Positions 1 to 64,000 of a DNA stretch of 64,000 bases are shown one piece after another. The notes beneath the pieces were generated by a model. It was not told where the DNA came from and made no database searches. It saw only the letters and a list, made by a program, of their open reading frames with translations. How positions within the stretch are numbered: the first letter of the stretch is position 1; each line of letters starts with the position of its first letter. The DNA comes from Aneurinibacillus terranovensis DSM 18919 (GTDB lineage: Bacteria > Bacillota > Bacilli > Aneurinibacillales > Aneurinibacillaceae). A program made the position numbers and the translations under genes. The stretch lies in the NCBI RefSeq assembly GCF_000430625.1, contig NZ_AUMJ01000004.1, forward strand, positions 1 through 64,000, in the 5' to 3' direction.

Positions 1-276
1 ATCTCACCGGTATCAAAAACCCGTCAAAAAGGGAAGAAAAAGAAGAAAAACATAAATCTAAACCAGTCCAAGAAACAGAGCGTCAGCTTTGTTTGTTTAA
101 CGTGTCATGAAAAAGAGGAAATTCCTTTAAGTGTTGTAAGGGACTTTGACTTAATGGACGATGGAGATCCAACCACTCCCCCGATGTTTTCATGCGAAAA
201 ATGTGGTGGACGAATGTATCCGGAATATTATGAGGGAGTACATGGCATAAAGTACAGACTATCGGATATTCTCTAA
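1..276 (+). CDS. Zinc-ribbon-like protein, 5' end outside the window
   Basis: A reading frame is open from the left edge to the TAA at 274-276, giving 91 residues with no start codon, so the gene is probably cut by the window edge. A lysine-rich stretch (residues 10-16) is followed by Cys32-x2-Cys35 and Cys65-x2-Cys68, a spacing typical of a small zinc ribbon. Between the pairs lies an acidic segment (DLMDDGD). I do not recognise the family. A strong terminator follows the stop. Metal binding is inferred from the cysteine pairs only. Confidence 0.6.
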   Translation: MSPVSKTRQKGKKKKKNINLNQSKKQSVSFVCLTCHEKEEIPLSVVRDFDLMDDGDPTTPPMFSCEKCGGRMYPEYYEGVHGIKYRLSDIL

Positions 277-286
277 ACAAAAAAGG

Positions 287-312
287 ACCGGGCGGTTTTT
301 GCCCGGTTTTTC
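287..312 (+). terminator. Intrinsic terminator
   Basis: Inverted arms ACCGGGC (287-293) and GCCCGGT (301-307) are followed by a T-run. It closes the zinc-ribbon gene and separates it from ylaH. Confidence 0.85.
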
Positions 313-438
313 TTATGGAAAAAAAGCTATTGCCTTTGCTTGCGGCTTGGCACTCGCCGGGCAATCCTTTATATACTCCAGGGAAAAAGTAGTTTAATAT
401 GGAGGGAGAAATGATTTTACAGAGGAGTTTTGGTTGAT

Positions 439-687
439 ATGCACTGGCATTTTATATTGCTTCTTATCCTGACGGCTGCGACATACCAGCTTGGATTTGC
501 CCGCCGGCTTCCGCTGCTTAAAACTGTCATTGTGTACTTTGCTCTGTTGATTGGCACGATCCCGTTAGCCATTCTTGATGCGCTGGGTCTCCCGATGATT
601 CCTGCGCTTTCTGTGGCCATTGTTATCCTGCTTGTCGCCCGCTACCGGGCTAAAATGTCCGGCAGTGAATGGCAGAGAGAACAGTAA
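439..687 (+). CDS. ylaH: YlaH-like membrane protein
   Basis: An 82-residue protein with three hydrophobic segments (about residues 4-17, 28-46 and 52-68) and the YQLGFAR-LPLLKT segment that I recognise from the YlaH family of Bacillales, small integral membrane proteins of unknown function. The TTG at 430 lies only 2-3 bases after the AGAGGAG ribosome site, so the ATG at 439 is the better start. In Bacillus subtilis ylaH sits beside ylaI-ylaJ-ylaK-ylaL; relatives of ylaL, ylaJ and ylaK lie 3-6 kb downstream here, which supports the call. Confidence 0.75.
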   Translation: MHWHFILLLILTAATYQLGFARRLPLLKTVIVYFALLIGTIPLAILDALGLPMIPALSVAIVILLVARYRAKMSGSEWQREQ

Positions 688-954
688 CCCGTATGATTTG
701 GTTAACTCCTGTTAACTGTGAAACCGGCGTCTGGCGTCTGGGCAAGGAACGGAAGTCATACAGTGAGGATTTTTTAGAGAAAGTAATAAAGAGGATGCGC
801 GTGATTCATCCGCGGCTGCTCCCCTTTGTAAAGGGGAATACACTACCGGATGACCCGGATGAAGCCGGGGACACGTGTGGTGGAGCCGAAGCTTTTGCTT
901 TATCACTTGAAGGTGATATTGTTTTTGATAGGAAGAAGAATAGGAGGGGTGCGG

Positions 955-1227
955 ATGCCGATTGAAAACGCTTTGCTTAATTATTTGCAGATTAAAATAG
1001 TGGCCGATGCGCGTCCCGACGACACCGCGGCACGAAATACGAGCGATTTCTTTTACTCGATACTTGTCGAAGATCACAAATTGGAGGCGCTGGAGTATAC
1101 CCGTGATGATACGATGTACCATGTAAGGTATACGGCTGGCGGGAAACAGAAGACCCGGTTTTTGGACCGTCTTGCTGTTGAACAGCTGTTGGCCTCGATT
1201 CAAGCTGAACCGCGCTACGGGGAATAA
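955..1227 (+). CDS. Small hypothetical protein
   Basis: A 90-residue protein starting at ATG 955 behind the ribosome site AGGAGGGG (about 941-949). The frame is open further upstream, but only this start has a ribosome site. The sequence is soluble and charged, with an NYLQIKIVADARP segment near the N-terminus and a predicted alternating beta region in the middle. I do not recognise it. It ends 44 bases before the sigma-54 activator gene and could be co-transcribed with it. The 267 bases between ylaH and this gene contain only a doubtful ORF. Confidence 0.65.
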   Translation: MPIENALLNYLQIKIVADARPDDTAARNTSDFFYSILVEDHKLEALEYTRDDTMYHVRYTAGGKQKTRFLDRLAVEQLLASIQAEPRYGE

Positions 1228-1271
1228 AGATAACGAGCATGCATACTATTCAAATGCCAGGAGGGGTTCTC

Positions 1272-3407
1272 ATGTGGGTACGAAATTATATGACGCGCAA
1301 CCCTATCGTTGTATATAGGCATCATACCATTCGCGAAGCTGCCTCCCTCTTGCTGGAGAAGCGTATTGACGGGCTGCCTGTTGTCGATGAATCCCATAAA
1401 CTTATCGGTCTGATAACGAAGTCACACGTGTTTCGGGCGCTTAAAAATCACCTCCCGGAAAAGACACCGGTTGAACAGTTGATGCAGTCGCGACTTGTGA
1501 CGTTGTATGACGACCAGCAGATTTATGAAGGGTGGGATGAAGAGCTCCAGGCCGGGCGGCTGCCTGTCACAGATCGGGCAGGCAAGCTTGTGGGAATTCT
1601 CACCCGGACGGACATACTGCGGGCGTTTGAGGATCAGACACAAAAGACGATCTCACAACTGGACGCCATTTTACAGTCCACGTATCATGGAATCGTCGCT
1701 GTTGATCTGAACGGACGATTCCTTTCCATTAATCAGGCGGCGGAGCGCTTGCTTGGGATTGACCAAAAAGAAATCATTCTTAAGCCAATTACCGAACTGG
1801 TTTCCGCCGGTCCACTGCTGTCTCTGCTGCTGTCTCCGGAAAAAAAACAGATGGTACGCCTCGATTACCTCGAACGCAAACTGCTGGTTAACCATACCCC
1901 GATCGTTACCGATGAAGGAGATAAAATCGGCATGGCCAGCGTCATGCAGGATATAACGGAACTTGAGGTGATTTCTACTGAGTTGAGCGCGGTTCAAAAA
2001 CTGAACCGTGAACTTGACACAATTATTGAATCCTCTCATGACGGGATCGTTGTAACAGACCAGCATGGTATCATCCGTCATTTTAACCAGGCATTCAGCC
2101 GGATGACAGGCGTTCCTGCGGCCGAGGCCATCGGGCAAAAGGAAGAGGAGCTTGAGAAGAGAGGCATCATCTCACAGGCCGTAAGCAAAATGGTTATTCA
2201 GCAGCGCAAAAGAGTGAGCGTCATTCAGAATGTCTCAACCGGAAGTGTGCTGCTCTCAACCGGGACGCCTATTATCGACGATAAGACGGGTGAAATTCTG
2301 CAGGTTATTATGAATTGCCGCGATTTAAGCCAGCTCAACCGAATGAAAAGGGAGCTTGATGAAGCTAAGGAGCTTTCTGAGCGCTATCATTCGGAACTGG
2401 CAGTGCTGAGGGCGCAGCAGATGGGGCTTGATGGCATTATCGCCGAAAGCGAAGAAATGGGCAATATTATTCAGATGTGTATTCGAATTGCCCAGGTGGA
2501 CACTTCCGTCCTCATTCTTGGTGAATCCGGCGTTGGAAAAGGTGTGCTGGCCAAAATGATTCACCAGCGGAGCTCACGCGCCACTGGACCTTTTATTTCC
2601 ATTAACTGTGGGGCGATTCCGCCTAATTTGCTGGAGTCTGAGTTGTTTGGTTATGCACCGGGAGCTTTTACGGGTGCTCAGCAAAAAGGTAAACCAGGTT
2701 TAATCGAACTTGCGGATCAGGGGACCCTATTTCTCGATGAGATTGGGGAGCTGCCTTTTGACTTGCAGGTTAAATTCCTGTCGGTTCTACAGGAGAAATA
2801 TGTCACGCGGATAGGAGACGTTAAAGAACGAAGCGTAGACTTCAGGCTGGTGGCGGCAACAAATGCCAACCTTGCGGAAAAAGTCAAACAAGGTACATTT
2901 CGAAGAGATTTGTACTACCGGATTAACGTCGTTCCGGTGGAAGTCCCTCCTTTGCGCAAGCGAAAAGAGGACCTGTTTCCGATGATTCAATTCTTTTTGG
3001 ATAAATTTAATAAAAAACATCATTTACAAAAGCGAATGTCCTATAATGCGTTAGAGCTTATGCAGGATTATTCATGGCCCGGAAATGTCCGTGAATTAGA
3101 AAATATAATTGAGCGGTTGCTTGTGACGACATTAGATGAAGTCATTGCGGAACACCATTTGCCTCCATATATTTTGGAAGCGGGCGAAGCATCCGTCCTG
3201 GCCCCGGATTTCGACCAGAGAAAGGCTGGAGTAAGCGCTGAATGGGCGCACCACCCGGGTTCCATTGAAACAAAAGAAGAGGAAAAAGCGCGCCTCACCG
3301 AGCTGTATACGCGGTACAACAGCACAAGAAAAGTAGCCCGAATTCTTGGAGTTCATCAATCCACCGTGGTGCGGCGGCTAAAAAAATACGGAATTACTGC
3401 TCAATAA
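1272..3407 (+). CDS. Sigma-54-dependent activator with CBS, PAS and AAA+ domains
   Basis: A 711-residue enhancer-binding protein. An N-terminal pair of CBS repeats (about residues 1-115) suggests nucleotide or cofactor sensing; two PAS-like domains follow (about 125-225 and 245-355). The AAA+ domain shows Walker A GESGVGKG, the sigma-54 contact loop GAFTGA, Walker B LFLDEIGE and a WPGNVRELEN segment. A TyrR/Fis-type helix-turn-helix (STRKVARILGVHQSTVVRRL) ends the protein. ATG 1272 is chosen because AGGAGGGG lies 6 bases upstream; an ATG at 1239 has no such site. Activators of this type usually control adjacent catabolic genes, but none is adjacent here; a perfect -24/-12 promoter lies 180 bases past the stop. 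Confidence 0.92.
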   Translation: MWVRNYMTRNPIVVYRHHTIREAASLLLEKRIDGLPVVDESHKLIGLITKSHVFRALKNHLPEKTPVEQLMQSRLVTLYDDQQIYEGWDEELQAGRLPVTDRAGKLVGILTRTDILRAFEDQTQKTISQLDAILQSTYHGIVAVDLNGRFLSINQAAERLLGIDQKEIILKPITELVSAGPLLSLLLSPEKKQMVRLDYLERKLLVNHTPIVTDEGDKIGMASVMQDITELEVISTELSAVQKLNRELDTIIESSHDGIVVTDQHGIIRHFNQAFSRMTGVPAAEAIGQKEEELEKRGIISQAVSKMVIQQRKRVSVIQNVSTGSVLLSTGTPIIDDKTGEILQVIMNCRDLSQLNRMKRELDEAKELSERYHSELAVLRAQQMGLDGIIAESEEMGNIIQMCIRIAQVDTSVLILGESGVGKGVLAKMIHQRSSRATGPFISINCGAIPPNLLESELFGYAPGAFTGAQQKGKPGLIELADQGTLFLDEIGELPFDLQVKFLSVLQEKYVTRIGDVKERSVDFRLVAATNANLAEKVKQGTFRRDLYYRINVVPVEVPPLRKRKEDLFPMIQFFLDKFNKKHHLQKRMSYNALELMQDYSWPGNVRELENIIERLLVTTLDEVIAEHHLPPYILEAGEASVLAPDFDQRKAGVSAEWAHHPGSIETKEEEKARLTELYTRYNSTRKVARILGVHQSTVVRRLKKYGITAQ

Positions 3408-3411
3408 CAAA

Positions 3412-3495
3412 AATCGAAAATCGATCCAACAGCGATCCGATATCGATGCAATATCGATGCGTTTTCGATGCGTTTTCGATGCAGTAATGATGCAT
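3412..3495 (+). repeat. Array of 11-bp direct repeats, candidate activator-binding array
   Basis: The motif CGATGC or close variants recurs with CGAT (or TGAT) beginning at 3422, 3433, 3444, 3455, 3466, 3477 and 3488, an exact 11-base period, about one helical turn. The array starts right after the activator stop codon and lies about 100-170 bases upstream of the sigma-54 promoter, the usual distance for upstream activating sequences. Binding by the neighbouring activator is inferred. A weak terminator-like hairpin (AAGCC...GGCTT, about 3521-3547) lies between the array and the promoter. Confidence 0.7.
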
Positions 3496-3585
3496 GATGC
3501 ATATAAAAAACATCTCTTTGAAGCCCGTACTGCTTTATTGGCGGCTTTTTGTTATGTTGGTGGCTCTGAACATCCCTCGAAATTC

Positions 3586-3601
3586 TGGCACGGTCTTTGC
3601 A
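3586..3601 (+). promoter_or_regulatory. Sigma-54 (-24/-12) promoter
   Basis: TGGCAC-N5-TTGCA is a complete match to the SigL/RpoN consensus, with GG and GC of the -24 and -12 elements 12 bases apart. It reads rightward, with an expected start near 3612, away from the activator gene. The next gene on that strand is ylaL 240 bases on, which has its own sigma-A-like promoter. Confidence 0.8.
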
Positions 3602-3611
3602 AGGATAAAGA

Positions 3612-3748
3612 AGCAGAATAAAGAGAGAACTACCGCAGTGCATGTATATATAAAACAGAAATCATACATGTTATTTTAAAAAGAAAAAAGTTCGTGGTAA
3701 GAGTGGAGTCTAACCTAAAATGAGCGGACGTAAGAACGCTGCGGTAGT
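3612..3748 (+). ncRNA. Candidate sigma-54-driven structured RNA or long ylaL leader
   Basis: The stretch after the -24/-12 promoter has no supportable ORF. It contains a perfect 10-base inverted repeat, ACTACCGCAG (3629-3638) and CTGCGGTAGT (3739-3748), enclosing about 100 bases with an inner hairpin CATGTAT...ATACATG. This could be a structured RNA or the leader of ylaL. No clear terminator follows. Confidence 0.35.
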
Positions 3749-3776
3749 ACATTACCCTTTATTCTCAAAATTAATG

Positions 3777-3805
3777 TTGTCGTTCACCCGGGTACATTGT
3801 AGAAT
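3777..3805 (+). promoter_or_regulatory. Sigma-A-like promoter of ylaL
   Basis: TTGTCG, a 17-base spacer and TAGAAT lie about 37 bases upstream of the ylaL start. Confidence 0.5.
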
Positions 3806-3841
3806 AAGAGTATCCCAGCCCAGCATAAGGGAGGTTTGCTT

Positions 3842-4294
3842 ATGGCAGAAGTTGTAGCACAATCTCTTAACCCAGAATTACTTTCTTTTCTGCAAAAAGA
3901 GCGGTTTGTTATGCTTTCTACCATTACCAGCCAAGGGGTGCCTTATGTCAGCGCCGTATCATGGGTGTATGCGCCGAATGCGTCCAGAATTGTGATTGCC
4001 GTGGACAGTAAATCGCATATTTTGGAAAATGTTGAGCGGAACAGCCATGTTGTCGTTACGGTTTTCGGCGCTGGTTCTGTGTATTCCGTTTTGGGAACAG
4101 GACATATTAAAGTCGCCCGCATGGAGAATATGCCTTTAAAATTATCGTTACTCGAAATTACAATTCATGAAGTACGCGACGTTATGTTTTACGGCTCACG
4201 TTTGTCTGTAGAGCCTCAGTATGAAAAGACATACAACGTTTTTGCCGCTGAAAAGCTCGATGCGCTTGTAATGGAAGCGTTAAAAAATGCCTAG
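3842..4294 (+). CDS. ylaL: Pyridoxamine 5'-phosphate oxidase-fold protein, YlaL-like
   Basis: A 150-residue protein with the split-barrel flavin-binding fold pattern: LQKERFVMLSTITSQGVPYVSAVSW near the N-terminus and a later RIVIAVDSKSHILENVERN segment typical of the FMN-binding superfamily. The family includes oxidases, heme and F420 proteins; the substrate here is unknown. Start ATG 3842 lies 7 bases after AAGGGAGG; an upstream TTG at 3836 overlaps that site. Its location between ylaH-like and ylaJ/ylaK-like genes fits B. subtilis YlaL. The stop codon lies inside the following terminator. Confidence 0.75.
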   Translation: MAEVVAQSLNPELLSFLQKERFVMLSTITSQGVPYVSAVSWVYAPNASRIVIAVDSKSHILENVERNSHVVVTVFGAGSVYSVLGTGHIKVARMENMPLKLSLLEITIHEVRDVMFYGSRLSVEPQYEKTYNVFAAEKLDALVMEALKNA

Positions 4295-4317
4295 TCGTTT
4301 GACCGGGCATTTTTTTG
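4282..4317. terminator. Bidirectional terminator between ylaL and ylaJ
   Basis: Arms AAAAAATGCC and GGCATTTTTTT overlap the ylaL stop. A-run and T-run flank the stem, so it can end both ylaL and the converging lipoprotein gene. Confidence 0.8.
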
Positions 4318-4356
4318 TTGTTTTCTTTATTTTGCGTTACATTCTATCAATTTCCA

Positions 4357-4878
4357 TTACCTGCCGTTTTCCGGACGCAGCTGCTTTGAACGTGTGTCTT
4401 TCGGCATTTGGGGAACGATCCGGCCTGCGATATCAGCAAGCTCCTCAGCGAATCCAGCCAGCGGACGGCCGCGCCGTATGTCCGCGTTCATTTCTCTTAT
4501 CCGCTGGACAATGTCGGCATCAGCTGTAACAAGGGCGCGCGCGCCCTGCGGATCATCTTTTAGGGCTTCGGCTACAGAGTACTTAATCGTACCGACACGG
4601 GATCTGTCCAGGTCGGCCGGTACATCGATGCCCACGATCGCAATTTTTCCATAGACGATCGCGGTTGCTCTTTTTACATTCGGAATTTTTGTCGCAAGAG
4701 AGGCCAGGCGGTTAGCGGTTGTTTGCGGGTCCTGTGGTTTTGGTTGTTGCGGAGCCGTTTGCTGAACTTTCTGGGTTTGGGCTTTTTTTCCGGGAGATGC
4801 CCCCTGTGAAGAAGACTTATTTCCCAGATTACACGCTGTCAGTGAGAAAATTAGCAGTAGCAGACAAATCCATTTCAA
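4357..4878 (-). CDS. ylaJ: YhcN/YlaJ-family sporulation lipoprotein
   Basis: About 173 residues with a lipoprotein signal peptide (hydrophobic core then lipobox LTAC), a Gln/Pro/Ser-rich linker and a C-terminal domain of the YhcN/YlaJ type (LASLATKIPNVKRATAIVYGK). Family members are spore-associated membrane lipoproteins. An ATG at 4890 is in frame, but it overlaps the ribosome site AAAAAGGATGG, so the TTG at 4878 is preferred; both give the same mature protein. It converges on ylaL. ylaJ also lies next to the PhoH-type gene in B. subtilis. Confidence 0.8.
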   Translation of the reverse strand: MKWICLLLLIFSLTACNLGNKSSSQGASPGKKAQTQKVQQTAPQQPKPQDPQTTANRLASLATKIPNVKRATAIVYGKIAIVGIDVPADLDRSRVGTIKYSVAEALKDDPQGARALVTADADIVQRIREMNADIRRGRPLAGFAEELADIAGRIVPQMPKDTRSKQLRPENGR

Positions 4879-5119
4879 CGTTAACACCATCCTTTTTCGG
4901 ATATGGGAAAATACACATTTCCCACACATAGAAGTACAACTAATGCCAGCATGAAAGGCAAAAGCACCAGTCATGTTTTGTAAATAGTTTGTCTCAAGGC
5001 TGGCGCCATCATACCCAATTCTTTCTTCTAGATTCTTTTTTGTGACATACACTAACAACAAACATTCAACAACGTCATACAGTATAGTAACAGCTATACA
5101 TACCAGGGGAGGCGAGACA

Positions 5120-6454
5120 TTGAAAAAAATCTATGTCTTAGACACGAATGTATTATTACAGGATCCTCTAGCAATTTTTTCATTTCAGGATAATTACGTT
5201 GTAATTCCTGCTATTGTTCTGGAAGAAGTGGATTCGAAGAAAAGATTTATGGACGAGATTGGGCGTAATGCCCGCCATGTGGCCAGATTGCTGGATGGGC
5301 TGCGTGATAAAGGGCGCCTTCATGTTGGTGTACTGCTGGATAATGGCGGCGAGCTCAGAGTTGAGCTCAATCATCGTTCTTTTTCACAAATGCAGGATTT
5401 ATTCCTTGATATGACAAATGACAATAGAATTTTGTCTGTTGCGATAAATTTGCACAGAGAAGAGCAGGCGAAAGAAACTCCGCGGGCTGTCGTGCTTGTA
5501 AGCAAGGATGCTCTGATGCGTGTCAAGGCGGATGCACTAGGTCTGCCTGCGGAAGATTTCCTCTCGGACCGTGTGGTTCACGAATTCTCAAACCTATATA
5601 AAGGATTTACAACGATAAAGGTGCCTGTGGATGTCATCCATGAATTTTATGGGCGAAACGAACTAATCGTCAGCCAGCACTTTCCCAATCAAGCCTATTT
5701 TCCGAACGAGTTTATCATTCTAAAGGATGAATTGGGCAGCTCATCTTCCGCGATCGGCAGGGTAAGCGGAAGCGGGAAGCATATTATTCCTCTGCATTTT
5801 GGCGATGAGATGATCTGGGGGGTAAAGCCGCGAAACGCCCAGCAGAAAATGGCGCTGGAGCTTTTGATGAGTAAGGACATATCGCTTGTCACGTTGACAG
5901 GTAAGGCGGGAACAGGAAAAACACTTCTATCGCTCGCCGCGGGGCTTATCCAGACCGAGGATGAACATGCCTATAAAAAGCTGCTGGTGGCGCGTCCGAT
6001 TGTTCCACTGGGCAAAGATATCGGCTATCTCCCCGGGGAGAAAGAAGAGAAACTACGCCCGTGGATGCAGCCCATTTACGATAATCTGGAGTACCTGTTT
6101 AATACGAAAAAGTCGGGGGATCTCGGCAAGATACTGGCAGGTCTTGGAAGCATCCAAGTAGAGGCGCTTACTTATATCCGTGGGCGAAGTATTCCGGAAC
6201 AGTTCATTATTATTGACGAAGCACAGAATTTAACGAAGCACGAAGTGAAAACGATTTTAACCCGGGTTGGCGAGAACAGTAAAATTGTGATGATGGGTGA
6301 TCCGCAGCAAATTGACCACCCATACCTTGATGAAGTGAACAATGGGTTAACGTACGTAGTAGAATTATTTAAAAATCAAAAGATGGCGGGCCATGTGAAT
6401 CTGGAAAAAGGCGAACGTTCTTCCCTTGCCCAACTTGCCGCCGATTTATTATAA
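5120..6454 (+). CDS. ylaK: PIN-PhoH family ATPase/RNase
   Basis: A 444-residue protein: N-terminal PIN nuclease domain (YVLDTNVLLQDPLAIF, with acidic residues in DNRILSVA and SDRVV) and C-terminal PhoH ATPase domain with Walker A GKAGTGKT and Walker B FIIIDEAQN. PhoH2-type PIN-PhoH proteins are reported to have coupled helicase and ribonuclease activity. Start TTG 5120 follows GGGGAGG; the open frame upstream lacks a ribosome site. It is divergent from the ylaJ-like lipoprotein gene. Confidence 0.9.
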   Translation: MKKIYVLDTNVLLQDPLAIFSFQDNYVVIPAIVLEEVDSKKRFMDEIGRNARHVARLLDGLRDKGRLHVGVLLDNGGELRVELNHRSFSQMQDLFLDMTNDNRILSVAINLHREEQAKETPRAVVLVSKDALMRVKADALGLPAEDFLSDRVVHEFSNLYKGFTTIKVPVDVIHEFYGRNELIVSQHFPNQAYFPNEFIILKDELGSSSSAIGRVSGSGKHIIPLHFGDEMIWGVKPRNAQQKMALELLMSKDISLVTLTGKAGTGKTLLSLAAGLIQTEDEHAYKKLLVARPIVPLGKDIGYLPGEKEEKLRPWMQPIYDNLEYLFNTKKSGDLGKILAGLGSIQVEALTYIRGRSIPEQFIIIDEAQNLTKHEVKTILTRVGENSKIVMMGDPQQIDHPYLDEVNNGLTYVVELFKNQKMAGHVNLEKGERSSLAQLAADLL

Positions 6455-6457
6455 GCA

Positions 6458-6486
6458 ACAGGCACGTTTTTCGTGCCTGTTTTTCT
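6458..6486 (+). terminator. Intrinsic terminator of ylaK
   Basis: ACAGGCACG and CGTGCCTGT arms are followed by a long T-run. Confidence 0.9.
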
Positions 6487-6505
6487 TTTTCTTTTCATGG
6501 TAAAA

Positions 6506-6531
6506 TAAAGAAAACTTGGCTAGTGCTAAGG
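6506..6531 (+). repeat. Repeat R, partial copy R4
   Basis: TAAAGAAAACTTGGCTAG, the left end of the repeat found at 49604, 54215 and (reverse) 61606, lies directly before the ribosome site of the metallo-hydrolase gene. Only about 26 bases are recognisable. Confidence 0.6.
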
Positions 6532-6545
6532 AGGGTTCTTTTCTT

Positions 6546-7181
6546 TTGAATATCCATACTTTTCAACTGGGACCGCTTCAGACCAATTGCTACATAATTG
6601 CTAACTCTGAAACGAAGGAAGCTCTGATTATTGATGCCGGGATGAGTCCCGGTGAGCTTTTAGACGCGGCCGGACCATACACGGTGAAAGCGGTGCTGTT
6701 AACCCATGCACATTTTGACCATATGGGAGGGCTGGAGCAAATACGGAATAAAGTAAAAGCGCCCGTCTATATTCATCCAAATGAGCAGGAATGGTTGGGA
6801 AACGCCGATTTAAACGGTTCGTCGAGATGGCCGATGATAGGCGGAGCAATGACCGCTCAACCTGCCGAACATGAACTTCATGACGAGGACGTACTGGAAC
6901 TCGCCGGCTTTACCATCCGGGTGATGGAAACGCCGGGGCACTCACCGGGAAGCCTTTCTTTTTTAATTGAAGATCATGTGTTCAGCGGGGATGCCCTGTT
7001 CAACCGCTCAATCGGGCGTACAGACCTGCCAGGCGGCAATTATGAACAGCTTATCACAAGCATCCACGATAAACTAATGGAATTGCCGGATGAAACTTCT
7101 GTGCACCCCGGACATGGGCCCGCAACAACGATTGGTGAAGAAAAATTATACAATCCTTTTGTTTCAGGAATCATGGGATAA
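6546..7181 (+). CDS. yqgX: MBL-fold metallo-hydrolase, YqgX-like
   Basis: A 211-residue metallo-beta-lactamase-fold enzyme with the zinc motif THAHFDH, a later ETPGHSPGS, FSGDALF and a C-terminal PGHGPATTI, the full metal-ligand set of the glyoxalase II-like group. Hydrolysis of a thioester is the usual activity in the group; the substrate here is not known. TTG 6546 lies 9 bases after AAGGAGGG and gives a start at NIHTFQLGPLQTN, the normal N-terminus for the family; upstream codons have no site. yqgY and yqgZ homologues lie 4-6 kb away, as in B. subtilis, where the three are neighbours. Confidence 0.85.
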   Translation: MNIHTFQLGPLQTNCYIIANSETKEALIIDAGMSPGELLDAAGPYTVKAVLLTHAHFDHMGGLEQIRNKVKAPVYIHPNEQEWLGNADLNGSSRWPMIGGAMTAQPAEHELHDEDVLELAGFTIRVMETPGHSPGSLSFLIEDHVFSGDALFNRSIGRTDLPGGNYEQLITSIHDKLMELPDETSVHPGHGPATTIGEEKLYNPFVSGIMG

Positions 7182-7198
7182 AAAAGCAAAGAAAAACG

Positions 7199-7218
7199 TT
7201 GTCACATTTTTTTCACAA
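7199..7218. promoter_or_regulatory. Possible redox-regulator operator (Rex- or Fnr-like palindrome)
   Basis: TTGTCACATTTTTTTCACAA is an imperfect palindrome resembling a Rex site (TTGTGAA...TTCACAA) but 2 bases longer. It lies about 100 bases before a CcoS-like oxidase maturation gene, which makes redox control plausible. Confidence 0.3.
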
Positions 7219-7321
7219 ACAGGCAAATTAACTACTACATCCAACCTGTAAATATTGATAAAGTGGTGACTAGAAGAATATAGAAATACAGCAGGAATTG
7301 AATAAAAAGGAATGGTGAACA

Positions 7322-7507
7322 ATGTTAATGGGCCTATCTCTAGGGACTTGGATGCTGATTACCGTTATGATTGCTTTCTCCGGTTCAGCTATTCTTATGT
7401 GGTTCGCTGCCAGAAACAATGGACAATTCGAAGATGTGGAAGGAATCAAGTATCGGATGCTGGAAGATGGAGAGTACGATATTCCGCCCTCACAACTAAA
7501 AGAATAG
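7322..7507 (+). CDS. ccoS: CcoS-like cytochrome oxidase maturation protein
   Basis: A 61-residue protein with one membrane segment (about residues 8-30), then WFAARNNGQFEDVEGIKYRMLEDGE. The aromatic-GQFEDVEG-x4-ML pattern is that of CcoS/FixS proteins, needed in proteobacteria to load copper or heme cofactors of cbb3-type oxidase. No oxidase subunit gene lies in the window, so the partner is unknown. AAAAGGA lies about 12 bases before ATG 7322. A terminator follows within 5 bases, so it is a single-gene unit. Confidence 0.7.
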   Translation: MLMGLSLGTWMLITVMIAFSGSAILMWFAARNNGQFEDVEGIKYRMLEDGEYDIPPSQLKE

Positions 7508-7510
7508 AAG

Positions 7511-7542
7511 AAGCATACTCCAATCGAGTATACTTTTTTTTC
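7511..7542 (+). terminator. Intrinsic terminator of the CcoS-like gene
   Basis: GCATACTC and GAGTATAC arms (one mismatch) followed by eight T residues. Confidence 0.85.
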
Positions 7543-7637
7543 TAAGCAAAAGCGATATTAAATTTGTGACATTTTGCGACATAAAGTGTATGATTAGTAA
7601 GAGTACGATTATGAGATAACGCATGGAGTGAATACCA

Positions 7638-9221
7638 ATGAACAGAGGCCATCATGTTAAACCGTTTGCCTGTGAAATGGGGGATTTAGATACGAACTCC
7701 AATGGACCCCCTGATAAAAAAAACGATCAGTATGCGCACCATGTTCATTTGCTGCGCGTGCTTAATCAATTAAATAACTCGATTGCGGAAATCAACGATT
7801 TAGAACAGGCTTTCCGGGAGATCGTGCGCACAATTAAAAGTGAAATTAATTTTGGTACATGTATTTCCCTGTTTGAAGTGGAAGAGAAAAATTTGCAGGT
7901 GTGGATTGATTCGGATCGCCACGAGAGCCGTTACTGCTATGTTCTTCCTGCCGATGCGATTGAGCGCCGCGTATTCGAGGCGGGAAGGGGAGAAATTTTT
8001 TATCCGAAACGCAGTTCTCTTAATGTGACGCTGCTGCCCCTGCAGGAATACCCTACCCTTTTAATTTTACCCATTAGTTATAAAAAAAAGGACTTAGGCA
8101 TTTTGTATGTTTACCACACTCAAGAAATTGAGATTCCGGATTATATTGCCGAGTTTCTTACGCAGATTGCCAACAGAATCGGAATCGCTGTAAGCAATTG
8201 GTATCAGCTTCAGGAGTCGCTTTATAAAACGAAAAAATTAAAGGTTCTGCATAAGATTATGTCTGCAGCAACCGATGTTGATACGAGTACGGATGAAGTC
8301 ATCCAGACCTCGGCGATTGAAATCGCTAAAAGTCTTGATTTTTCCCGTATTATTATCGGGCTTGTTGATGGAAAAAGCGGCTCTATCAGAATCGCCTGTG
8401 CAACGGCTGATTATCCGGAAAAATGGGCCGATTCTCTCACTTTAAACTCGCTTGATGATCTGCGGCATGTTGAGGCCTTTCATGCCGGGCGACCGATTGT
8501 CATTCATGATGGACAGCGCGACCCGCGCTGTGCGATGGTAGCCGGAGAAATTGGTTTGTACAGCAATGTAACCGTTCCGATTATGTATAAAGATGAGCCT
8601 CTTGGTGTGATTTATGCTGACAACTGTGACTATCGCAGATTTCAGGATATTCAGCTGGAATTCCTTATGGTTATTGCGAATCAACTCGGTATGGTGATAA
8701 CAAACCACCGGCAGTTTGAGTATATCAAAATGCTTGCGATTACGGATGGTTTAACCGGTCTTCATACAAGACAATATTTTAACGAACGCTATAATGAAGA
8801 ATATTCGTTGTGCGTTCGCCATCATCTTAACGCATGCCTCATTATGATCGATATTGATGACTTTAAAAAAATCAACGATACCTACGGGCATGTCATGGGG
8901 GATAAAGTTTTGGTAAGCGTTGCTCACATGCTGAAAAATCAGGTGCGCAGTTGCGATATTGTAGCCAGATACGGCGGAGAGGAACTCATCGTTTTGCTCC
9001 CGCAAACAGAGCTGGAATCTGGTCTCTTAATTGCGAACAGAATACGGGAAAGCTTTAACGATTTGCCCTTTGATTTTAAAGTTACAGCCAGCATCGGCGT
9101 GGCGGCCTTTCCAGACCACGCGAATGGACCGGAGGATTTCCTTATGGTAGCGGATGATGCCATGTACAGGGCCAAACATGAAGGGAAAAATCAAATTCGT
9201 ATCGCGAATGGAACCCGGTAA
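7638..9221 (+). CDS. Diguanylate cyclase with two GAF domains
   Basis: A 527-residue soluble protein: two GAF-type sensor domains (about 45-195 and 205-355) and a C-terminal GGDEF domain. The active-site loop reads GGEEL (about residue 445), the metal site DIDDFKKIND is present, and RSCD five residues before GGEEL matches the RxxD product-inhibition site. It should therefore make cyclic di-GMP and be feedback-inhibited. There is no EAL domain. The start ATG 7638 follows a GGAG-type site. Monocistronic, ending in its own terminator. Confidence 0.9.
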   Translation: MNRGHHVKPFACEMGDLDTNSNGPPDKKNDQYAHHVHLLRVLNQLNNSIAEINDLEQAFREIVRTIKSEINFGTCISLFEVEEKNLQVWIDSDRHESRYCYVLPADAIERRVFEAGRGEIFYPKRSSLNVTLLPLQEYPTLLILPISYKKKDLGILYVYHTQEIEIPDYIAEFLTQIANRIGIAVSNWYQLQESLYKTKKLKVLHKIMSAATDVDTSTDEVIQTSAIEIAKSLDFSRIIIGLVDGKSGSIRIACATADYPEKWADSLTLNSLDDLRHVEAFHAGRPIVIHDGQRDPRCAMVAGEIGLYSNVTVPIMYKDEPLGVIYADNCDYRRFQDIQLEFLMVIANQLGMVITNHRQFEYIKMLAITDGLTGLHTRQYFNERYNEEYSLCVRHHLNACLIMIDIDDFKKINDTYGHVMGDKVLVSVAHMLKNQVRSCDIVARYGGEELIVLLPQTELESGLLIANRIRESFNDLPFDFKVTASIGVAAFPDHANGPEDFLMVADDAMYRAKHEGKNQIRIANGTR

Positions 9222-9235
9222 AGCGGGTTTTTTTG
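9210..9235 (+). terminator. Intrinsic terminator of the diguanylate cyclase gene
   Basis: AACCCG...CGGGTT arms overlap the stop codon and run into seven T residues. Confidence 0.85.
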
Positions 9236-9277
9236 TATATGAAGAAAGGGCGAGTGGCCTTTAGAATGTATGCAGAT

Positions 9278-9396
9278 GAAAAAATAGCACCGCTCTCGGG
9301 GGAGAGAGCGGTGCTGGGGGGAGGTTTAGAAATTCAGAAATTAAGAACAAAATGGGTTGGGAGTTAACTCCCTGACCTATTGATATGGGATGGTTT
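9278..9396 (-). ncRNA. Candidate C-rich small RNA
   Basis: About 118 bases between a strong minus-strand promoter and a minus-strand terminator (stem 9286-9297/9304-9315, then six T residues). No ORF with a ribosome site lies in it. The RNA would hold a palindromic hairpin GGGAGTTAACTCCC (9359-9372), several C-rich single-stranded runs (CCATCCC, CCAACCC, CCTCCCCCC) and a UCCCCC terminator loop. C-rich runs of this type pair with ribosome sites in known Firmicute small RNAs such as RsaE/RoxS; sequence similarity to those beyond C-richness is not evident. Confidence 0.55.
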
Positions 9397-9402
9397 AAAT
9401 AT

Positions 9403-9431
9403 ATAATAAAATGATTTATATACTATGTCAA
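9403..9431 (-). promoter_or_regulatory. Strong sigma-A promoter of the candidate small RNA
   Basis: Read on the minus strand: TTGACA, exactly 17 bases, TATTAT. No gene other than the candidate small RNA lies downstream before the terminator. Confidence 0.7.
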
Positions 9432-9503
9432 TAGTGAAAAGAAGAATTTATGATAATTTTGAAATGCCTTCGCTAACTGCTTAACTTTATCGAGCGTTCT
9501 TCT

Positions 9504-9543
9504 ATGACATCCTCTCTCCACTTGAATGGAGAAAGGATGTCAT
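9504..9543. repeat. Inverted repeat upstream of the methyltransferase gene
   Basis: ATGACATCC...GGATGTCAT form an imperfect stem of about 17 bases around CTTGAA. There is no T-run on either side, so an operator or RNA structure is as likely as a terminator. Confidence 0.4.
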
Positions 9544-9601
9544 GAGGCGAAAAATCAGGTATAGTATAGAAAAATCAATGTACAGGAAGGGTGGAGGGGC
9601 T

Positions 9602-10699
9602 ATGAATCAAGCGCATACGCTCATTAAACAAACGATCCGCCAATCGCAGGCTGGTTATATTCCATTTCGTCAATTTATGGAGTTGGCATTATACTCACCG
9701 GGTGGATATTATCAGCAGCAACGCGCGAAAGTAGGTAAGGCAGGCGATTTTTATACGAACGCTTCAGTCCATGCTGTGTTTGGCGCGACCATTGCTGAAG
9801 TAATCGCGAAAATGCTGTCTTCCTTAGAGGCCGGGAGTCCCCTGTATGTAGTAGAGATGGGAGGCGGCCCGGGAGAACTGAGCGGACAAATTTTACATAG
9901 CTGGCAGCAGAACGGCCTGCCCGTTAGCAAGTTGGAATATATTATGATCGAGACAAGCGGCTACCATAAAAAGCTCCAGCAGGCAAGGCTGGAAGCTTTC
10001 GCACAGTGGCTGCCCATTCACTGGTTTGAAAGTATTGCGGAGGCGCGAAAGCACCTGCCCTGCCTTACGGGAGTTTGCTTTTCTAATGAACTTCCTGATG
10101 CGTTTCCTGTCCATCTCATAGAACGGAAAAATGGACGGTGGATGGAGGTGTGTGTTACCATCGAAAATGATGCCTTCACGGAAGTAACCACTGAGATTAT
10201 CAACCCCGAATTACTCGCCTATTGTGAGCGTGAACAAATTCCCGGGATCGAAGGATACAGGACGGAAGTAAATCTGGAAAGTATGAAGTGGATGAAAGAA
10301 GTGGCGGACTGGCTTTCCGAAGGATACAATATCATAATTGATTACGGATATACGCGGGAAGAATTATATGCGCCTTCAAGAAGGGGTGGAACGCTCCTCT
10401 GTTACCGCGAACACCAAATCAGCGAGGACTTGTATGAGCACGTCGGTGAACAGGATATGACTTCCCACGTTAATTTCTCTGCGCTTATGGAAGCCGGTGA
10501 AGAAAAAGGGCTGCGAACCCTGTCTCTGGATTCCCAGGGGGATTTTCTAGTGAAAGCAGGAATTTTGGAGCGTCTCCAGGCTCACGATGGCGGAGACCCC
10601 TTCCGCAACGAAGCGGCCAGACGAAACCGTGCGATTCGACAGTTGATTATGCAGGAAGGAATGGGTGGAACGTTTAAGGTGCTTGTTCAGCAGAAATAA
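9602..10699 (+). CDS. SAM-dependent methyltransferase, MidA/NDUFAF7 family
   Basis: A 365-residue protein with the family hallmarks: N-terminal IPFRQFMELALYSPGGYY, the SAM-binding VVEMGGGPGELSG, SNELPDAFPVHLIE and the C-terminal DMTSHVNFSAL. The mitochondrial homologue NDUFAF7 methylates an arginine of complex I; the bacterial substrate is unknown. The start is ATG 9602 behind GGTGGAGGGG; the upstream open frame lacks a site. Not obviously part of an operon. Confidence 0.88.
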   Translation: MNQAHTLIKQTIRQSQAGYIPFRQFMELALYSPGGYYQQQRAKVGKAGDFYTNASVHAVFGATIAEVIAKMLSSLEAGSPLYVVEMGGGPGELSGQILHSWQQNGLPVSKLEYIMIETSGYHKKLQQARLEAFAQWLPIHWFESIAEARKHLPCLTGVCFSNELPDAFPVHLIERKNGRWMEVCVTIENDAFTEVTTEIINPELLAYCEREQIPGIEGYRTEVNLESMKWMKEVADWLSEGYNIIIDYGYTREELYAPSRRGGTLLCYREHQISEDLYEHVGEQDMTSHVNFSALMEAGEEKGLRTLSLDSQGDFLVKAGILERLQAHDGGDPFRNEAARRNRAIRQLIMQEGMGGTFKVLVQQK

Positions 10700-10724
10700 A
10701 ACATACGTGAGATGCGACGAGTCC

Positions 10725-10751
10725 GGGAAGCACGGGCTGTCCGTGCTTCCC
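10725..10751 (+). terminator. Strong hairpin after the methyltransferase gene
   Basis: GGGAAGCACGG and CCGTGCTTCCC form a perfect 11-bp stem with a 5-base loop. Only a weak T-run follows, so termination is probable but not certain. Its right arm overlaps the left end of repeat element E1. Confidence 0.5.
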
Positions 10752-11062
10752 TTCCGTTTGGAGGCGGCCCGAAACATCTGGATGGGTGCGAATTGAATGT
10801 TCCGTTTTTATTTTTTGTGGGGTTTCTGGCAGAACATCATTCTTATCTTCTCCCACTCCGATGCCGCTTGCCACAGGAAAAAAGAAACAACAAACAGATT
10901 TCGATGCATCTGCGAACGTTTTCTTTTATCTGCTAACCCGGTATTCAATTTGATTCCAGCCAATTTTTTGTTTCTACATACTTTTCCTGCCCGATTGTCT
11001 CCATCCTTGAACTACCCGGATGTTTCGGGCAGGTCTCCATTTTTTTGAAACACGGACAGTCC
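10734..11062. mobile_element. MITE-like element E1 with about 55-base inverted ends
   Basis: The ends match in inverted orientation: GGGCTGTCCGTGCTTC at 10734-10749 against the complement of 11047-11062 (14 of 16), and further in GGCCCGAAACATC (10766-10778) against the complement of the GATGTTTCGGGC region (11019-11030). No ORF with a ribosome site is seen inside. Related sequence occurs at 44797 and 61674. It accounts for most of the 560-base gap between the methyltransferase gene and yqgY; in the remainder (11063-11195) I see nothing supportable. Confidence 0.5.
10986..11033. repeat. Stem-loop with conserved 30-nt loop (E1 copy)
   Basis: CCTGCCCGA (10986-10994) pairs perfectly with TCGGGCAGG (11025-11033) around a 30-base loop. 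The same loop (26 of 30 identical) occurs at 61754-61783 between completely different but also perfectly paired 9-base arms. Confidence 0.6.
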
Positions 11063-11195
11063 ATACTTCTCCGCAAGGGAAGACCTCGCAAAAAATAAAA
11101 ATGCTCCATTGCATTGCCCGCCATGGCTTGGGTTTACGTTCGTGCATGCTCATACGATGCCGGACAATGTAAGAAGGAGAAGGGTTCAAGGGATC

Positions 11196-11223
11196 AAAAA
11201 AAGGTGCCATGGGCACCTTTTTT
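11196..11223. terminator. Bidirectional terminator
   Basis: AAAAAAAGGTGCC and GGCACCTTTTTT form a perfect A/T-flanked stem. It ends the minus-strand yqgY gene and any transcript coming out of E1. Confidence 0.85.
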
Positions 11224-11258
11224 CGTTATGTTATCTGTTAGTCTAAATGATGTTGTGG

Positions 11259-11546
11259 CTATCCCAGGTATGTAGATACATACTGGAGCGTTGACAAAGC
11301 ACTTTCGTTCACACTCGTAGGATATTTTCCGAAGAATGCGTAGAACATAAAACCTGTAAAAGCAATTAATAAATAGGCCATGAAAAATGTCATATACGCT
11401 CTCTCGGAAAGCTCGATAAAGCTCAGTGCCAAAAACATGCCGGTTTGTGCAAAGAATAAAACGGCCATTACCTGAAGATTCCCCCATAATGCCATCAGAG
11501 CCGTAACCAGGCAGAAAAAAGCTAAAACGCGGTACATACGTGCCAT
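11259..11546 (-). CDS. yqgY: DUF2626 membrane protein, YqgY-like
   Basis: A 95-residue protein with about four membrane segments. The N-terminal MYRVLAFF, the LLFFAQT-like LFFAQTGMFLALSF and LSERAYM match the DUF2626 family (YqgY in B. subtilis), small membrane proteins of unknown role. Ribosome site AAGGAGGGG lies before the ATG on the minus strand. It is followed by a strong terminator. With yqgX and mgsR (yqgZ) in the same 6-kb area the B. subtilis yqgXYZ set is present but spread out. Confidence 0.8.
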   Translation of the reverse strand: MARMYRVLAFFCLVTALMALWGNLQVMAVLFFAQTGMFLALSFIELSERAYMTFFMAYLLIAFTGFMFYAFFGKYPTSVNESALSTLQYVSTYLG

Positions 11547-11605
11547 TTCTGAACGTCCCCTCCTTCGTACTATATATTTATATATATCTAATAAATCTAT
11601 GATTT

Positions 11606-11634
11606 ATTATAGTTCAGTAGTCTGGACATGTAAA
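11606..11634 (-). promoter_or_regulatory. Sigma-A promoter of yqgY
   Basis: On the minus strand TTTACA, 17 bases, TATAAT, about 60 bases before the yqgY start. Confidence 0.65.
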
Positions 11635-11672
11635 CGCAATCGTTTGACTTAAAATTGAACGTTTTATACGGA

Positions 11673-12380
11673 CTATTCCGGGAGCCGAAGCATTGTGTAG
11701 TCGCAAGAACGGCAGCCGGCCATGATGGAGTTCTCTTCGAGCAATTGGACGTCCGGGCCAAAATATGATTCAAACATTCCCATAAGTAAAGCATGGTGCA
11801 TTTGACAAATCGCATCCGGGTTTTTATTGGCTGATTCCTTAAAGGTGCAGTTATGAACTTTAAAACGAAGGGTACGTTCATCCACATATTCGATTTGCGG
11901 GTTTAGCCCCTGGGCAACGATAAGCCGTTCGATTGATTCCACGCGATCCTCCATGGACATGCCGGATAGGTCGGTTCGTTCCTTATCCAAGGCCTGTTTA
12001 GCCGCTTCCTGGCCAAAACGGCGCCCCATTTTATTTAATCCCTTCTGTCCCGCATCTCCTAATGAAAGAAGTGTATCAATAGCGATCTCGGCCAACAGCT
12101 GGTAATCACGGGGTGGAAATTGTAAGCTGACAACCTGGTCGGACAGGGAATACAGGCGGGACGGCCGTCCTCCTTTCCCGGTCTTTTCTGAAGCCGAATC
12201 AAGTAAATCAACATCTTCCAACTTTGTTAAGTGGAGGCGTGCCACGTTAGGATGAATGTCGAATTCATCGGCAATCTCTTGCACGGTAACAGGACGATGC
12301 TTGGTCACAACGTATTGATAGATTGAAAAACGAGTGGGGTCGGCAAGGACGCTCGTTAATTTCAATGTTTCGTTTTCCAT
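11673..12380 (-). CDS. SufR-like winged-helix regulator with C-terminal cysteine cluster
   Basis: A 235-residue protein. Residues 1-80 form an ArsR-like winged helix (ADPTRFSIYQYVV, then VQEIADEFDIHPNVARLHLTKLE). The C-terminal part has HNC, a cysteine 14 residues further on, and GCRSC, the Cys pattern of SufR-type regulators that bind an iron-sulfur cluster. Target genes are unknown; it is divergent from mgsR and upstream of yqgY on the same strand, so either may be regulated. Ribosome site GAGGGGTGG precedes the ATG. Cluster binding is inference from cysteine spacing. Confidence 0.75.
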   Translation of the reverse strand: MENETLKLTSVLADPTRFSIYQYVVTKHRPVTVQEIADEFDIHPNVARLHLTKLEDVDLLDSASEKTGKGGRPSRLYSLSDQVVSLQFPPRDYQLLAEIAIDTLLSLGDAGQKGLNKMGRRFGQEAAKQALDKERTDLSGMSMEDRVESIERLIVAQGLNPQIEYVDERTLRFKVHNCTFKESANKNPDAICQMHHALLMGMFESYFGPDVQLLEENSIMAGCRSCDYTMLRLPE

Positions 12381-12465
12381 AAAAAACCACCCCTCAATTC
12401 TAAATATCTGGTGTTAATTATAGTACAAAAGAGGGAAACGGTAAATGAAACTTTTGTAAACACTA

Positions 12466-12495
12466 TTGACATAGAAATAAGTACAATAATATACT
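12466..12495 (+). promoter_or_regulatory. Sigma-A promoter of mgsR
   Basis: TTGACA, an 18-base spacer and TATACT lie about 60 bases upstream of the mgsR start. Confidence 0.65.
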
Positions 12496-12554
12496 TAAAG
12501 CAAAAGAATTCGTTCGCCTACATAAATGAACAAAAATTTGAGGAGATGAACGGG

Positions 12555-12911
12555 ATGAGTTCTCATCTTACATTTTTTACGTACCCGAGTTGTACTTCAT
12601 GTCGAAAAGCGAAGGCTTTCCTAAAAGAAAACGGGATTGATTATGAGGAGCGCCATTTGTTTAAAAATCCACCGTCTGTTAATGAGCTTTTGGATATTGT
12701 AAAAATGACTCATAACGGTATGGATGATATTCTCTCTACTCGGAGCCGCACATTTAAAGAGCTTGGCAAAGATATCGAAGACATGACGGTTTCTGAGCTG
12801 CTTGAAATGATCAGTGAAGAACCCCGGTTGCTGCGCCGTCCTATCATTTTTGACGGGGAGAAGCTCATTATCGGGTATAATCATTCGGCTATGAAAGAAT
12901 TGCTAGCTTAA
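12555..12911 (+). CDS. mgsR: Spx/ArsC-family regulator MgsR (YqgZ)
   Basis: A 118-residue thioredoxin-fold protein of the Spx/ArsC family with the redox motif CTSCRKA near the N-terminus and the RRPIIFDGEKLIIGYN segment shared by Spx and MgsR. In B. subtilis MgsR modulates a subset of the general stress genes by acting with RNA polymerase. ATG 12555 lies 9 bases after GAGGAG; the longer open frame has no ribosome site. MgsR rather than Spx or arsenate reductase is suggested by the yqgX/yqgY context. Confidence 0.8.
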   Translation: MSSHLTFFTYPSCTSCRKAKAFLKENGIDYEERHLFKNPPSVNELLDIVKMTHNGMDDILSTRSRTFKELGKDIEDMTVSELLEMISEEPRLLRRPIIFDGEKLIIGYNHSAMKELLA

Positions 12912-12935
12912 ACGTATATATTAAGTTTTTAAGAT

Positions 12936-12970
12936 AAGCCGACGGGTTTGAACCTGCCGGCTTTTTTCTT
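12936..12970 (+). terminator. Intrinsic terminator of mgsR
   Basis: AAGCCGACGGGT and ACCTGCCGGCTT pair with two mismatches or wobble pairs and run into a T-tract. Confidence 0.85.
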
Positions 12971-13094
12971 TAGTGCTACAATATTTGTGAAAATATTTTT
13001 ACTGTACATTCATTTTCAATGTAATATATATGTAACCAGCATATAATGCCGTTTACTTGTTTACGTTAGTTTCGCCGGAGGGAGGTAATGTGGG

Positions 13095-14675
13095 TTGTTT
13101 CAGGAGCAACAAAACGAATTAAAGAATATAAACAGGAACAAAAAGGACCTTATGATAAGCAGATTAGCTTCTATCGGCCAAATATCAGCCGGGATTGCTC
13201 ATGAGGTGAAAAATCCTTTAACATCGGTGAAAGGGTTTCTACAGATGCTAAAAGAGGAAGCACCGCATAGGTATTTAGATATTGCCGCCTCGGAATTAGA
13301 ACAGGCGCTGTCTACTTTACATAATTTATTACAAGTATCAAAACCTGATCTCGATGATGAACCTTATGTCCGAATTAATCTTTGCTCGGAATTGGAGTCG
13401 CTCATTTATTTGTTTCAGGATCAATCGTATCGGATTCAGGTAAAAAAATTTTTTTCAGATACCCATGAATCGATTTTCGGAAAAAGAAGCCAATTAAAAA
13501 GGGCTTTTTTCAATGTACTTAAAAACGCTTTTGAAGCTATTCCTGAAACCGGAGTGATTACGCTGGAGCACTATCGTTCCGGCCCTTCTGTTTATATCAC
13601 GATAAAAGACACGGGAACGGGCATTTCTGAGGAAAAACTTCACATGTTAGGAACCCCATTTTTTACGACAAAAAACGAAGGGACAGGCATGGGGCTAACC
13701 CAGGTTTTTTCCACCATTTATCAGCATGGAGGCAAAATTAATGTAGAAAGCAAAGAAGGGATGGGCACCACATTTGTAATTGAGTTTCCTATTAGTGTTC
13801 AACAACATAGAGGAGTGATCGATTTGAATCTACAATATGAAGGAACCCCGAATTTTAAGGAGTTTTATTCGTTAAATAAAGATCGCCTGAATAAGCTTAT
13901 TGAGATGCAAGGCAAAGAAGTCTTTGGGAATTTAGAAGATTTTGATGAATCGTTTGTCCATGAAGCCGCCTACAGTATCGTTGAGGTTATGAATGAAATC
14001 AATGAAATCAATGAAATCAATGAACACGCGTTTATAGTACTCGCCAAAAAGCATGGGGAGAATTGGGCCAAGCATGATTTTACCCTTCTTCTAAAACTTG
14101 AGTGGTTTCAAATGTTGCGCAAACTATATTGGGATTTTCTTTACAACTACCACAAAAATACAGAATTCAGCATGCAAGATTTTTTTGAATTGGAGAGAAA
14201 GATTAATTTTAATTTTGACTCTTATATTAAACATTTCGCTTCCAGTTTTTCAGCTTATAAAAACAAAGTGATTGAATCTCAGCGCGAAGTCATTGAAGAT
14301 CTGGCAGTGACCGTAATTCCGCTATCAAAATCGATGGCGATACTGCCGATCGTGGGTACGGTTGATACCTACCGGGCGAAAAAAATTCAAGAACATGCTA
14401 TTTTACGCATTTCCTCTTTAAAGTTAAAAAGAATTATTATTGATTTATCCGGTGTGGCATTCATAGACACAAGCGTAGTCACACATCTGTTTCGTATTGT
14501 AGAAGGCATCAGTTTACTTGGGTGTAAAACCGTTCTATGCGGGATTCGTCCCGAAATCGTTAATACGCTTATTGAGTTAGGGATTTCCTTAACGGAAAAG
14601 ATAGAAACGGTGGGAACTTTACAACAAGCCCTTGAGGAATACAGCCTTACGGGAGAACCGTTACATGAGAAATGA
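13095..14675 (+). CDS. Histidine kinase fused to RsbR-type STAS co-antagonist module
   Basis: A 526-residue soluble protein. Residues 1-240 are a histidine kinase core: H-box AGIAHEVKNPLT (His36), N-box LKNAFEAIP (about 142-150), DTGTGI and GTGMGL. Residues 245-410 resemble the non-heme globin-like sensor of RsbR proteins, and 415-510 form a STAS domain with both phosphorylatable threonine positions (DT at 459, RPEIVNT at 491). The kinase lacks any N-terminal sensor. It may join a two-component or phosphorelay input to a stressosome-like module. No response regulator is adjacent. TTG 13095 lies 9-10 bases after GGAGGGAGG. Confidence 0.82.
   Translation: MFQEQQNELKNINRNKKDLMISRLASIGQISAGIAHEVKNPLTSVKGFLQMLKEEAPHRYLDIAASELEQALSTLHNLLQVSKPDLDDEPYVRINLCSELESLIYLFQDQSYRIQVKKFFSDTHESIFGKRSQLKRAFFNVLKNAFEAIPETGVITLEHYRSGPSVYITIKDTGTGISEEKLHMLGTPFFTTKNEGTGMGLTQVFSTIYQHGGKINVESKEGMGTTFVIEFPISVQQHRGVIDLNLQYEGTPNFKEFYSLNKDRLNKLIEMQGKEVFGNLEDFDESFVHEAAYSIVEVMNEINEINEINEHAFIVLAKKHGENWAKHDFTLLLKLEWFQMLRKLYWDFLYNYHKNTEFSMQDFFELERKINFNFDSYIKHFASSFSAYKNKVIESQREVIEDLAVTVIPLSKSMAILPIVGTVDTYRAKKIQEHAILRISSLKLKRIIIDLSGVAFIDTSVVTHLFRIVEGISLLGCKTVLCGIRPEIVNTLIELGISLTEKIETVGTLQQALEEYSLTGEPLHEK
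13992..14024 (+). repeat. In-frame 9-bp tandem repeat
   Basis: AATGAAATC occurs three times in a row plus a partial fourth, coding for NEI repeats at residues 300-310 of the kinase-STAS protein, inside the RsbR-like domain. It is a likely site of slippage length variation. Confidence 0.85.
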
Positions 14676-14685
14676 TGTATGTGTG

Positions 14686-14694
14686 TGGTATAAT
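14686..14694 (+). promoter_or_regulatory. Extended -10 promoter
   Basis: TGGTATAAT is an extended -10 element just after the kinase-STAS gene; no good -35 box is seen at the usual distance. A transcript would start near 14701. Confidence 0.45.
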
Positions 14695-14725
14695 GAGCCG
14701 TAAATAGACGGTAAGGGAGATTTAG

Positions 14726-14821
14726 ATGTTGTATGCTGCTGGGACATGGGGGGTAAAACGTTTCGCACTGAGTCCTATCCTCTTTATAAGGCAACCCGGG
14801 CGCAGCCGCCCGATGAACTAA
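14726..14821 (+). CDS. Possible 31-residue small protein
   Basis: ATG 14726 lies 7 bases after AAGGGAG and opens 31 codons to TAA. It follows an extended -10 promoter. The product would be a short basic peptide with a hydrophobic middle (FALSPILFI). It could equally be part of an untranslated structured leader; a C/G-rich hairpin CGGGC...GCCCG lies at its 3' end. No family recognised. Confidence 0.25.
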   Translation: MLYAAGTWGVKRFALSPILFIRQPGRSRPMN

Positions 14822-14858
14822 TCTCACAGTAATATCAAACGATTGAAGGGATAGTGGC

Positions 14859-14945
14859 ATGCCTGCAAGAGGTACCCGCCGGCATCCGAAAAAATTGGAT
14901 CAGAGATGGACATGCTTCACCTTTCAAGAAGCCTTGCCACCATGA
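14859..14945 (+). CDS. Possible 28-residue small protein
   Basis: ATG 14859 lies about 10 bases after GAAGGGA and opens 28 codons. The peptide is basic at its N-terminus (MPARGTRRHPKK). With the preceding small ORF it fills the 358-base gap before the crotonase gene. Support is only a weak ribosome site. Confidence 0.2.
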   Translation: MPARGTRRHPKKLDQRWTCFTFQEALPP

Positions 14946-14962
14946 GGCTTATTGGCTAATAA

Positions 14963-14991
14963 CAGGCAAATGTGCGCAGTACATTTGCCTG
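14963..14991. promoter_or_regulatory. 11-bp perfect inverted repeat before the crotonase gene
   Basis: CAGGCAAATGT and ACATTTGCCTG flank 7 bases, 43 bases before the start codon. No T-run follows, so a regulator operator or leader hairpin is more likely than a terminator. Confidence 0.45.
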
Positions 14992-15033
14992 CCGAAGACG
15001 GAAAGAAAATAACCGACCGCGAAGGAGAAGTTC

Positions 15034-15795
15034 ATGAATACGATTTTGCTGGAAAAAAATGCGGGCATTGCACTTGTCACATTGAACCGGCCCGAAGTAA
15101 GAAATGCAGTAAGCCTGGAGATGACGGAAGAACTCGATCGTTGTCTTGATCTGCTGGCGTCAGATCCGGAAGTGAAGGTTGTGATTTTTACAGGCGCCGG
15201 AGACAAGGCATTCGTATCAGGAGGCGACCTGGAGCAGTTTGGAACGGTCCGAACGAAAGATAAGTCTTACCCTATGCTTATGCGTGTGTCACGCTTGCTG
15301 AGCAAGATTGACCGTTTTCCCAAGCCTACCATTGCTATGATCAACGGCGTGGCCATAGGGGGAGGGTGTGAATTTGCGGCCTCCTGCCGCTTTCGGATGG
15401 CAAGTGAGGAGGCGCGTTTAGGCTTTGTGCAAATTGGCATGCATATTATTACGGGATGGGGCAGCGGCACCCGGTTAATGGAGAAGATAGGAACCAACAG
15501 GGCGTTACAGTTGTTGCTTACGGGAGAGATGATAGATGCGAATCGCGGTCAGGAAATCGGTTTTATTGATAGTGTCCATCCTCACAGCCGGTTAAAAGAA
15601 GAGGTTCTTCTCTTTGCCGGGAAGATAGCCGGGCAGCCTCTTTCCGGCATTGAAGCTTATATGAAAATAGCGAAAATGGTGGATGCAAAACTTCCCGTTG
15701 AAGTTTGTATCGAAGAGGAAGTTGATATGTGTTCAAACCTGTGGGGTTCGGACGCACATTATGGAATTGTCCAGAAGTTCCTCAATAAAAAGTAA
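15034..15795 (+). CDS. yngF: Enoyl-CoA hydratase/isomerase family protein (YngF-like)
   Basis: A 253-residue crotonase-fold protein. The oxyanion and first catalytic region GGGCEFA is present. At the second catalytic Glu position, normally FGxPE, it reads LGFVQI, so Gln replaces Glu. The neighbours (biotin carboxylase, HMG-CoA lyase, carboxylase beta subunit) suggest the methylglutaconyl-CoA hydratase step of leucine breakdown, as proposed for B. subtilis YngF, but the missing Glu argues for caution. Ribosome site GAAGGAGAAG precedes the ATG. The rsfA-family gene lies between it and the carboxylase genes. Confidence 0.7.
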   Translation: MNTILLEKNAGIALVTLNRPEVRNAVSLEMTEELDRCLDLLASDPEVKVVIFTGAGDKAFVSGGDLEQFGTVRTKDKSYPMLMRVSRLLSKIDRFPKPTIAMINGVAIGGGCEFAASCRFRMASEEARLGFVQIGMHIITGWGSGTRLMEKIGTNRALQLLLTGEMIDANRGQEIGFIDSVHPHSRLKEEVLLFAGKIAGQPLSGIEAYMKIAKMVDAKLPVEVCIEEEVDMCSNLWGSDAHYGIVQKFLNKK

Positions 15796-15934
15796 GAAAA
15801 CATTTATTTACTCCGTTTAAAGGTGATAGCGTGTGGCTATACTATTTTACTAGAAAATCATTCTATGAATTCTAGTAAGTGCATACCATATGGGATAACA
15901 GGTAAAATAGCATCGTTAAACGGAGGGATTTAAA

Positions 15935-16612
15935 ATGACAGCAACGCGTCAGGATGCATGGACAGCCGATGATGATTTGCTGCTGGCAGAGGTAACACTG
16001 CGCTGCATCCGCGAGGGTAGCACGCAGCTTGCAGCATTTGAGGAAGTAGGACAGCGCCTGGGCCGGACAGCGGCCGCCTGCGGTTTTCGCTGGAACAGCG
16101 CGATTCGTAAAAAATATGAAGCGGCGATTCAGATTGCCAAGTCACAGCGCCAACAGCGGAAGAAAATAAAACCAAAAACCATGGAAAGTGTTACGATTGC
16201 GATTGAGGACCCGGATTTTACCAGACAAGACGAGAAGGAAGTGGACGTTTTCACCGCTCAATTTCCCTCTACCCGCAACCTGGATCTTGAAGAAGAATTA
16301 TCTTTTGATGTGGTGATCCGATTCTTGCGCAGCCAGAAAGATGCGCATAAACGTCTGAAATCTTTCGAAAAAGAATTAGCCGACAAAACGCAGGAAATTG
16401 AGCTGTTGAAGCAGGAAAATGCAAGAATGAAAGCAGAATTATCCACGATCCAAAATGACTATCAAGTAGTAAATGACGACTATAAAGCTTTGATTCAAAT
16501 TATGGATCGGGCTAGAAAAATGGCGTTTCTTGTTGATCAAGAAGAAATAGATGACAAGCCTCGTTTTAAAATGGATGCTAACGGCAACCTGGAACGCGTG
16601 GATAACCGGTAA
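15935..16612 (+). CDS. rsfA: RsfA-family sporulation transcription factor
   Basis: A 225-residue protein with an N-terminal Myb/SANT-like DNA-binding domain (AWTADDDLLLAEVTLRCIREG, then FEEVGQRLGRTAAACGFRWN) and a C-terminal coiled coil (about 125-195). This layout is that of RsfA and GerR(YlbO), which modulate forespore or mother-cell regulons in Bacillus. Which of the two this is cannot be decided here. Its place among acyl-CoA catabolic genes, whose B. subtilis counterparts are sigma-E dependent, fits a sporulation role. The stop region repeats AACCGGTAAAGAAAA twice. Confidence 0.8.
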   Translation: MTATRQDAWTADDDLLLAEVTLRCIREGSTQLAAFEEVGQRLGRTAAACGFRWNSAIRKKYEAAIQIAKSQRQQRKKIKPKTMESVTIAIEDPDFTRQDEKEVDVFTAQFPSTRNLDLEEELSFDVVIRFLRSQKDAHKRLKSFEKELADKTQEIELLKQENARMKAELSTIQNDYQVVNDDYKALIQIMDRARKMAFLVDQEEIDDKPRFKMDANGNLERVDNR

Positions 16613-16654
16613 AGAAAACCGGTAAAGAAAACAGAGTGGTGTTTTTGTGACCCG

Positions 16655-16691
16655 AAGACCCCGGCAGACGCATAGCTGCCGGGGTCTTTTG
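16655..16691 (+). terminator. Strong intrinsic terminator
   Basis: AAGACCCCGGCA and TGCCGGGGTCTT form a perfect 12-bp stem followed by TTT. It separates rsfA from the carboxylase operon. Confidence 0.9.
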
Positions 16692-16836
16692 TTGGTTTAA
16701 AAGCGAAAAAGAGCGGCTCAAAATTAAAAATTTAAAGACAAAGGAATTTATAGAGCAGCGTAGAAATAAATTAAAGTAGTGTAAAAATAAATATGGATAA
16801 AAAACTAGCTTTCTTATACGCGCAAAGGAGGTTAAC

Positions 16837-18189
16837 ATGGAAATCAAAACCGTACTCATTGCGAACCGTGGAGAAATCGCACGAAGAGTGATACGAACAT
16901 GCTGCCAGCTTGGTATCCGTACTGTTGCTGTCTATTCGGAAGCGGACGCTTCTATGCCTTATGTTCATGAAGCGGACAAGGCCGCATTGATTGGGCTTGC
17001 CCCCGTGTCACAGAGTTACTTAAATATCGATGCGATTATCAAGGCCGCTAAAGAACATAAGGCGGACGCTATTCATCCGGGGTACGGGCTTCTTTCGGAG
17101 AATGCCGGCTTTGCCAGACGCTGTCAGGAAGAAGGGATTATTTTTATCGGACCCGATGCGGCAGTTATGGAAGAAATGGGAGATAAAATACGGGCTCGAA
17201 AAAAAATGACGGATGCAGGTGTACCGGTTGTACCCGGATATAACGGGAACATTCCAACGGTAGAGGACGCGTGCAAAATTGCCGGGGAAATCGGGTATCC
17301 CGTGATGTTAAAAGCAAGCGCGGGCGGAGGCGGCATCGGCATGCAAATTTGCTATACTGATGAAGATATTGCAAAGGCTTTCCTGTCCGCCAAAAGCCGG
17401 GCTAAAGCATATTTTGGCAATGATGATATGTTTATAGAGAAATATATTGAAAATCCGCACCATATTGAGGTGCAAATTGCCGGCGATGTACACGGAACCA
17501 TCGTTCATCTATACGAAAGAGAGTGCTCCATCCAACGCCGCCATCAGAAAGTGATTGAGGAAAGCCCGTCTCCTTTTTTGGATGCAGCGGTGCGGTTGTC
17601 CATTTGCAGCGCGGGAATTAAAGCTGCACAAGCTGTTAACTATACGGGAGTAGGTACCGTTGAATTTATAATGAACGGCGATAAGGAATACTTTTTCCTT
17701 GAGATGAATACCAGGCTTCAGGTAGAGCATCCGGTAACGGAAGGGATTACAGGAATCGACCTCGTTGCGCTTCAGTTAGCGATTGCAGAAGGGAAAGCGC
17801 TGCCATTTTCGCAGGAGGAAATAGCCGCATGGGGCCACGCGATGGAATTGCGCATTTACGCCGAGGATCCCGTTACGTTTATGCCTTCCCCGGGCAAAGT
17901 GACGGATTACCGCGTTCCGCAGGGAGCAGGAATTAGAGTCGATGACGCGATTAAAGCAGGGATAACAATCACACCGTTCTACGACCCGATGATTGGAAAG
18001 TTAATCGTGACCGGGGAAACGCGCGAGGACGTTATTAACCGGGCGTCCGCTGCGGTTAAAGAATACAAAGTGGAAGGAATTAAAACGAATCTTTCCATGC
18101 TTGGCAATGTGCTTGAAAATCAAAAGTTTAGAGATGGAATTTATACGACCCGGTTTGTGGAAGAAATGAAAAACCGATCAAACGCTTAG
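16837..18189 (+). CDS. yngH: Biotin carboxylase subunit of an acyl-CoA carboxylase
   Basis: A 450-residue AccC-type enzyme: N-terminal VLIANRGEIARRVIRT, the ATP-grasp glycine loop KASAGGGGIGM, HIEVQIAGD, RECSIQRRHQK and EMNTRLQVEHPVTE. It carboxylates biotin on the small carrier protein encoded next, with ATP and bicarbonate. The context (HMG-CoA lyase and a methylcrotonyl-CoA carboxylase-like beta subunit) makes it the YngH type rather than the housekeeping AccC. AAAGGAGG precedes the ATG. Confidence 0.9.
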   Translation: MEIKTVLIANRGEIARRVIRTCCQLGIRTVAVYSEADASMPYVHEADKAALIGLAPVSQSYLNIDAIIKAAKEHKADAIHPGYGLLSENAGFARRCQEEGIIFIGPDAAVMEEMGDKIRARKKMTDAGVPVVPGYNGNIPTVEDACKIAGEIGYPVMLKASAGGGGIGMQICYTDEDIAKAFLSAKSRAKAYFGNDDMFIEKYIENPHHIEVQIAGDVHGTIVHLYERECSIQRRHQKVIEESPSPFLDAAVRLSICSAGIKAAQAVNYTGVGTVEFIMNGDKEYFFLEMNTRLQVEHPVTEGITGIDLVALQLAIAEGKALPFSQEEIAAWGHAMELRIYAEDPVTFMPSPGKVTDYRVPQGAGIRVDDAIKAGITITPFYDPMIGKLIVTGETREDVINRASAAVKEYKVEGIKTNLSMLGNVLENQKFRDGIYTTRFVEEMKNRSNA

Positions 18190-18231
18190 AAACGCTTAGA
18201 ATAGAAAATTATCACGTTACAGGAGGAATAC

Positions 18232-18447
18232 ATGATGAAAAAAGTAGTGGCAAGTATGGCTGGGACGGTTATTAACGTGCTGGTTGGTAAAGGCGATAGC
18301 GTACAGGCAGGACAGGATGTGGTTATGCTTGAATCGATGAAGATGGAAGTTCCCATTTCAGCGGAAGCAGCAGGCCAAGTCGTATCTCTAAAAGTCGGTG
18401 CCGGGGATTTTGTTAATGAAGGGGATGTACTGCTTGAGATTGAATAG
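18232..18447 (+). CDS. yngHB: Biotin carrier protein
   Basis: A 71-residue biotinyl-lipoyl domain protein with the biotinylation motif ESMKMEV; Lys in MKM is the attachment site. It is the small stand-alone carrier used with the adjacent carboxylase subunits, as YngHB in B. subtilis. Two ATG codons are adjacent (18232 and 18235) behind ACAGGAGG; either could be used. Confidence 0.92.
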   Translation: MMKKVVASMAGTVINVLVGKGDSVQAGQDVVMLESMKMEVPISAEAAGQVVSLKVGAGDFVNEGDVLLEIE

Positions 18448-18472
18448 GAAGGAGGCGCGGGGATATGGCACA

Positions 18473-19399
18473 ATGGAGGTAAGTCTGTATGAAGTCGGTC
18501 CGCGCGACGGCCTGCAAAATGAAAAGGAAATTATCCCCACTTCTCTTAAAACCGAACTGATTGAGCGATTAGTCAGCTCGGGTCTAAAGAAGATAGAAAC
18601 AACTTCTTTCGTTCATCCAAAATGGATTCCGCAGCTTGCAGATGCATCGGATGTGCTGCACCAGATAAAGCGAAAAAACGGAATTGTTTATAGTGCGCTC
18701 GTTCCCAATATGAGAGGGCTGGAGAGGGCGCTTGAATCGGGACTTACCGAAATCGCCGTATTTATGTCTGCAAGTGAAACCCATAACAAAAAAAATATTA
18801 ATAAGTCGATTGCAGAGACATATCCGGTGCTGCGTGAAGTAGTGGAAGCGGCGCTTGCAAAGAATATAAAGGTGAGAGGGTATGTTTCCACCGCTTTCGG
18901 TTGTCCGTATGAAGGAGAGGTTTCTCCTGCTGCCGTTATACAGGTGACGGAAGAGTTGCTCCGGATGGGCGTTTATGAAGTGTCGATTGGCGATACAATC
19001 GGCGTCGGTCATCCACGGCAGGTTAAAGAAGCCTTTACTGCGCTTATTGGGCAGTGCGGCGCAGAACGGATCGCCGGCCATTTTCATGATACGAGGGGAA
19101 TGGGTCTTGCCAATGTGTATGCGGCACTCGAAGCAGGGGTCCGCACGTTTGACAGTTCGATTGGCGGACTGGGCGGCTGTCCGTATGCACCGGGAGCATC
19201 CGGAAATATATCAACGGAGGATGTCACCTATATGCTGCATGCGATGGGGATCACAACGGGTGTTAACCTGAACGAACTTGTAAAAACAGGCGAATTTATG
19301 GAACAGGTGCTCGGCCGGCCGCTTCCTTCCAAGGTGCTGGCTGCAATGAAATCCAAACAAAAGGGAGGAGAAAACGAAAATGAGTACACCGGATGTTAA
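18473..19399 (+). CDS. yngG: Hydroxymethylglutaryl-CoA lyase
   Basis: A 308-residue TIM-barrel lyase with YEVGPRDGLQNE at the N-terminus, FHDTRGMG and the signature GLGGCPYAPGASGN, which holds the catalytic Cys. It cleaves HMG-CoA to acetyl-CoA and acetoacetate, the last step of leucine breakdown. ATG 18473 is the only reasonable start, although it is 17 bases past GGAAGGAGG; an out-of-frame ATG at 18465 lies closer but stops after 5 codons. It overlaps the next gene by 20 bases. Confidence 0.92.
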   Translation: MEVSLYEVGPRDGLQNEKEIIPTSLKTELIERLVSSGLKKIETTSFVHPKWIPQLADASDVLHQIKRKNGIVYSALVPNMRGLERALESGLTEIAVFMSASETHNKKNINKSIAETYPVLREVVEAALAKNIKVRGYVSTAFGCPYEGEVSPAAVIQVTEELLRMGVYEVSIGDTIGVGHPRQVKEAFTALIGQCGAERIAGHFHDTRGMGLANVYAALEAGVRTFDSSIGGLGGCPYAPGASGNISTEDVTYMLHAMGITTGVNLNELVKTGEFMEQVLGRPLPSKVLAAMKSKQKGGENENEYTGC

Positions 19400-20930
19400 A
19401 GCAAGCCTGGAGCAGCAGTTGCAGGAGAGAATCGAACACATTCATCAAGGCGGCGCGGGTAAATATCACGAGAAAAATGCGGAGCAAAATAAGCTGTTTG
19501 TTCGCGATAGGCTGAGGCTGTTGTTTGATGATGAATTCCAGCTGGAAGACGGAAAATTCGCCAATTTTATGGCGGGAGACCTCCCGGCGGACGGCGTAGT
19601 AACAGCAATCGGAAAGGTGAACGGCCAGACGGTATGCGTCATGGCAAACGACTCAACCGTAAAGGCGGGGTCGTGGGGTGCGCGAACCGTTGAAAAAATT
19701 ATTCGAATTCAGGAAACGGCGGAAAAAATGCGTGTTCCGCTCATTTATCTTGTGGACTCGGCCGGCGCGCGCATTACAGACCAGATTGACATGTTTCCGG
19801 GCCGGCGGGGGGCGGGCCGCATTTTTTATAACCAGGTAAAATTGTCGGGCATGATTCCTCAGATATGCGTGCTGTTTGGCCCGTCCGCCGCAGGAGGAGC
19901 ATATATTCCCGCGTTCTGCGATATTGTCATCATGGTGGAGGGCAACGCGAGCATGTACCTTGGTTCACCGCGGATGGCGGAGATGGTAATTGGCGAAAAA
20001 GTTTCGCTGGAGGAAATGGGCGGTGCCCGCATGCACTGCTCGGTTAGCGGATGCGGGGACGTACTGGCGGCTACCGAAGAAGAGGCCATTGAATCGGCCA
20101 GAAATTATCTCTCTTATTTCCCCGGTAATTATCAGGAAAAGCCGCCGGTGCGGGAAGCAAAACCAGCCAAAGCGGGGCGTTCTGTCGAAGAAATCATTCC
20201 GACGAACCAAAATGCGCCCTTTAATATGTATGAATTGATCGATGCCCTCGTGGATGAAGGTTCCTTCTACGAGATGAAGAAGCTGTTTGCTGCTGAGATC
20301 ATAACGGGCTTTGCCCGAATGAGCGGCAAGCCGGTCGGGCTCATTGTAAATCAGCCGCGGGTGAAGGGTGGCGTGCTGTTTGTTGATTCGGCAGATAAAT
20401 CCGCTCGCTTTATTACTTTGTGTGACGCGTTTGGCATACCGCTCATTTTCTTAGCCGATGTTCCAGGATTCATGATCGGGACAAAAGTAGAGAGAGCGGG
20501 GATTATCCGTCATGGGGCCAAAATGATTTCAGCGATGTCGCAGGCGACGGTTCCTAAAATTTCAATCATTGTACGCAAGGCGTACGGTGCGGGGCTCTAT
20601 GCGATGGCCGGCCCGGCTTTTGAACCGGACTGCTGCCTGGCGCTGCCGACTGCCCAAATTGCAGTAATGGGGCCGGAAGCTGCAATAAACGCAGTATACA
20701 GCAATAAAATTAACGCGATCGAAGACCCGGAGCAGCGCCAGGCTTTTGTCGTGGAAAAGAGAAAAGAATACCAGGAGGATATCGATATTTATCGTCTGGC
20801 TTCTGAGCTCATTGTTGACGGAATCATTCCGGGCAGCGAATTGAGGGATGAGTTAATCGGACGGCTTCAAGTCTATGAGAATAAACAATTGATTTTCAGC
20901 CACCGTAAACACCCGGTATATCCGGTGTAA
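19380..20930 (+). CDS. yngE: Acyl-CoA carboxylase carboxyltransferase (beta) subunit
   Basis: A 516-residue crotonase-superfamily carboxyltransferase with both domains fused, as in methylcrotonyl- and propionyl-CoA carboxylase beta subunits. Features include VYLVDSAGARI-type LIYLVDSAGARIT, GPSAAGGAYIPAFCD, and in the C-terminal half DVPGFMIG and KAYGAGLYAM. With the preceding genes it most likely forms methylcrotonyl-CoA carboxylase. The GGGAGG site lies inside the end of the lyase gene, so translation is probably coupled. Confidence 0.9.
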   Translation: MSTPDVKASLEQQLQERIEHIHQGGAGKYHEKNAEQNKLFVRDRLRLLFDDEFQLEDGKFANFMAGDLPADGVVTAIGKVNGQTVCVMANDSTVKAGSWGARTVEKIIRIQETAEKMRVPLIYLVDSAGARITDQIDMFPGRRGAGRIFYNQVKLSGMIPQICVLFGPSAAGGAYIPAFCDIVIMVEGNASMYLGSPRMAEMVIGEKVSLEEMGGARMHCSVSGCGDVLAATEEEAIESARNYLSYFPGNYQEKPPVREAKPAKAGRSVEEIIPTNQNAPFNMYELIDALVDEGSFYEMKKLFAAEIITGFARMSGKPVGLIVNQPRVKGGVLFVDSADKSARFITLCDAFGIPLIFLADVPGFMIGTKVERAGIIRHGAKMISAMSQATVPKISIIVRKAYGAGLYAMAGPAFEPDCCLALPTAQIAVMGPEAAINAVYSNKINAIEDPEQRQAFVVEKRKEYQEDIDIYRLASELIVDGIIPGSELRDELIGRLQVYENKQLIFSHRKHPVYPV

Positions 20931-21003
20931 CTCCTGTAGGCGTTTTCGATTTCCGACTAATATGTTATGATCAGGATATCGAATTGAACGAAGGAGTACA
21001 CGT

Positions 21004-21561
21004 ATGATCAATTCCTTTCAGAAGCGAATTCTAGCGGCAGCCAATAAAATTTTTATCGATAAAGGATACCAAAATGCGGATATGCGCTCCATTGCAAAGG
21101 AAGCCGGGATTGCCGTCGGAACGATTTACAACTATTATCCGAATAAAGCGGTGCTGTATCAGGATATTCTTAATGAAAAATGGCAGGATTTAAGCTCATC
21201 AATCATTGCCATTACGGAGGAACCGATTGAACCCATTGAAAAATTGAGCACGATTACCGGTCTTTTATTTCAATTTATCGGGCAGCAATTGAGTATATGG
21301 AATGAAATTGTGGAGGATCCGAACCGCTCGGAAATGTGCAAGGACGAAGGACGCCGCGCTTCTGAGCTTGCCCATCAGCAGTTAAACACTTATATGTGCA
21401 AGGTGTTTACGGAGTTAGGCCTTACCGGCGATCTGATGGAACGGCATATTCTGATGTACGAAGCTGCTGTCACGTATCTGGGAAAATACTTTTCGCACGA
21501 AATGGAGAAAAATCGCCAGTATATTATGCTGTTGATGGAAAAGATGATGCAGACTTCATGA
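21004..21561 (+). CDS. TetR-family regulator
   Basis: A 185-residue protein with a TetR helix-turn-helix (ILAAANKIFIDKGYQNADMRSIAKEAGIAVGTIYNYYPNK) and a variable all-helical ligand domain. It follows the leucine-degradation operon after 73 bases with its own AAGGAG site. Regulation of that operon in response to an acyl-CoA is plausible (as for FadR-type TetR proteins) but not shown. Confidence 0.85.
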   Translation: MINSFQKRILAAANKIFIDKGYQNADMRSIAKEAGIAVGTIYNYYPNKAVLYQDILNEKWQDLSSSIIAITEEPIEPIEKLSTITGLLFQFIGQQLSIWNEIVEDPNRSEMCKDEGRRASELAHQQLNTYMCKVFTELGLTGDLMERHILMYEAAVTYLGKYFSHEMEKNRQYIMLLMEKMMQTS

Positions 21562-21563
21562 AG

Positions 21564-21592
21564 GAACGGGCATACCCCGTTTTCTTTTTTTT
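21564..21592 (+). terminator. Intrinsic terminator of the TetR gene
   Basis: AACGGG and CCCGTT arms (21565-21570, 21576-21581) around CATAC followed by a long T-run. Confidence 0.75.
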
Positions 21593-21676
21593 TATTTAAA
21601 AGCTATACTGTATATAGTAAGTTAGTTACTAAATTTTATTAACTGGCAGTTTCAAGAATAAGAGGGGGAACGTTAG

Positions 21677-23308
21677 GTGCGCGTTGAACAGTTACAGCTT
21701 CCTTTAGCGCAAAAACTATCGCATGATTATGTGCATGATTTTTCTAAAGTCAAATCTTTTTATACATACTCTCCTTACGAGGAGGCAAGCTTTAAAAAAC
21801 GTCTTGACTGGCTGGCCGGCCACCCGGTAGCCCATCGCACACAGCTCGTGGAAGGGCTGCGGGGCTACAATTTCGAGATCGGAAATGACCATCCGCGTGT
21901 AATGGAAAATATCGAGCGGCTGTACGGAAACGATACGTATGTTGTGATTGCCGGGCAGCAGGCGGGGATTCTCACCGGACCGCTTTATACCATATATAAA
22001 GCCATGACGATTTTGCAAACGGCGAAGGAACAGGAAAAGAATCTGGGCATTCCTGTCGTTCCCGTATTCTGGATCGCCGGAGAAGACCATGACTTTGATG
22101 AAGTGAACCATGTGTATACGCAAATAGGCGGAGAAGCAGAGAAAATAAAACTGAACATGGAACCGGTGGACCGGAAATCGGTTTCCCATTTGGACGTTCC
22201 ACCTGAAACTTTGCGGAATTTTATTGAAACGTTCTTTAATGGACAAATTCAAACGGAACATACAGCAGAGTTAAAACGGCAATTATTCGGGCTGGCTGAA
22301 ACGTCCCCAACGTTGACGGACTTCTTTGCGCGAATCATGGCCTGGTTTTTTGGAAACCAGGGCCTTATCCTCGTTGATTCGGCATCCGGTTTTATGCGTG
22401 AACTTGAAAAAAAGGGATTTTCCCGCGTTATTCGGTATAATGAAGAAATCAATACATGTATTTTTCAGCAGAGTGAGCGGCTTATAGGGGAAGGCTACCA
22501 TAAGCAGGTGGAAACGACAACCGATAACGCCCAATTCTTTCTCTACCGTGAGGGAAAACGGATGGGCGTGGAACGTCTGCCGGATGGAACGTTTCAGACA
22601 CGCGACGGCAAAGAGCGGTATTCACCCAAGCAATTGCTGGCCTTACTGAAAGAGAATCCTCAGCAGTTCAGCGCCAATGTTGTAACGCGTCCCCTGATGC
22701 AGGAACTGATTTTTCCTACGCTCGCCTTTGTCGGGGGACCGGGCGAAATTGGCTACTGGGGGATGTACCGGAATTATTTCGAACTTCTTGAACTGGAACT
22801 GCCCGTAATTTTGCCGCGCGCCACATTTAGTCTCATCGATAGAACCGTTCAGAAATATATGGATAAGTATAAGCTAACGGTAGAAGATGTATTCTTCTCG
22901 CTGGCTGAGAAGAAAGCAGATGCCCTGAAAGCGCGGGACACTCTGGGGATTGACGAAAGATTCGAGCAGGTGAAGAGTGAAATTGAGCACTTGTATAAAC
23001 CTCTCATGGGAGAGCTTACACAGATTGAGAAGGGGTTAAGCCATCTTGGGGAGAAAAACCTGAAACGGATACTTGACCAGGTAAGCTATTACGAACGAAA
23101 GGCGCGTGAATCGTTCGCCAACAGGCATGATGTACTGCTTCGCCAGTTCGGCCTGATCGAAAACAGCCTGTTTCCAATGGACAAACCCCAGGAACGTGTT
23201 TACAATATATTTTGTTATCTCAATAAATATGGTATGGATTGGTTTACAGAGTTAATAGGGCATTCTTACAGAGTAAACGGGTATCATACCATTGTATGGA
23301 TCGATTAA
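21677..23308 (+). CDS. bshC: Putative cysteine ligase BshC (bacillithiol synthesis)
   Basis: A 543-residue BshC protein, the usual length. It shows the Rossmann-like core with VVIAGQQAGILTGPLYTIYKA, PVFWIAGEDHDFDEVNH and FVGGPGEIGYWGMYR, plus a long C-terminal coiled coil (about 380-480). BshC is thought to add cysteine to glucosaminyl-malate to give bacillithiol. Start GTG 21677 follows GAGGGGG. The next gene starts 23 bases after it on the same strand. Confidence 0.93.
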   Translation: MRVEQLQLPLAQKLSHDYVHDFSKVKSFYTYSPYEEASFKKRLDWLAGHPVAHRTQLVEGLRGYNFEIGNDHPRVMENIERLYGNDTYVVIAGQQAGILTGPLYTIYKAMTILQTAKEQEKNLGIPVVPVFWIAGEDHDFDEVNHVYTQIGGEAEKIKLNMEPVDRKSVSHLDVPPETLRNFIETFFNGQIQTEHTAELKRQLFGLAETSPTLTDFFARIMAWFFGNQGLILVDSASGFMRELEKKGFSRVIRYNEEINTCIFQQSERLIGEGYHKQVETTTDNAQFFLYREGKRMGVERLPDGTFQTRDGKERYSPKQLLALLKENPQQFSANVVTRPLMQELIFPTLAFVGGPGEIGYWGMYRNYFELLELELPVILPRATFSLIDRTVQKYMDKYKLTVEDVFFSLAEKKADALKARDTLGIDERFEQVKSEIEHLYKPLMGELTQIEKGLSHLGEKNLKRILDQVSYYERKARESFANRHDVLLRQFGLIENSLFPMDKPQERVYNIFCYLNKYGMDWFTELIGHSYRVNGYHTIVWID

Positions 23309-23331
23309 TTCCAAGCAGGGAGGATAAAAAA

Positions 23332-24594
23332 TTGAATACAGTGAATCAAAGTATCGTTCGGGACATGAACCTGGCGCCAAACGGACATTTAAAAATTGAC
23401 TGGGTAAAAGAGCACATGCCGGTGTTAAACCGTATTCGTGAACAGTTTGAGAAAGAACAGCCGTTTAAAGGCTTAAAAGTGGCGATTTCCCTTCACCTGG
23501 AAGCGAAAACGGCTTATCTGGCGAAAGTGGTGCAAGCGGGTGGAGCCGAAGTAACCATTACAGGAAGCAACCCGCTCTCTACACAGGATGATGTGGCGGC
23601 TGCTCTTGTTGAAGACGGCATTACTGTATTTGCCAAATACAATCCGGATCCGCAGGAATACAAGGAACATCTTATCAAAACGCTTGAAACAAAACCTGAC
23701 CTTATCATCGATGATGGAGGAGATCTTGTAACGATCCTCCACTCGGAAAGACCCGACCTTGCCAGGCAAGTGCGCGGTGGCTGTGAGGAGACAACGACAG
23801 GGGTTCTTCGCAATCGGGCGCTTGAAAAATCCGGGAATTTAACGTTCCCGATGATTGCGGTGAATGATGCGTATTGTAAATACCTGTTCGACAACCGATA
23901 CGGCACAGGGCAATCCGTATGGGATGGCATCAACCGTACGACAAACCTTGTCGTCGCCGGTAAAACGGTCGTTGTTGTCGGATATGGCTGGTGTGGCCGC
24001 GGGGTGGCTCTCCGTGCGAAAGGGCTCGGTGCCAAAGTTATCGTTACCGAAATCGACGGCATTAAAGCGATTGAAGCGTATATGGACGGGTTTGAAGTGA
24101 TGCCGATGATTGAAGCGGCAAAACACGGGGATTATTTTGTAACAGTGACAGGAAACCGCGATGTCATCCGCGGCGAACATATGGCTGTCATGAAAGACGG
24201 GGCCATTCTGTCTAATGCCGGCCACTTCGATATCGAAATTAACAAACCTGAACTGGAGGAACTTTCAACGTCGAAGCGGACCGTCCGCAAAGACATTGAA
24301 GAATTTGTCAGAAAAGACGGGCGCAAAATTTATCTGCTCGCTGAAGGACGGCTGGTGAATTTGGCGGCAGGGGACGGCCATCCGGCTGAAATCATGGATA
24401 TGACGTTTGCGCTGCAGGCTGTTTCTCTTGCATATATCAATGAAAAGTACAAAGAGATTGGCAAGAAAGTTTTAAATGTACCTTATGAACTAGACGATAA
24501 GGTAGCGCGTTTGAAACTGGAAGCGCTCGGTATAGGGATAGACACATTGACGGAGGAACAGCAGGCATACTTAAACAGTTGGAAAGAAGAATAG
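23332..24594 (+). CDS. ahcY: S-adenosylhomocysteinase
   Basis: A 420-residue enzyme that hydrolyses S-adenosylhomocysteine to adenosine and homocysteine with bound NAD. Visible are the substrate region HLEAKTAYL, DDGGDLV, the EETTTGV motif, the NAD loop VVVGYGWCGRGVA, and the C-terminal LAAGDGHPAEIMDMTFALQ. It is the short form, without the roughly 40-residue insert of many bacterial and eukaryotic enzymes, as in archaea and some Firmicutes. Many Bacillales use the Pfs/LuxS route instead. TTG 23332 follows GGGAGG. Co-transcription with bshC is likely. Confidence 0.92.
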   Translation: MNTVNQSIVRDMNLAPNGHLKIDWVKEHMPVLNRIREQFEKEQPFKGLKVAISLHLEAKTAYLAKVVQAGGAEVTITGSNPLSTQDDVAAALVEDGITVFAKYNPDPQEYKEHLIKTLETKPDLIIDDGGDLVTILHSERPDLARQVRGGCEETTTGVLRNRALEKSGNLTFPMIAVNDAYCKYLFDNRYGTGQSVWDGINRTTNLVVAGKTVVVVGYGWCGRGVALRAKGLGAKVIVTEIDGIKAIEAYMDGFEVMPMIEAAKHGDYFVTVTGNRDVIRGEHMAVMKDGAILSNAGHFDIEINKPELEELSTSKRTVRKDIEEFVRKDGRKIYLLAEGRLVNLAAGDGHPAEIMDMTFALQAVSLAYINEKYKEIGKKVLNVPYELDDKVARLKLEALGIGIDTLTEEQQAYLNSWKEE

Positions 24595-24608
24595 GAGATT
24601 TTCAGGAG

Positions 24609-24646
24609 TGTCGAATGGGCATTAGTGCCCATTCGACATTTTTTTT
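24609..24646 (+). terminator. Strong intrinsic terminator of bshC-ahcY
   Basis: TGTCGAATGGGCA and TGCCCATTCGACA form a perfect 13-bp stem followed by eight T residues. Confidence 0.95.
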
Positions 24647-24688
24647 AATCATGATTATTTTCTTCTTCGCAAAAAATCCTATTTTTTA

Positions 24689-24717
24689 TTGAAGGATTTT
24701 TTTTTATAATCTAGAAT
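24689..24717 (+). promoter_or_regulatory. Promoter of the dcw cluster
   Basis: TTGAAG, 17 bases and TAGAAT lie just upstream of the MraZ repeats. An overlapping TATAAT at 24705 lacks a well-placed -35 box. Confidence 0.5.
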
Positions 24718-24726
24718 AACCTAAAC

Positions 24727-24770
24727 GTGGTGGAAAGTGGGGCAAAGTGGAGGCCAGGGGTAGAATGGTG
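24727..24770 (+). promoter_or_regulatory. MraZ-box direct repeats
   Basis: GTGG (or GGGG) recurs at 24727, 24737, 24747 and 24757, a 10-base period, twice as AAAGTGG. MraZ binds direct repeats of this type in the promoters of its own operon. The array lies right after the -10 element, suited to autorepression. Confidence 0.65.
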
Positions 24771-24782
24771 GGGTGAAGCGAA

Positions 24783-25214
24783 ATGTTTATGGGGGAATAC
24801 CAGCATACTATCGATGAAAAAGGCCGCTTAACCATTCCCGCCCGATTTCGTGAAGAGCTTTCCGAGAAATTTGTAGTCACCCGTGGACTGGATAACTGTC
24901 TCTTTGTCTATCCGTATGAAGAGTGGAAAACGCTGGAGCGCAAATTAACATCGCTTCCGTTTACACGCTCCGACGTCAGGGCCTTTACACGGCTTCTCTT
25001 TTCCGGTGCCACTGAATGTGTGCTTGATAAGCAGGGAAGAGTAAATATACCCGCAACCCTGCGCAAACACGCCCGCTTGGAGAAGGAATGCATTGTGGTG
25101 GGGGTTTCAAGCCGTGTGGAGATATGGAGCGAAGAAGTATGGGAGACATACTGCGCTCAGTCCGGCGATTCTTTCAATGAAATTGCCGAGAAAATTGTCG
25201 ATTTTGATCTATAG
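24783..25214 (+). CDS. mraZ: Transcriptional regulator MraZ
   Basis: A 143-residue protein with two SpoVT-AbrB-like halves. The first shows [19 protein letters not shown], the second [20 protein letters not shown], the usual MraZ duplication. MraZ is the conserved first gene of the dcw cluster and binds its own promoter. The start ATG 24783 follows GGGGTGAAG. It is followed directly by rsmH. Confidence 0.95.
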
Positions 25215-25238
25215 GTATTTTTAGTGGGAGGAAGAACG

Positions 25239-26189
25239 ATGTTCCATCACATCACTGTATTGCATCAAGAAGCGGTAGATGGGTTAGCGATTAAGCCTGA
25301 AGGGATCTATGTTGACTGCACGCTCGGCGGAGCCGGTCACAGTTCATTAATTGCTTCCAAACTAACGGGAGGTGGACGTTTAATTTCGATCGACCAGGAC
25401 GAGGTGGCTCTGGAGGCGGCGAAAGAAAAACTTGCTCCTTATATGAATGTTGTCACACTTGTGAAAAGTAATTTTCGACATATTAAACAAGTGTTGGAGA
25501 ATTTACATATTGTAAAAGTTAATGGCGTTTTGTTCGATTTAGGTGTATCCTCGCCGCAGCTTGATGAAGCGGAACGCGGCTTCAGTTATAATGCAGATGC
25601 GCGGCTCGATATGCGAATGGACCAGGAACAGCCGCTGAGTGCATACGAGGTTATAAATGAGTGGCCGGAAGAAAAGATAGCCAACGTCATTTTTACTTAT
25701 GGGGAAGAGAAATTTTCCCGCCGCATCGCGAGGCAAATTGTGAAACAGCGTGAAAGTGAGCCGATTCAAACGACAGGCGAACTGGTTGACGTAATTAAAA
25801 AAGCGATTCCGGCTGCTGCCAGAAGGACAGGTCCCCATCCGGCAAAGCGGACATTCCAGGCGATACGCATTGCGGTCAACGATGAATTAAACGCGTTTCA
25901 GGAGGCGTTAGAAGATAGTATAGCCCTGCTGGCACCGGGGGGAAGAGTTAGTGTGATTACATTCCACTCGCTTGAAGACCGGATTTGCAAGCAGACGTAC
26001 CAGGACTACAGCCGCGGGTGTACATGCCCGCCCGATTTTCCAAAGTGTGTGTGCGGGAATCAGCCTATGATAAAAATTATAACGAGAAAACCGATGATGC
26101 CAGGTGAAAACGAACTTGCAGAAAACCCGAGAGCTCGGTCAGCAAAGCTTCGCATTGCTGAAAAGCTGCCATCGGACAGGGAGGGATAA
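25239..26189 (+). CDS. rsmH: 16S rRNA (cytosine(1402)-N(4))-methyltransferase
   Basis: A 316-residue methyltransferase (MraW). It begins [15 protein letters not shown] and has the SAM loop [11 protein letters not shown], then [35 protein letters not shown] and [10 protein letters not shown]. It methylates N4 of C1402 in the decoding centre of 16S rRNA. ATG 25239 follows GTGGGAGGAAG; a GTG at 25224 would overlap that site. Confidence 0.95.
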
Positions 26190-26192
26190 GGT

Positions 26193-26558
26193 TTGAAATC
26201 ATACAACCAAGGGAATCTTGCAACCAGCATCCAACAAAATCCAAAACGCAAACAGAAAATATCACAGAAGAAACGGGTGACTGTTCGTTACGGGATCAGC
26301 GGCGCGGAGAAATTGACGTACTTTTTTTCTATCCTGTTCCTGGTGGCACTATGTTTGCTGATAACTGCGCGTTATGCTCAAATTTCAAGCTATAATTTCC
26401 AAATGATAAAAATGCAAAAAGAGATAAAAACGCTCACGGAAGCAACGGGAGAACTAAGGGTACAAATTGATACATTGAGTCGGCCTGAACGAATTCAGCA
26501 GATTGCGGAAAAAATGGGATTGACAAGCAACGACAGTACCGTCCGTGTGGTCAAATAG
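26193..26558 (+). CDS. ftsL: Cell division protein FtsL
   Basis: A 121-residue bitopic protein: basic cytoplasmic N-terminus (about 1-45), one membrane helix (about 46-65), then a leucine-zipper-like coiled coil (QKEIKTLTEATGELRVQIDTL). FtsL forms the DivIC/DivIB subcomplex of the divisome. The TTG start follows AGGGAGGGATAAGG. It sits in the standard place between rsmH and pbpB. Confidence 0.88.
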   Translation: MKSYNQGNLATSIQQNPKRKQKISQKKRVTVRYGISGAEKLTYFFSILFLVALCLLITARYAQISSYNFQMIKMQKEIKTLTEATGELRVQIDTLSRPERIQQIAEKMGLTSNDSTVRVVK

Positions 26559-26587
26559 AATCCCTCGTTTGTAGGAGGAAATAAGAG

Positions 26588-28846
26588 ATGTTAAAGAAAC
26601 GAATTGTCTGGCGCACGTTATTTTTGGGAGCGGGGTTTACGCTTCTCTTTTTTTTGCTTATTTTGCGTTCCTATTGGATTCAATCGGTCGATAGGCAATT
26701 TTACCTTGTGAAGGCAAAGGCTACTTGGGAGAGAAGTGACGCGATTATTCCGAAGCGCGGGGAAATACTGGATCGAAACGGGAAAGTGCTGGCTTACACT
26801 GCGAAAGCCTATACGGTGTTGGCCCGCTTGAAGCCCTATTCTAACGATAGCAAGAATGATCGCTACGTAAAGGATCCGGATGGAACAGCTGCAAAACTGG
26901 CGCCCATCCTTAACGTAACGAAACAATCTCTGCTGACAAGGCTTACGGATACGACACACGCTCAGGTTGAACTTCGGCCCGGTGGGTGGAAGATTTCAAA
27001 AGATGTAGCGGATAAAATTGAACAGCTTAAGCTGCCGGGAATCACGTTATATCCTGATTCCAAGCGCTATTATCCATTCGGTGAAGTCGCTTCGCATATT
27101 CTCGGCTATACAAATCTTGACGGCCAGCCGATGATGGGAATTGAAAAGGCGGAGGATAATATTCTAAAGGGCGAAAAAGGCAGCTTTACCATGAAAATCG
27201 ATAAAAACGGAAACCAGCTGCCAGATGGTGTAGAATCGTATAAATCGGCTGTTGATGGAAAGGATGTCGTGCTTACCATCGACCAGCAGATTCAAAGCTA
27301 TCTGGAAGAAGCATTGGATAACATCACGGCTCAATATAAGAGCACAGGCGGGATAACTGCTATCGTGGAAAATCCGCAAACCGGAGAGATTCTCGCCATG
27401 AGCAGTCGTCCTACCTACAACCCGAATTCGTACTGGAACGGCACAGGTGGGTTTAGCGATCTGGCGATAAATAAAAACTATGAACCCGGATCGACCTTTA
27501 AAATTGTGACGCTGTCGGCGGCGATTCAAGAAGGATTGTTTAATGCAAATGATACGTATATGTCAGGGACGTATGACAAAATAAAGGGAAGCGCACCGAT
27601 TAAAGACCATAACGATGGCGCCGGTTGGGGGCGTATTACGTTTAGGGAAGGGGTCAAGCGCTCCAGTAACGTAGCGTTTGTCATTCTTGGTTATGAACGA
27701 CTACAGAAACAAAGATTGTTCTCTTATATCCGCAAATTTGGCTTTGGCGCACAGACGGGAATTGAACTGCCAGGTGAAGAAAACGGAATTCTGAACTTTT
27801 CCCATCCGTACCCGCGCGATGTCGCATCGATGACGTTTGGGCAGGCGATCGATGTAACAGCGATGCAGATGGTCGCCGCGGGGGGAACGGTGGCAAACGG
27901 CGGAAATTTAATGCAGCCCTATTTGATTAAAGGAACACGTGACCCGAATACCGGTCAAATGATCAGCACCAAACAACCCCATGTCGTACGACGGGTCGTA
28001 TCTGAGGATACCGCTAAGCAGGTGCGTGATCTCTTAGGTGCTGTCGTTAACGAAAAAAATGGTACGGGACAGGCCTATGCGATTCCTGGCTATGAGGTGG
28101 CGGGGAAAACCGGAACGGCACAAGTTATGGGGAAAGGAGGATATATGCCTGGCCAATATATTATCTCTTTTCTCGGGTTCGCACCGAAAGACAACCCCAA
28201 ACTGTTAATGTATATCATGGTCGATCGTCCGCAGGTTGACAATCAGGAAACGGCAGCTAAATCCATTACCGCACCGGTCTTTAAATCCGTGATGGAGAAA
28301 AGCCTGCAGTATTTGAAAGAGACACCGGATGCGACGAGCGGCAAAACGATTACAGTAACAGACAATAAAGATGCAACGGTAACCATGCCACCGACGGTAG
28401 GGGAAAAGGTAGAGGATGTGAAAAAATCGCTGGGAGTGAGCGGCTTAACGATCGAAACACTTGGAAATGGTCCGACCGTTGTCGGGCAATATCCGAAAGA
28501 AGGGGAAGAGCTTTCAAAGGGTGATAAAGTCTATTTGCTTACCTCGAAAGGGGCAGTTAAAATACCTGATTTAACCGGGAAAACACTGCGGGATGTAATG
28601 GAAATTTCCAGCCTAATCGGCGTTACGGTTTCGGGTGTGCAAGGAGAAGGGTACGTTGTTTCGCAAAATCCTGCGCCTGGCGTGACGATCAGGCAGGGGG
28701 ATAGCCTGGCGATTGTGCTGGCCCCTAAATCACAGGTGCCTCCCTCTTCTTCGCCGGCAGATACGAATGCACCTGCTGCACAACCGCAGCCGTCTGTAAA
28801 GAAAACCGGTAAAACGAGCAACCCGCAGGTGAATCAAACAAACTAA
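26588..28846 (+). CDS. pbpB: Septal transpeptidase PBP 2B with PASTA domains
   Basis: A 752-residue class B penicillin-binding protein. It has an N-terminal membrane anchor (about 10-28), a dimerisation domain and a transpeptidase domain with active-site serine motif STFK (about residue 302), SSN and KTGTAQ. Two C-terminal PASTA domains follow (about 590-720), then a Pro/Ser/Thr/Gln-rich tail longer than that of B. subtilis PBP 2B. It is the essential division transpeptidase. The ATG follows GGAGG. Confidence 0.93.
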   Translation: MLKKRIVWRTLFLGAGFTLLFFLLILRSYWIQSVDRQFYLVKAKATWERSDAIIPKRGEILDRNGKVLAYTAKAYTVLARLKPYSNDSKNDRYVKDPDGTAAKLAPILNVTKQSLLTRLTDTTHAQVELRPGGWKISKDVADKIEQLKLPGITLYPDSKRYYPFGEVASHILGYTNLDGQPMMGIEKAEDNILKGEKGSFTMKIDKNGNQLPDGVESYKSAVDGKDVVLTIDQQIQSYLEEALDNITAQYKSTGGITAIVENPQTGEILAMSSRPTYNPNSYWNGTGGFSDLAINKNYEPGSTFKIVTLSAAIQEGLFNANDTYMSGTYDKIKGSAPIKDHNDGAGWGRITFREGVKRSSNVAFVILGYERLQKQRLFSYIRKFGFGAQTGIELPGEENGILNFSHPYPRDVASMTFGQAIDVTAMQMVAAGGTVANGGNLMQPYLIKGTRDPNTGQMISTKQPHVVRRVVSEDTAKQVRDLLGAVVNEKNGTGQAYAIPGYEVAGKTGTAQVMGKGGYMPGQYIISFLGFAPKDNPKLLMYIMVDRPQVDNQETAAKSITAPVFKSVMEKSLQYLKETPDATSGKTITVTDNKDATVTMPPTVGEKVEDVKKSLGVSGLTIETLGNGPTVVGQYPKEGEELSKGDKVYLLTSKGAVKIPDLTGKTLRDVMEISSLIGVTVSGVQGEGYVVSQNPAPGVTIRQGDSLAIVLAPKSQVPPSSSPADTNAPAAQPQPSVKKTGKTSNPQVNQTN

Positions 28847-28924
28847 AGAAAGCCTGTTCTATCTCTTTCCTTGTGCGAATAGGGTTACATTGAGAATACT
28901 TTCGCATAAGGGGGAGACTGGAAC

Positions 28925-30838
28925 TTGCGTGTATCAGGAGTCACGGTTAGACGCCGTATTTTCATCGCATTATTGATCGGTGTATTTTTATTTGCCCTTC
29001 TCATCGCCCGCCTTGGCTATGTTCAGATATGGAAAGGTAATACTCTGAGCGAAAAAGCGCAGAAATTGTGGAGCCGGGATATGCCTTTCGAAGCAAAGCG
29101 GGGCCGCATTTATGACCGGAACGGGACTGCTCTGGCTTATAACATAAGCGTCCCGTCTATTATGGGGATTCCTGTCCAGATTAAGGATCCGGCTGGCACC
29201 GCGAAAAAGCTGGCTCCTGTTCTAAAGGTCAGTGAACAGGATATCTATAAAGCCATTACAAAGCGTACTTCGTTAGTACGCGTACCGGGCGGGCGCAGAG
29301 TTTCCCAGGCAGTCGCGGACCAGGTACTCGCCCTGAATTTGCCTGGAATCCATGTGGTGGAAGACTCCCGGCGTTTTTATCCGCGGGGTGCGTTTGCTTC
29401 CCATATTCTCGGTTTTACCGGAGTGGACAATCAGGGTCTGACTGGCGTAGAAAAAGTGTATGATAAGAAACTGATGGGAACCGACGGCCATATTTCATTT
29501 TATACGAATGCCAAAGGCGAGATGATGCCCGGATTAAGTGAAGAATTTACACCACCGAAAGACGGACTTGATTTACACCTTACGATTGATGCCAACATTC
29601 AAACCATTCTCGAACGTGAACTTGACCAGGCGATGACTGTTTATCAGCCGGAAGATATTATTTCCATCGCCGTATCGCCAAAAACGGGTGAAGTTCTCGG
29701 AATGGCCAGCCGGCCTACGTATGACCCGGGACATTACAAAGACTATCCGTTTGAAACACTAAACCGGAACCTGCCTATTTGGAAAACGTACGAGCCCGGC
29801 TCTACATTCAAGATTATTACGCTGGCTGCAGCTCTGCAGGAGGGGAAGGTTAATCTCGATAAAGATACGTTTGACGATCCCGGTTATATAAACGTAGCCG
29901 GTGCCATTCTCAAGTGCTGGAAGCGCGGCGGCCACGGGCACCAGACGTTTCTCCAGGGCGTTGAGAATTCCTGCAACCCGGGATTTGTCATTCTCGGGCA
30001 GCGGGTGGGCAAGGAGCGCCTCTTTCACTATATTCGCCAATTTGGATTTGGCCAAAAAACAGGTATTGACCTAATGGGTGAAGAAAATGGATTGCTCTTC
30101 AATTTAAAAAGAGTAGGGCCTGTCGAACTGGCAACGACATCGTTCGGACAGGGTGTTTCCGTGACACCGATCCAGCAGGTGATGGCCGTATCCGCTGCGA
30201 TAAATGGCGGAAACCTGATGAAGCCCTATCTTGCGAAATCGTGGATCGATCCGGAAACAGGCAAAACGGTCGAGGTGAACCAGCCAAAATTGGTTCGCCG
30301 CGTCATTTCTCCCCAGACATCGGCCGAGGTGCGGCGGGCGCTTGAGAGTGTTGTCGCCAATGGTTCGGGCAGGAATGCTTACATCGACGGCTACCGGGTC
30401 GGCGGAAAAACGGGGACTGCGCAGGTGGTGGAGAACGGCGTTTACTCCAGCAGCAAGCATATCGTATCGTTTATCGGGTTTGCACCGGCGGATGATCCGC
30501 AAATTATCGTTTATACAGCCGTTAACAATCCAAAAGGCATCCAGTTCGGGGGCGTTGTGGCTGCACCTATTGTCCGAAATATTTTGGAATCTGCGCTGCC
30601 ATATCTGAAAGTTCCGAAGCGCACGGGCCAAATGGTAAAAAAATATCAGTATCCGGATAAAAAAGTCCTGCAAGTTCCTAATTTTGTAGGTCTGGACCGT
30701 AAAGAAATGGGAAATAGTGAGTACACTTTCCCACTGGACGTTGCCGGAAAGGGAGATAAAGTCATATACCAGTCACCGCAGCCGGGAGAACGGGTGGAGG
30801 AAGGAACAAAAATCCGCGTCTATCTGGGTGACAAATAA
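28925..30838 (+). CDS. spoVD: Sporulation-specific penicillin-binding protein SpoVD
   Basis: A 637-residue class B PBP paralogous to the previous gene: membrane anchor (about 13-32), GKIYDRN-like GRIYDRNGTALAYN, catalytic motifs STFK (about 294), SCN and KTGTAQ. A single C-terminal PASTA domain (about 580-635) distinguishes it from PBP 2B. SpoVD crosslinks spore cortex peptidoglycan with SpoVE, encoded downstream. The TTG start follows GGGGGAGA. The 78 bases upstream could hold a sporulation promoter; I cannot define one. Confidence 0.92.
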   Translation: MRVSGVTVRRRIFIALLIGVFLFALLIARLGYVQIWKGNTLSEKAQKLWSRDMPFEAKRGRIYDRNGTALAYNISVPSIMGIPVQIKDPAGTAKKLAPVLKVSEQDIYKAITKRTSLVRVPGGRRVSQAVADQVLALNLPGIHVVEDSRRFYPRGAFASHILGFTGVDNQGLTGVEKVYDKKLMGTDGHISFYTNAKGEMMPGLSEEFTPPKDGLDLHLTIDANIQTILERELDQAMTVYQPEDIISIAVSPKTGEVLGMASRPTYDPGHYKDYPFETLNRNLPIWKTYEPGSTFKIITLAAALQEGKVNLDKDTFDDPGYINVAGAILKCWKRGGHGHQTFLQGVENSCNPGFVILGQRVGKERLFHYIRQFGFGQKTGIDLMGEENGLLFNLKRVGPVELATTSFGQGVSVTPIQQVMAVSAAINGGNLMKPYLAKSWIDPETGKTVEVNQPKLVRRVISPQTSAEVRRALESVVANGSGRNAYIDGYRVGGKTGTAQVVENGVYSSSKHIVSFIGFAPADDPQIIVYTAVNNPKGIQFGGVVAAPIVRNILESALPYLKVPKRTGQMVKKYQYPDKKVLQVPNFVGLDRKEMGNSEYTFPLDVAGKGDKVIYQSPQPGERVEEGTKIRVYLGDK

Positions 30839-30930
30839 GGCAAAGAGCATTAAAATGAATGCGGGTGTTTATTCTATATAAGTAAGAGGCGGGAATGCCT
30901 GCCTCGTTACGGGAAGAAGGGAGAATCTAC

Positions 30931-32406
30931 ATGCAGCTAGATGCGTTGCTCGCATTTCTAATAAATTCCCGCTGCGTTGGAAATGCAAATATTGAAATCA
31001 CCGGACTACAAATAGACTCCCGGAAAATAGAGCCCGGCAATTTATTTATTTGTTTGCCGGGTTTTGCCGTAGACGGTCATGATTATGCGGAGCAGGCGGT
31101 AGCGGCAGGTGCAAGCGCCGTTGTCGCCGAGCGCGGCATCAGCGTGAACGCCACGACTGTTTATGTCCCGGATACAAGAAGGGCGATGGCGATCCTTGCC
31201 GATCGTTTTTACGGACAGCCTACACACCGGATGAAGGTAATCGGTGTTACCGGGACCAACGGAAAAACGACAACGACACACCTTATCCAGAAAGTGTTGA
31301 ATGATGCCGGTCATCCTGCCGGAATTATCGGAACGATTGAAATGCGAATGGGACAGGAAGGAAAGCCGGTAAAAAATACGACACCCGAAGCGGTGGATCT
31401 GCAGCAGGCGTTTCATTGGATGGCAGAACAGGGAGCGGAGTACGCGGCCATTGAGGTATCCTCCCACGCACTCGATATGGGAAGAGTGCGCGGAGTCCGC
31501 TTTACAACCGCCGTTTTTACAAACCTGACGCAGGATCATCTCGATTACCACGTCACGATGGAAAAATATCGCGATGCAAAAGGACTGCTATTTTCTCAGC
31601 TTGGCAATGAATATGATAAGGACCAAATGAAATACGCCGTGCTAAACAGCGATGATGAAGCGAGTGACACATACGCACGCATCACTTCAGCACAGGTGAT
31701 TACATACGGGATTTCCTCCCGGGCGGACGTTATGGCGCGCAATATCTCCATATCACCGTCCGGGACCAGTTTCACCTTGGATACGTTTGCCGGTAGCGTT
31801 CCGCTTCATTTAAAGATGATCGGCAACTTTAACGTGTACAATGCCCTTGCCGCAGCGGCGGCCTGCCTGGCGGAAGGAATCTCTCTCGAACAGATTAAGC
31901 GAAGCTTAGAAGAAATGGAAGGCGTCCGCGGGCGTTTTGAGCGGGTTGACGGGGGACAGGAGTATACTGTCATCGTCGACTACGCGCATACGCCTGATAG
32001 CCTGGAAAGTGTGTTACAGACCGTCCGTGATTTTGCGAAGCGGGACGTATATTGTATCGTTGGCTGTGGTGGAGATCGCGACCGGACAAAACGGCCGATT
32101 ATGGCGCGGGTAGCTGCGGCTTACGCCGACCTGGCTGTGCTGACTTCAGACAATCCGCGCTCAGAAGACCCGGAAGCGATCCTGGCAGATATGATGGCCG
32201 GGCTTGCGGATGTACCTGACCGGAAATATGTAACGATGGTGGACCGCAGGGAAGCGATCCGGTACGCCATCGGGCAGGCAAAGCCCGGAGACGTTATTAT
32301 CATAGCGGGCAAAGGCCATGAAACGTATCAGATTATTAAAGACCGCGTACTTCACTTCGATGATAAAGAAGAGGCCATGCTCGCGATTAACGAAAGAGAA
32401 AAGTAG
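30931..32406 (+). CDS. murE: UDP-MurNAc-tripeptide synthetase MurE
   Basis: A 491-residue Mur ligase with the ATP loop GVTGTNGKTTTTHL, EVSSHAL and the DNPRSEDP motif. DNPR is the meso-diaminopimelate signature, so it should add meso-DAP, not lysine. The lysine-carbamate and C-terminal GKGHETYQ segment are present. ATG 30931 follows GAAGAAGGGAGA; 12 upstream codons in frame lack a ribosome site. Confidence 0.95.
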   Translation: MQLDALLAFLINSRCVGNANIEITGLQIDSRKIEPGNLFICLPGFAVDGHDYAEQAVAAGASAVVAERGISVNATTVYVPDTRRAMAILADRFYGQPTHRMKVIGVTGTNGKTTTTHLIQKVLNDAGHPAGIIGTIEMRMGQEGKPVKNTTPEAVDLQQAFHWMAEQGAEYAAIEVSSHALDMGRVRGVRFTTAVFTNLTQDHLDYHVTMEKYRDAKGLLFSQLGNEYDKDQMKYAVLNSDDEASDTYARITSAQVITYGISSRADVMARNISISPSGTSFTLDTFAGSVPLHLKMIGNFNVYNALAAAAACLAEGISLEQIKRSLEEMEGVRGRFERVDGGQEYTVIVDYAHTPDSLESVLQTVRDFAKRDVYCIVGCGGDRDRTKRPIMARVAAAYADLAVLTSDNPRSEDPEAILADMMAGLADVPDRKYVTMVDRREAIRYAIGQAKPGDVIIIAGKGHETYQIIKDRVLHFDDKEEAMLAINEREK

Positions 32407-32431
32407 GGTGAGATAGAAAGGAGGCAGGGGA

Positions 32432-33394
32432 ATGTTGGTCAGAATTTTATTCTTTTCCATTGCCGCGGCTTTTCTCATTGCTGTCGTGTTAGCACCTCTC
32501 TTCATCCCCATTCTTAGGCGCTTGAAGTTTGGCCAGGCAATTCGGGAAGAAGGTCCGAAAGGTCACCAGAAAAAAGCCGGGACACCGACAATGGGCGGAA
32601 TCATTATTTTGCTCGCGCTTACGTTTACCGTAGTCAAATTTGCCAATCAGTCGGTGGAAGTATTCTTATTATTGTTTATTACGCTTGGGTACGGTCTTAT
32701 CGGATTTTTAGACGATTTCATTAAAATCATGCGCAAGCGCAATTTAGGCCTTACAGCCAAACAAAAGCTCATCGGCCAATTGCTGATTGGCGGTATATTT
32801 TATTACGTGTATATCAGGAGCGGATTTCCTACAACGATTTCCATTCCAGGTACGAGAATTGGAATTGACCTCGGATTGATGTACCTGCCGCTTGTCATTA
32901 TTATGACACTTGGTTCCTCGAACGCTGTCAACCTCACCGATGGCCTCGACGGGCTGCTGGCGGGTACGAGCGCCATTGCATTTAGCGCGTATGCCGTGAT
33001 CGCCTGGGTGAACAGCCAGATGGACATTGCCATCTTCTCGGCGGCGATTGTCGGTGCGGTGTTAGGTTTTCTGGTGTTTAATGCCCATCCGGCGAAGGTA
33101 TTTATGGGGGATACCGGGTCGCTTGCCCTTGGGGGTGCTCTGGCGGGTATCGCAATCCTCACGAAAACGGAAATTCTGCTTGTTATTATCGGCGGTGTAT
33201 TTGTTGTCGAGACACTGTCCGTTATTATCCAGGTACTGTCTTTCAAAACACGAAAAAAACGGGTATTTCGCATGAGCCCGATTCACCACCACTACGAGCT
33301 TGGCGGCTGGTCCGAATGGCGGGTTGTTGTTACGTTCTGGCTGGCGGGATTGGTGTGTGCGGGTCTTGGGGTATATATTGAGGTGTTAAACTAA
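32432..33394 (+). CDS. mraY: Phospho-MurNAc-pentapeptide transferase MraY
   Basis: A 320-residue polytopic membrane enzyme with about 10 helices. Visible family motifs are [18 protein letters not shown] (aspartates for Mg), [12 protein letters not shown] and the C-terminal [15 protein letters not shown]. It transfers phospho-MurNAc-pentapeptide to undecaprenyl phosphate, making lipid I. GGAGGCAGGGG precedes the ATG. The stop TAA shares its last A with the murD start. Confidence 0.97.
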
Positions 33395-34812
33395 TGTCCA
33401 TAGAAAAAGGTAAAAAATATAGCGGAAAAAAAATAGTGATTCTTGGCCTGGCCAAAAGCGGCGCGGCTGTCGCAAAGCTTGTGCAGCGGTGCGGGGCAGA
33501 GGTCATTGTCAACGATAAAAAGAGCCGGGAAGAATCACCGGAAGCGGCGGAACTTGAAAAATTGGGTATTACGGTGATTTGCGGAGAACACCCGGAAGAT
33601 TTGATCAATCAAACGATTGACCTCGTTATTAAAAATCCGGGAATTCCTTACTCAATTTTACCGGTTGAAAAGGCGATATCCCTTGGCATTCCGGTCGTGA
33701 CGGAAATCGAAATAGCATATGAACTGTCCGATGCCCCGATTATTGGCATCACAGGGTCCAATGGAAAAACGACGACAACAACACTTGTCGGAGAGATTTT
33801 ACATAATGGCGGCCTTTCCCCGGTTGTCGCGGGCAATATCGGTACGGTACTCAGCGAACAGGCAGTTTCTGTAAAATCTGACCAAATCCTTGTCGCTGAA
33901 TTAAGCAGCTTCCAGTTAAAAGGAACCCGTGCGTTTCATCCGGCGATAGCCTGCCTTTTGAATGTATATGACGCCCATCTTGACTACCATAAAACGAAAG
34001 AAGACTATATACATAGCAAAATGAAGTTGTTTGCCAATCAGTGTCCGGAAGACGTTGCCGTGCTTAATTATGACAATAATGTATGCCGCATGGCTTCCAG
34101 GCAGATAAAATCCACGCTTCTCTGGTTCAGCCTCGGCGAGCCTGTTGAGCAGGGAAGTTATATCGACAACGGTTTTGTAATGTGGAAACGCCCTGAGGCC
34201 GGTTCACTCGCCGAACGTATGGCTCATACGCCTCTGATCGAGAAAATCATAGCGGTGGATGACATTGCACTGCCGGGGTCGCATAACCTGGAAAATGTGC
34301 TGGCATCCGTATGTATTGCGAAAGCCGCAGGAGTGGATGCAGAGAAAATCGCCGGTATACTCCGGACATTTACAGGGGTCGAGCACCGTCTTGAATTCGT
34401 GACGGAGGTGGAAGGCGTTAAATATTACAATGACTCAAAAGCGACGAACCCGGAGGCGGCCACCCGCGCGCTGCGCGCATTTTCGGCGCCAATTGTGCTG
34501 ATTGCCGGGGGGCTTGACCGGGGCATTGACTTTAAAGAACTCGTTCCTGTTTTTTCGGAAAGGGTAAAGGGAATCATCGTATATGGTCAAACGGCGGAAA
34601 AATTATCCGCGCGAGCCCGTGAAGCAGGGATTAATAATATCAAGTGCGTCGATACTGTTACTGATGCGGTTGCGGCTGCTCACCTCATGGCTCAAGCAGG
34701 AGATATTGTTCTTTTGTCGCCGGCATGTGCAAGCTGGGACATGTACAAATCGTTTGAAGAGCGGGGAAGCATGTTTAAGCAATCTGTGCATAAGCTTAAA
34801 ACAAGCCGGTAG
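33394..34812 (+). CDS. murD: UDP-MurNAc-alanine D-glutamate ligase MurD
   Basis: A 472-residue Mur ligase with N-terminal VILGLAKSGAAVA, ATP loop ITGSNGKTTTTTLVGEI, LSSFQL, and the C-terminal GVEHRLEFV, YNDSKATNPEA and AGGLDRG motifs. It adds D-glutamate to UDP-MurNAc-L-Ala. Slightly longer than the typical 450 residues. Overlap of one base with mraY (TAATG) indicates translational coupling. Confidence 0.96.
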   Translation: MSIEKGKKYSGKKIVILGLAKSGAAVAKLVQRCGAEVIVNDKKSREESPEAAELEKLGITVICGEHPEDLINQTIDLVIKNPGIPYSILPVEKAISLGIPVVTEIEIAYELSDAPIIGITGSNGKTTTTTLVGEILHNGGLSPVVAGNIGTVLSEQAVSVKSDQILVAELSSFQLKGTRAFHPAIACLLNVYDAHLDYHKTKEDYIHSKMKLFANQCPEDVAVLNYDNNVCRMASRQIKSTLLWFSLGEPVEQGSYIDNGFVMWKRPEAGSLAERMAHTPLIEKIIAVDDIALPGSHNLENVLASVCIAKAAGVDAEKIAGILRTFTGVEHRLEFVTEVEGVKYYNDSKATNPEAATRALRAFSAPIVLIAGGLDRGIDFKELVPVFSERVKGIIVYGQTAEKLSARAREAGINNIKCVDTVTDAVAAAHLMAQAGDIVLLSPACASWDMYKSFEERGSMFKQSVHKLKTSR

Positions 34813-34892
34813 TTCGTCCGCTTTGTCCTTGTTTTCTTTATCAGGTGATCACGGCGGAACCGGTTAATCCAGTTACGGTAGAGGTGTTCTCC

Positions 34893-35984
34893 TTGACAAA
34901 GACCCGTTCAACTCCTGATGTTATGATCATTGTTGTAACATTTATTCTATTAGCGGTTGGCGTCGTGATGGTTTATAGTTCCAGCGCCGTTGTCGCGGCA
35001 CAGAAAGGCGACCCTTTCTTTTTCACCAAACGGCAGATGATTTTTGCCGGTCTGGGAATTATTACTATGTTTATAACGATGAACGTTGATTACTGGGTTT
35101 GGAAAAGATGGGCAAAGTCAGGGCTTATCATTTGCTTTGTTCTGCTTGTTGTGGTTTTGCTTATCGGACGGGAAGTCAACGGTGCGAAGAGCTGGCTCGG
35201 GGTCGGAGCTTTCGGCATTCAGCCGGCTGAGTTTACGAAGCTGGCCATGGCCGTTTTTCTTGCCAAGTGGCTTTCCGATAATCAAAAAGAAATCGTTTCT
35301 TTTACAAAAGGGCTCGTTCCGACTCTTGGCATCATCTGCCTTGCTTTCGGCATGATCATGCTGCAGCCGGATTTAGGAACGGGCACGGTGCTGCTTGGAA
35401 CATCAGTGTTAATGATTTTTATTGCCGGGGCGAGAATGCAGCATCTCCTTGGACTGGGGTTGCTCGGAATTATCGGTTTTGCAGGCCTTATCCTGGCCGC
35501 CCCTTACCGAATGCAGCGAATTACCGCTTTTATCGACCCATGGCAGGATCCGCTAGGCAAAGGCTATCAGTTGATTCAGTCCCTCTATGCGATAGGTCCC
35601 GGAGGAATTATGGGGCTGGGGATCGGGATGAGCCGACAGAAATTCCTTTATCTTCCCGAACCTTATAATGATTTTATTTTTTCGATTCTTGCCGAAGAGC
35701 TGGGTCTGATCGGCGGTACAACTGTGCTTTTACTGTTCCTGCTTTTGCTTTGGCGGGGTATGAGGGTGGCTGTTACGGCACCCGATTTATTCGGCAGTTT
35801 GCTTGCCGCAGGCATTGTTGGAATGGTTGCAATTCAGGTGGTCATTAACGTAGGAGTTGTAACCGGGTTGTTTCCGGTGACCGGCATTACGCTCCCGTTT
35901 TTAAGCTATGGTGGCTCCTCTCTCACCTTAATGCTAACAGGAATCGGTGTTCTGCTTAACATTTCCCGCTATTCAAGAGCATAG
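34893..35984 (+). CDS. spoVE: Lipid II polymerase of the SEDS family, SpoVE (FtsW-like)
   Basis: A 363-residue protein with about 10 membrane helices and SEDS motifs: VMVYSSSAVVA, GAKSWLGVGAFGIQPAEFTKLA, LQPDLGTG, LGKGYQLIQSLYAIGPGG and ITLPFLSYGGSS. By place, between murD and murG and after spoVD, it is the SpoVE position of B. subtilis, working with SpoVD in cortex synthesis; FtsW function cannot be excluded. TTG 34893 is chosen for its GAGGTG site and family-like N-terminus; the frame is open to GTG 34845. Confidence 0.88.
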   Translation: MTKTRSTPDVMIIVVTFILLAVGVVMVYSSSAVVAAQKGDPFFFTKRQMIFAGLGIITMFITMNVDYWVWKRWAKSGLIICFVLLVVVLLIGREVNGAKSWLGVGAFGIQPAEFTKLAMAVFLAKWLSDNQKEIVSFTKGLVPTLGIICLAFGMIMLQPDLGTGTVLLGTSVLMIFIAGARMQHLLGLGLLGIIGFAGLILAAPYRMQRITAFIDPWQDPLGKGYQLIQSLYAIGPGGIMGLGIGMSRQKFLYLPEPYNDFIFSILAEELGLIGGTTVLLLFLLLLWRGMRVAVTAPDLFGSLLAAGIVGMVAIQVVINVGVVTGLFPVTGITLPFLSYGGSSLTLMLTGIGVLLNISRYSRA

Positions 35985-36032
35985 CGGGAAATTTGCAGTT
36001 AAGAAGACTATGATTGGAGTGGTGGTAGATAG

Positions 36033-37127
36033 ATGAAGATGGTAATCAGCGGGGGAGGAACCGGAGGGCATATTTATCCTGCGCTCGCTCTTGTGAAAGA
36101 AGTCATGAGCCGGGAACCCGATTCAAAGGTTTTGTACATCGGGACACAGGAAGGATTAGAGGCAGACCTTGTTCCAAAGGAAGGGATCCCTTTTCAGTCG
36201 GTTTATATTACCGGCTTTAAACGGAGCCTTTCCTTTGATAATGTAAAAACGATCTGGCGATTTATTAAGGCAACCCGCCGCGCTAAACAGTTGATTCGCG
36301 ATTTTAATCCGGACGTCGTCGTCGGGACGGGCGGCTATGTTTGCGGCCCGGTTGTCTATGCTGCTCACTCGATAGGAATCCCGACTCTTATCCATGAACA
36401 AAACGTGATTCCCGGCTTAACCAATAAATTTTTATCCCGATATTCGAACTGCATTGCTGCCAGTTTCTCGGGTTCGTCTTCCTATTTTCCAAAAGAGAAA
36501 ACGGTGGTAACGGGTAATCCGCGGGCTACAGAGGTAGCTCAGGCGGATGGCAGCAGAGGCCGTCAATCATTAGATTTGCCGACGGGCAAAAAATATATTC
36601 TCATTGTCGGCGGCAGCCGGGGGGCGAGGGCCATTAATGAAGCGGTAGCAGACATGATTCCGATGATGGCTGAACATCCGGACTACTTTTTTATCTATGT
36701 GACGGGCGAGATCCATTATGAGAAAGTCATAGAGGACATCCGCGCGTCAAAACCTGCCAATCTGCTGGTGCGGCCGTTTATTTATAACATGCCTGAAGTG
36801 CTGGCGGGGATCGATTTAATTGTCAATCGGGCGGGAGCTTCGTTTTTGGCTGAAATCACGTCGCTCGGCCTGCCTTCCATTTTGATCCCTTCCCCTTATG
36901 TAACGAACAATCACCAGGAAAAGAACGCGCGCTGGTTGGAAAGCCAGGGTGCAACTCGGGTGATTCTTGAATCTGAGCTGTCCGGCAGCAAACTGCTGTC
37001 TTCGATTGACGCAATCCTGCGGGACAGCGGTACGGAACGGCACATGCGCGAAGCATCCAAATCACTTGGCCTTCCTCATGCGGCCACACTTGTTTATAAT
37101 CAATTAAAATCAATTGCGAAGGGTTAA
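36033..37127 (+). CDS. murG: UDP-GlcNAc:lipid I GlcNAc transferase MurG
   Basis: A 364-residue GT-B glycosyltransferase: [18 protein letters not shown] at the N-terminus, [32 protein letters not shown], and the donor site [37 protein letters not shown]. It adds GlcNAc to lipid I, making lipid II at the inner membrane face. The site GGAGTGGTGG precedes the ATG. Confidence 0.97.
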
Positions 37128-37217
37128 ATGTAACACTGTAGCGTTTAAGGGCATACGTTATTCTAGGCACGTGACCCATTGGCTTCAGTGTGAGGCATTC
37201 GAAAAGGAGGTTCTCGC

Positions 37218-38123
37218 TTGCAGAAACTGACCAAAGAGCTGATCGAGGCGAATATCGGAACAGTACTTACAAATGAACCGCTCGCTAACCATACAACCTG
37301 GAAAATTGGCGGTCCGGCGGATATCCTGATAGAACCTACAGATAAAGTGGCGCTTTCCCGCAGTATGAAAATCGTTCATAAGTATCAGGTACCGTGGCAA
37401 GTGCTTGGCAGAGGTTCCAATGTGCTTGTGCGCGATGGAGGAATACGCGGTGTAGTGTATAAGCTGGCAAACGGATTCAGTCATCTGTCTTTTCAAGATG
37501 ATGAGGTGTACGCGGGTGCAGGTTATTCATTTATCCGATTGGCGGTGATGGCAGGGAAAGAAGGGCTAACGGGCCTTGAATTCGCCGGCGGTATTCCAGG
37601 TACTGTTGGAGGGGCTGTCTATATGAATGCCGGGGCGCATGGATCCGATGTATCACGTATTCTGAAATATGCTGAAGTGTTGCTTGACAATGGAGAGGTG
37701 ATGCAGATGACACCTGAGTCTCTGGCCTTTAGTTATCGGACGTCTGTGCTTCAAAAAACAAGGGGAATTGTTACAGAAGCCGTGTTTAAGCTTGCACATG
37801 GGGATCGAAAGGAAATTGCGCGCCAAATGGCTACGCATAAAGATCGCAGACGCCTTACGCAGCCCTTAACGATGCCGTGCGCCGGAAGTGTGTTTCGCAA
37901 TCCACCGGGGGATCATGCGGGCCGCTTAATTGAAAGTTCGGGACTAAAAGGCTTTACTTTGGGGGGGGCTCAAGTATCGGAAAAACATGCCAATTTCATC
38001 GTCAACCGCGGCAATGCTACCGCACAGGACGTCCTTAACCTGATGGAACACGTCATGGATGTCGTGGAAGAAAAGTTTCACGTGAGGCTTGTTCCGGAAG
38101 TACTGGTGGTGGGCGAGGGGTAA
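37218..38123 (+). CDS. murB: UDP-N-acetylenolpyruvoylglucosamine reductase MurB
   Basis: A 301-residue FAD enzyme with NHTTWKIGGPADIL, LGRGSNVLVRDGGIRGVVYKL, GIPGTVGGAVYMNAGAHG, the catalytic region CAGSVFRNPPGDHAGRLIE and the final LVPEVLVVGE. It reduces the MurA product to UDP-MurNAc. TTG 37218 follows AAAGGAGG. The 90-base gap after murG holds no recognised signal. Confidence 0.96.
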   Translation: MQKLTKELIEANIGTVLTNEPLANHTTWKIGGPADILIEPTDKVALSRSMKIVHKYQVPWQVLGRGSNVLVRDGGIRGVVYKLANGFSHLSFQDDEVYAGAGYSFIRLAVMAGKEGLTGLEFAGGIPGTVGGAVYMNAGAHGSDVSRILKYAEVLLDNGEVMQMTPESLAFSYRTSVLQKTRGIVTEAVFKLAHGDRKEIARQMATHKDRRRLTQPLTMPCAGSVFRNPPGDHAGRLIESSGLKGFTLGGAQVSEKHANFIVNRGNATAQDVLNLMEHVMDVVEEKFHVRLVPEVLVVGEG

Positions 38124-38137
38124 ACGGAGGTGAAAAG

Positions 38138-39418
38138 TTGGATACATTCGCAATCAAAGGTGGTGTTCCTCTATACGGCGGGCTGCGCGTGCAAGGAGCC
38201 AAAAACGCGGCGCTGCCGATTCTTGCCGCAACGATACTAGCGGGAGGGAGCTATACCATCTATGATGTACCCCATCTCTTAGATATTAAAGTTATGCTCG
38301 AAATTCTATCTACGCTCGGGGCAACGTATGTTCATAAAGATTCAACGGTCCATGTGGACACAACAAATCTCACATCCGCCTATATACCACACGAACTAAT
38401 GGGCCAGATGCGTTCATCGATTTTTCTGATGGGACCGCTGCTCGGACGCTGTGGTGAAATTGTATTGTCACGGCCGGGTGGGTGTGCGATAGGTGAGAGA
38501 AGAATTAATCTCCACTTTAAGGGATTAGAAGCACTTGGAGCGACCATTGTAGAGGAAGAAGGCTTTATTCATTGCAAGGCTGATAAATTAAAGGGCAACG
38601 CTGTTTTTTTAGATTATCCAAGCGTGGGAGCAACTGAGAATATAATGATGGCAGCGGTTCGCGCAGAAGGAGAAACCATTATTTACAACGCGGCTCGGGA
38701 GCCTGAAATTGTTGACCTGCAGAATTTCCTGAACCAGCTCGGTGCCCGGGTCCGCGGGGCCGGATCGGATACGATTGTCGTCAGCGGAACCAAACACCTT
38801 CATTCGATTGATTACAAGGTCATTCCTGATCGGATCGTAGCGGGAACCCTCTTGCTGGCTTCCGCGATTACGAAAGGTGAAATCGAATTGCACAATGTGA
38901 ATCCGCAGCACATGATTTCACTTCTTGATATTACCGGGCAATGCGGTGTTGAAATCGAATATGCCCATGATATAATGAAAGTAAAGTCGAAGAAAGATTT
39001 TAAGGCAATTAATCGGATTGTTACAGCTCCCTATCCCGGTTTTCCTACAGATATGCAGGCTCAGACTATGGCATTCCTGTCTGTTGCTCAGGGCTGCAGC
39101 ATTATAAAAGAGACTGTCTTTGAGGGAAGATTCAGGCATGTCACCGAGCTCAACCGTTTGGGAGCGGACATTTATGTGGATTTAAACACTGCGTTTATCC
39201 GTGGAGTACCAAGGCTGTCGGGCGCGACCGTGGAAGCAACGGATTTACGGGCGGGTGCGGCATTGATTATTGCCGCTCTGGCTGCCGAAGGAGAAACGAG
39301 GGTAACGGAAGCATACCATATAGATCGCGGATATGACACGATTGAAAAACAATTTTCCTGCCTGGGGGCTCGAATTACACGGATGGAAAACGACTCTTTT
39401 CATTCAACAGGTATATGA
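38138..39418 (+). CDS. murA: UDP-GlcNAc 1-carboxyvinyltransferase MurA
   Basis: A 426-residue enolpyruvyl transferase. The active-site loop RPGGCAIGERRINLH carries the fosfomycin-target cysteine, and GAKNAALPILAA and YPGFPTDMQAQ are present. It makes the first committed step of peptidoglycan synthesis. B. subtilis has no murA at this place; a murA between murB and divIB is the arrangement seen in some other Bacillales. TTG start after CGGAGGTGAAAAG. A hairpin follows before divIB. Confidence 0.95.
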   Translation: MDTFAIKGGVPLYGGLRVQGAKNAALPILAATILAGGSYTIYDVPHLLDIKVMLEILSTLGATYVHKDSTVHVDTTNLTSAYIPHELMGQMRSSIFLMGPLLGRCGEIVLSRPGGCAIGERRINLHFKGLEALGATIVEEEGFIHCKADKLKGNAVFLDYPSVGATENIMMAAVRAEGETIIYNAAREPEIVDLQNFLNQLGARVRGAGSDTIVVSGTKHLHSIDYKVIPDRIVAGTLLLASAITKGEIELHNVNPQHMISLLDITGQCGVEIEYAHDIMKVKSKKDFKAINRIVTAPYPGFPTDMQAQTMAFLSVAQGCSIIKETVFEGRFRHVTELNRLGADIYVDLNTAFIRGVPRLSGATVEATDLRAGAALIIAALAAEGETRVTEAYHIDRGYDTIEKQFSCLGARITRMENDSFHSTGI

Positions 39419-39427
39419 TTTACATGG

Positions 39428-39456
39428 AGCGGCATATCTAGCGTATGCCGCTTTTC
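39428..39456 (+). terminator. Hairpin between murA and divIB
   Basis: AGCGGCATA and TATGCCGCT (9 bp) followed by a short T-run, 35 bases before divIB. It probably gives partial termination in the operon. Confidence 0.55.
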
Positions 39457-39490
39457 TAAGTTTTTGAAGGGTAATCCGGAGGATAACGGT

Positions 39491-40297
39491 ATGGCACAAA
39501 TAGAAAAAATCCCGCATTTACGTGAGGAAAAGCGAAAAAAAAATACAAATCGGGCACTGCTGACTCTGCTGTTTTTATTTTTTATCGTAATGCTGCTCAT
39601 TCTCTTTTTTCGCTCGTCGATCAGCAAATTGCAGGAAATCACCGTGACGGGAAACCAATATGTGACCAAAGAAGAAGTTATTAAAAATTCGGGGCTTGCC
39701 TATCAGATGCAGTTCCTATTTATTGATAAAGAAAAAGTGGCCAAGTCGATTCTTGCTGCGCTGCCGGCCATAGAAAAGGTAGACGTAAGCAAACAGTTCC
39801 CGGGAAAAGTAGAACTGCTTGTAAAGGAACGCCGACAGGTGGCTCTTATTATGGAGAAGGATGGTCATTTATATCCGATTACCGATAACGGGGTTGAATT
39901 GAAAGGCCGTCAAATCTTTGCGGAAATGGGTGACAAGCCAATCGTTCGATCCTGGGATCAACCTGCGCTTCTGCCTCAGCTTGCAGAAGAACTGACAAAA
40001 GTAAATCCAGCCGTCGACCAGCTTATATCGGAAATTCGTCTCGCTTCGCAAAAAGACGAGATGGGGCGCCTCGTGCTCTACATGAAAGACGGATATGAGG
40101 TACATACGACCCTCCAGAACTTTTCGCAATATATGGAATGGTATCCTTCCTTTGTAGAAAGTTTAAAAAAGGAAGGAAAAACAGAAGGAATTATTAATCT
40201 ATCAGAGGTGAAATATTTTGAACCCTACCCACAGCAGCCCGCACAGCCGCATGGAAAGCCGCAGCAACAAAGTGACAACCAAGCTAAAAGTCCGTAG
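39491..40297 (+). CDS. divIB: Cell division protein DivIB/FtsQ
   Basis: A 268-residue bitopic protein: basic N-terminus, one membrane helix (about 24-43), a POTRA domain (about 45-115, beginning SKLQEITVTGNQYVTKEEVIKNSGL) and a beta domain, then a Pro/Gln-rich tail (YPQQPAQPHGKPQQQ). It joins FtsL and DivIC in the divisome. ATG 39491 follows CCGGAGG. Its last 80 bases overlap the next gene in another frame. Confidence 0.9.
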   Translation: MAQIEKIPHLREEKRKKNTNRALLTLLFLFFIVMLLILFFRSSISKLQEITVTGNQYVTKEEVIKNSGLAYQMQFLFIDKEKVAKSILAALPAIEKVDVSKQFPGKVELLVKERRQVALIMEKDGHLYPITDNGVELKGRQIFAEMGDKPIVRSWDQPALLPQLAEELTKVNPAVDQLISEIRLASQKDEMGRLVLYMKDGYEVHTTLQNFSQYMEWYPSFVESLKKEGKTEGIINLSEVKYFEPYPQQPAQPHGKPQQQSDNQAKSP

Positions 40298-41015
40298 GAT
40301 TCACGTGTATTTTACCCTGGTGCTTCTCGTTTTTGGATTTATTGTTGCGTATTCGTTTCAATTTACGAGAAATGAATTGAAAGATTCATCTGTCAGCGTG
40401 GATAATGAATGGGACAAGAAGGTGGCTTTAAATGAGAGGATTATCCATGAAAAGGAAAAGAATGCGGAACTCGCGGACAGGCTGGAGAAGATAAGAGAAC
40501 AAGTTAACAAAAAAGAAAAAGACTTATCGGCACGGCAGCTTGTTTCTCAACAAACGGTACGCCAATTGGATACGCTGCGGATGCGGGCCGGATTGGTGCC
40601 CGTTATAGGCCCGGGTGTGACGGTTACGCTTGCTGACAGCAAAAATGCCCGCACCATGACAGACGTCGCCAACGGAATTGTCCATGACAAGAACATCCGC
40701 GATGTAGTTAATGAATTGTTCGCGGCCGGAGCGGAAGGCGTTTCGGTAAACGACCAGAGACTCGTAACGAATTCTACCGTTCGCTGCGTGGGACCCACGA
40801 TTATCGTGAACGACACCAAGCTGGCGCCGCCATTTGTCGTACGGGCGATTGGCAATAAAGATACGCTGATGACCGCTCTGGAAATGCCCGGCGGTGTCAT
40901 TGATGTATTAAAACAGAGAACGGTTGATGTACAGGTCGTCAAATCGGATAAAATTGAACTTCCCGGTTTTATAGGCGAAACGAAAGACGCATCCTCCGCC
41001 GGAAATCCCGGGTAG
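40218..41015 (+). CDS. ylxW: DUF881 protein, YlxW-like
   Basis: A 265-residue protein with an N-terminal membrane helix (about 30-48), a coiled coil (about 70-115) and a DUF881 domain (GPGVTVTLADS, IVNELFAAGAEGVSVNDQRLV-type segment, RCVGPTIIVND, PPFVVRAIG). Family members in Bacillus division clusters are of uncertain role. TTG 40218 has a GAGGTG site 8 bases upstream, which implies an 80-base overlap with divIB; an ATG at 40251 has no site. Confidence 0.8.
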   Translation: MNPTHSSPHSRMESRSNKVTTKLKVRRIHVYFTLVLLVFGFIVAYSFQFTRNELKDSSVSVDNEWDKKVALNERIIHEKEKNAELADRLEKIREQVNKKEKDLSARQLVSQQTVRQLDTLRMRAGLVPVIGPGVTVTLADSKNARTMTDVANGIVHDKNIRDVVNELFAAGAEGVSVNDQRLVTNSTVRCVGPTIIVNDTKLAPPFVVRAIGNKDTLMTALEMPGGVIDVLKQRTVDVQVVKSDKIELPGFIGETKDASSAGNPG

Positions 41016-41029
41016 AAAGGGGTAAACTC

Positions 41030-41761
41030 ATGAAAAATAATCGGCAGGTCCCATTCATAATCACAATAATTAGTATTATCATTGGGTTCATGTTAGCCAT
41101 TCAGTATCAGTCTAATAATACTACCCACGCTGCGGAAAATCAGGATGTGACCCAGTTGCGTCAGGGTCTGCAGAAAGAAATGGAACAGCACCAAAAGCTG
41201 TTGGGTGATATTGATAAATATGACCACTTACTCTATGAATATGATGCATCGATGAGTGAGGGTGATAGTTTAAAAGTTATTCAGGATGAACTGGATCGCA
41301 TTAAAAAGGACAGTGGATTTTCGGAGATGAAAGGCCCGGGAATTGAGGCTTCCATCGATGAGGGGTCTGTCCGCACAGGCAATAACGACGGAATCCAGTC
41401 GCCGGTAAATGACGAGGATTTGCTCGATCTCTCAAGCATGCTGTTCTCAAACGGTGCGAAGGCAATATCCATTAATGGCCACCGTATCATCAACACCACC
41501 TCAATCCGCCTTGTAGGAGAGACGATTCAAATTGATACGCACCCGATTAGTATGCCCTATGTCGTTAAGGCGATTGGGGAGCCGCAAAGCCTTGAAGCTG
41601 CTTTAAAACTTCCTCTTGCAGACGGAGCGTCAATGGAAGATTGGTTCCAATTTTTAAATAAACGTTTTACTGTGAAAAAAATGGACGATGAGATTGTTCC
41701 GGCCTATGATGGGGAAATGAACGTACACTATATGAAGCCGGTCGAAAAAGGAGCATCGTAA
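41030..41761 (+). CDS. ylxX: DUF881 protein, YlxX-like
   Basis: A 243-residue paralogue of the previous gene: short N-terminus, membrane helix (about 8-25), coiled coil (about 38-90) and DUF881 domain (MKGPGIEASIDEG, NGAKAISINGHRI, TTSIRLVGETIQID, PYVVKAIG). Two tandem DUF881 genes before sbp is the B. subtilis ylxW-ylxX arrangement. GAAAGGGG lies before the ATG. Confidence 0.82.
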   Translation: MKNNRQVPFIITIISIIIGFMLAIQYQSNNTTHAAENQDVTQLRQGLQKEMEQHQKLLGDIDKYDHLLYEYDASMSEGDSLKVIQDELDRIKKDSGFSEMKGPGIEASIDEGSVRTGNNDGIQSPVNDEDLLDLSSMLFSNGAKAISINGHRIINTTSIRLVGETIQIDTHPISMPYVVKAIGEPQSLEAALKLPLADGASMEDWFQFLNKRFTVKKMDDEIVPAYDGEMNVHYMKPVEKGAS

Positions 41762-41765
41762 GGTT

Positions 41766-42128
41766 ATGTGGCTACCTATATTAGGTTTAATTATCGGGGT
41801 CGTACTTGGCTTATCCTTTGAGTTTCAAGTCCCTGAGGAATACCGTAATTATCTTTCTATTGCTGTGCTGGCTGCGCTTGACACCGTTTTTGGGGGAATT
41901 CGGGCGTATTTGCAAAATTTCTTCGATATCAAGGTGTTTATGTCAGGCTTTTTCTTCAATACATTGCTCGCAGCGGGTCTGGCTTTTCTCGGCGTATACA
42001 TGGGAATCGATTTGTATCTTGCCGCTATTTTCGCGTTTGGTGTGAGGCTTTTTAACAACATTGCCGTCATCCGCCGCATCCTCATCGGTCGCTGGTTTGG
42101 GGATAAAGAAGACGATACAATATTGTAA
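41766..42128 (+). CDS. sbp: Small basic protein Sbp (DUF1290)
   Basis: A 120-residue membrane protein with about four helices, matching the DUF1290 small basic protein: WLPILGLIIGVVLGLSF, PEEYRNYLSIAVLAALDTVFGGIRAYLQ and VRLFNNIAVIRR. It is always found just upstream of ftsA in Bacillus-type clusters; its role is not established. Weak AAGG site before the ATG, which starts 4 bases after the DUF881 stop. Confidence 0.9.
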   Translation: MWLPILGLIIGVVLGLSFEFQVPEEYRNYLSIAVLAALDTVFGGIRAYLQNFFDIKVFMSGFFFNTLLAAGLAFLGVYMGIDLYLAAIFAFGVRLFNNIAVIRRILIGRWFGDKEDDTIL

Positions 42129-42192
42129 CACATTGAACTAAAAAATTTATTGCTGAAAAAAAGGGAAACCACATGTTGTGTGGAAATAGAAA

Positions 42193-42219
42193 TGATAGAA
42201 TACCTGTGCAGTTGCACAG
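42193..42219 (+). promoter_or_regulatory. ftsA: ftsA promoter with hairpin at the transcript start
   Basis: TGATAGAAT is an extended -10 element (42193-42201). Immediately after it CTGTGC-AGTT-GCACAG (42204-42219) would form a hairpin at the expected 5' end of the ftsAZ mRNA, a feature known to stabilise Bacillus transcripts. Confidence 0.5.
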
Positions 42220-42241
42220 TGTTTGAGGGAGGTGCCAGAAA

Positions 42242-43516
42242 TTGAACAACAACGATTATATTATCAGCCTAGATATCGGTACATCCAAGGTTAGAGTAAT
42301 CATTGGAGAAATCAATGGGGGAACCATTAATATTTTAGGTGTTGGGATCTCCGACTCGCATGGGATTAAAAAAGGTGCGATTGTAGATATTGATGAAACC
42401 GTTCAAGCCATTAGAGATGCAGTTAGCCAGGCAGAAAGAATGGTAGATATATCGATTAGCCAGGTGATTGTAGGAATATCTGGTAACCATATTCAATTGC
42501 AGCCGAGCCGGGGTGTTGTTGCCGTATCGAGTGAAAATCGTGAAATTGGCGATGACGATATTGAGCGGGTAATGAAAGCAGCCCAAGTAGTAGCGATACC
42601 TCCTGAGCGAGAAATTATTGACGTTGTTCCCATTCAATTTATTGTTGACGGCCTCGGCGAGATTAGTGATCCACGAGGGATGATAGGCGTGCGTCTTGAA
42701 ATGGATGGGACGATTATAACGGGTTCTAAAACCGTCATACATAATCTTGTACGATGTATAGAACGAGCCGGTTTGTCCATTGCCGGAATGTTTCTCATGC
42801 CGCTGGCAGCCAGTGAAATTGCTCTTACGAAGGATGAAAAGAATCTAGGTGTAGTGCTGCTCGATATCGGTGCAGGGTCTACAACGGTTTCCGTCTTTGA
42901 AATGGGCACGCTCAGTGCGTTTTCCGTTCTCCCTATTGGCGGTGACTATATTACAAACGATATCGCGATCGGTTTTCGAACTACTTCCGAGGTGGCCAAG
43001 CAGGTCAAGACGAAGCATGGATGCGCGCTTGTTGATGATGCCAGTGAAGATGAACGCTTTAAAGTGAAGCGAATCGGCAGTGATGTTGAAAAGGAATTTT
43101 CTCAGGTTGATTTGGCAAATGTTATTGAGCCGCGGGCAGCGGAGATTTTTAACCTCGTAGAAGACGAATTACTGACACTTGGTTATGACACAAATATACC
43201 GAACGGGTTTGTGTTAACGGGGGGAGTTGCGAATATCCCGGGTTTGTTAGAGCTTGGGCGTGAGGAGTTGCGTGCTCCTGTGCGGATTGCCCTTCCCGAC
43301 TATATTGGTGTTAGAGATCCTTCCTATACAACCGGAGTGGGATTAATTAAGTATGCGTCAAAGTACATGCAGCAGTCTTCACACCAGCTAGAAGCGAAAG
43401 CAGGTCCGGCGAAAAGTGTAAGAAAACAAGCGCCGGTGAAAGCAGCCCCGAAAGAACCGAAAGAAAATGGTGGAATGTTTGACAAAGTGAAGAACTGGTT
43501 CAGTGAGTTCATTTAG
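42242..43516 (+). CDS. ftsA: Cell division protein FtsA
   Basis: A 424-residue actin-like ATPase. Phosphate 1 motif SLDIGTSKVRVIIGE, the SHS2/1C insertion, phosphate 2 VLLDIGAGSTTVSVFEMG and adenosine motif VLTGGVANIPGLLELG are present. The C-terminal MFDKVKNWFSEFI is the amphipathic helix that ties FtsZ to the membrane. TTG start after GGGAGGTG. Confidence 0.97.
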   Translation: MNNNDYIISLDIGTSKVRVIIGEINGGTINILGVGISDSHGIKKGAIVDIDETVQAIRDAVSQAERMVDISISQVIVGISGNHIQLQPSRGVVAVSSENREIGDDDIERVMKAAQVVAIPPEREIIDVVPIQFIVDGLGEISDPRGMIGVRLEMDGTIITGSKTVIHNLVRCIERAGLSIAGMFLMPLAASEIALTKDEKNLGVVLLDIGAGSTTVSVFEMGTLSAFSVLPIGGDYITNDIAIGFRTTSEVAKQVKTKHGCALVDDASEDERFKVKRIGSDVEKEFSQVDLANVIEPRAAEIFNLVEDELLTLGYDTNIPNGFVLTGGVANIPGLLELGREELRAPVRIALPDYIGVRDPSYTTGVGLIKYASKYMQQSSHQLEAKAGPAKSVRKQAPVKAAPKEPKENGGMFDKVKNWFSEFI

Positions 43517-43552
43517 TACTGTTTGCATGATAAGTGAGGGGGACTTTAATAC

Positions 43553-44710
43553 ATGTTGGATTTTGATTTAGAAATGGACACGCTTGCGCAGATAAAAGTG
43601 ATTGGTGTGGGAGGCGGTGGAAGCAACGCCGTGAATCGCATGATCGAAGGTGGGATTCAAGGCGTTGAATTCATCGCTGTTAATACTGATTATCAGGCGC
43701 TTAATCTTTCGAGAGCACAGCATAAATTACAAATTGGCGGTAAATTGACGCGCGGACTCGGAGCGGGTGCCAATCCGGAAGTCGGAAAGAAGGCTGCAGA
43801 AGAAAGCAGAGAGCAGATTGAAAATGCTCTGCGCGGTGCGGATATGGTTTTTGTGACAGCCGGAATGGGAGGCGGCACCGGAACAGGCGCTGCCCCTGTC
43901 ATAGCGGAAATTGCGAAGGAAATCGGAGCGCTCACCGTTGGAGTCGTAACCCGCCCGTTCACGTTCGAAGGAAGAAAGCGAGCGCTCCAGGCGGAAAACG
44001 GAATTTCTTCCCTTAAAGAAAAGGTGGATACGCTCATTGTTATCCCGAATGACCGTTTACTGGAGATTGTGGACAAAAATACCCCGATGCTTGAGGCGTT
44101 CCGCGAAGCGGACAATGTGCTGCGCCAGGGAGTTCAGGGGATTTCCGACCTGATTGCCGTGCCTGGACTTATCAATCTGGACTTTGCGGATGTAAAAACC
44201 ATAATGACCGAGAGAGGTTCCGCCCTCATGGGAATCGGAATTTCGACAGGGGAGAATAGAGCCTCAGAAGCTGCGAAGAGGGCGATCTGTAGCCCGCTGC
44301 TTGAAACTTCAATCGACGGGGCGCGCGGTGTGCTAATGAACATCACGGGCGGAGCAAACTTAAGTCTGTATGAAGTGAATGAAGCCGCAGATATTGTAGC
44401 ATCGGCAGCCGATGCGGAAGTAAATATGATATTCGGTGCCGTTATTAATGAGAATTTGAAGGATGAAATTGTAGTCACCGTTATTGCGACGGGTTTTGAA
44501 GATGCGCAGCAGCAGGTGAACCGTCGCCCGCAGCTCCAACATGCAGGTTCAAAAAATGTACCAAGGCAGCAACCGCAGCAGCCGGTACCGCCGGATGATG
44601 TGCCTCGTATCGATCCCCGTCCCACTGTAACGGGAAGCAGCGAAAATAACCCTGATTTGTATAATCTCGATATTCCAACATTCCTGCGCAACCGTCGCCG
44701 CAAAAAGTAA
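43553..44710 (+). CDS. ftsZ: Cell division protein FtsZ
   Basis: A 385-residue tubulin homologue with [18 protein letters not shown], the GTP signature [18 protein letters not shown], the T7 loop [11 protein letters not shown], a Gln/Pro-rich linker and the C-terminal [13 protein letters not shown] tail that binds FtsA, SepF and other partners. It forms the division ring. GTGAGGGGG precedes the ATG. Confidence 0.98.
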
Positions 44711-44716
44711 ATCATG

Positions 44717-44768
44717 CACAACATAAAAGCCAGTATCTTTAAACCAAGATGCTGGCTTTTATGTTGTG
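44717..44768 (+). terminator. Very long hairpin after ftsZ
   Basis: CACAACATAAAAGCCAGTAT and its complement form a 23-bp stem with one wobble pair (arms 44717-44739 and 44746-44768) around a 6-base loop. It marks the end of the dcw cluster. The T-run lies inside the descending arm, so an inner hairpin AAAGCCAG...CTGGCTTTT is probably the terminator. Confidence 0.8.
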
Positions 44769-44796
44769 TCATGGCCGACGTAAAATCTCACTCGCA

Positions 44797-44835
44797 GACC
44801 TCCTGATGTTTCGGGCCGCCTTTAAGCGGAAGAAT
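44797..44835 (-). mobile_element. Half end of an E-type repeat element (E3)
   Basis: On the minus strand the sequence reads GGCGGCCCGAAACATC followed by AGGAGG, matching the left end of E1 (10762-10785) at most positions. Only one end is present and it abuts the truncated transporter gene, suggesting an insertion or deletion event. Confidence 0.45.
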
Positions 44836-45281
44836 CAATTAAATTGGTTTATTCTCCGTGGTTTAGCTTTGCTTTATCCGCAGCGCCTTCTATTTGGCTG
44901 TGGTCCAAAGCAGCTTACGTTTGGGGTGCGGAAGCAGCAACCTATGCAGCCGTTATCATGCAAGCAATTGGTGTCATTCTGCCAGTTATGATTCCGAATG
45001 TCCTTTGCGCATTGATCGGCTCTATTTTATTTGGCGGAACCTTTATGGGAATTACTACGCTTTCTCTTTCTATCGGAAGACAATGCGCTCCAGAACGTGG
45101 AAGCAAAATTATTGGGAATATGACCGCGATGTTCAGTATCGGCCAAATTATTGGACCGATCGGGGGAGGGGCGTTAGCTGCTGTGCAGCATTCGTATTCT
45201 ACTGCGCTGCTGCTTTCAGGAGGTTTGTTGGTTGTAGCGGTGGTAATGCTTTGGTTCAGCAATACTCGGTCCCAAAAATGA
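44826..45281 (+). pseudogene. Truncated MFS transporter (YbfB/YjiJ-like) C-terminal remnant
   Basis: The frame encodes about 150 residues of the C-terminal half of an MFS permease: WLWSKAAYVWGAEAATYAAVIMQAIGVILPV, GSILFGGTFMGITTLSL and IGQIIGPIGGGALA, with four or five membrane helices. About 240 N-terminal residues of a normal-length (near 400) transporter are missing, and there is no ribosome site. The break coincides with the E3 repeat end. The pattern looks like the YbfB/YjiJ group of sugar-type MFS; this is a family impression only. Confidence 0.65.
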
Positions 45282-45287
45282 TTGGTC

Positions 45288-45351
45288 CCAAAATAAAAAG
45301 GGTTATTCTTTTTACGATTGTTTATAAAAAGAATAACCTTTTTCATTTTGG
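45288..45351. repeat. Long imperfect hairpin
   Basis: Arms of 27 bases, CCAAAATAAAAAGGGTTATT and onward, match the complement of 45325-45351 at about 25 of 27 positions, with a 10-base loop. GGTCCCAAAA also occurs twice in direct repeat next to it (45269, 45285). It can terminate transcripts on either strand. Confidence 0.65.
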
Positions 45352-45414
45352 AGGTAGCGCTCATTCTAAGGTTGATCGGCATGTGGCACTACCCCGTTAT
45401 GAAAAACCAATAAT

Positions 45415-45582
45415 CTAGATTAGTGGATAACTCTGAACATAACGCGGGTTAAAGTAATATGGTGGTCTAGGCCCTATTTTTGGCATTGGCCAGGTGTGAT
45501 CAGAGTCATATAACATCACTACTTTTTCCTCTGAATAGTTCTGTAACAAAAGCATTACTTCTGGGTTAAATTCGAACTGCAA
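45415..45582 (-). CDS. 55-residue hypothetical protein
   Basis: On the minus strand TTG 45582 lies about 8 bases after a perfect AAGGAGG and opens 55 codons to TAG. The product is acidic at first (MQFEFNPEVMLLLQNYSEEK), then VVMLYDSDHTWPMP and a Pro/Tyr/Arg-rich tail (IGPRPPYYFNPRY). Tyr/Pro-rich short proteins of this kind occur among spore coat proteins, but I recognise no family. The remaining 220 bases to the dehydrogenase gene are AT-rich and show nothing else supportable. Confidence 0.5.
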   Translation of the reverse strand: MQFEFNPEVMLLLQNYSEEKVVMLYDSDHTWPMPKIGPRPPYYFNPRYVQSYPLI

Positions 45583-45802
45583 AAGGGTAGCCTCCTTAAC
45601 ATTTTTTTCAACACTTTACTTTATTCAAACCTCTTCAATATGGAGCCAGTACCGATTAGCGTATGAAAAGTGACACAACGCTTTGCAAATTTACATTCCT
45701 AAAATGGTTTTGCAGATTTAACCTTCTCTTTTTGGAAGCAGGCACTGCGGTAGCCTTTCAAACATAAGGTAAAAAGAAATTTATTTCTCCAGGAGGTTTA
45801 CC

Positions 45803-46807
45803 ATGAAACAAAACTATAAAATGCATCAGATGGATCAAATGTATCAAGCGTATCAATTAGACCAAATTCAGCAAATGCAACAAATGTTTGAAGCCCAAAT
45901 AGCTCAACCATATCCGCTATACCCTAATTATGGGAAAATAACACGTTACAAGGAAATCCCGATTAATTTACCAGAACAACGTCAGCTCCGCCATCCCGGT
46001 GTGGAAGGACTAATGGTACCCCGGCCGATTATTGAAAATCCAAACTATAGAGGAAGCGGGAAATTAGTAGGAAAAGTTGCACTCATTACAGGCGGTGACA
46101 GCGGTATTGGGGCAGCTGTAGCGATTGCATTCGCTAAAGAAGGCGCTGATGTGGCCATTGCTTTTTTAGATGAGTATGAGGATGCAAATCGAACAAAAAT
46201 GAGAATCGAACAACTCGGACAATGTTGTTTATTGATGCCGGGTGATTTGCGAGACAAGGGGCAATGCGTTGCGATTGTCGAACAGACATTGCAGACGTTC
46301 GGACGCCTCGATATTCTCTGTAACAACGTTGGTATCCAATTTCAACAATTAAGCTTGCTTGACATAACTGATGAACAATTCGACGATACATTTAAGGTAA
46401 ACATATACTCTCATTTTTACACAACCAGAGCTGCGCTTCCTTATTTAAAGCCGGGCAGTTCCATCATTGGTACTTCCTCCGTGGTGACATATATAGGCGA
46501 GAAACAAATGATTGATTACACAGCCACAAAGGGCGCTATTGTAGGTTGGACACGTGCCCTGGCCAAAAACGTGGTAGATAAAGGCATCCGGGTCAATGCC
46601 GTCGCTCCGGGCCGAATCTGGACTCCGCTCATTGCGGCAAGTTTCTCCTCAGACCAAATCGCTGTATACGGAGCCTTTAATCCAATGGAACGGGTGGCTC
46701 AGCCATTTGAACTCGCGCCAACATTCGTCTACCTGGCTTCTGATGATTCACGCTTTGTTACTGGTCAAGTGCTTCACGTTGACGGCGGAGAATCCACACA
46801 TTCATAA
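45803..46807 (+). CDS. Short-chain dehydrogenase with Met/Gln/Tyr-rich N-terminus
   Basis: A 334-residue protein. Residues 85-330 form a classical SDR of the YdaD/YhxC type: cofactor loop [12 protein letters not shown], catalytic Ser in GTSSVVTY and Tyr/Lys in YTATK, and PGRIWTPL. An SDR of this group is usually about 290 residues with a short N-terminal arm; here the first 40 residues are a low-complexity [19 protein letters not shown] stretch. GGAGG precedes ATG 45803. Substrate unknown; relatives are stress or spore-associated oxidoreductases. Flanked by an island of remnants and by a terminator. Confidence 0.85.
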
Positions 46808-46871
46808 CATAATGTTATTATACTTTTCTTGCTTCACAGTTCAACATGACAACCGAGAAGTCCCGAAATGT

Positions 46872-46906
46872 AAAAAAAGACCGAGTAAATATACTTCGGT
46901 CTTTTC
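46872..46906. terminator. Intrinsic terminator
   Basis: AAAAGACCGA and TCGGTCTTTT arms around GTAAATATACT, A-rich before and T-rich after, close the dehydrogenase gene. Confidence 0.85.
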
Positions 46907-46928
46907 GCTTTCGATACATCACGCGAAG

Positions 46929-46960
46929 TTTGTCTAAAAATATTCACATAAATTGTCTTT
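46929..46960 (+). promoter_or_regulatory. Possible Spo0A boxes upstream of spoIIGA
   Basis: TTTGTCTAA (46929-46937) differs from the 0A box TTTGTCGAA at one base; ATTGTCTTT (46952-46960) is a weaker match 23 bases on. Spo0A~P activates spoIIG in B. subtilis from tandem boxes. Confidence 0.4.
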
Positions 46961-47045
46961 ATTTTTCATACGATTTAGAGATCATGCTTTATCTTTATGT
47001 GTGATAATGGAAACGCGAGGGTATGAAGGGAGGCCTGTATGGAAT

Positions 47046-47966
47046 GTGACGATCTACGCAGATGTTATTTTCGCCGTTAATCTATTGATTGACTATATGC
47101 TGCTTGCTGCCACGGCCTATATCCGCAGGGTACCCTATAAAAAATGGCGTATGGTGGCCTCTTCTACCTGCGGCGCTATGTATACAATTTTTATTTTTTT
47201 TCCGCCCTTATCATTCGCTTATACGATTCTCGCGAAATTTATTTTTTCATGCATGATGATCTGGCTGGTGTTCGGGCGAATCCGGGTGTGGGGATTTGTT
47301 CAATTGCTCGTTACCTTTTACTTCATTTCTTTTTTTATCGGGGGTGGCCTTTTTGCCCTTCATTTCTTTTTACAGGGGAAAAGCCAACTGGTTAATGAAA
47401 TTATCGTGACTCATAGCGGATCCGCATCATCTGTAGCAGCCCCGACATTTCTTTTACTGGTCATCGGATTTCCTGCCATGTGGTGGTTGACAAAAAAGGG
47501 ATATCGCTCAGTGGAAGCGTCCAGGCAGAAAGATGTGCAGTATGTTGAATTTACCGTCGAAATAAATGAATATACGTTTTCCTGCACGGGATTTATTGAT
47601 ACGGGCAATCAGCTGCATGACCCGCTATCACGTACACCCGTCAGTATTGTGGAGCTTTCCGTTCTGGAAAGTATACTGCCAGCGCAGGTAACTGCGGCGG
47701 TTAAGGCAGATGATTTATCTGCCTTCGATTTATCAATGGTTGATGAAGGTTGGCTGCCGCGTATGAGGCTCATTCCGTACCGTACCGTTTCGGCTCAGAT
47801 GAGATTCTTGCTGGCCATACGTCCAGACCAGGTTATCGTGAAGACAGGGGAAGAGACATATCATACAAAAATGTTTATTGGCCTGCGAACAGGTTCACTA
47901 GCATCAGATGGAAGCTATCAGGCGGTCGTTCACCCGAAAGCGCTGATACACAAAAAAGCTTCGTGA
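47046..47966 (+). CDS. spoIIGA: Pro-sigma-E processing protease SpoIIGA
   Basis: A 306-residue protein: five N-terminal membrane helices (about 5-160) and a C-terminal aspartic protease domain with the active-site DTGNQLHDP. It cleaves pro-SigE after a signal from SpoIIR in the forespore. GTG 47046 gives the family N-terminus [11 protein letters not shown] and a length close to the 309 residues of B. subtilis; it lies 12 bases after AAGGGAGG. The frame upstream has no better start. Confidence 0.92.
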
Positions 47967-47995
47967 AAAATAAACAGGGCCATTGGAGGGAAAAC

Positions 47996-48718
47996 ATGAT
48001 AGTAAAACTAAAACTGACGTTCATGGTAATGTGGTATAAGTTCATGATGAAGATGGGTGTAAAGGCGGAAGAAATTCATTATATTGGAGGGAGTGAAGCT
48101 TTACCCCCGCCGTTAAACAGGGAAGAGGAAGAATTCCTGCTTGGCAAACTGCACACAGGTGATGCAGCTGTACGGGCAATGCTGATTGAGCGCAATCTCC
48201 GTCTCGTTGTGTATATAGCCCGAAAATTCGAAAACACAGGAATCAATATTGAGGATCTTGTGAGCATAGGAACGATCGGCTTAATTAAAGCGGTCAACAC
48301 CTTTGACCCGGAGAAAAAAATCAAGCTTGCTACATATGCGTCCCGCTGCATTGAAAATGAAATTCTGATGTTTCTCCGGCGAAATAGCAAGGTAAAATCA
48401 GAAGTATCGTTTGATGAACCATTGAACATCGATTGGGACGGAAATGAATTGCTTTTATCCGACGTGCTTGGCACAGAAAACGATATTATTTATCGCGACC
48501 TTGAAGAGCAGGTCGATAAGAAGCTGCTGTATAAAGCGCTTGAAAAACTTGCCGACCGGGAGCGCGTAATTATGGAAATGCGCTTTGGCTTGAACGGGGA
48601 AGAAGAAAAGACGCAAAAAGACGTGGCAGATCTGCTTGGAATTTCGCAGTCGTATATCTCACGGCTTGAGAAGCGGATTATCAAGCGCCTGCAGAAGGAA
48701 TTTAATAAAATGCTGTAA
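47996..48718 (+). CDS. sigE: Sporulation sigma factor SigE (pro-form)
   Basis: A 240-residue sigma-70 family factor. The first 27-29 residues ([19 protein letters not shown] and following) are the membrane-associated pro-sequence removed by SpoIIGA next door; cleavage is expected before the [12 protein letters not shown] segment. Regions 2 ([22 protein letters not shown]) and 4 ([22 protein letters not shown]) are intact. It directs early mother-cell gene expression. ATG 47996 follows GGAGGG. Confidence 0.97.
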
Positions 48719-48766
48719 TGTATCTATTGTCTGATGATTCTAAAGGGATTGACTGGAAGCTCCGCT

Positions 48767-48795
48767 GCATAATTTTCCCCTCCCAGGAGATACTT
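48767..48795 (+). promoter_or_regulatory. sigG: Candidate sigma-F-type promoter of sigG
   Basis: GCATA, 14 bases, then GGAGATACTT, which matches the forespore sigma-F pattern GYWTA and GGNRANANTW. The spacer is one base shorter than usual. It lies 35 bases before the sigG start, as expected for a gene turned on in the forespore. Confidence 0.55.
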
Positions 48796-48829
48796 ATCTG
48801 TAACGCTGGCTCCTTCAGGAGGGAAAGAA

Positions 48830-49606
48830 GTGACACGTAATAAGGTAGAAATCTGCGGAGTAGACACATCCAAATTACCCGTGTTAACCAATGCAAAGAT
48901 GCGGGAGCTATTTGTTAAATTGCAAAGTGGGACATACGCAGCAAGAGAACAATTGGTAAACGGCAACCTGCGGCTGGTATTAAGCGTAATCCAGCGATTT
49001 AATAACCGCGGGGAATATGTGGACGATTTGTTCCAGGTTGGCTGTATCGGGCTGATGAAAGCCATTGACAACTTTGATTTAAGTCAGAATGTGAAGTTTT
49101 CTACGTATGCCGTTCCCATGATTATTGGAGAGATACGGCGGTATTTACGGGACAATAATCCAATCCGGGTGTCCCGCTCCTTGCGCGATATCGCGTACAA
49201 GGCATTGCAGGTTCGTGATTCATTAACGAATAAGAATTCACGCGAACCAACCATTTTTGAGATTTCCGAAGCGCTCAATGTGCCAAAGGAAGATGTCGTG
49301 TTCGCACTGGACGCCATTCAAGATCCGGTCTCCCTTTTTGAGCCGATTTACCAGGACGGCGGTGATCCTATTTTTGTTATGGATCAAATTAGTGATGACA
49401 GGCATAAAGACAGCCAGTGGACTGAAGAAATAGCGTTGAAGCAGGCGATGTACCGCCTCACTGATCGGGAAAAATTAATATTATCGATGCGATTTTTTGA
49501 AGGAAAAACACAGATGGAAGTTGCCGAGGAAATCGGGATTTCCCAGGCTCAGGTTTCACGTCTGGAAAAAGCAGCCATCGTACAAATGCAAAAATATGTG
49601 CAGTAA
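48830..49606 (+). CDS. sigG: Sporulation sigma factor SigG
   Basis: A 258-residue forespore sigma factor beginning TRNKVEICGVDTSKLPVL, nearly identical in region 2 (VLSVIQRFNNRGEYVDDLFQ) and in EIGISQAQVSRLEK to the B. subtilis protein. It drives late forespore genes. GTG start behind AGGAGGGAAAG. Its TAA stop is the first three bases of repeat copy R1. Confidence 0.97.
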   Translation: MTRNKVEICGVDTSKLPVLTNAKMRELFVKLQSGTYAAREQLVNGNLRLVLSVIQRFNNRGEYVDDLFQVGCIGLMKAIDNFDLSQNVKFSTYAVPMIIGEIRRYLRDNNPIRVSRSLRDIAYKALQVRDSLTNKNSREPTIFEISEALNVPKEDVVFALDAIQDPVSLFEPIYQDGGDPIFVMDQISDDRHKDSQWTEEIALKQAMYRLTDREKLILSMRFFEGKTQMEVAEEIGISQAQVSRLEKAAIVQMQKYVQ

Positions 49607-49694
49607 AGAAAACTTGGCTAGCGCCAAGCCACAGGCGCAGGCGATAGCCTTAATAGCACTTATGTGTGTAGGAAAGTATAACTTTCCTACACGC
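49604..49694 (+). repeat. Repeat R, full copy R1
   Basis: A 91-base repeat beginning with the sigG stop: TAAAGAAAACTTGGCTAGCG, an inner hairpin TTGGC-TAGC-GCCAA, then a 12-bp hairpin GTGTAGGAAAGT/ACTTTCCTACAC. The reverse copy R2 at 61515-61606 has the same layout, with different but still paired hairpin arms. Confidence 0.75.
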
Positions 49695-49698
49695 TAAG

Positions 49699-49749
49699 AA
49701 AAAACGGGTGTGAAAAAACGCGCTGGAGCCTTTTCTCACCCGTTTTTTT
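49699..49749. terminator. Terminator between sigG and the solute-binding protein gene
   Basis: AAACGGGTGTGAAAA and TTTTCTCACCCGTTT pair over about 14 bases, with A-run and T-run flanks for both converging genes. Confidence 0.85.
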
Positions 49750-49772
49750 ACTGATGAATTTATCACTTTCTC

Positions 49773-50570
49773 TTACTTGCCCATATATTGATTAAAAATG
49801 GCGTCATACTTACCGTTTTGCTTGACGGCAGTCAGACCTTTGTTAAGCTTGTTTAACAATTCGGTATTGCCTTTCTTGACGGCGATGCCGTACGTCTCCG
49901 GTTTTACAGAAGGGTCTTCCACAATTTTTACCTGTTTTAAATTTAGCTGATTCACAAATTTTTTAATAACGGCATTATCAGCAATAACGGCTTGAATGCG
50001 CCCGTTTTGTAGATCATCGATCGCTCCGGCAATCTCTTCATAAGCTTTGAGCCCGGCATACCCTTTGCCAAACGTATCTTCCACAAGGCTGGCCCCCGTT
50101 GTGCCGGATTGCACACCGATTAATTTTCCTTTTAAATCTGTGACTTTTTTAACGGAAGCGGCAGGGCCATTTTCTTTAACAAGAATCACCTGTTTAGCGG
50201 TAAAGTAAGGACTTGTAAAGTCAAACGATTTTTTTCGGTCATTTGTAACCGTAATACCGGCGATACCAATTTGAACCGAACCGTCTTTTAACCCGCTCAT
50301 CATGCCGTCCCAGCCGGTGTTTTTTAGTTCAACGTGAATATGTTGGGATGCGGCAATTGCTTTAATCAGATCCATATCAAAACCAACAGGGTCACCTGTT
50401 GGCGACAAAGATTCGAACGGGGGGAAAGATGCATCGGTGCCGACTACCAGAGTATCCGCTTTGCTTGAGGACGCATCACCTGCGCTGCCAGCCGTGTTTT
50501 TTGCTCCGCCACAACCGGCAATTGTCAAAAGCAGTATAGCTATGAGTAAAAAGAGAGATATTTTTTTCAT
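49773..50570 (-). CDS. Amino-acid ABC transporter substrate-binding lipoprotein
   Basis: A 265-residue lipoprotein: signal peptide with lipobox TIAGC, a Ser/Ala/Gly linker and a family 3 solute-binding domain (DTLVVGTDASFPPFE, GFDMDLIKAIA, GITVTNDRKKSFDFTSPYF, GVQSGTTG, LLNKLNKGL). Polar amino acids such as Gln, Arg or Cys are likely ligands. No permease or ATPase gene is adjacent. It stands alone, opposite to its neighbours, between sigG and ylmC. AAGGAGGAAG precedes the ATG. Confidence 0.9.
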   Translation of the reverse strand: MKKISLFLLIAILLLTIAGCGGAKNTAGSAGDASSSKADTLVVGTDASFPPFESLSPTGDPVGFDMDLIKAIAASQHIHVELKNTGWDGMMSGLKDGSVQIGIAGITVTNDRKKSFDFTSPYFTAKQVILVKENGPAASVKKVTDLKGKLIGVQSGTTGASLVEDTFGKGYAGLKAYEEIAGAIDDLQNGRIQAVIADNAVIKKFVNQLNLKQVKIVEDPSVKPETYGIAVKKGNTELLNKLNKGLTAVKQNGKYDAIFNQYMGK

Positions 50571-50634
50571 TTAAATCTTCCTCCTTAATTTAAGAGCAAA
50601 CTATTAAATGTTTACATATAAAATTACTTGAATA

Positions 50635-50663
50635 AGTATACAGCGGTGTTTTTTGATTGACAA
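50635..50663 (-). promoter_or_regulatory. Sigma-A promoter of the solute-binding protein gene
   Basis: On the minus strand TTGTCA, 17 bases, TATACT, about 65 bases before the start. TACTT-ATTC-AAGTA directly follows the -10 box and could be an operator. Confidence 0.65.
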
Positions 50664-50753
50664 GCGGATTTTTTCTAAAATACTTTTAGGACATTTCTTA
50701 AAATTTATACATATACTAAGGGTAAGGCGGGCTAAAAAAGCGGGGTGTGAAGG

Positions 50754-51029
50754 GTGATTAAAATATCCGAATTCCAAACGAAGGATGTTGTTAATATACA
50801 GGATGGAAAAAAACTCGGGCAAATCTCTGACTTGGAAATCAATTTAAAAGTTGGCCGGATTGAAGGGATTGTTGTACCTGGAAAAGGGAACGGAAAGTTC
50901 TTTGGGCTGTTCGGCGGAGGAGAAGAGATTGTCATCCCCTGGCGTAATATCGTAAAAATCGGTACTGATGTGATCCTGGTGCGTCTCGATGAAACACTCG
51001 TTCAACTGAGGCCGGAGAAGGAAGGATAA
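50754..51029 (+). CDS. ylmC: PRC-barrel protein, YlmC/YmxH family
   Basis: A 91-residue protein, a single PRC-barrel domain (ISEFQTKDVVNIQDGKKLGQISDLEIN, then GRIEGIVVPG and VIPWRNIVKIGTDVILV). YlmC/YmxH proteins are widespread in spore formers and of unknown role. Start GTG 50754 after GTGAAGG. It opens the ylmCDEFGH group as in B. subtilis. Confidence 0.85.
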   Translation: MIKISEFQTKDVVNIQDGKKLGQISDLEINLKVGRIEGIVVPGKGNGKFFGLFGGGEEIVIPWRNIVKIGTDVILVRLDETLVQLRPEKEG

Positions 51030-51112
51030 GCGTTTGGCAGGCACGGAGAGGGCGGCAGTTTTTCTTTCCTTATAGATATGATAATGGTAAGATGCTAATA
51101 AGGAGGAGAGAG

Positions 51113-51931
51113 ATGGAGCCGTTTACGTTACAAAAGGAAAGTTTGCACTTATCCCGCTGGGAGTCTGTGTGGCCTGAACTGACAGCCGGATTCTCGACTC
51201 GCCATCACGGGATAAGCGCCGGAGAATACGCAAGTTTAAATTGCGGGCTTCATGTAGGAGACCGTGCTGAAGACGTAATAGAGAACCGGAGAAGATTGGT
51301 CGAGTCCAATGGTTTTCTTTTTTCCTCATGGACGTGTGCCGACCAGGTACACGGGAACTGTGTAGTACAAGTTACGGAGCGTGAAGCCGGGGCCGGACGG
51401 GAGGCGCTGGAAGACACCATTACCGGCACGGACGGATTGGTAACGGATTGCCGCAATATTTTTCTTGCCGCCTTTTACGCGGATTGTGTCCCGTTGTTTT
51501 TTTATGCGCCGGCTCACCATGTGATCGGGGTGGCCCATGCAGGCTGGAAAGGAACCGCCGCAAACATAGCGCACAATATGGTAGGCGAAATGAAACGGAT
51601 CTGGGGAATCTCAGCATCGGAGATTTATGCGGCGATTGGACCGTCCATCGGGCCCTGTTGTTATGAAGTAAACGATGTCGTTGCCGATAAAATTAAGGAT
51701 ATATTGGGAGAAAAAGCACAAAGTGTGCTTCAGCCTGTAAAAACGGATAAGTATATGCTAAATTTACAGGAAACCAATCGAATTTTGCTTCTTGAAGCAG
51801 GAATTTCAAATTCCCGCATCGAATTGAGTCAACTATGTACAAGTTGTCGCACCGATTTGTTCTTTTCCCATCGGAAAGAAGCAGGAAAAACAGGGCGCAT
51901 GACAGCGTTTATCGCGTTGAAAGAGGGGTAA
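51113..51931 (+). CDS. pgeF: Polyphenol oxidase/purine nucleoside phosphorylase family protein (YlmD)
   Basis: A 272-residue member of the YfiH/YlmD family (PgeF, laccase-domain proteins). Zinc and active-site motifs seen are WTCADQVHGN, ADCVPLFF, VAHAGWKGT and GPSIGPCCYEV, with CTSCRTDLFFSHRKE at the end. Related proteins are described as purine nucleoside phosphorylases or as correcting misincorporation in muropeptides. ATG 51113 follows AAGGAGGAGAG. Confidence 0.9.
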   Translation: MEPFTLQKESLHLSRWESVWPELTAGFSTRHHGISAGEYASLNCGLHVGDRAEDVIENRRRLVESNGFLFSSWTCADQVHGNCVVQVTEREAGAGREALEDTITGTDGLVTDCRNIFLAAFYADCVPLFFYAPAHHVIGVAHAGWKGTAANIAHNMVGEMKRIWGISASEIYAAIGPSIGPCCYEVNDVVADKIKDILGEKAQSVLQPVKTDKYMLNLQETNRILLLEAGISNSRIELSQLCTSCRTDLFFSHRKEAGKTGRMTAFIALKEG

Positions 51932-51938
51932 AAATACG

Positions 51939-52625
51939 TTGTCATATATTGATGAAAATTTTCAACTGGTTCAGGAAAATATAAAAAAAGCGTGTGAAAA
52001 AGTGCAGCGTTCACCTGACGTGCAGATTGTAGCGGTCACAAAATACGTGTCGCTGGAAACAACCCGGCTGGCGCTGGCTGCGGGAATTCAGCACCTCGGA
52101 GAAAGCAAGAGCCAGGATGCCATCGCTAAATGGAAGGCGCTTGGGGATCAGGCTGTCTGGCATTTTATCGGACACTTACAAACGAATAAAGTGCGGGATA
52201 TTATTGGTAAATTCACGTATGTTCATTCGCTTGACCGCTATTCTTTAGCTGCTGAGCTGAGCAAGCGCGGCCAACAAATACAAGCTGTAACCCGGTGTTT
52301 TGTCCAGGTTAATATATCGGGGGAAGAGTCCAAACATGGGATAAAACCGGGGGACGCCGCTTCTTTTATTCGGGAAATCAACCATATGCCGGCTATCGAA
52401 TTGGTTGGCTTGATGACGATGGCGCCTTATGTGTCGGACGCCGAGGAAACACGCTGGATTTTTCGTTCGCTGCGCGAACTTCGTGATGAGCTTCGACAAG
52501 AATTTCCGCAGATTCCTTTGACTCATTTAAGTATGGGAATGTCTAATGATTATCAGGTAGCTGTGGAAGAAGGAGCTACCTTCATTCGGCTGGGTTCCAC
52601 ACTTGTCGGTGATGAGCGAAACTAA
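51939..52625 (+). CDS. ylmE: PLP homeostasis protein, YggS/YlmE family
   Basis: A 228-residue TIM-barrel protein of the PROSC/YggS family. Visible are VAVTKYVSLETTRLALAAG (with the PLP-binding Lys), FIGHLQTNKVRDI, VNISGEESKHGI and LSMGMSNDYQVAVEEGATFIRLGS. It controls free PLP. TTG 51939 lies 7 bases after the pgeF stop behind GAGGGG, indicating coupling. Confidence 0.93.
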   Translation: MSYIDENFQLVQENIKKACEKVQRSPDVQIVAVTKYVSLETTRLALAAGIQHLGESKSQDAIAKWKALGDQAVWHFIGHLQTNKVRDIIGKFTYVHSLDRYSLAAELSKRGQQIQAVTRCFVQVNISGEESKHGIKPGDAASFIREINHMPAIELVGLMTMAPYVSDAEETRWIFRSLRELRDELRQEFPQIPLTHLSMGMSNDYQVAVEEGATFIRLGSTLVGDERN

Positions 52626-52652
52626 ATTCTGTGAAAAAGGAGAACGGGTAAA

Positions 52653-53087
52653 ATGGGCGTAGTTACAAGGATCAAAGATTTTTTCGGGATCGGCAGTGAC
52701 GAATATGTCGAAGAAATTATCGAAGAACATTACGAAGAAGAACCGGAAGAGTCGTATATCCGGCCCCGGAAAGGCAAACAGGATAATGTAGTGAGCCTGC
52801 ATGCATTGAAGGAGCAAAATCCGCGTGTGATGTTAATCGAGCCGAAGTCTTACGATGAGGTCCAGGACATCGCCGACCATATTCGTTCAAGGCGTGCGGT
52901 CGTGGTCAATCTCCAGCGCGTGACACCCGAGCAGGCTAAAAGAATCGTTGACTTTTTGAGCGGAACCGTCTACGCGTTAAGCGGAGCTATGCAGAAAATC
53001 GGCTATGGGACCTTCCTTTGTGTGCCTGAGCATATGGAACTCCAAGGCCATATTACGGAATTAATGTACGAGGATAAAGGCTTATGA
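52653..53087 (+). CDS. sepF: Cell division protein SepF
   Basis: A 144-residue protein with an N-terminal amphipathic helix (MGVVTRIKDFFGIG), an acidic linker and the SepF core (MLIEPKSYDEVQDIADHIRSRRAVVVNLQRV, ALSGAMQKIGYGTFLCVPEHME). It bundles FtsZ filaments and tethers them to the membrane. AAAAGGAGAAC precedes the ATG. Confidence 0.96.
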   Translation: MGVVTRIKDFFGIGSDEYVEEIIEEHYEEEPEESYIRPRKGKQDNVVSLHALKEQNPRVMLIEPKSYDEVQDIADHIRSRRAVVVNLQRVTPEQAKRIVDFLSGTVYALSGAMQKIGYGTFLCVPEHMELQGHITELMYEDKGL

Positions 53088-53103
53088 AAACCGAGGTGAA
53101 GAG

Positions 53104-53379
53104 ATGGCACAATTCATTGGGTTGATCCAAATTTTGTTTGAAATATACAGCTATATGATTATTATTTATATTCTAATGTCCTGGGTTCCTCAGGTGCGTC
53201 AGACGTCTATCGGACAAATACTGGGACGTCTGGTTGAGCCTTACCTGTCGATATTCCGCAGAATCATTCCACCGCTTGGCATGATTGACATTTCGCCGAT
53301 TCTTGCCTTTTTCGCCTTGCGATTTGCTGAGAACGGCCTGATTACTGTTATTTCGTATATTTATGGAATGGCTGGATAG
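53104..53379 (+). CDS. ylmG: YggT-family membrane protein YlmG
   Basis: A 91-residue membrane protein with two helices, carrying IIYILMSWVPQVRQTSIGQILGRLVEPYLSIFRRIIPPLG, which is the YggT signature. It is implicated in membrane or division functions. AGGTGAAGAG precedes the ATG. Confidence 0.9.
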   Translation: MAQFIGLIQILFEIYSYMIIIYILMSWVPQVRQTSIGQILGRLVEPYLSIFRRIIPPLGMIDISPILAFFALRFAENGLITVISYIYGMAG

Positions 53380-53381
53380 CG

Positions 53382-54155
53382 ATGAGTTTGTTTGATCATT
53401 TTAGGCAGGAAGAGCGCCCCTTTGTCGAACGTGTCCTGGAATGGACGGAGAGAGTGCGGAATCGGTACGAGCGTATTCAAACCGATTTTTTAGATCCGCG
53501 CCAGGCTTTTATCGTCCAATCATTGGCAGGCCGCGAAGCAGGGGTTTTTTTCATGCATTTTGGCGGATATGCGGAAGCTGAACGAACGAGAGGCATGCTT
53601 TACCCTGAATATATGGAGCCAACGGAAGAAGACGTTGGACTTGCGCTGCTGAACGTCACAGGCAGCAACCGGTTGCTGCCCCTGGAACATCGAGATTATC
53701 TTGGTTCGCTCCTCGGATTGGGCATTAAACGCGAGAAATTCGGGGATATTCTTGTTCACCCACAGTGCGGCCAGCTTATCGTTGCCGCAGAGATTGCGGA
53801 TTATGTGCGGCTCCATATGCACCAGGTGCACCGCGTCAATGTTGTCGTTGAAAACATTCCACTCTGCGAAATTCAGGTTCCGGCTCAATCGTTTCGCCGC
53901 CTTTCTTTTACGGTCCAATCGCCCCGACTGGATGCGATAGTCAGCGATGTATACCGCATTTCCCGGGCGAAGGTGTTGTCACCCATCCGGAACGGGCGCG
54001 TGAAAGTCAATTGGCGGGAAGTGAGCGACCCATCTCTGTATCTCGCCGAAGGGGATGTTGTATCCTTTAAAGGGTTTGGCCGCTTTAAAGTGACCCTGCT
54101 GGGAGGGGAGACGAAAAAAGGCCGGGTCAGGCTTGAAGTTAGTGTGTACGATTGA
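53382..54155 (+). CDS. ylmH: S4-domain RNA-binding protein YlmH
   Basis: A 257-residue protein. An N-terminal helical region and a middle beta region (LGLGIKREKFGDILVHPQCGQLIVA) precede a C-terminal S4 domain (RLDAIVSDVYRISRAKVLSPIRNGRVKVNWREV). YlmH is reported to help rescue stalled ribosomes and is encoded next to divIVA in Bacillales. The start is 2 bases after the ylmG stop with only a weak site, so coupling is likely. Confidence 0.93.
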   Translation: MSLFDHFRQEERPFVERVLEWTERVRNRYERIQTDFLDPRQAFIVQSLAGREAGVFFMHFGGYAEAERTRGMLYPEYMEPTEEDVGLALLNVTGSNRLLPLEHRDYLGSLLGLGIKREKFGDILVHPQCGQLIVAAEIADYVRLHMHQVHRVNVVVENIPLCEIQVPAQSFRRLSFTVQSPRLDAIVSDVYRISRAKVLSPIRNGRVKVNWREVSDPSLYLAEGDVVSFKGFGRFKVTLLGGETKKGRVRLEVSVYD

Positions 54156-54214
54156 ACAATTTAAATGACTGGGGCGGCAGGAAATATGTTATCTTTTGTC
54201 GAACAATACTTCTT

Positions 54215-54263
54215 TAAAGAAAACTTGGGCTAGTCAGCCGCACGCAGGCACGGGCAGCCTTAG
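54215..54263 (+). repeat. Repeat R, partial or degraded copy R3
   Basis: TAAAGAAAACTTGGGCTAG and a CAGGCACGGGCAGCCTTAG continuation align with the first 49 bases of R1 but with several changes and no distal hairpin. It lies 20 bases before the divIVA start. Confidence 0.6.
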
Positions 54264-54283
54264 AAAACGGGAGGTGCATTTCG

Positions 54284-54778
54284 GTGTCCCTTACACCACT
54301 TGATATTCATAATAAAGAATTCAGCCGTTCATTCCGTGGATATGATGAGGATGACGTGAACGAATTTCTGGATCAGATTATTAAAGAATTCGATTTGCTG
54401 TTAAAGGAAAAGCGGGAACTGGAAGAACGTATAGCCGAGCGAGATAAGAAAATTGCTTCCTTTGAAAATATTGAAGACACGCTGAAAAAGGCGATGTTCG
54501 TAGCACAGGGGACGGCAGATGAAATGAAAAGCAATGCCCGTAAAGAGGCAGAGTTGATCATAAAAGAAGCCGAAAAAAATGCGGATCGCCTCATTAATGA
54601 AGCGCTCGCCAAATCACGCAAGTACGTGCGCGAAGTGGAAGAGTTAAAAAAACGTGCCGCGGTCTACCGTACCCGGTTCCGCTCCATGCTGGAAGCACAG
54701 CTTGAAATGCTGGACAATGGAGATTGGGAAAATTTCGAACGCCTCGAAGAAGGTTTTGCGACGAGTGTAGAAGATTAA
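54284..54778 (+). CDS. divIVA: Cell division initiation protein DivIVA
   Basis: A 164-residue coiled-coil protein with the N-terminal lipid-binding domain LTPLDIHNKEFSRSFRGYDEDDVNEFLDQI and a long coiled coil (about 30-150). It senses negative membrane curvature at poles and septa. GTG start behind GGGAGGTGC. Confidence 0.96.
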   Translation: MSLTPLDIHNKEFSRSFRGYDEDDVNEFLDQIIKEFDLLLKEKRELEERIAERDKKIASFENIEDTLKKAMFVAQGTADEMKSNARKEAELIIKEAEKNADRLINEALAKSRKYVREVEELKKRAAVYRTRFRSMLEAQLEMLDNGDWENFERLEEGFATSVED

Positions 54779-54803
54779 AATACATAAGTAAAGGTATAAA
54801 AGA

Positions 54804-54833
54804 TTGACGGTTCGTTAAAAATTGTTTTATACT
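54804..54833 (+). promoter_or_regulatory. Promoter of ileS
   Basis: TTGACG, 18 bases and TATACT are placed to start transcription near 54840. Confidence 0.55.
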
Positions 54834-54872
54834 TTTTGAGATACGAAAGATTTAAGGGATACGATATATACG

Positions 54873-54911
54873 TAGCCTTCTCGTCCCGTTTGGGTAGGGG
54901 AGGCTATTTTC
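54873..54911 (+). terminator. Terminator-like hairpin in the ileS leader
   Basis: TAGCCTTCTCGTCCC (54873-54887) pairs with GGGTAGGGGAGGCTA (54892-54906) with mismatches and wobble pairs, then TTTT. It lies 35 bases before the ileS start. The leader has no T-box (no specifier stem or T-box consensus seen). Confidence 0.55.
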
Positions 54912-54945
54912 TCATTTTATAACATCTGTAGGAGATGAAGGACAC

Positions 54946-57714
54946 ATGGACTATGGTAAGACATTAAACCTGCCAAAAACGGAATTCCCCATGCGGGGAA
55001 ACCTGCCGAAGCGCGAGCCGGATATCCAAAAATGGTGGGATGAAACCGATATTTACTCGAAAGTCCAGGAGCGTACAAAGGGCCGCGAGAAATTCATTCT
55101 TCATGACGGGCCGCCGTATGCGAATGGCGATATTCATATCGGCCACGCTTTAAACAAAGTACTGAAAGATTTTATCGTGCGCTATAAATCGATGGCAGGC
55201 TTTGATGCACCTTATGTTCCCGGCTGGGATACACATGGGTTGCCGATTGAGCATGCGATTATTAAAAATGAAAAAATTGACCGCCATAAAGTCGGCGTTG
55301 TGGAATTCCGTGAACGCTGCAAAGAATATGCCCTTACGTTTGTAGAAAAACAAAAAGGCCAATTTAAACGGCTGGGTGTCCGCGGTGACTGGAATGACCC
55401 TTATATTACTTTAAAGCCGGAATATGAAGCCCGCCAGATTCAAATCTTCGGCGAAATGGCGAAAAAGGGTTATATCTACAAAGGCTTAAAAGCCGTCTAC
55501 TGGTCTCCTTCTTCGGAAACGGCACTGGCGGAAGCCGAGATTGAGTACAAAGATAAGAAATCCGCATCGATTTATGTGGCGTTCCCCGTAGTGGACGGGA
55601 TCGGGAAGCTAAACAAAGGGGATAAAGTGGTGATCTGGACGACCACCCCGTGGACCATTCCTGCTAACCTCGCCATTGCGATTCACCCTGAATTCGAGTA
55701 TTCCCTCGTGCAGGTAGGCGACAGCAAATTTTTAGTTGCCTCCGGTTTATTAGAAAGTGTGGCCAAAGAAATTGGCTGGTCGGACTATCATGTAGTCTCG
55801 ACGTTTAAAGGCGGGGACCTTGAAGGTGTCGTCTGCCGCCACCCGTTCTATGATCGCCCGTCTCCGCTGCTGCTTGGCGAGCATGTAACGTTGGATGCCG
55901 GTACAGGTTGTGTGCATACCGCTCCCGGACACGGAGAAGAAGACTTTAACCTCGGCCAGAAATACGGCCTTGATGTGCTGTGCCCTGTTGATGAAAAAGG
56001 GATGATGACCAAAGAGGCGCCCGGGTTTGAAGGGGTGTTTTACGATAAAGCTAACAAGCTTATTACGGAAAAGCTGGAGGAAGCAGGAGCCCTACTTCAT
56101 CTCGGCTTTATCACCCACTCCTATCCGCATGACTGGCGATCCAAACAGCCGGTTATCTACCGTGCAACCGAGCAGTGGTTTGCCTCGATTGACGGGTTCC
56201 GTGAACAAATGCTTGAAGCGATTAAAGATGTGAAATGGGTACCGCAGTGGGGCGAACAGCGTCTTCATAACATGATAGCCGATCGCGGTGACTGGTGCAT
56301 TTCCCGCCAGCGGGTGTGGGGGGTGCCGATCCCGATTTTCTACTGCCGCGATTGCAACGAGCCGCTGATTAATGATGCCACGATTGGGAAGGTATCGGAC
56401 ATTTTCCAGCGGGAAGGATCTTCCGCCTGGTTTGCCAAAGAGGTGGATGAACTGCTTCCTGAAGGCAGCATATGCCCGAAATGCGGCGGCAAAGAGTTCC
56501 GCAAAGAAACCGATATTATGGACGTATGGTTTGACTCCGGTTCAAGCCATGCAGCTGTTCTTCGTCAGCGGGAACAACTGGCTTGGCCGGCAGACCTTTA
56601 CTTAGAAGGTTCGGACCAATACCGCGGGTGGTTTAACTCGTCGCTTTCAACGGGAGTGGCTGTATACGGCCAAGCGCCGTATAAAAGCGTATTAAGCCAT
56701 GGCTTCACCCTTGACGGGGAAGGACGGAAAATGTCCAAGTCGATCGGAAATGTGGTCGTTCCGAAGGATATTATGGATAAATTGGGTGCAGACATTCTGC
56801 GCCTGTGGGTAGCTTCCGTTGATTACCAGTCCGATGTCCGCATTTCCGATAACATCCTGACACAAATTGCCGAAGTTTACCGTAAAATTCGCAACACGTT
56901 CCGCTTCCTGCTCGGAAATCTGGAAGGATTCGATCCGGCAGCGGACCAGGTACCGTTCGAACAGTTGGAGGAACTCGACCGCTACATGATGATTAAAATG
57001 CAGCACGTTATCGATAAAGTGCGTAAAGCGTATAACGAATACCAGTTTCATACCGTCTATCATACGATTCATAACTTCTGTACGATCGATTTAAGCTCGT
57101 TCTATCTTGATATTTCAAAAGACCGGTTGTATGCGGATGCCACGAAATCGGCGGCCCGCCGTTCCGCACAGACGGTTATGTACACGATTCTTAGCGATCT
57201 GGTTCGTCTCGTGTCGCCGATCGTTCCGCATACTGCGGATGAAGTATGGCAGTATGTGCCGGGCAGGCAGGCGGAAAGCGTGCAGCTGGTGGATATGCCT
57301 GAGTCCAAGCAGGATTATTTCAACGCCGGTTTGGAAGCAAAGTGGGATGCTCTCGTCGAGATTCGCGATGAGGTATTGAAAGCACTCGAAGAGGCGCGCC
57401 GCGAAAAAGTCATCGGGCAATCGCTAGCGGCTGCACTGGATCTATATCCGACGAAAGAAACAGAGGCAACCTTGCAGAACTGCGATAATCTTGAAGAGTT
57501 GTTTATTGTTTCCCATGTCACCATGCATACACCATCTGAACAGGCGCCTGCGGACGCCGTGCAGTTGGAAGGGCTGGCAGTGAAGGTTACTCCTGCGGAA
57601 GGGGAAAAATGTGAACGCTGCTGGATTATTACCCTGGAGGTAGGGAAAGATAAAGAACACCCAACCCTTTGTTCACGCTGTGCAAGTGTCATTAAAGAAG
57701 AAGTAAAAGCGTAA
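54946..57714 (+). CDS. ileS: Isoleucyl-tRNA synthetase
   Basis: A 922-residue class I synthetase with [21 protein letters not shown]-type HIGH motif (in [11 protein letters not shown]), the editing domain ([14 protein letters not shown]) and KMSKS in [11 protein letters not shown]. The C-terminal zinc site CERCWI...CSRCASV marks the bacterial IleRS type 1. It charges tRNA-Ile and edits valine. GTAGGAGATGAAGG lies before the ATG. Confidence 0.98.
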
Positions 57715-57731
57715 ACAGGAGAGATAAGCCA

Positions 57732-58202
57732 TTGATCTATTATCTAATTGCTTTCATTGTGTTTATGCTCGACCGGTTCACGAAATGGCTGATCGTCCAC
57801 GATATGACGTTCGGCCAATCCATTCCGCTGTGGCCCGGCGTGTTTCAGATCACTTCGCATCGTAACAGGGGAGCTGCGTTTGGCATTTTGCAAAACCAGC
57901 GGACATTCTTCCTCATAATTACGATTGTAGTTATTGTGGGGATTGCATGGTATTTGCGAAAGGTCAGCCGTACCAGCCCGGTGATAGCCTGGGCGCTAGC
58001 TTTCATCCTCGGCGGGGCGGCAGGAAATTTCTATGACCGCCTGATCACCGGGGAAGTGGTAGACTTTTTCGATTTTACATTGATTCATTTTCCAATTTTT
58101 AATGTGGCGGACTCCTCGATTGTGGTAGGTGTGTGTTTGTTCATTATTGACGCCCTCCGCGAGATAAGCCGGGACGGACGGATGAAAAAATATGAACAAT
58201 GA
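57732..58202 (+). CDS. lspA: Lipoprotein signal peptidase LspA
   Basis: A 156-residue membrane protease with four helices. The aspartate motifs GGAAGNFYDRLITGEVVDFFDF and FNVADSSIVVGV-type FPIFNVADSSI hold the two catalytic Asp residues. It removes signal peptides from prolipoproteins such as those encoded at 4357 and 49773. TTG start behind AGGAGAG. It overlaps rluD by 11 bases. Confidence 0.95.
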   Translation: MIYYLIAFIVFMLDRFTKWLIVHDMTFGQSIPLWPGVFQITSHRNRGAAFGILQNQRTFFLIITIVVIVGIAWYLRKVSRTSPVIAWALAFILGGAAGNFYDRLITGEVVDFFDFTLIHFPIFNVADSSIVVGVCLFIIDALREISRDGRMKKYEQ

Positions 58203-59127
58203 AAATGAACAGTGGGAACGATATGACTGGGTGGTCGAGAGCCAGGATGCCGGGGAACGGGTTGATAAATTCCTTGCTGCGGTTCAGGAAGATTACTCGC
58301 GCAGCCAACTGCAGGGCTGGTTAAAGGAAAACCTCGTGTCGGTCAATGGAAAGCCTGCGAAAGGAAATTATCGCCTCCAGGAGGATGATGAAATTGTCCT
58401 TACCGTTCCTCCGCCTAAGGATTTGAATATTGCGGCGGAGCCGATGAACCTTGACGTTGTTTACGAGGACAGCGATGTAATTGTCGTCAATAAGCCGAGA
58501 GGCCTCGTGGTTCACCCTGCTCCCGGTCACTATTCCGGCACGTTGGTGAATGGACTGCTTTACCATTGTAAAGACTTGTCCGGCATTAATGGCGTGCTGC
58601 GCCCCGGGATCGTCCATCGGATTGACAAAGATACGTCCGGCCTGATTATGGCGGCTAAAAACGATAAAGCGCATGAATCGCTGGCTGCCCAGCTTAAAGA
58701 TCATACGGTGACCCGCCGCTATGTAGCGCTCGTTCATGGGGTTATTGCGCATGAAAAAGGCACGATTGATGCGCCAATTGGGCGGGACCCGAAAAACCGG
58801 CAGCAGATGGCGGTTGTGTTCGAGAACAGTAAACCCGCTGTCTCTCATTTTGCCGTGCTTGAACGATTCCGGGATTATACGCTGGTGGAATTGAAGCTGG
58901 AGACAGGCCGCACCCACCAAATCCGCGTTCACATGAAGTACATTAACCACCCGCTTGTCGGCGATCCGAAATACGGACCGAAAAGCGATTTTTCGATTGA
59001 AGGGCAGGCGCTGCACGCCAGAGACCTGGGATTTATCCACCCGGGGACAGGCGAATATATGGAATTTACCGCACCGCTTCCCAATGATATGACAACTATC
59101 ATCAAGCATTTGCGATTGCTTGGTTAA
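58192..59127 (+). CDS. rluD: 23S rRNA pseudouridine synthase, RluD family (YlyB)
   Basis: A 311-residue protein: N-terminal S4 domain (ERVDKFLAAVQEDYSRSQLQGWLKENLVSVNGKPAKGNYRL) and RluA-type catalytic domain with VIVVNKPRGLVVHPAPGH, the active-site HRIDKDTSGLIM and GRTHQIRVH. It modifies uridines in helix 69 or related sites. The start ATG 58192 lies inside the lspA end, with no strong ribosome site, so translation is coupled. Confidence 0.92.
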   Translation: MNNENEQWERYDWVVESQDAGERVDKFLAAVQEDYSRSQLQGWLKENLVSVNGKPAKGNYRLQEDDEIVLTVPPPKDLNIAAEPMNLDVVYEDSDVIVVNKPRGLVVHPAPGHYSGTLVNGLLYHCKDLSGINGVLRPGIVHRIDKDTSGLIMAAKNDKAHESLAAQLKDHTVTRRYVALVHGVIAHEKGTIDAPIGRDPKNRQQMAVVFENSKPAVSHFAVLERFRDYTLVELKLETGRTHQIRVHMKYINHPLVGDPKYGPKSDFSIEGQALHARDLGFIHPGTGEYMEFTAPLPNDMTTIIKHLRLLG

Positions 59128-59135
59128 TATTATAA

Positions 59136-59164
59136 TTGACATTCTTTGTTTTACGTGACATAAT
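59136..59164 (+). promoter_or_regulatory. Promoter of the pyr operon
   Basis: TTGACA, exactly 17 bases and CATAAT lie just after rluD, upstream of the PyrR leader. Confidence 0.75.
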
Positions 59165-59192
59165 TCTTTTGACTACAAAGCAACCTTTAATG

Positions 59193-59923
<731 letters not shown>

Positions 59924-59931
59924 CCTTTAAA

Positions 59932-59953
59932 TCGGTCCGGGAGACTGGAAAGG
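59932..59953 (+). promoter_or_regulatory. PyrR-binding-loop-like element overlapping the pyrP ribosome site
   Basis: CGGTCCGGGAGACTGGAAAGG aligns with the loops before pyrR and pyrC (CAGTCC-x6-GCTGGxAAGG) and, like both, follows CCTTTAA. The pyrR-pyrP gap is only 41 bases and has no terminator. The element ends in AAAGGATGGAG, which is the ribosome site of pyrP. Confidence 0.6.
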
Positions 59954-59964
59954 ATGGAGAAGAA

Positions 59965-61347
59965 ATGAAACAAGAATTGATAAAAAAGGATTTTATTGAT
60001 GTGCATGAAACACCTGCCTTGCAGAGAATATTTCCGCTAAGCCTGCAGCACCTGTTCGCCATGTTTGGCTCTACCGTACTGGTGCCGCTGCTCACCCACC
60101 TTGACGTATCGGTGGCACTTCTGACAAGCGGAATTGGTACGCTGCTGTTCGTGCTCATTACGAAAGGAAAGCTGCCAAACTACCTGGGCTCTTCCTTCGC
60201 TTTTATCGGTCCGATTCTTACGGTAAGCGCAAGCCAGGGCAAAGGGACGGCAATGGTTGGGTGTTTTCTCGCTGGCCTCATATACTTACTCGTGGCTTTT
60301 ATCGTAAAGCTTGCCGGTGTTAACTGGCTGAATCGTCTCCTGCCCCCCGTGGTCATTGCCTCGATCATAATGGTTATTGGATTAAGCCTTTCCGGAACCG
60401 CCGTAGGCTGGGCCTTAAATGACCCGTTGAGCAATCCCGCTAAACCCGCGTATTCACTTGGGGCCGTTGAGGTAGCGTTCGTGACGCTGGCCATGACCGT
60501 TGTGGCGACGATTTTTTTCCGCGGTTTCTTATCCGTCATTCCGATTTTGACAGGGATGGTGGTTGGGTATGCTTATACGGCGCTGCGCTATCCGCAGTGG
60601 ATTGATTTAGCAAGCGTGGCGAACGCACCGTGGTTTATTACACCACAGGAATGGGCACAAAAACACTTTATTACAGGGGAAGTTTTTACCGCGTTTCACT
60701 CACCGGCCGCCTGGGTGGCTGCCCTTATCATCGCGCCGGTTGCCCTCGTCACCCTTGCTGAACACATTGGCCACCTGCTCGTGACAGCGAATGTGATGAA
60801 CCGCGACTTAATGCGCGACCCGGGTCTGCACCGTTCATTGATGGGTGATGGTGTTGCCGTCATCATCGCGTCTCTGCTCGGCGGACCGCCAAGCACCACC
60901 TATGGAGAAAACATCGGGGTTCTTGCGATTACCAGGATCTACAGTCGCGTGATTATCATTGGCGCGGCCTGCCTGGCCATCCTCTTCGCTTTCATTGGAA
61001 AAATCGGTGCGTTCTTAATGACGATTCCAAAGCCGGTTTTAGGCGGGGTTACCATTGTCCTTTTCGGTATTATCGCCGCCCAGGGTATGAGAATGTATGT
61101 GGAACACAAAATCGACTTTGCCGAGAAGCGGAATATGGTCATTTCGGCTATCGTACTGGTAACCGGAATCGGAGGATTCAAAATGGATTTTTACCAGATT
61201 ACATTCAGCAGTTTTATACACAATCTAACGATTGACAATATTGCGATGGCTACCTTCCTGGGTGTTATTTTGCATGCGATTCTGCCCGGGAAAGAAGTTG
61301 CCTTTGGCCAGACCGCAAATGAGCAGTTAAATAAAAAGATATCGTAA
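59965..61347 (+). CDS. pyrP: Uracil permease
   Basis: A 460-residue transporter of the NCS2/UraA family with about 14 membrane helices. Seen are FPLSLQHLFAMFGSTVLVPLLT, GSSFAFIGP, the substrate region VALVTLAEHIGHLLVT and GGPPSTTYGENIGVLAITRIYS, then GGVTIVLFGIIAAQGMRM. It imports uracil with protons for PyrR or Upp to convert to UMP. Slightly longer at both ends than B. subtilis PyrP. Confidence 0.95.
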   Translation: MKQELIKKDFIDVHETPALQRIFPLSLQHLFAMFGSTVLVPLLTHLDVSVALLTSGIGTLLFVLITKGKLPNYLGSSFAFIGPILTVSASQGKGTAMVGCFLAGLIYLLVAFIVKLAGVNWLNRLLPPVVIASIIMVIGLSLSGTAVGWALNDPLSNPAKPAYSLGAVEVAFVTLAMTVVATIFFRGFLSVIPILTGMVVGYAYTALRYPQWIDLASVANAPWFITPQEWAQKHFITGEVFTAFHSPAAWVAALIIAPVALVTLAEHIGHLLVTANVMNRDLMRDPGLHRSLMGDGVAVIIASLLGGPPSTTYGENIGVLAITRIYSRVIIIGAACLAILFAFIGKIGAFLMTIPKPVLGGVTIVLFGIIAAQGMRMYVEHKIDFAEKRNMVISAIVLVTGIGGFKMDFYQITFSSFIHNLTIDNIAMATFLGVILHAILPGKEVAFGQTANEQLNKKIS

Positions 61348-61358
61348 TCCTTTAAAAA

Positions 61359-61512
61359 CAGTCCCGTGAGGCTGGTAAGGATGCCATGATTTCAAGTAAT
61401 ACAGGGGGGCGGTTGCACCCGTCGTTTCCGGCGGGGCTGGCGCAAATAACCGGCCTTCCTGTTTACTGAAGAAGAGGCTTCTTACTGCCTGCGGGCGTAA
61501 GAAGCCTTTTTA
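61359..61512 (+). promoter_or_regulatory. PyrR-regulated attenuator 3 (site usually before pyrB)
   Basis: CAGTCCCGTGAGGCTGGTAA (61359 on) is a full PyrR-binding loop, and AGGCTTCTTAC (61475-61485) with GTAAGAAGCCT (61497-61507) plus T-run is the terminator. In the common gene order pyrB would follow; here pyrC is the next gene, 415 bases on. Confidence 0.9.
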
Positions 61513-61514
61513 TC

Positions 61515-61606
61515 GCGTATAAGAAAACATAAACTTTCTTATACGCATAAGCGCAACTAAGGCCATTGCCAGCGCCTTCGGCTTGGCGCTAGCCAAGTTT
61601 TCTTTA
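61515..61606 (-). repeat. Repeat R, full copy R2 (reverse orientation)
   Basis: Read on the minus strand it begins TAAAGAAAACTTGGCTAGCG exactly like R1 and ends with a 12-bp hairpin GCGTATAAGAAA/TTTCTTATACGC (61515-61526, 61535-61546). About 65 of 91 positions match R1, and changes in the distal hairpin keep pairing. Confidence 0.75.
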
Positions 61607-61611
61607 CTGTT

Positions 61612-61661
61612 AAGGAAAGTATATGTTGCTTTACAGTGTTAAAGCAACATATACTTTCCTT
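61612..61661. repeat. Perfect 22-bp hairpin
   Basis: AAGGAAAGTATATGTTGCTT and two further bases (61612-61633) are perfectly complementary to 61640-61661 around the loop CAGTGT. No T-run follows in either direction. Confidence 0.85.
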
Positions 61662-61673
61662 CCATTGGTCACC

Positions 61674-61870
61674 TGAGAAAAACTCGCGGGAGTGTGCCGA
61701 ACGTTGCTTTTTCAATGTGGAGCGTGTGGCCGGAAGGTCGATCAGACCGACAATTGTCTCCATCATTGAGGTACCCGGATGTTTTGTCGGTCCGACCTTC
61801 CGGTCACTAAGCGGCCGTTTCGCTTCCCTGCAGAAAAAGGACGAGCGGCAACGCCCGCGAGTTTTTCTCA
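61674..61870. mobile_element. Snap-back element E2 with 17-base perfect ends
   Basis: TGAGAAAAACTCGCGGG (61674-61690) is the exact complement of 61854-61870. Inside lie a second imperfect inverted repeat and a central stem GACCGACAA (61745-61753)/TTGTCGGTC (61784-61792) around a 30-base loop shared with E1. The whole 197 bases can fold on itself. No supportable ORF lies inside. Confidence 0.6.
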
Positions 61871-61927
61871 TATTGACGTAAGCCCGAGTTATTCTAAAAA
61901 ATTGCAGGAACTGAGGAGGAAAATAGA

Positions 61928-63223
61928 ATGGGAATTCTTTTGCAGAATGGCCTCGTGCTCATAAACGGAGAAAAGGTAAAACGCGACATTCTAATTGAGG
62001 GCAAAACGATTGCAAAAATCGCCGAAAAAATAGAAGAAGAAGGCCATCAACCAATCGATGTGACCGATCAATTGGTTGTCCCGGGGTTTATTGATATGCA
62101 TGTCCATTTACGCGAGCCGGGTTTCGAGGCAAAAGAAACTATTGCAACGGGTACAGCAGCCGCGGCGCGCGGCGGATTTACGACGGTAGCCTGCATGCCA
62201 AATACGCGGCCCGTCATTGATACACCTGAAACGGTTTCACGTATTCTCAGCAAAGCACAAGAAGAAGGATGCGTAAGGGTGCTTCCGATGGGGGCCATTA
62301 CCGTACGGGAACTTGGCGAAGAATTAACCGATATGCAGGCGCTTAAAGAAGCCGGAATCGTTGCCGTATCTGACGATGGTGTGGGCGTCCAGAGCAGCAG
62401 GATGATGAAAGAGGCCATGCTACGGGCCGCTTCGCTTGACCTGCCGGTGGTTGCCCACTGTGAGGATGACAGCCTGGCTGAAGGCGGCTGTGTGCATGAA
62501 GGAATTTTTAGTGAAAAACATGGATTGAAGGGGATTCCTTCCGAAGCGGAGTCGATCCAGGTGGGTCGTGATATCCTGCTGGCGGAGGCAACAGGGGCCC
62601 ATTACCACGTATGCCATATCAGTACGGCAGAATCCGTCCGGCTCGTACGGGAGGCGAAACAGCGGGGCGCGCGGGTGAGCGCGGAAGTTTGCCCGCATCA
62701 TTTGCTGCTGTGCGACGAAGATATCCCGGGAGCTGACCCGAATTATAAAATGAATCCGCCTCTGCGATCCAGACGGGATCGGGAGGCGCTGATTGAAGGG
62801 TTGAAAGACGGTTCCATCGATATCATTGTGACAGACCATGCGCCTCACACAGCGGAAGAAAAAGCGCGCGGCATGCAGTTGGCTCCCTTCGGCATAGTCG
62901 GGCTGGAAACCGCATTCCCGCTTCTCTATACGAAGCTGGTGGAAACCGGGGCATTCACCTTACAGGAAATTGTGGACCGGATGACCCGCATCCCTGCCGA
63001 GCTGTTTCATCTTCCGTGGGGTCGGATAGAAGAAGGAGCAGATGCCGATATTGCCGTACTTGATTTAGCGGGCGAACAGGCCGTAAATCCCGAACAATTC
63101 TTGAGTAAGGGGAAGAATACGCCGTTTGCCGGCTGGAAGCTGAAAGGATGGACAACATTGACAATCTGCGATGGCAGCATCATCTGGCAAAGTGAACAAC
63201 AGGGGAAAGGGGACATCGAATAA
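61928..63223 (+). CDS. pyrC: Dihydroorotase
   Basis: A 431-residue amidohydrolase: zinc motif PGFIDMHVHLREPG, MPNTRPVIDT substrate segment, VAHCEDD, CHISTAESV, the metal Asp in VTDHAPHTAEEKA and APFGIVGLETAFPLLY. It closes carbamoyl-aspartate to dihydroorotate. It follows the third PyrR attenuator and the repeats, with TGAGGAGGAAAATAG before the ATG. The stop shares its last A with carA (TAATG). Confidence 0.97.
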   Translation: MGILLQNGLVLINGEKVKRDILIEGKTIAKIAEKIEEEGHQPIDVTDQLVVPGFIDMHVHLREPGFEAKETIATGTAAAARGGFTTVACMPNTRPVIDTPETVSRILSKAQEEGCVRVLPMGAITVRELGEELTDMQALKEAGIVAVSDDGVGVQSSRMMKEAMLRAASLDLPVVAHCEDDSLAEGGCVHEGIFSEKHGLKGIPSEAESIQVGRDILLAEATGAHYHVCHISTAESVRLVREAKQRGARVSAEVCPHHLLLCDEDIPGADPNYKMNPPLRSRRDREALIEGLKDGSIDIIVTDHAPHTAEEKARGMQLAPFGIVGLETAFPLLYTKLVETGAFTLQEIVDRMTRIPAELFHLPWGRIEEGADADIAVLDLAGEQAVNPEQFLSKGKNTPFAGWKLKGWTTLTICDGSIIWQSEQQGKGDIE

Positions 63224-64000
63224 TGGGAACAAAAGCGCGTCTGATTCTGGAGGACGGAACGGTCTTTGCGGGAAAATCTTTTGGAGCAACCGGAGAATCG
63301 CTAGGTGAGGTCGTATTTAATACCGGAATCACCGGCTACCAGGAAGTGCTCTCAGACCCATCCTACTGTGGGCAAATCGTAACGATGACCTACCCGTTAA
63401 TCGGCAATTACGGCATTAACCGCGACGATTTTGAATCGATTCGCCCGTTTGTTTCGGGATTTGTTGTGCGTGAATACTGCGAATACGCGAGCAACTGGCG
63501 CAGCGTGCAATCGATCGATTCTGTTTTAAAAGAGTACGGAATCCCTGGCATATCGGAAGTAGATACACGGAAGTTAACACGAATCATTCGCAAGCACGGA
63601 ACATTGAAAGGAATTCTTACAACGGCAGACGGTTCCGTTGAGTCGCTGATTAAAAAGGTAAAGGTTCCATTCATGACCGACCAGGTATCCCGGGTATCAA
63701 CGAAAAGTATGTTCGCCGTACCCGGACACGGCCCGCGCATCGTGCTGGTCGACTTCGGCGCGAAATACGGCATTTTGCGCGAACTGAACAGGCGCAATTG
63801 CGATGTGGTAGTCGTCCCCTATAATGTTTCGGCGGACGAAATTCGCCGGATTCGTCCGGACGGGATTGTTCTGTCTAACGGCCCGGGAGACCCGAAAGAC
63901 GTTCCGGAAGCGATTTGTATGATCAAAGAAATCCTCGGTGAATACCCGCTGTTCGGTATCTGCCTCGGCCACCAGCTGTTTGCGCTCGCGTGCGGCGCGG
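63223..64000 (+). CDS. carA: Carbamoyl-phosphate synthase small subunit, 3' end outside the window
   Basis: The first 259 codons of a normal CarA (about 360): N-terminal LILEDGTVFAGKSFGA, FNTGITGYQEVLSDPSYCGQIVTMTYPLIGNYG, TRKLTRIIR, then the amidotransferase domain with LSNGPGDPKD and the nucleophile Cys in FGICLGHQ. It supplies ammonia from glutamine for carbamoyl phosphate. In pyr operons this copy is pyrAA. One-base overlap with pyrC. Confidence 0.96.
   Translation, partial: MGTKARLILEDGTVFAGKSFGATGESLGEVVFNTGITGYQEVLSDPSYCGQIVTMTYPLIGNYGINRDDFESIRPFVSGFVVREYCEYASNWRSVQSIDSVLKEYGIPGISEVDTRKLTRIIRKHGTLKGILTTADGSVESLIKKVKVPFMTDQVSRVSTKSMFAVPGHGPRIVLVDFGAKYGILRELNRRNCDVVVVPYNVSADEIRRIRPDGIVLSNGPGDPKDVPEAICMIKEILGEYPLFGICLGHQLFALACGA

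Follow-up and report, generated by a model that had tools for sequence, protein, structure and literature searches.

The question raised by this locus is what the dense row of short repeats lying between a gene for a sigma-54 activator and a perfect sigma-54 promoter does, and what that promoter transcribes. In the window, i.e. the whole stretch of 64,000 nucleotides of Aneurinibacillus terranovensis DSM 18919 that was analysed, the forward strand encodes a bacterial enhancer-binding protein (1239-3407) in which the Pfam domains CBS, PAS, Sigma54_activat and HTH_50 were detected. The protein is made of two CBS domains, two PAS domains, an AAA+ domain with the GAFTGA loop and a C-terminal Fis/TyrR-type helix-turn-helix (HTH), the AAA+ domain with its loop and the HTH being the combination expected of a sigma-54 enhancer-binding protein; Walker A and FRRDLYYR motifs were also found. 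The Pfam domains and the GAFTGA motif agree with the initial annotation, which had placed a CBS-PAS sigma-54 activator gene upstream of the repeats. Its start is more likely at position 1272 (MWVRNYMT), where the orthologs begin, than at 1239. The best NCBIfam model was PrdR (NF041552), and we rejected this assignment because the score of 483.3 bits falls short of the curated cut-off of 795 bits. A scan of genome contigs returned just an unrelated activator. Among the 151 genomes searched, nine clear orthologs sharing 74-78% identity were recovered, all from the same family, the next best proteins being at about 50% or less. All ten activators, including that of the window, are intact, and rpoN is present.

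The repeats (3422-3500, forward strand) consist of seven YGATSC hexamers placed between 3422 and 3488 at steps of exactly 11 bp: CGATCC at 3422 and 3433, CGATGC at 3444, 3455, 3466 and 3477, and TGATGC at 3488. An eighth half-site, TGATGC at 3495, follows 7 bp past the 3488 copy. All are direct repeats, with no inverted part. The seven-copy 11-bp array first described from the sequence alone was confirmed by the letters themselves, by a motif scan and by TRF, which placed an array of 11-bp period at 3433-3482. Nowhere else in the 64-kb window did the motif scan detect three or more YGATSC at 11-bp steps. The 200 bp preceding the promoter hold 6 copies of the strict hexamer [TC]GATGC/GCATC[AG], whereas 1000 dinucleotide shuffles averaged 0.67 copies and reached at most 4. 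The positions given in the initial annotation were correct but its motif, CGAT(G)C, was not, the first two units reading CGATCC and the seventh TGATGC. Similarly, the step is regular as claimed but does not equal exactly one helical turn, 11.0 bp being slightly above it. Judged from the sequences of the relatives, the better definition of the half-site is YGATGC in both orientations.

The same order, array then sigma-54 promoter then RNA element, was found in all 10 family genomes encoding the orthologous activator. Each locus carries six or seven [TC]GATGC/GCATC[AG] hexamers in the 200 bp before the promoter for 0.2-0.7 expected, a count that none of 1000 shuffles matched at any of the ten loci. 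Pairwise distances between half-sites peak at 11 bp over the ten loci and the phase score is best at 10.5 bp. Absence of the array from close relatives, or loss of its phase there, had been named beforehand as what would refute the first interpretation; at each of the ten orthologous loci the array was found, with helical phasing. The regular direct arrangement is conserved in its phasing but not in its purely direct orientation: in one genome (G002) the array comprises three direct and three inverted half-sites, and the other relatives have mainly direct half-sites, usually closing with an inverted pair YGATGC-N4-GCATCR. In several genomes the stop codon of the activator falls within the first TGATGC.

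The distribution of the array follows that of the activator. The eleventh genome of the family (G004) lacks the activator, the array and the RNA alike, without any array match. No further intergenic YGATGC array was recognised when the eleven family genomes were searched for direct repeats; the other repeats returned in relatives, judged from their match strings only, looked like long coding-type tracts or isolated matches and were discarded. Two of these (G010:C4:3784441-3786317 and G006:C153:2981-3219) are long tracts of 6- and 12-bp GATGC repeats, which look by eye like coding sequence of Asp-Ala type. Only the ten orthologs have the recognition helix HQST[VI][VA]RR, and twenty other activators of the class display different recognition-helix residues and no comparable half-site cluster nearby. 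We infer that the adjacent activator binds the array, this association being a correlation and not a proof of binding. Since all ten genomes belong to one family, joint inheritance accounts for part of the co-occurrence.

The promoter, TGGCACGGTCTTTGCA (3586-3601, forward strand), is an exact match to the -24/-12 consensus, as had been claimed, and TGGCA[CT]-N5-TTGC[AT] was found at all ten loci. The exact pattern has 13 matches genome-wide versus 3 for the reversed pattern. One of these lies in the window at 26344-26359, inside a coding frame (26193-26558) between rsmH-like and penicillin-binding-protein-like genes; it was not retained as a real promoter, being likely a chance match. Transcription from the 3586 promoter would start near 3610-3613. 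Enhancer-binding proteins of sigma-54 use upstream activating sites located about 100-150 bp before the promoter (PMC7057263). Consistently, the half-sites of the window are located 91-142 bp before the -24 element when the strict hexamer is considered, the CGATCC sites being further upstream, and those of the other orthologs at about 45-143 bp, barring stray hexamers outside the array.

What lies downstream of the promoter appears from the sequence comparison to be a structured RNA rather than a protein gene. At every one of the ten loci, the 150-220 bp following the promoter contain a conserved structured RNA element. In the window it spans 3607-3765 on the forward strand and is matched by a covariance model (R1) with 101 bits and an E-value of 4.6e-20, scores which are not independent evidence because the model was built from those same sequences, window included. 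The closing stem P1 is formed by a 5' strand at 3616-3636 (GAATAAAG at 3616-3623 and GAACTACCGC at 3627-3636) and a 3' strand at 3741-3764 (GCGGTAGTAC at 3741-3750 and CTTTATTC at 3757-3764). Across loci, P1 occurs as GAACUAUCGC/GCGAUAGUUC and variants and reaches outward to the predicted +1, which ties the RNA to the promoter; a G-A mismatch is found in P1 of two genomes. A second hairpin, P2, with a GGAGAG loop, is found in 8 of the 10 RNAs (poorly formed in L019) and is missing in both genomes of the window's genus. An A-rich variable stretch separates P2 from an invariant 3' core, GAGTGGAG-TCT-AACC-TAAAATGAGCGGA at 3701-3728 in the window (forward strand), whose pattern over the ten loci is GAGUGGAG-N3-RACC-N4-7-G-N-R-CGG. 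A protein, another RNA or a ligand is the probable partner of this core.

Several tests argue for this structure. Over P1, P2 and a 2-bp core pair, 93.9% of cells are paired, and two-sided compensatory changes occur at 10 of the 21 pairs, a number equalled by none of 500 shuffles; the covariation signal collapses once the partners are slid by one column. RNAalifold retrieved the same two helices, and the fold z-scores of the ten RNAs range from -3.6 to -5.4 versus shuffles (-5.2 for the window). No reading frame common to the ten loci could be detected in the RNA region, and the length within the core is variable (25-27 nt). Searching Rfam 15 yielded no match to the RNA in the window or its nine relatives, even at E-values of 1 to 2, and by this comparison the RNA is undescribed. 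With a perfect conserved -24/-12 promoter at its 5' end in 10 loci out of 10, it has the sequence features expected of a sigma-54-dependent small RNA.

Among the eleven family genomes, the R1 model detected one strong copy in each of the ten activator genomes and none in G004. When 398 genomes of the class were scanned, its only match outside the family (G152, E-value 0.01) was discarded as being at chance level, and 398 genomes of the phylum gave none outside the family; stricter filters were used in these searches, which may have overlooked strongly diverged relatives. Searching 100 relatives at the nucleotide level gave only a 32-bp stray match at an unrelated locus. Two matches to the core outside the family, before ilvB (L057, near 1500, reverse strand) and between acyl-CoA dehydrogenase genes (L058, 1501-1527), were rejected as they lack the closing stem and the sigma-54 promoter and about three chance matches were estimated; both carry GAGTGGAGAGAAACCG in short gaps between metabolic genes. 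The gene order in G004 is YlaH, PNPOx-like gene, YlaJ, PhoH, with the PNPOx-like gene directly after YlaH, and in the sister family other genes fill the interval. Thus, part of the family either acquired the cassette or lost it. Shortly downstream of the cassette of G008 (L019:4710-5009) we also noted pieces of a group II intron matching the Rfam D1-D4 models.

Taken together, these comparisons make it likely that the locus is a self-contained cassette in which a dedicated sigma-54 activator switches on an undescribed structured non-coding RNA. The activator would sense a signal via its CBS and PAS domains, assemble on the phased YGATGC half-sites just 3' of its own gene and, once bound to the array, reach RNA polymerase-sigma-54 on the -24/-12 promoter by looping. 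This would yield a structured RNA of about 150-220 nt, with its 5' end held in the long closing stem. A more far-reaching proposal, which we consider speculative, is that of a lineage-specific new RNA class in Bacilli, transcribed by sigma-54 only under a dedicated ligand-sensing activator, whose monomers or dimers would line up on the DNA in an ordered row; the RNA core would bind a protein or a small ligand and thereby feed back on the activator signal.

The best surviving alternative is that the RNA, transcribed from the sigma-54 promoter, mainly serves the following gene as a long 5' leader, in the manner of a riboswitch or an attenuator. In the window this gene (3842-4294, forward strand) encodes a pyridoxamine-5'-phosphate-oxidase-like (PNPOx-like) protein (Pfam PF01243; NCBIfam NF005232, 'hypothetical protein'), and it is the next gene on the same strand at all ten cassette loci. 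No recognisable intrinsic terminator was found 3' of the RNA, between it and this gene, so transcripts may run on into the gene. In addition, a hairpin of GAGGATAT..ATATCCTC type just before the ribosome site was found in 7 of the 10 cassette loci versus 0 of 5 loci without cassette. Yet the PNPOx-like gene is also found where the cassette is missing (G004 and the sister family), its distance to the RNA is variable, and in most loci the sequence upstream of it resembles a sigma-A promoter of its own: TTGTCG-17-TAGAAT in the window (3777-3805, forward strand), a weak scan match, and TTGAGG-N18-TACAAT in several relatives. A palindrome spans this probable promoter (3777-3830 in the window and the same place in L018-L026). 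It makes a good hairpin in 7 of the 10 cassette loci, reaches 15 bp in L023 and L024, is weak in the window and is absent from the five tested loci without cassette; it could act as an operator or belong to a read-through transcript. A leader as the main role is rather doubtful, and an RNA acting mainly as its own species, separate from any leader role, seems somewhat favoured.

Other explanations fare less well. That the RNA serves as a CsrA sponge showing GGA in its loops is unlikely. GGAGAG stands in the P2 loop of most members with the GGA unpaired in most of them, a GGA lies within the invariant core, and csrA occurs in all ten RNA-carrying genomes but not in G004, a correlation that rests on one genome. 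However, GGA is at shuffle level in 10 of the 10 RNAs, without the enrichment in loops expected of a sponge, the conservation of the core extends far beyond GGA, and P2 is missing in the window's genus. Even less credible is the reading in which the array amounts to the activator gene's own intrinsic terminator, its repeats being incidental. In 7 of the 10 genomes the inverted half-sites and a T run do form a terminator-like hairpin, so that one sequence may act as both activator site and terminator. The array of the window, in contrast, is made of direct repeats only, with a weak best hairpin (-6.6 kcal/mol), six or seven phased copies are unnecessary for a terminator, and other activator loci lack phased copies. 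In place of such a combined element, the window has a separate terminator-like hairpin with a T run in the gap between array and promoter (3520-3550, forward strand), which probably ends the activator transcript; the hairpin scan that located it (match at 3530-3544) gave no more matches than chance. Finally, a small protein encoded in the region is highly improbable, as the short AUG frame (M-x-Y-R-...) starting in P1 at 5 of the 10 loci is set against the lack of a shared frame, the changes in core length and the compensatory changes in the stems.

We return to the activator-RNA cassette as the preferred reading and compare it with known systems. Its closest analogues are in Proteobacteria, where small RNAs that depend on sigma-54 and lie next to their activator are well documented. 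In enterobacteria, the sigma-54-dependent small RNA gene glmY adjoins the locus of QseF (GlrR), which acts through several upstream activator sites (PMC6075780). QseF is a two-component response regulator recognising three TGT-N12-ACA sites, whereas here a CBS-PAS activator faces half-sites about 11 bp apart, and the glmY RNA and its hosts are unrelated to those of the cassette. In Vibrio, the sigma-54-dependent small RNA gene qrr1 lies beside its activator gene luxO (PMC8043402). There, qrr1 and luxO are divergently oriented and V. harveyi has five copies, qrr1 among them, while the cassette RNA is single-copy, downstream and co-oriented, and bears no sequence relation to Qrr1 (no Rfam match). 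PrdR, whose model scores best on the activator (483 bits against the cut-off of 795), controls proline reduction in Clostridia, with a predicted site TGT-N10-12-ACA and the prd genes as targets (PMC6615313); both site and targets differ here.

In Listeria, none of 102 non-coding RNAs was positively regulated by sigma-L (PMC8066629), and in C. difficile most were assigned to SigA, with SigD, SigB or sporulation factors accounting for a few (PMC7438776). Our limited literature check, which included these two Firmicute studies, neither of which reported a non-coding RNA dependent on sigma-54, found no description of an activator-adjacent, sigma-54-driven structured RNA in Gram-positive bacteria. 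The cassette would provide a concrete, testable Gram-positive case and a new RNA family for curation, and its half-sites one helical turn apart are an unusual activator layout, useful for studying the assembly of AAA+ activators on DNA. By analogy, it most likely works like QseF-glmY and LuxO-qrr1 without belonging by sequence to either.
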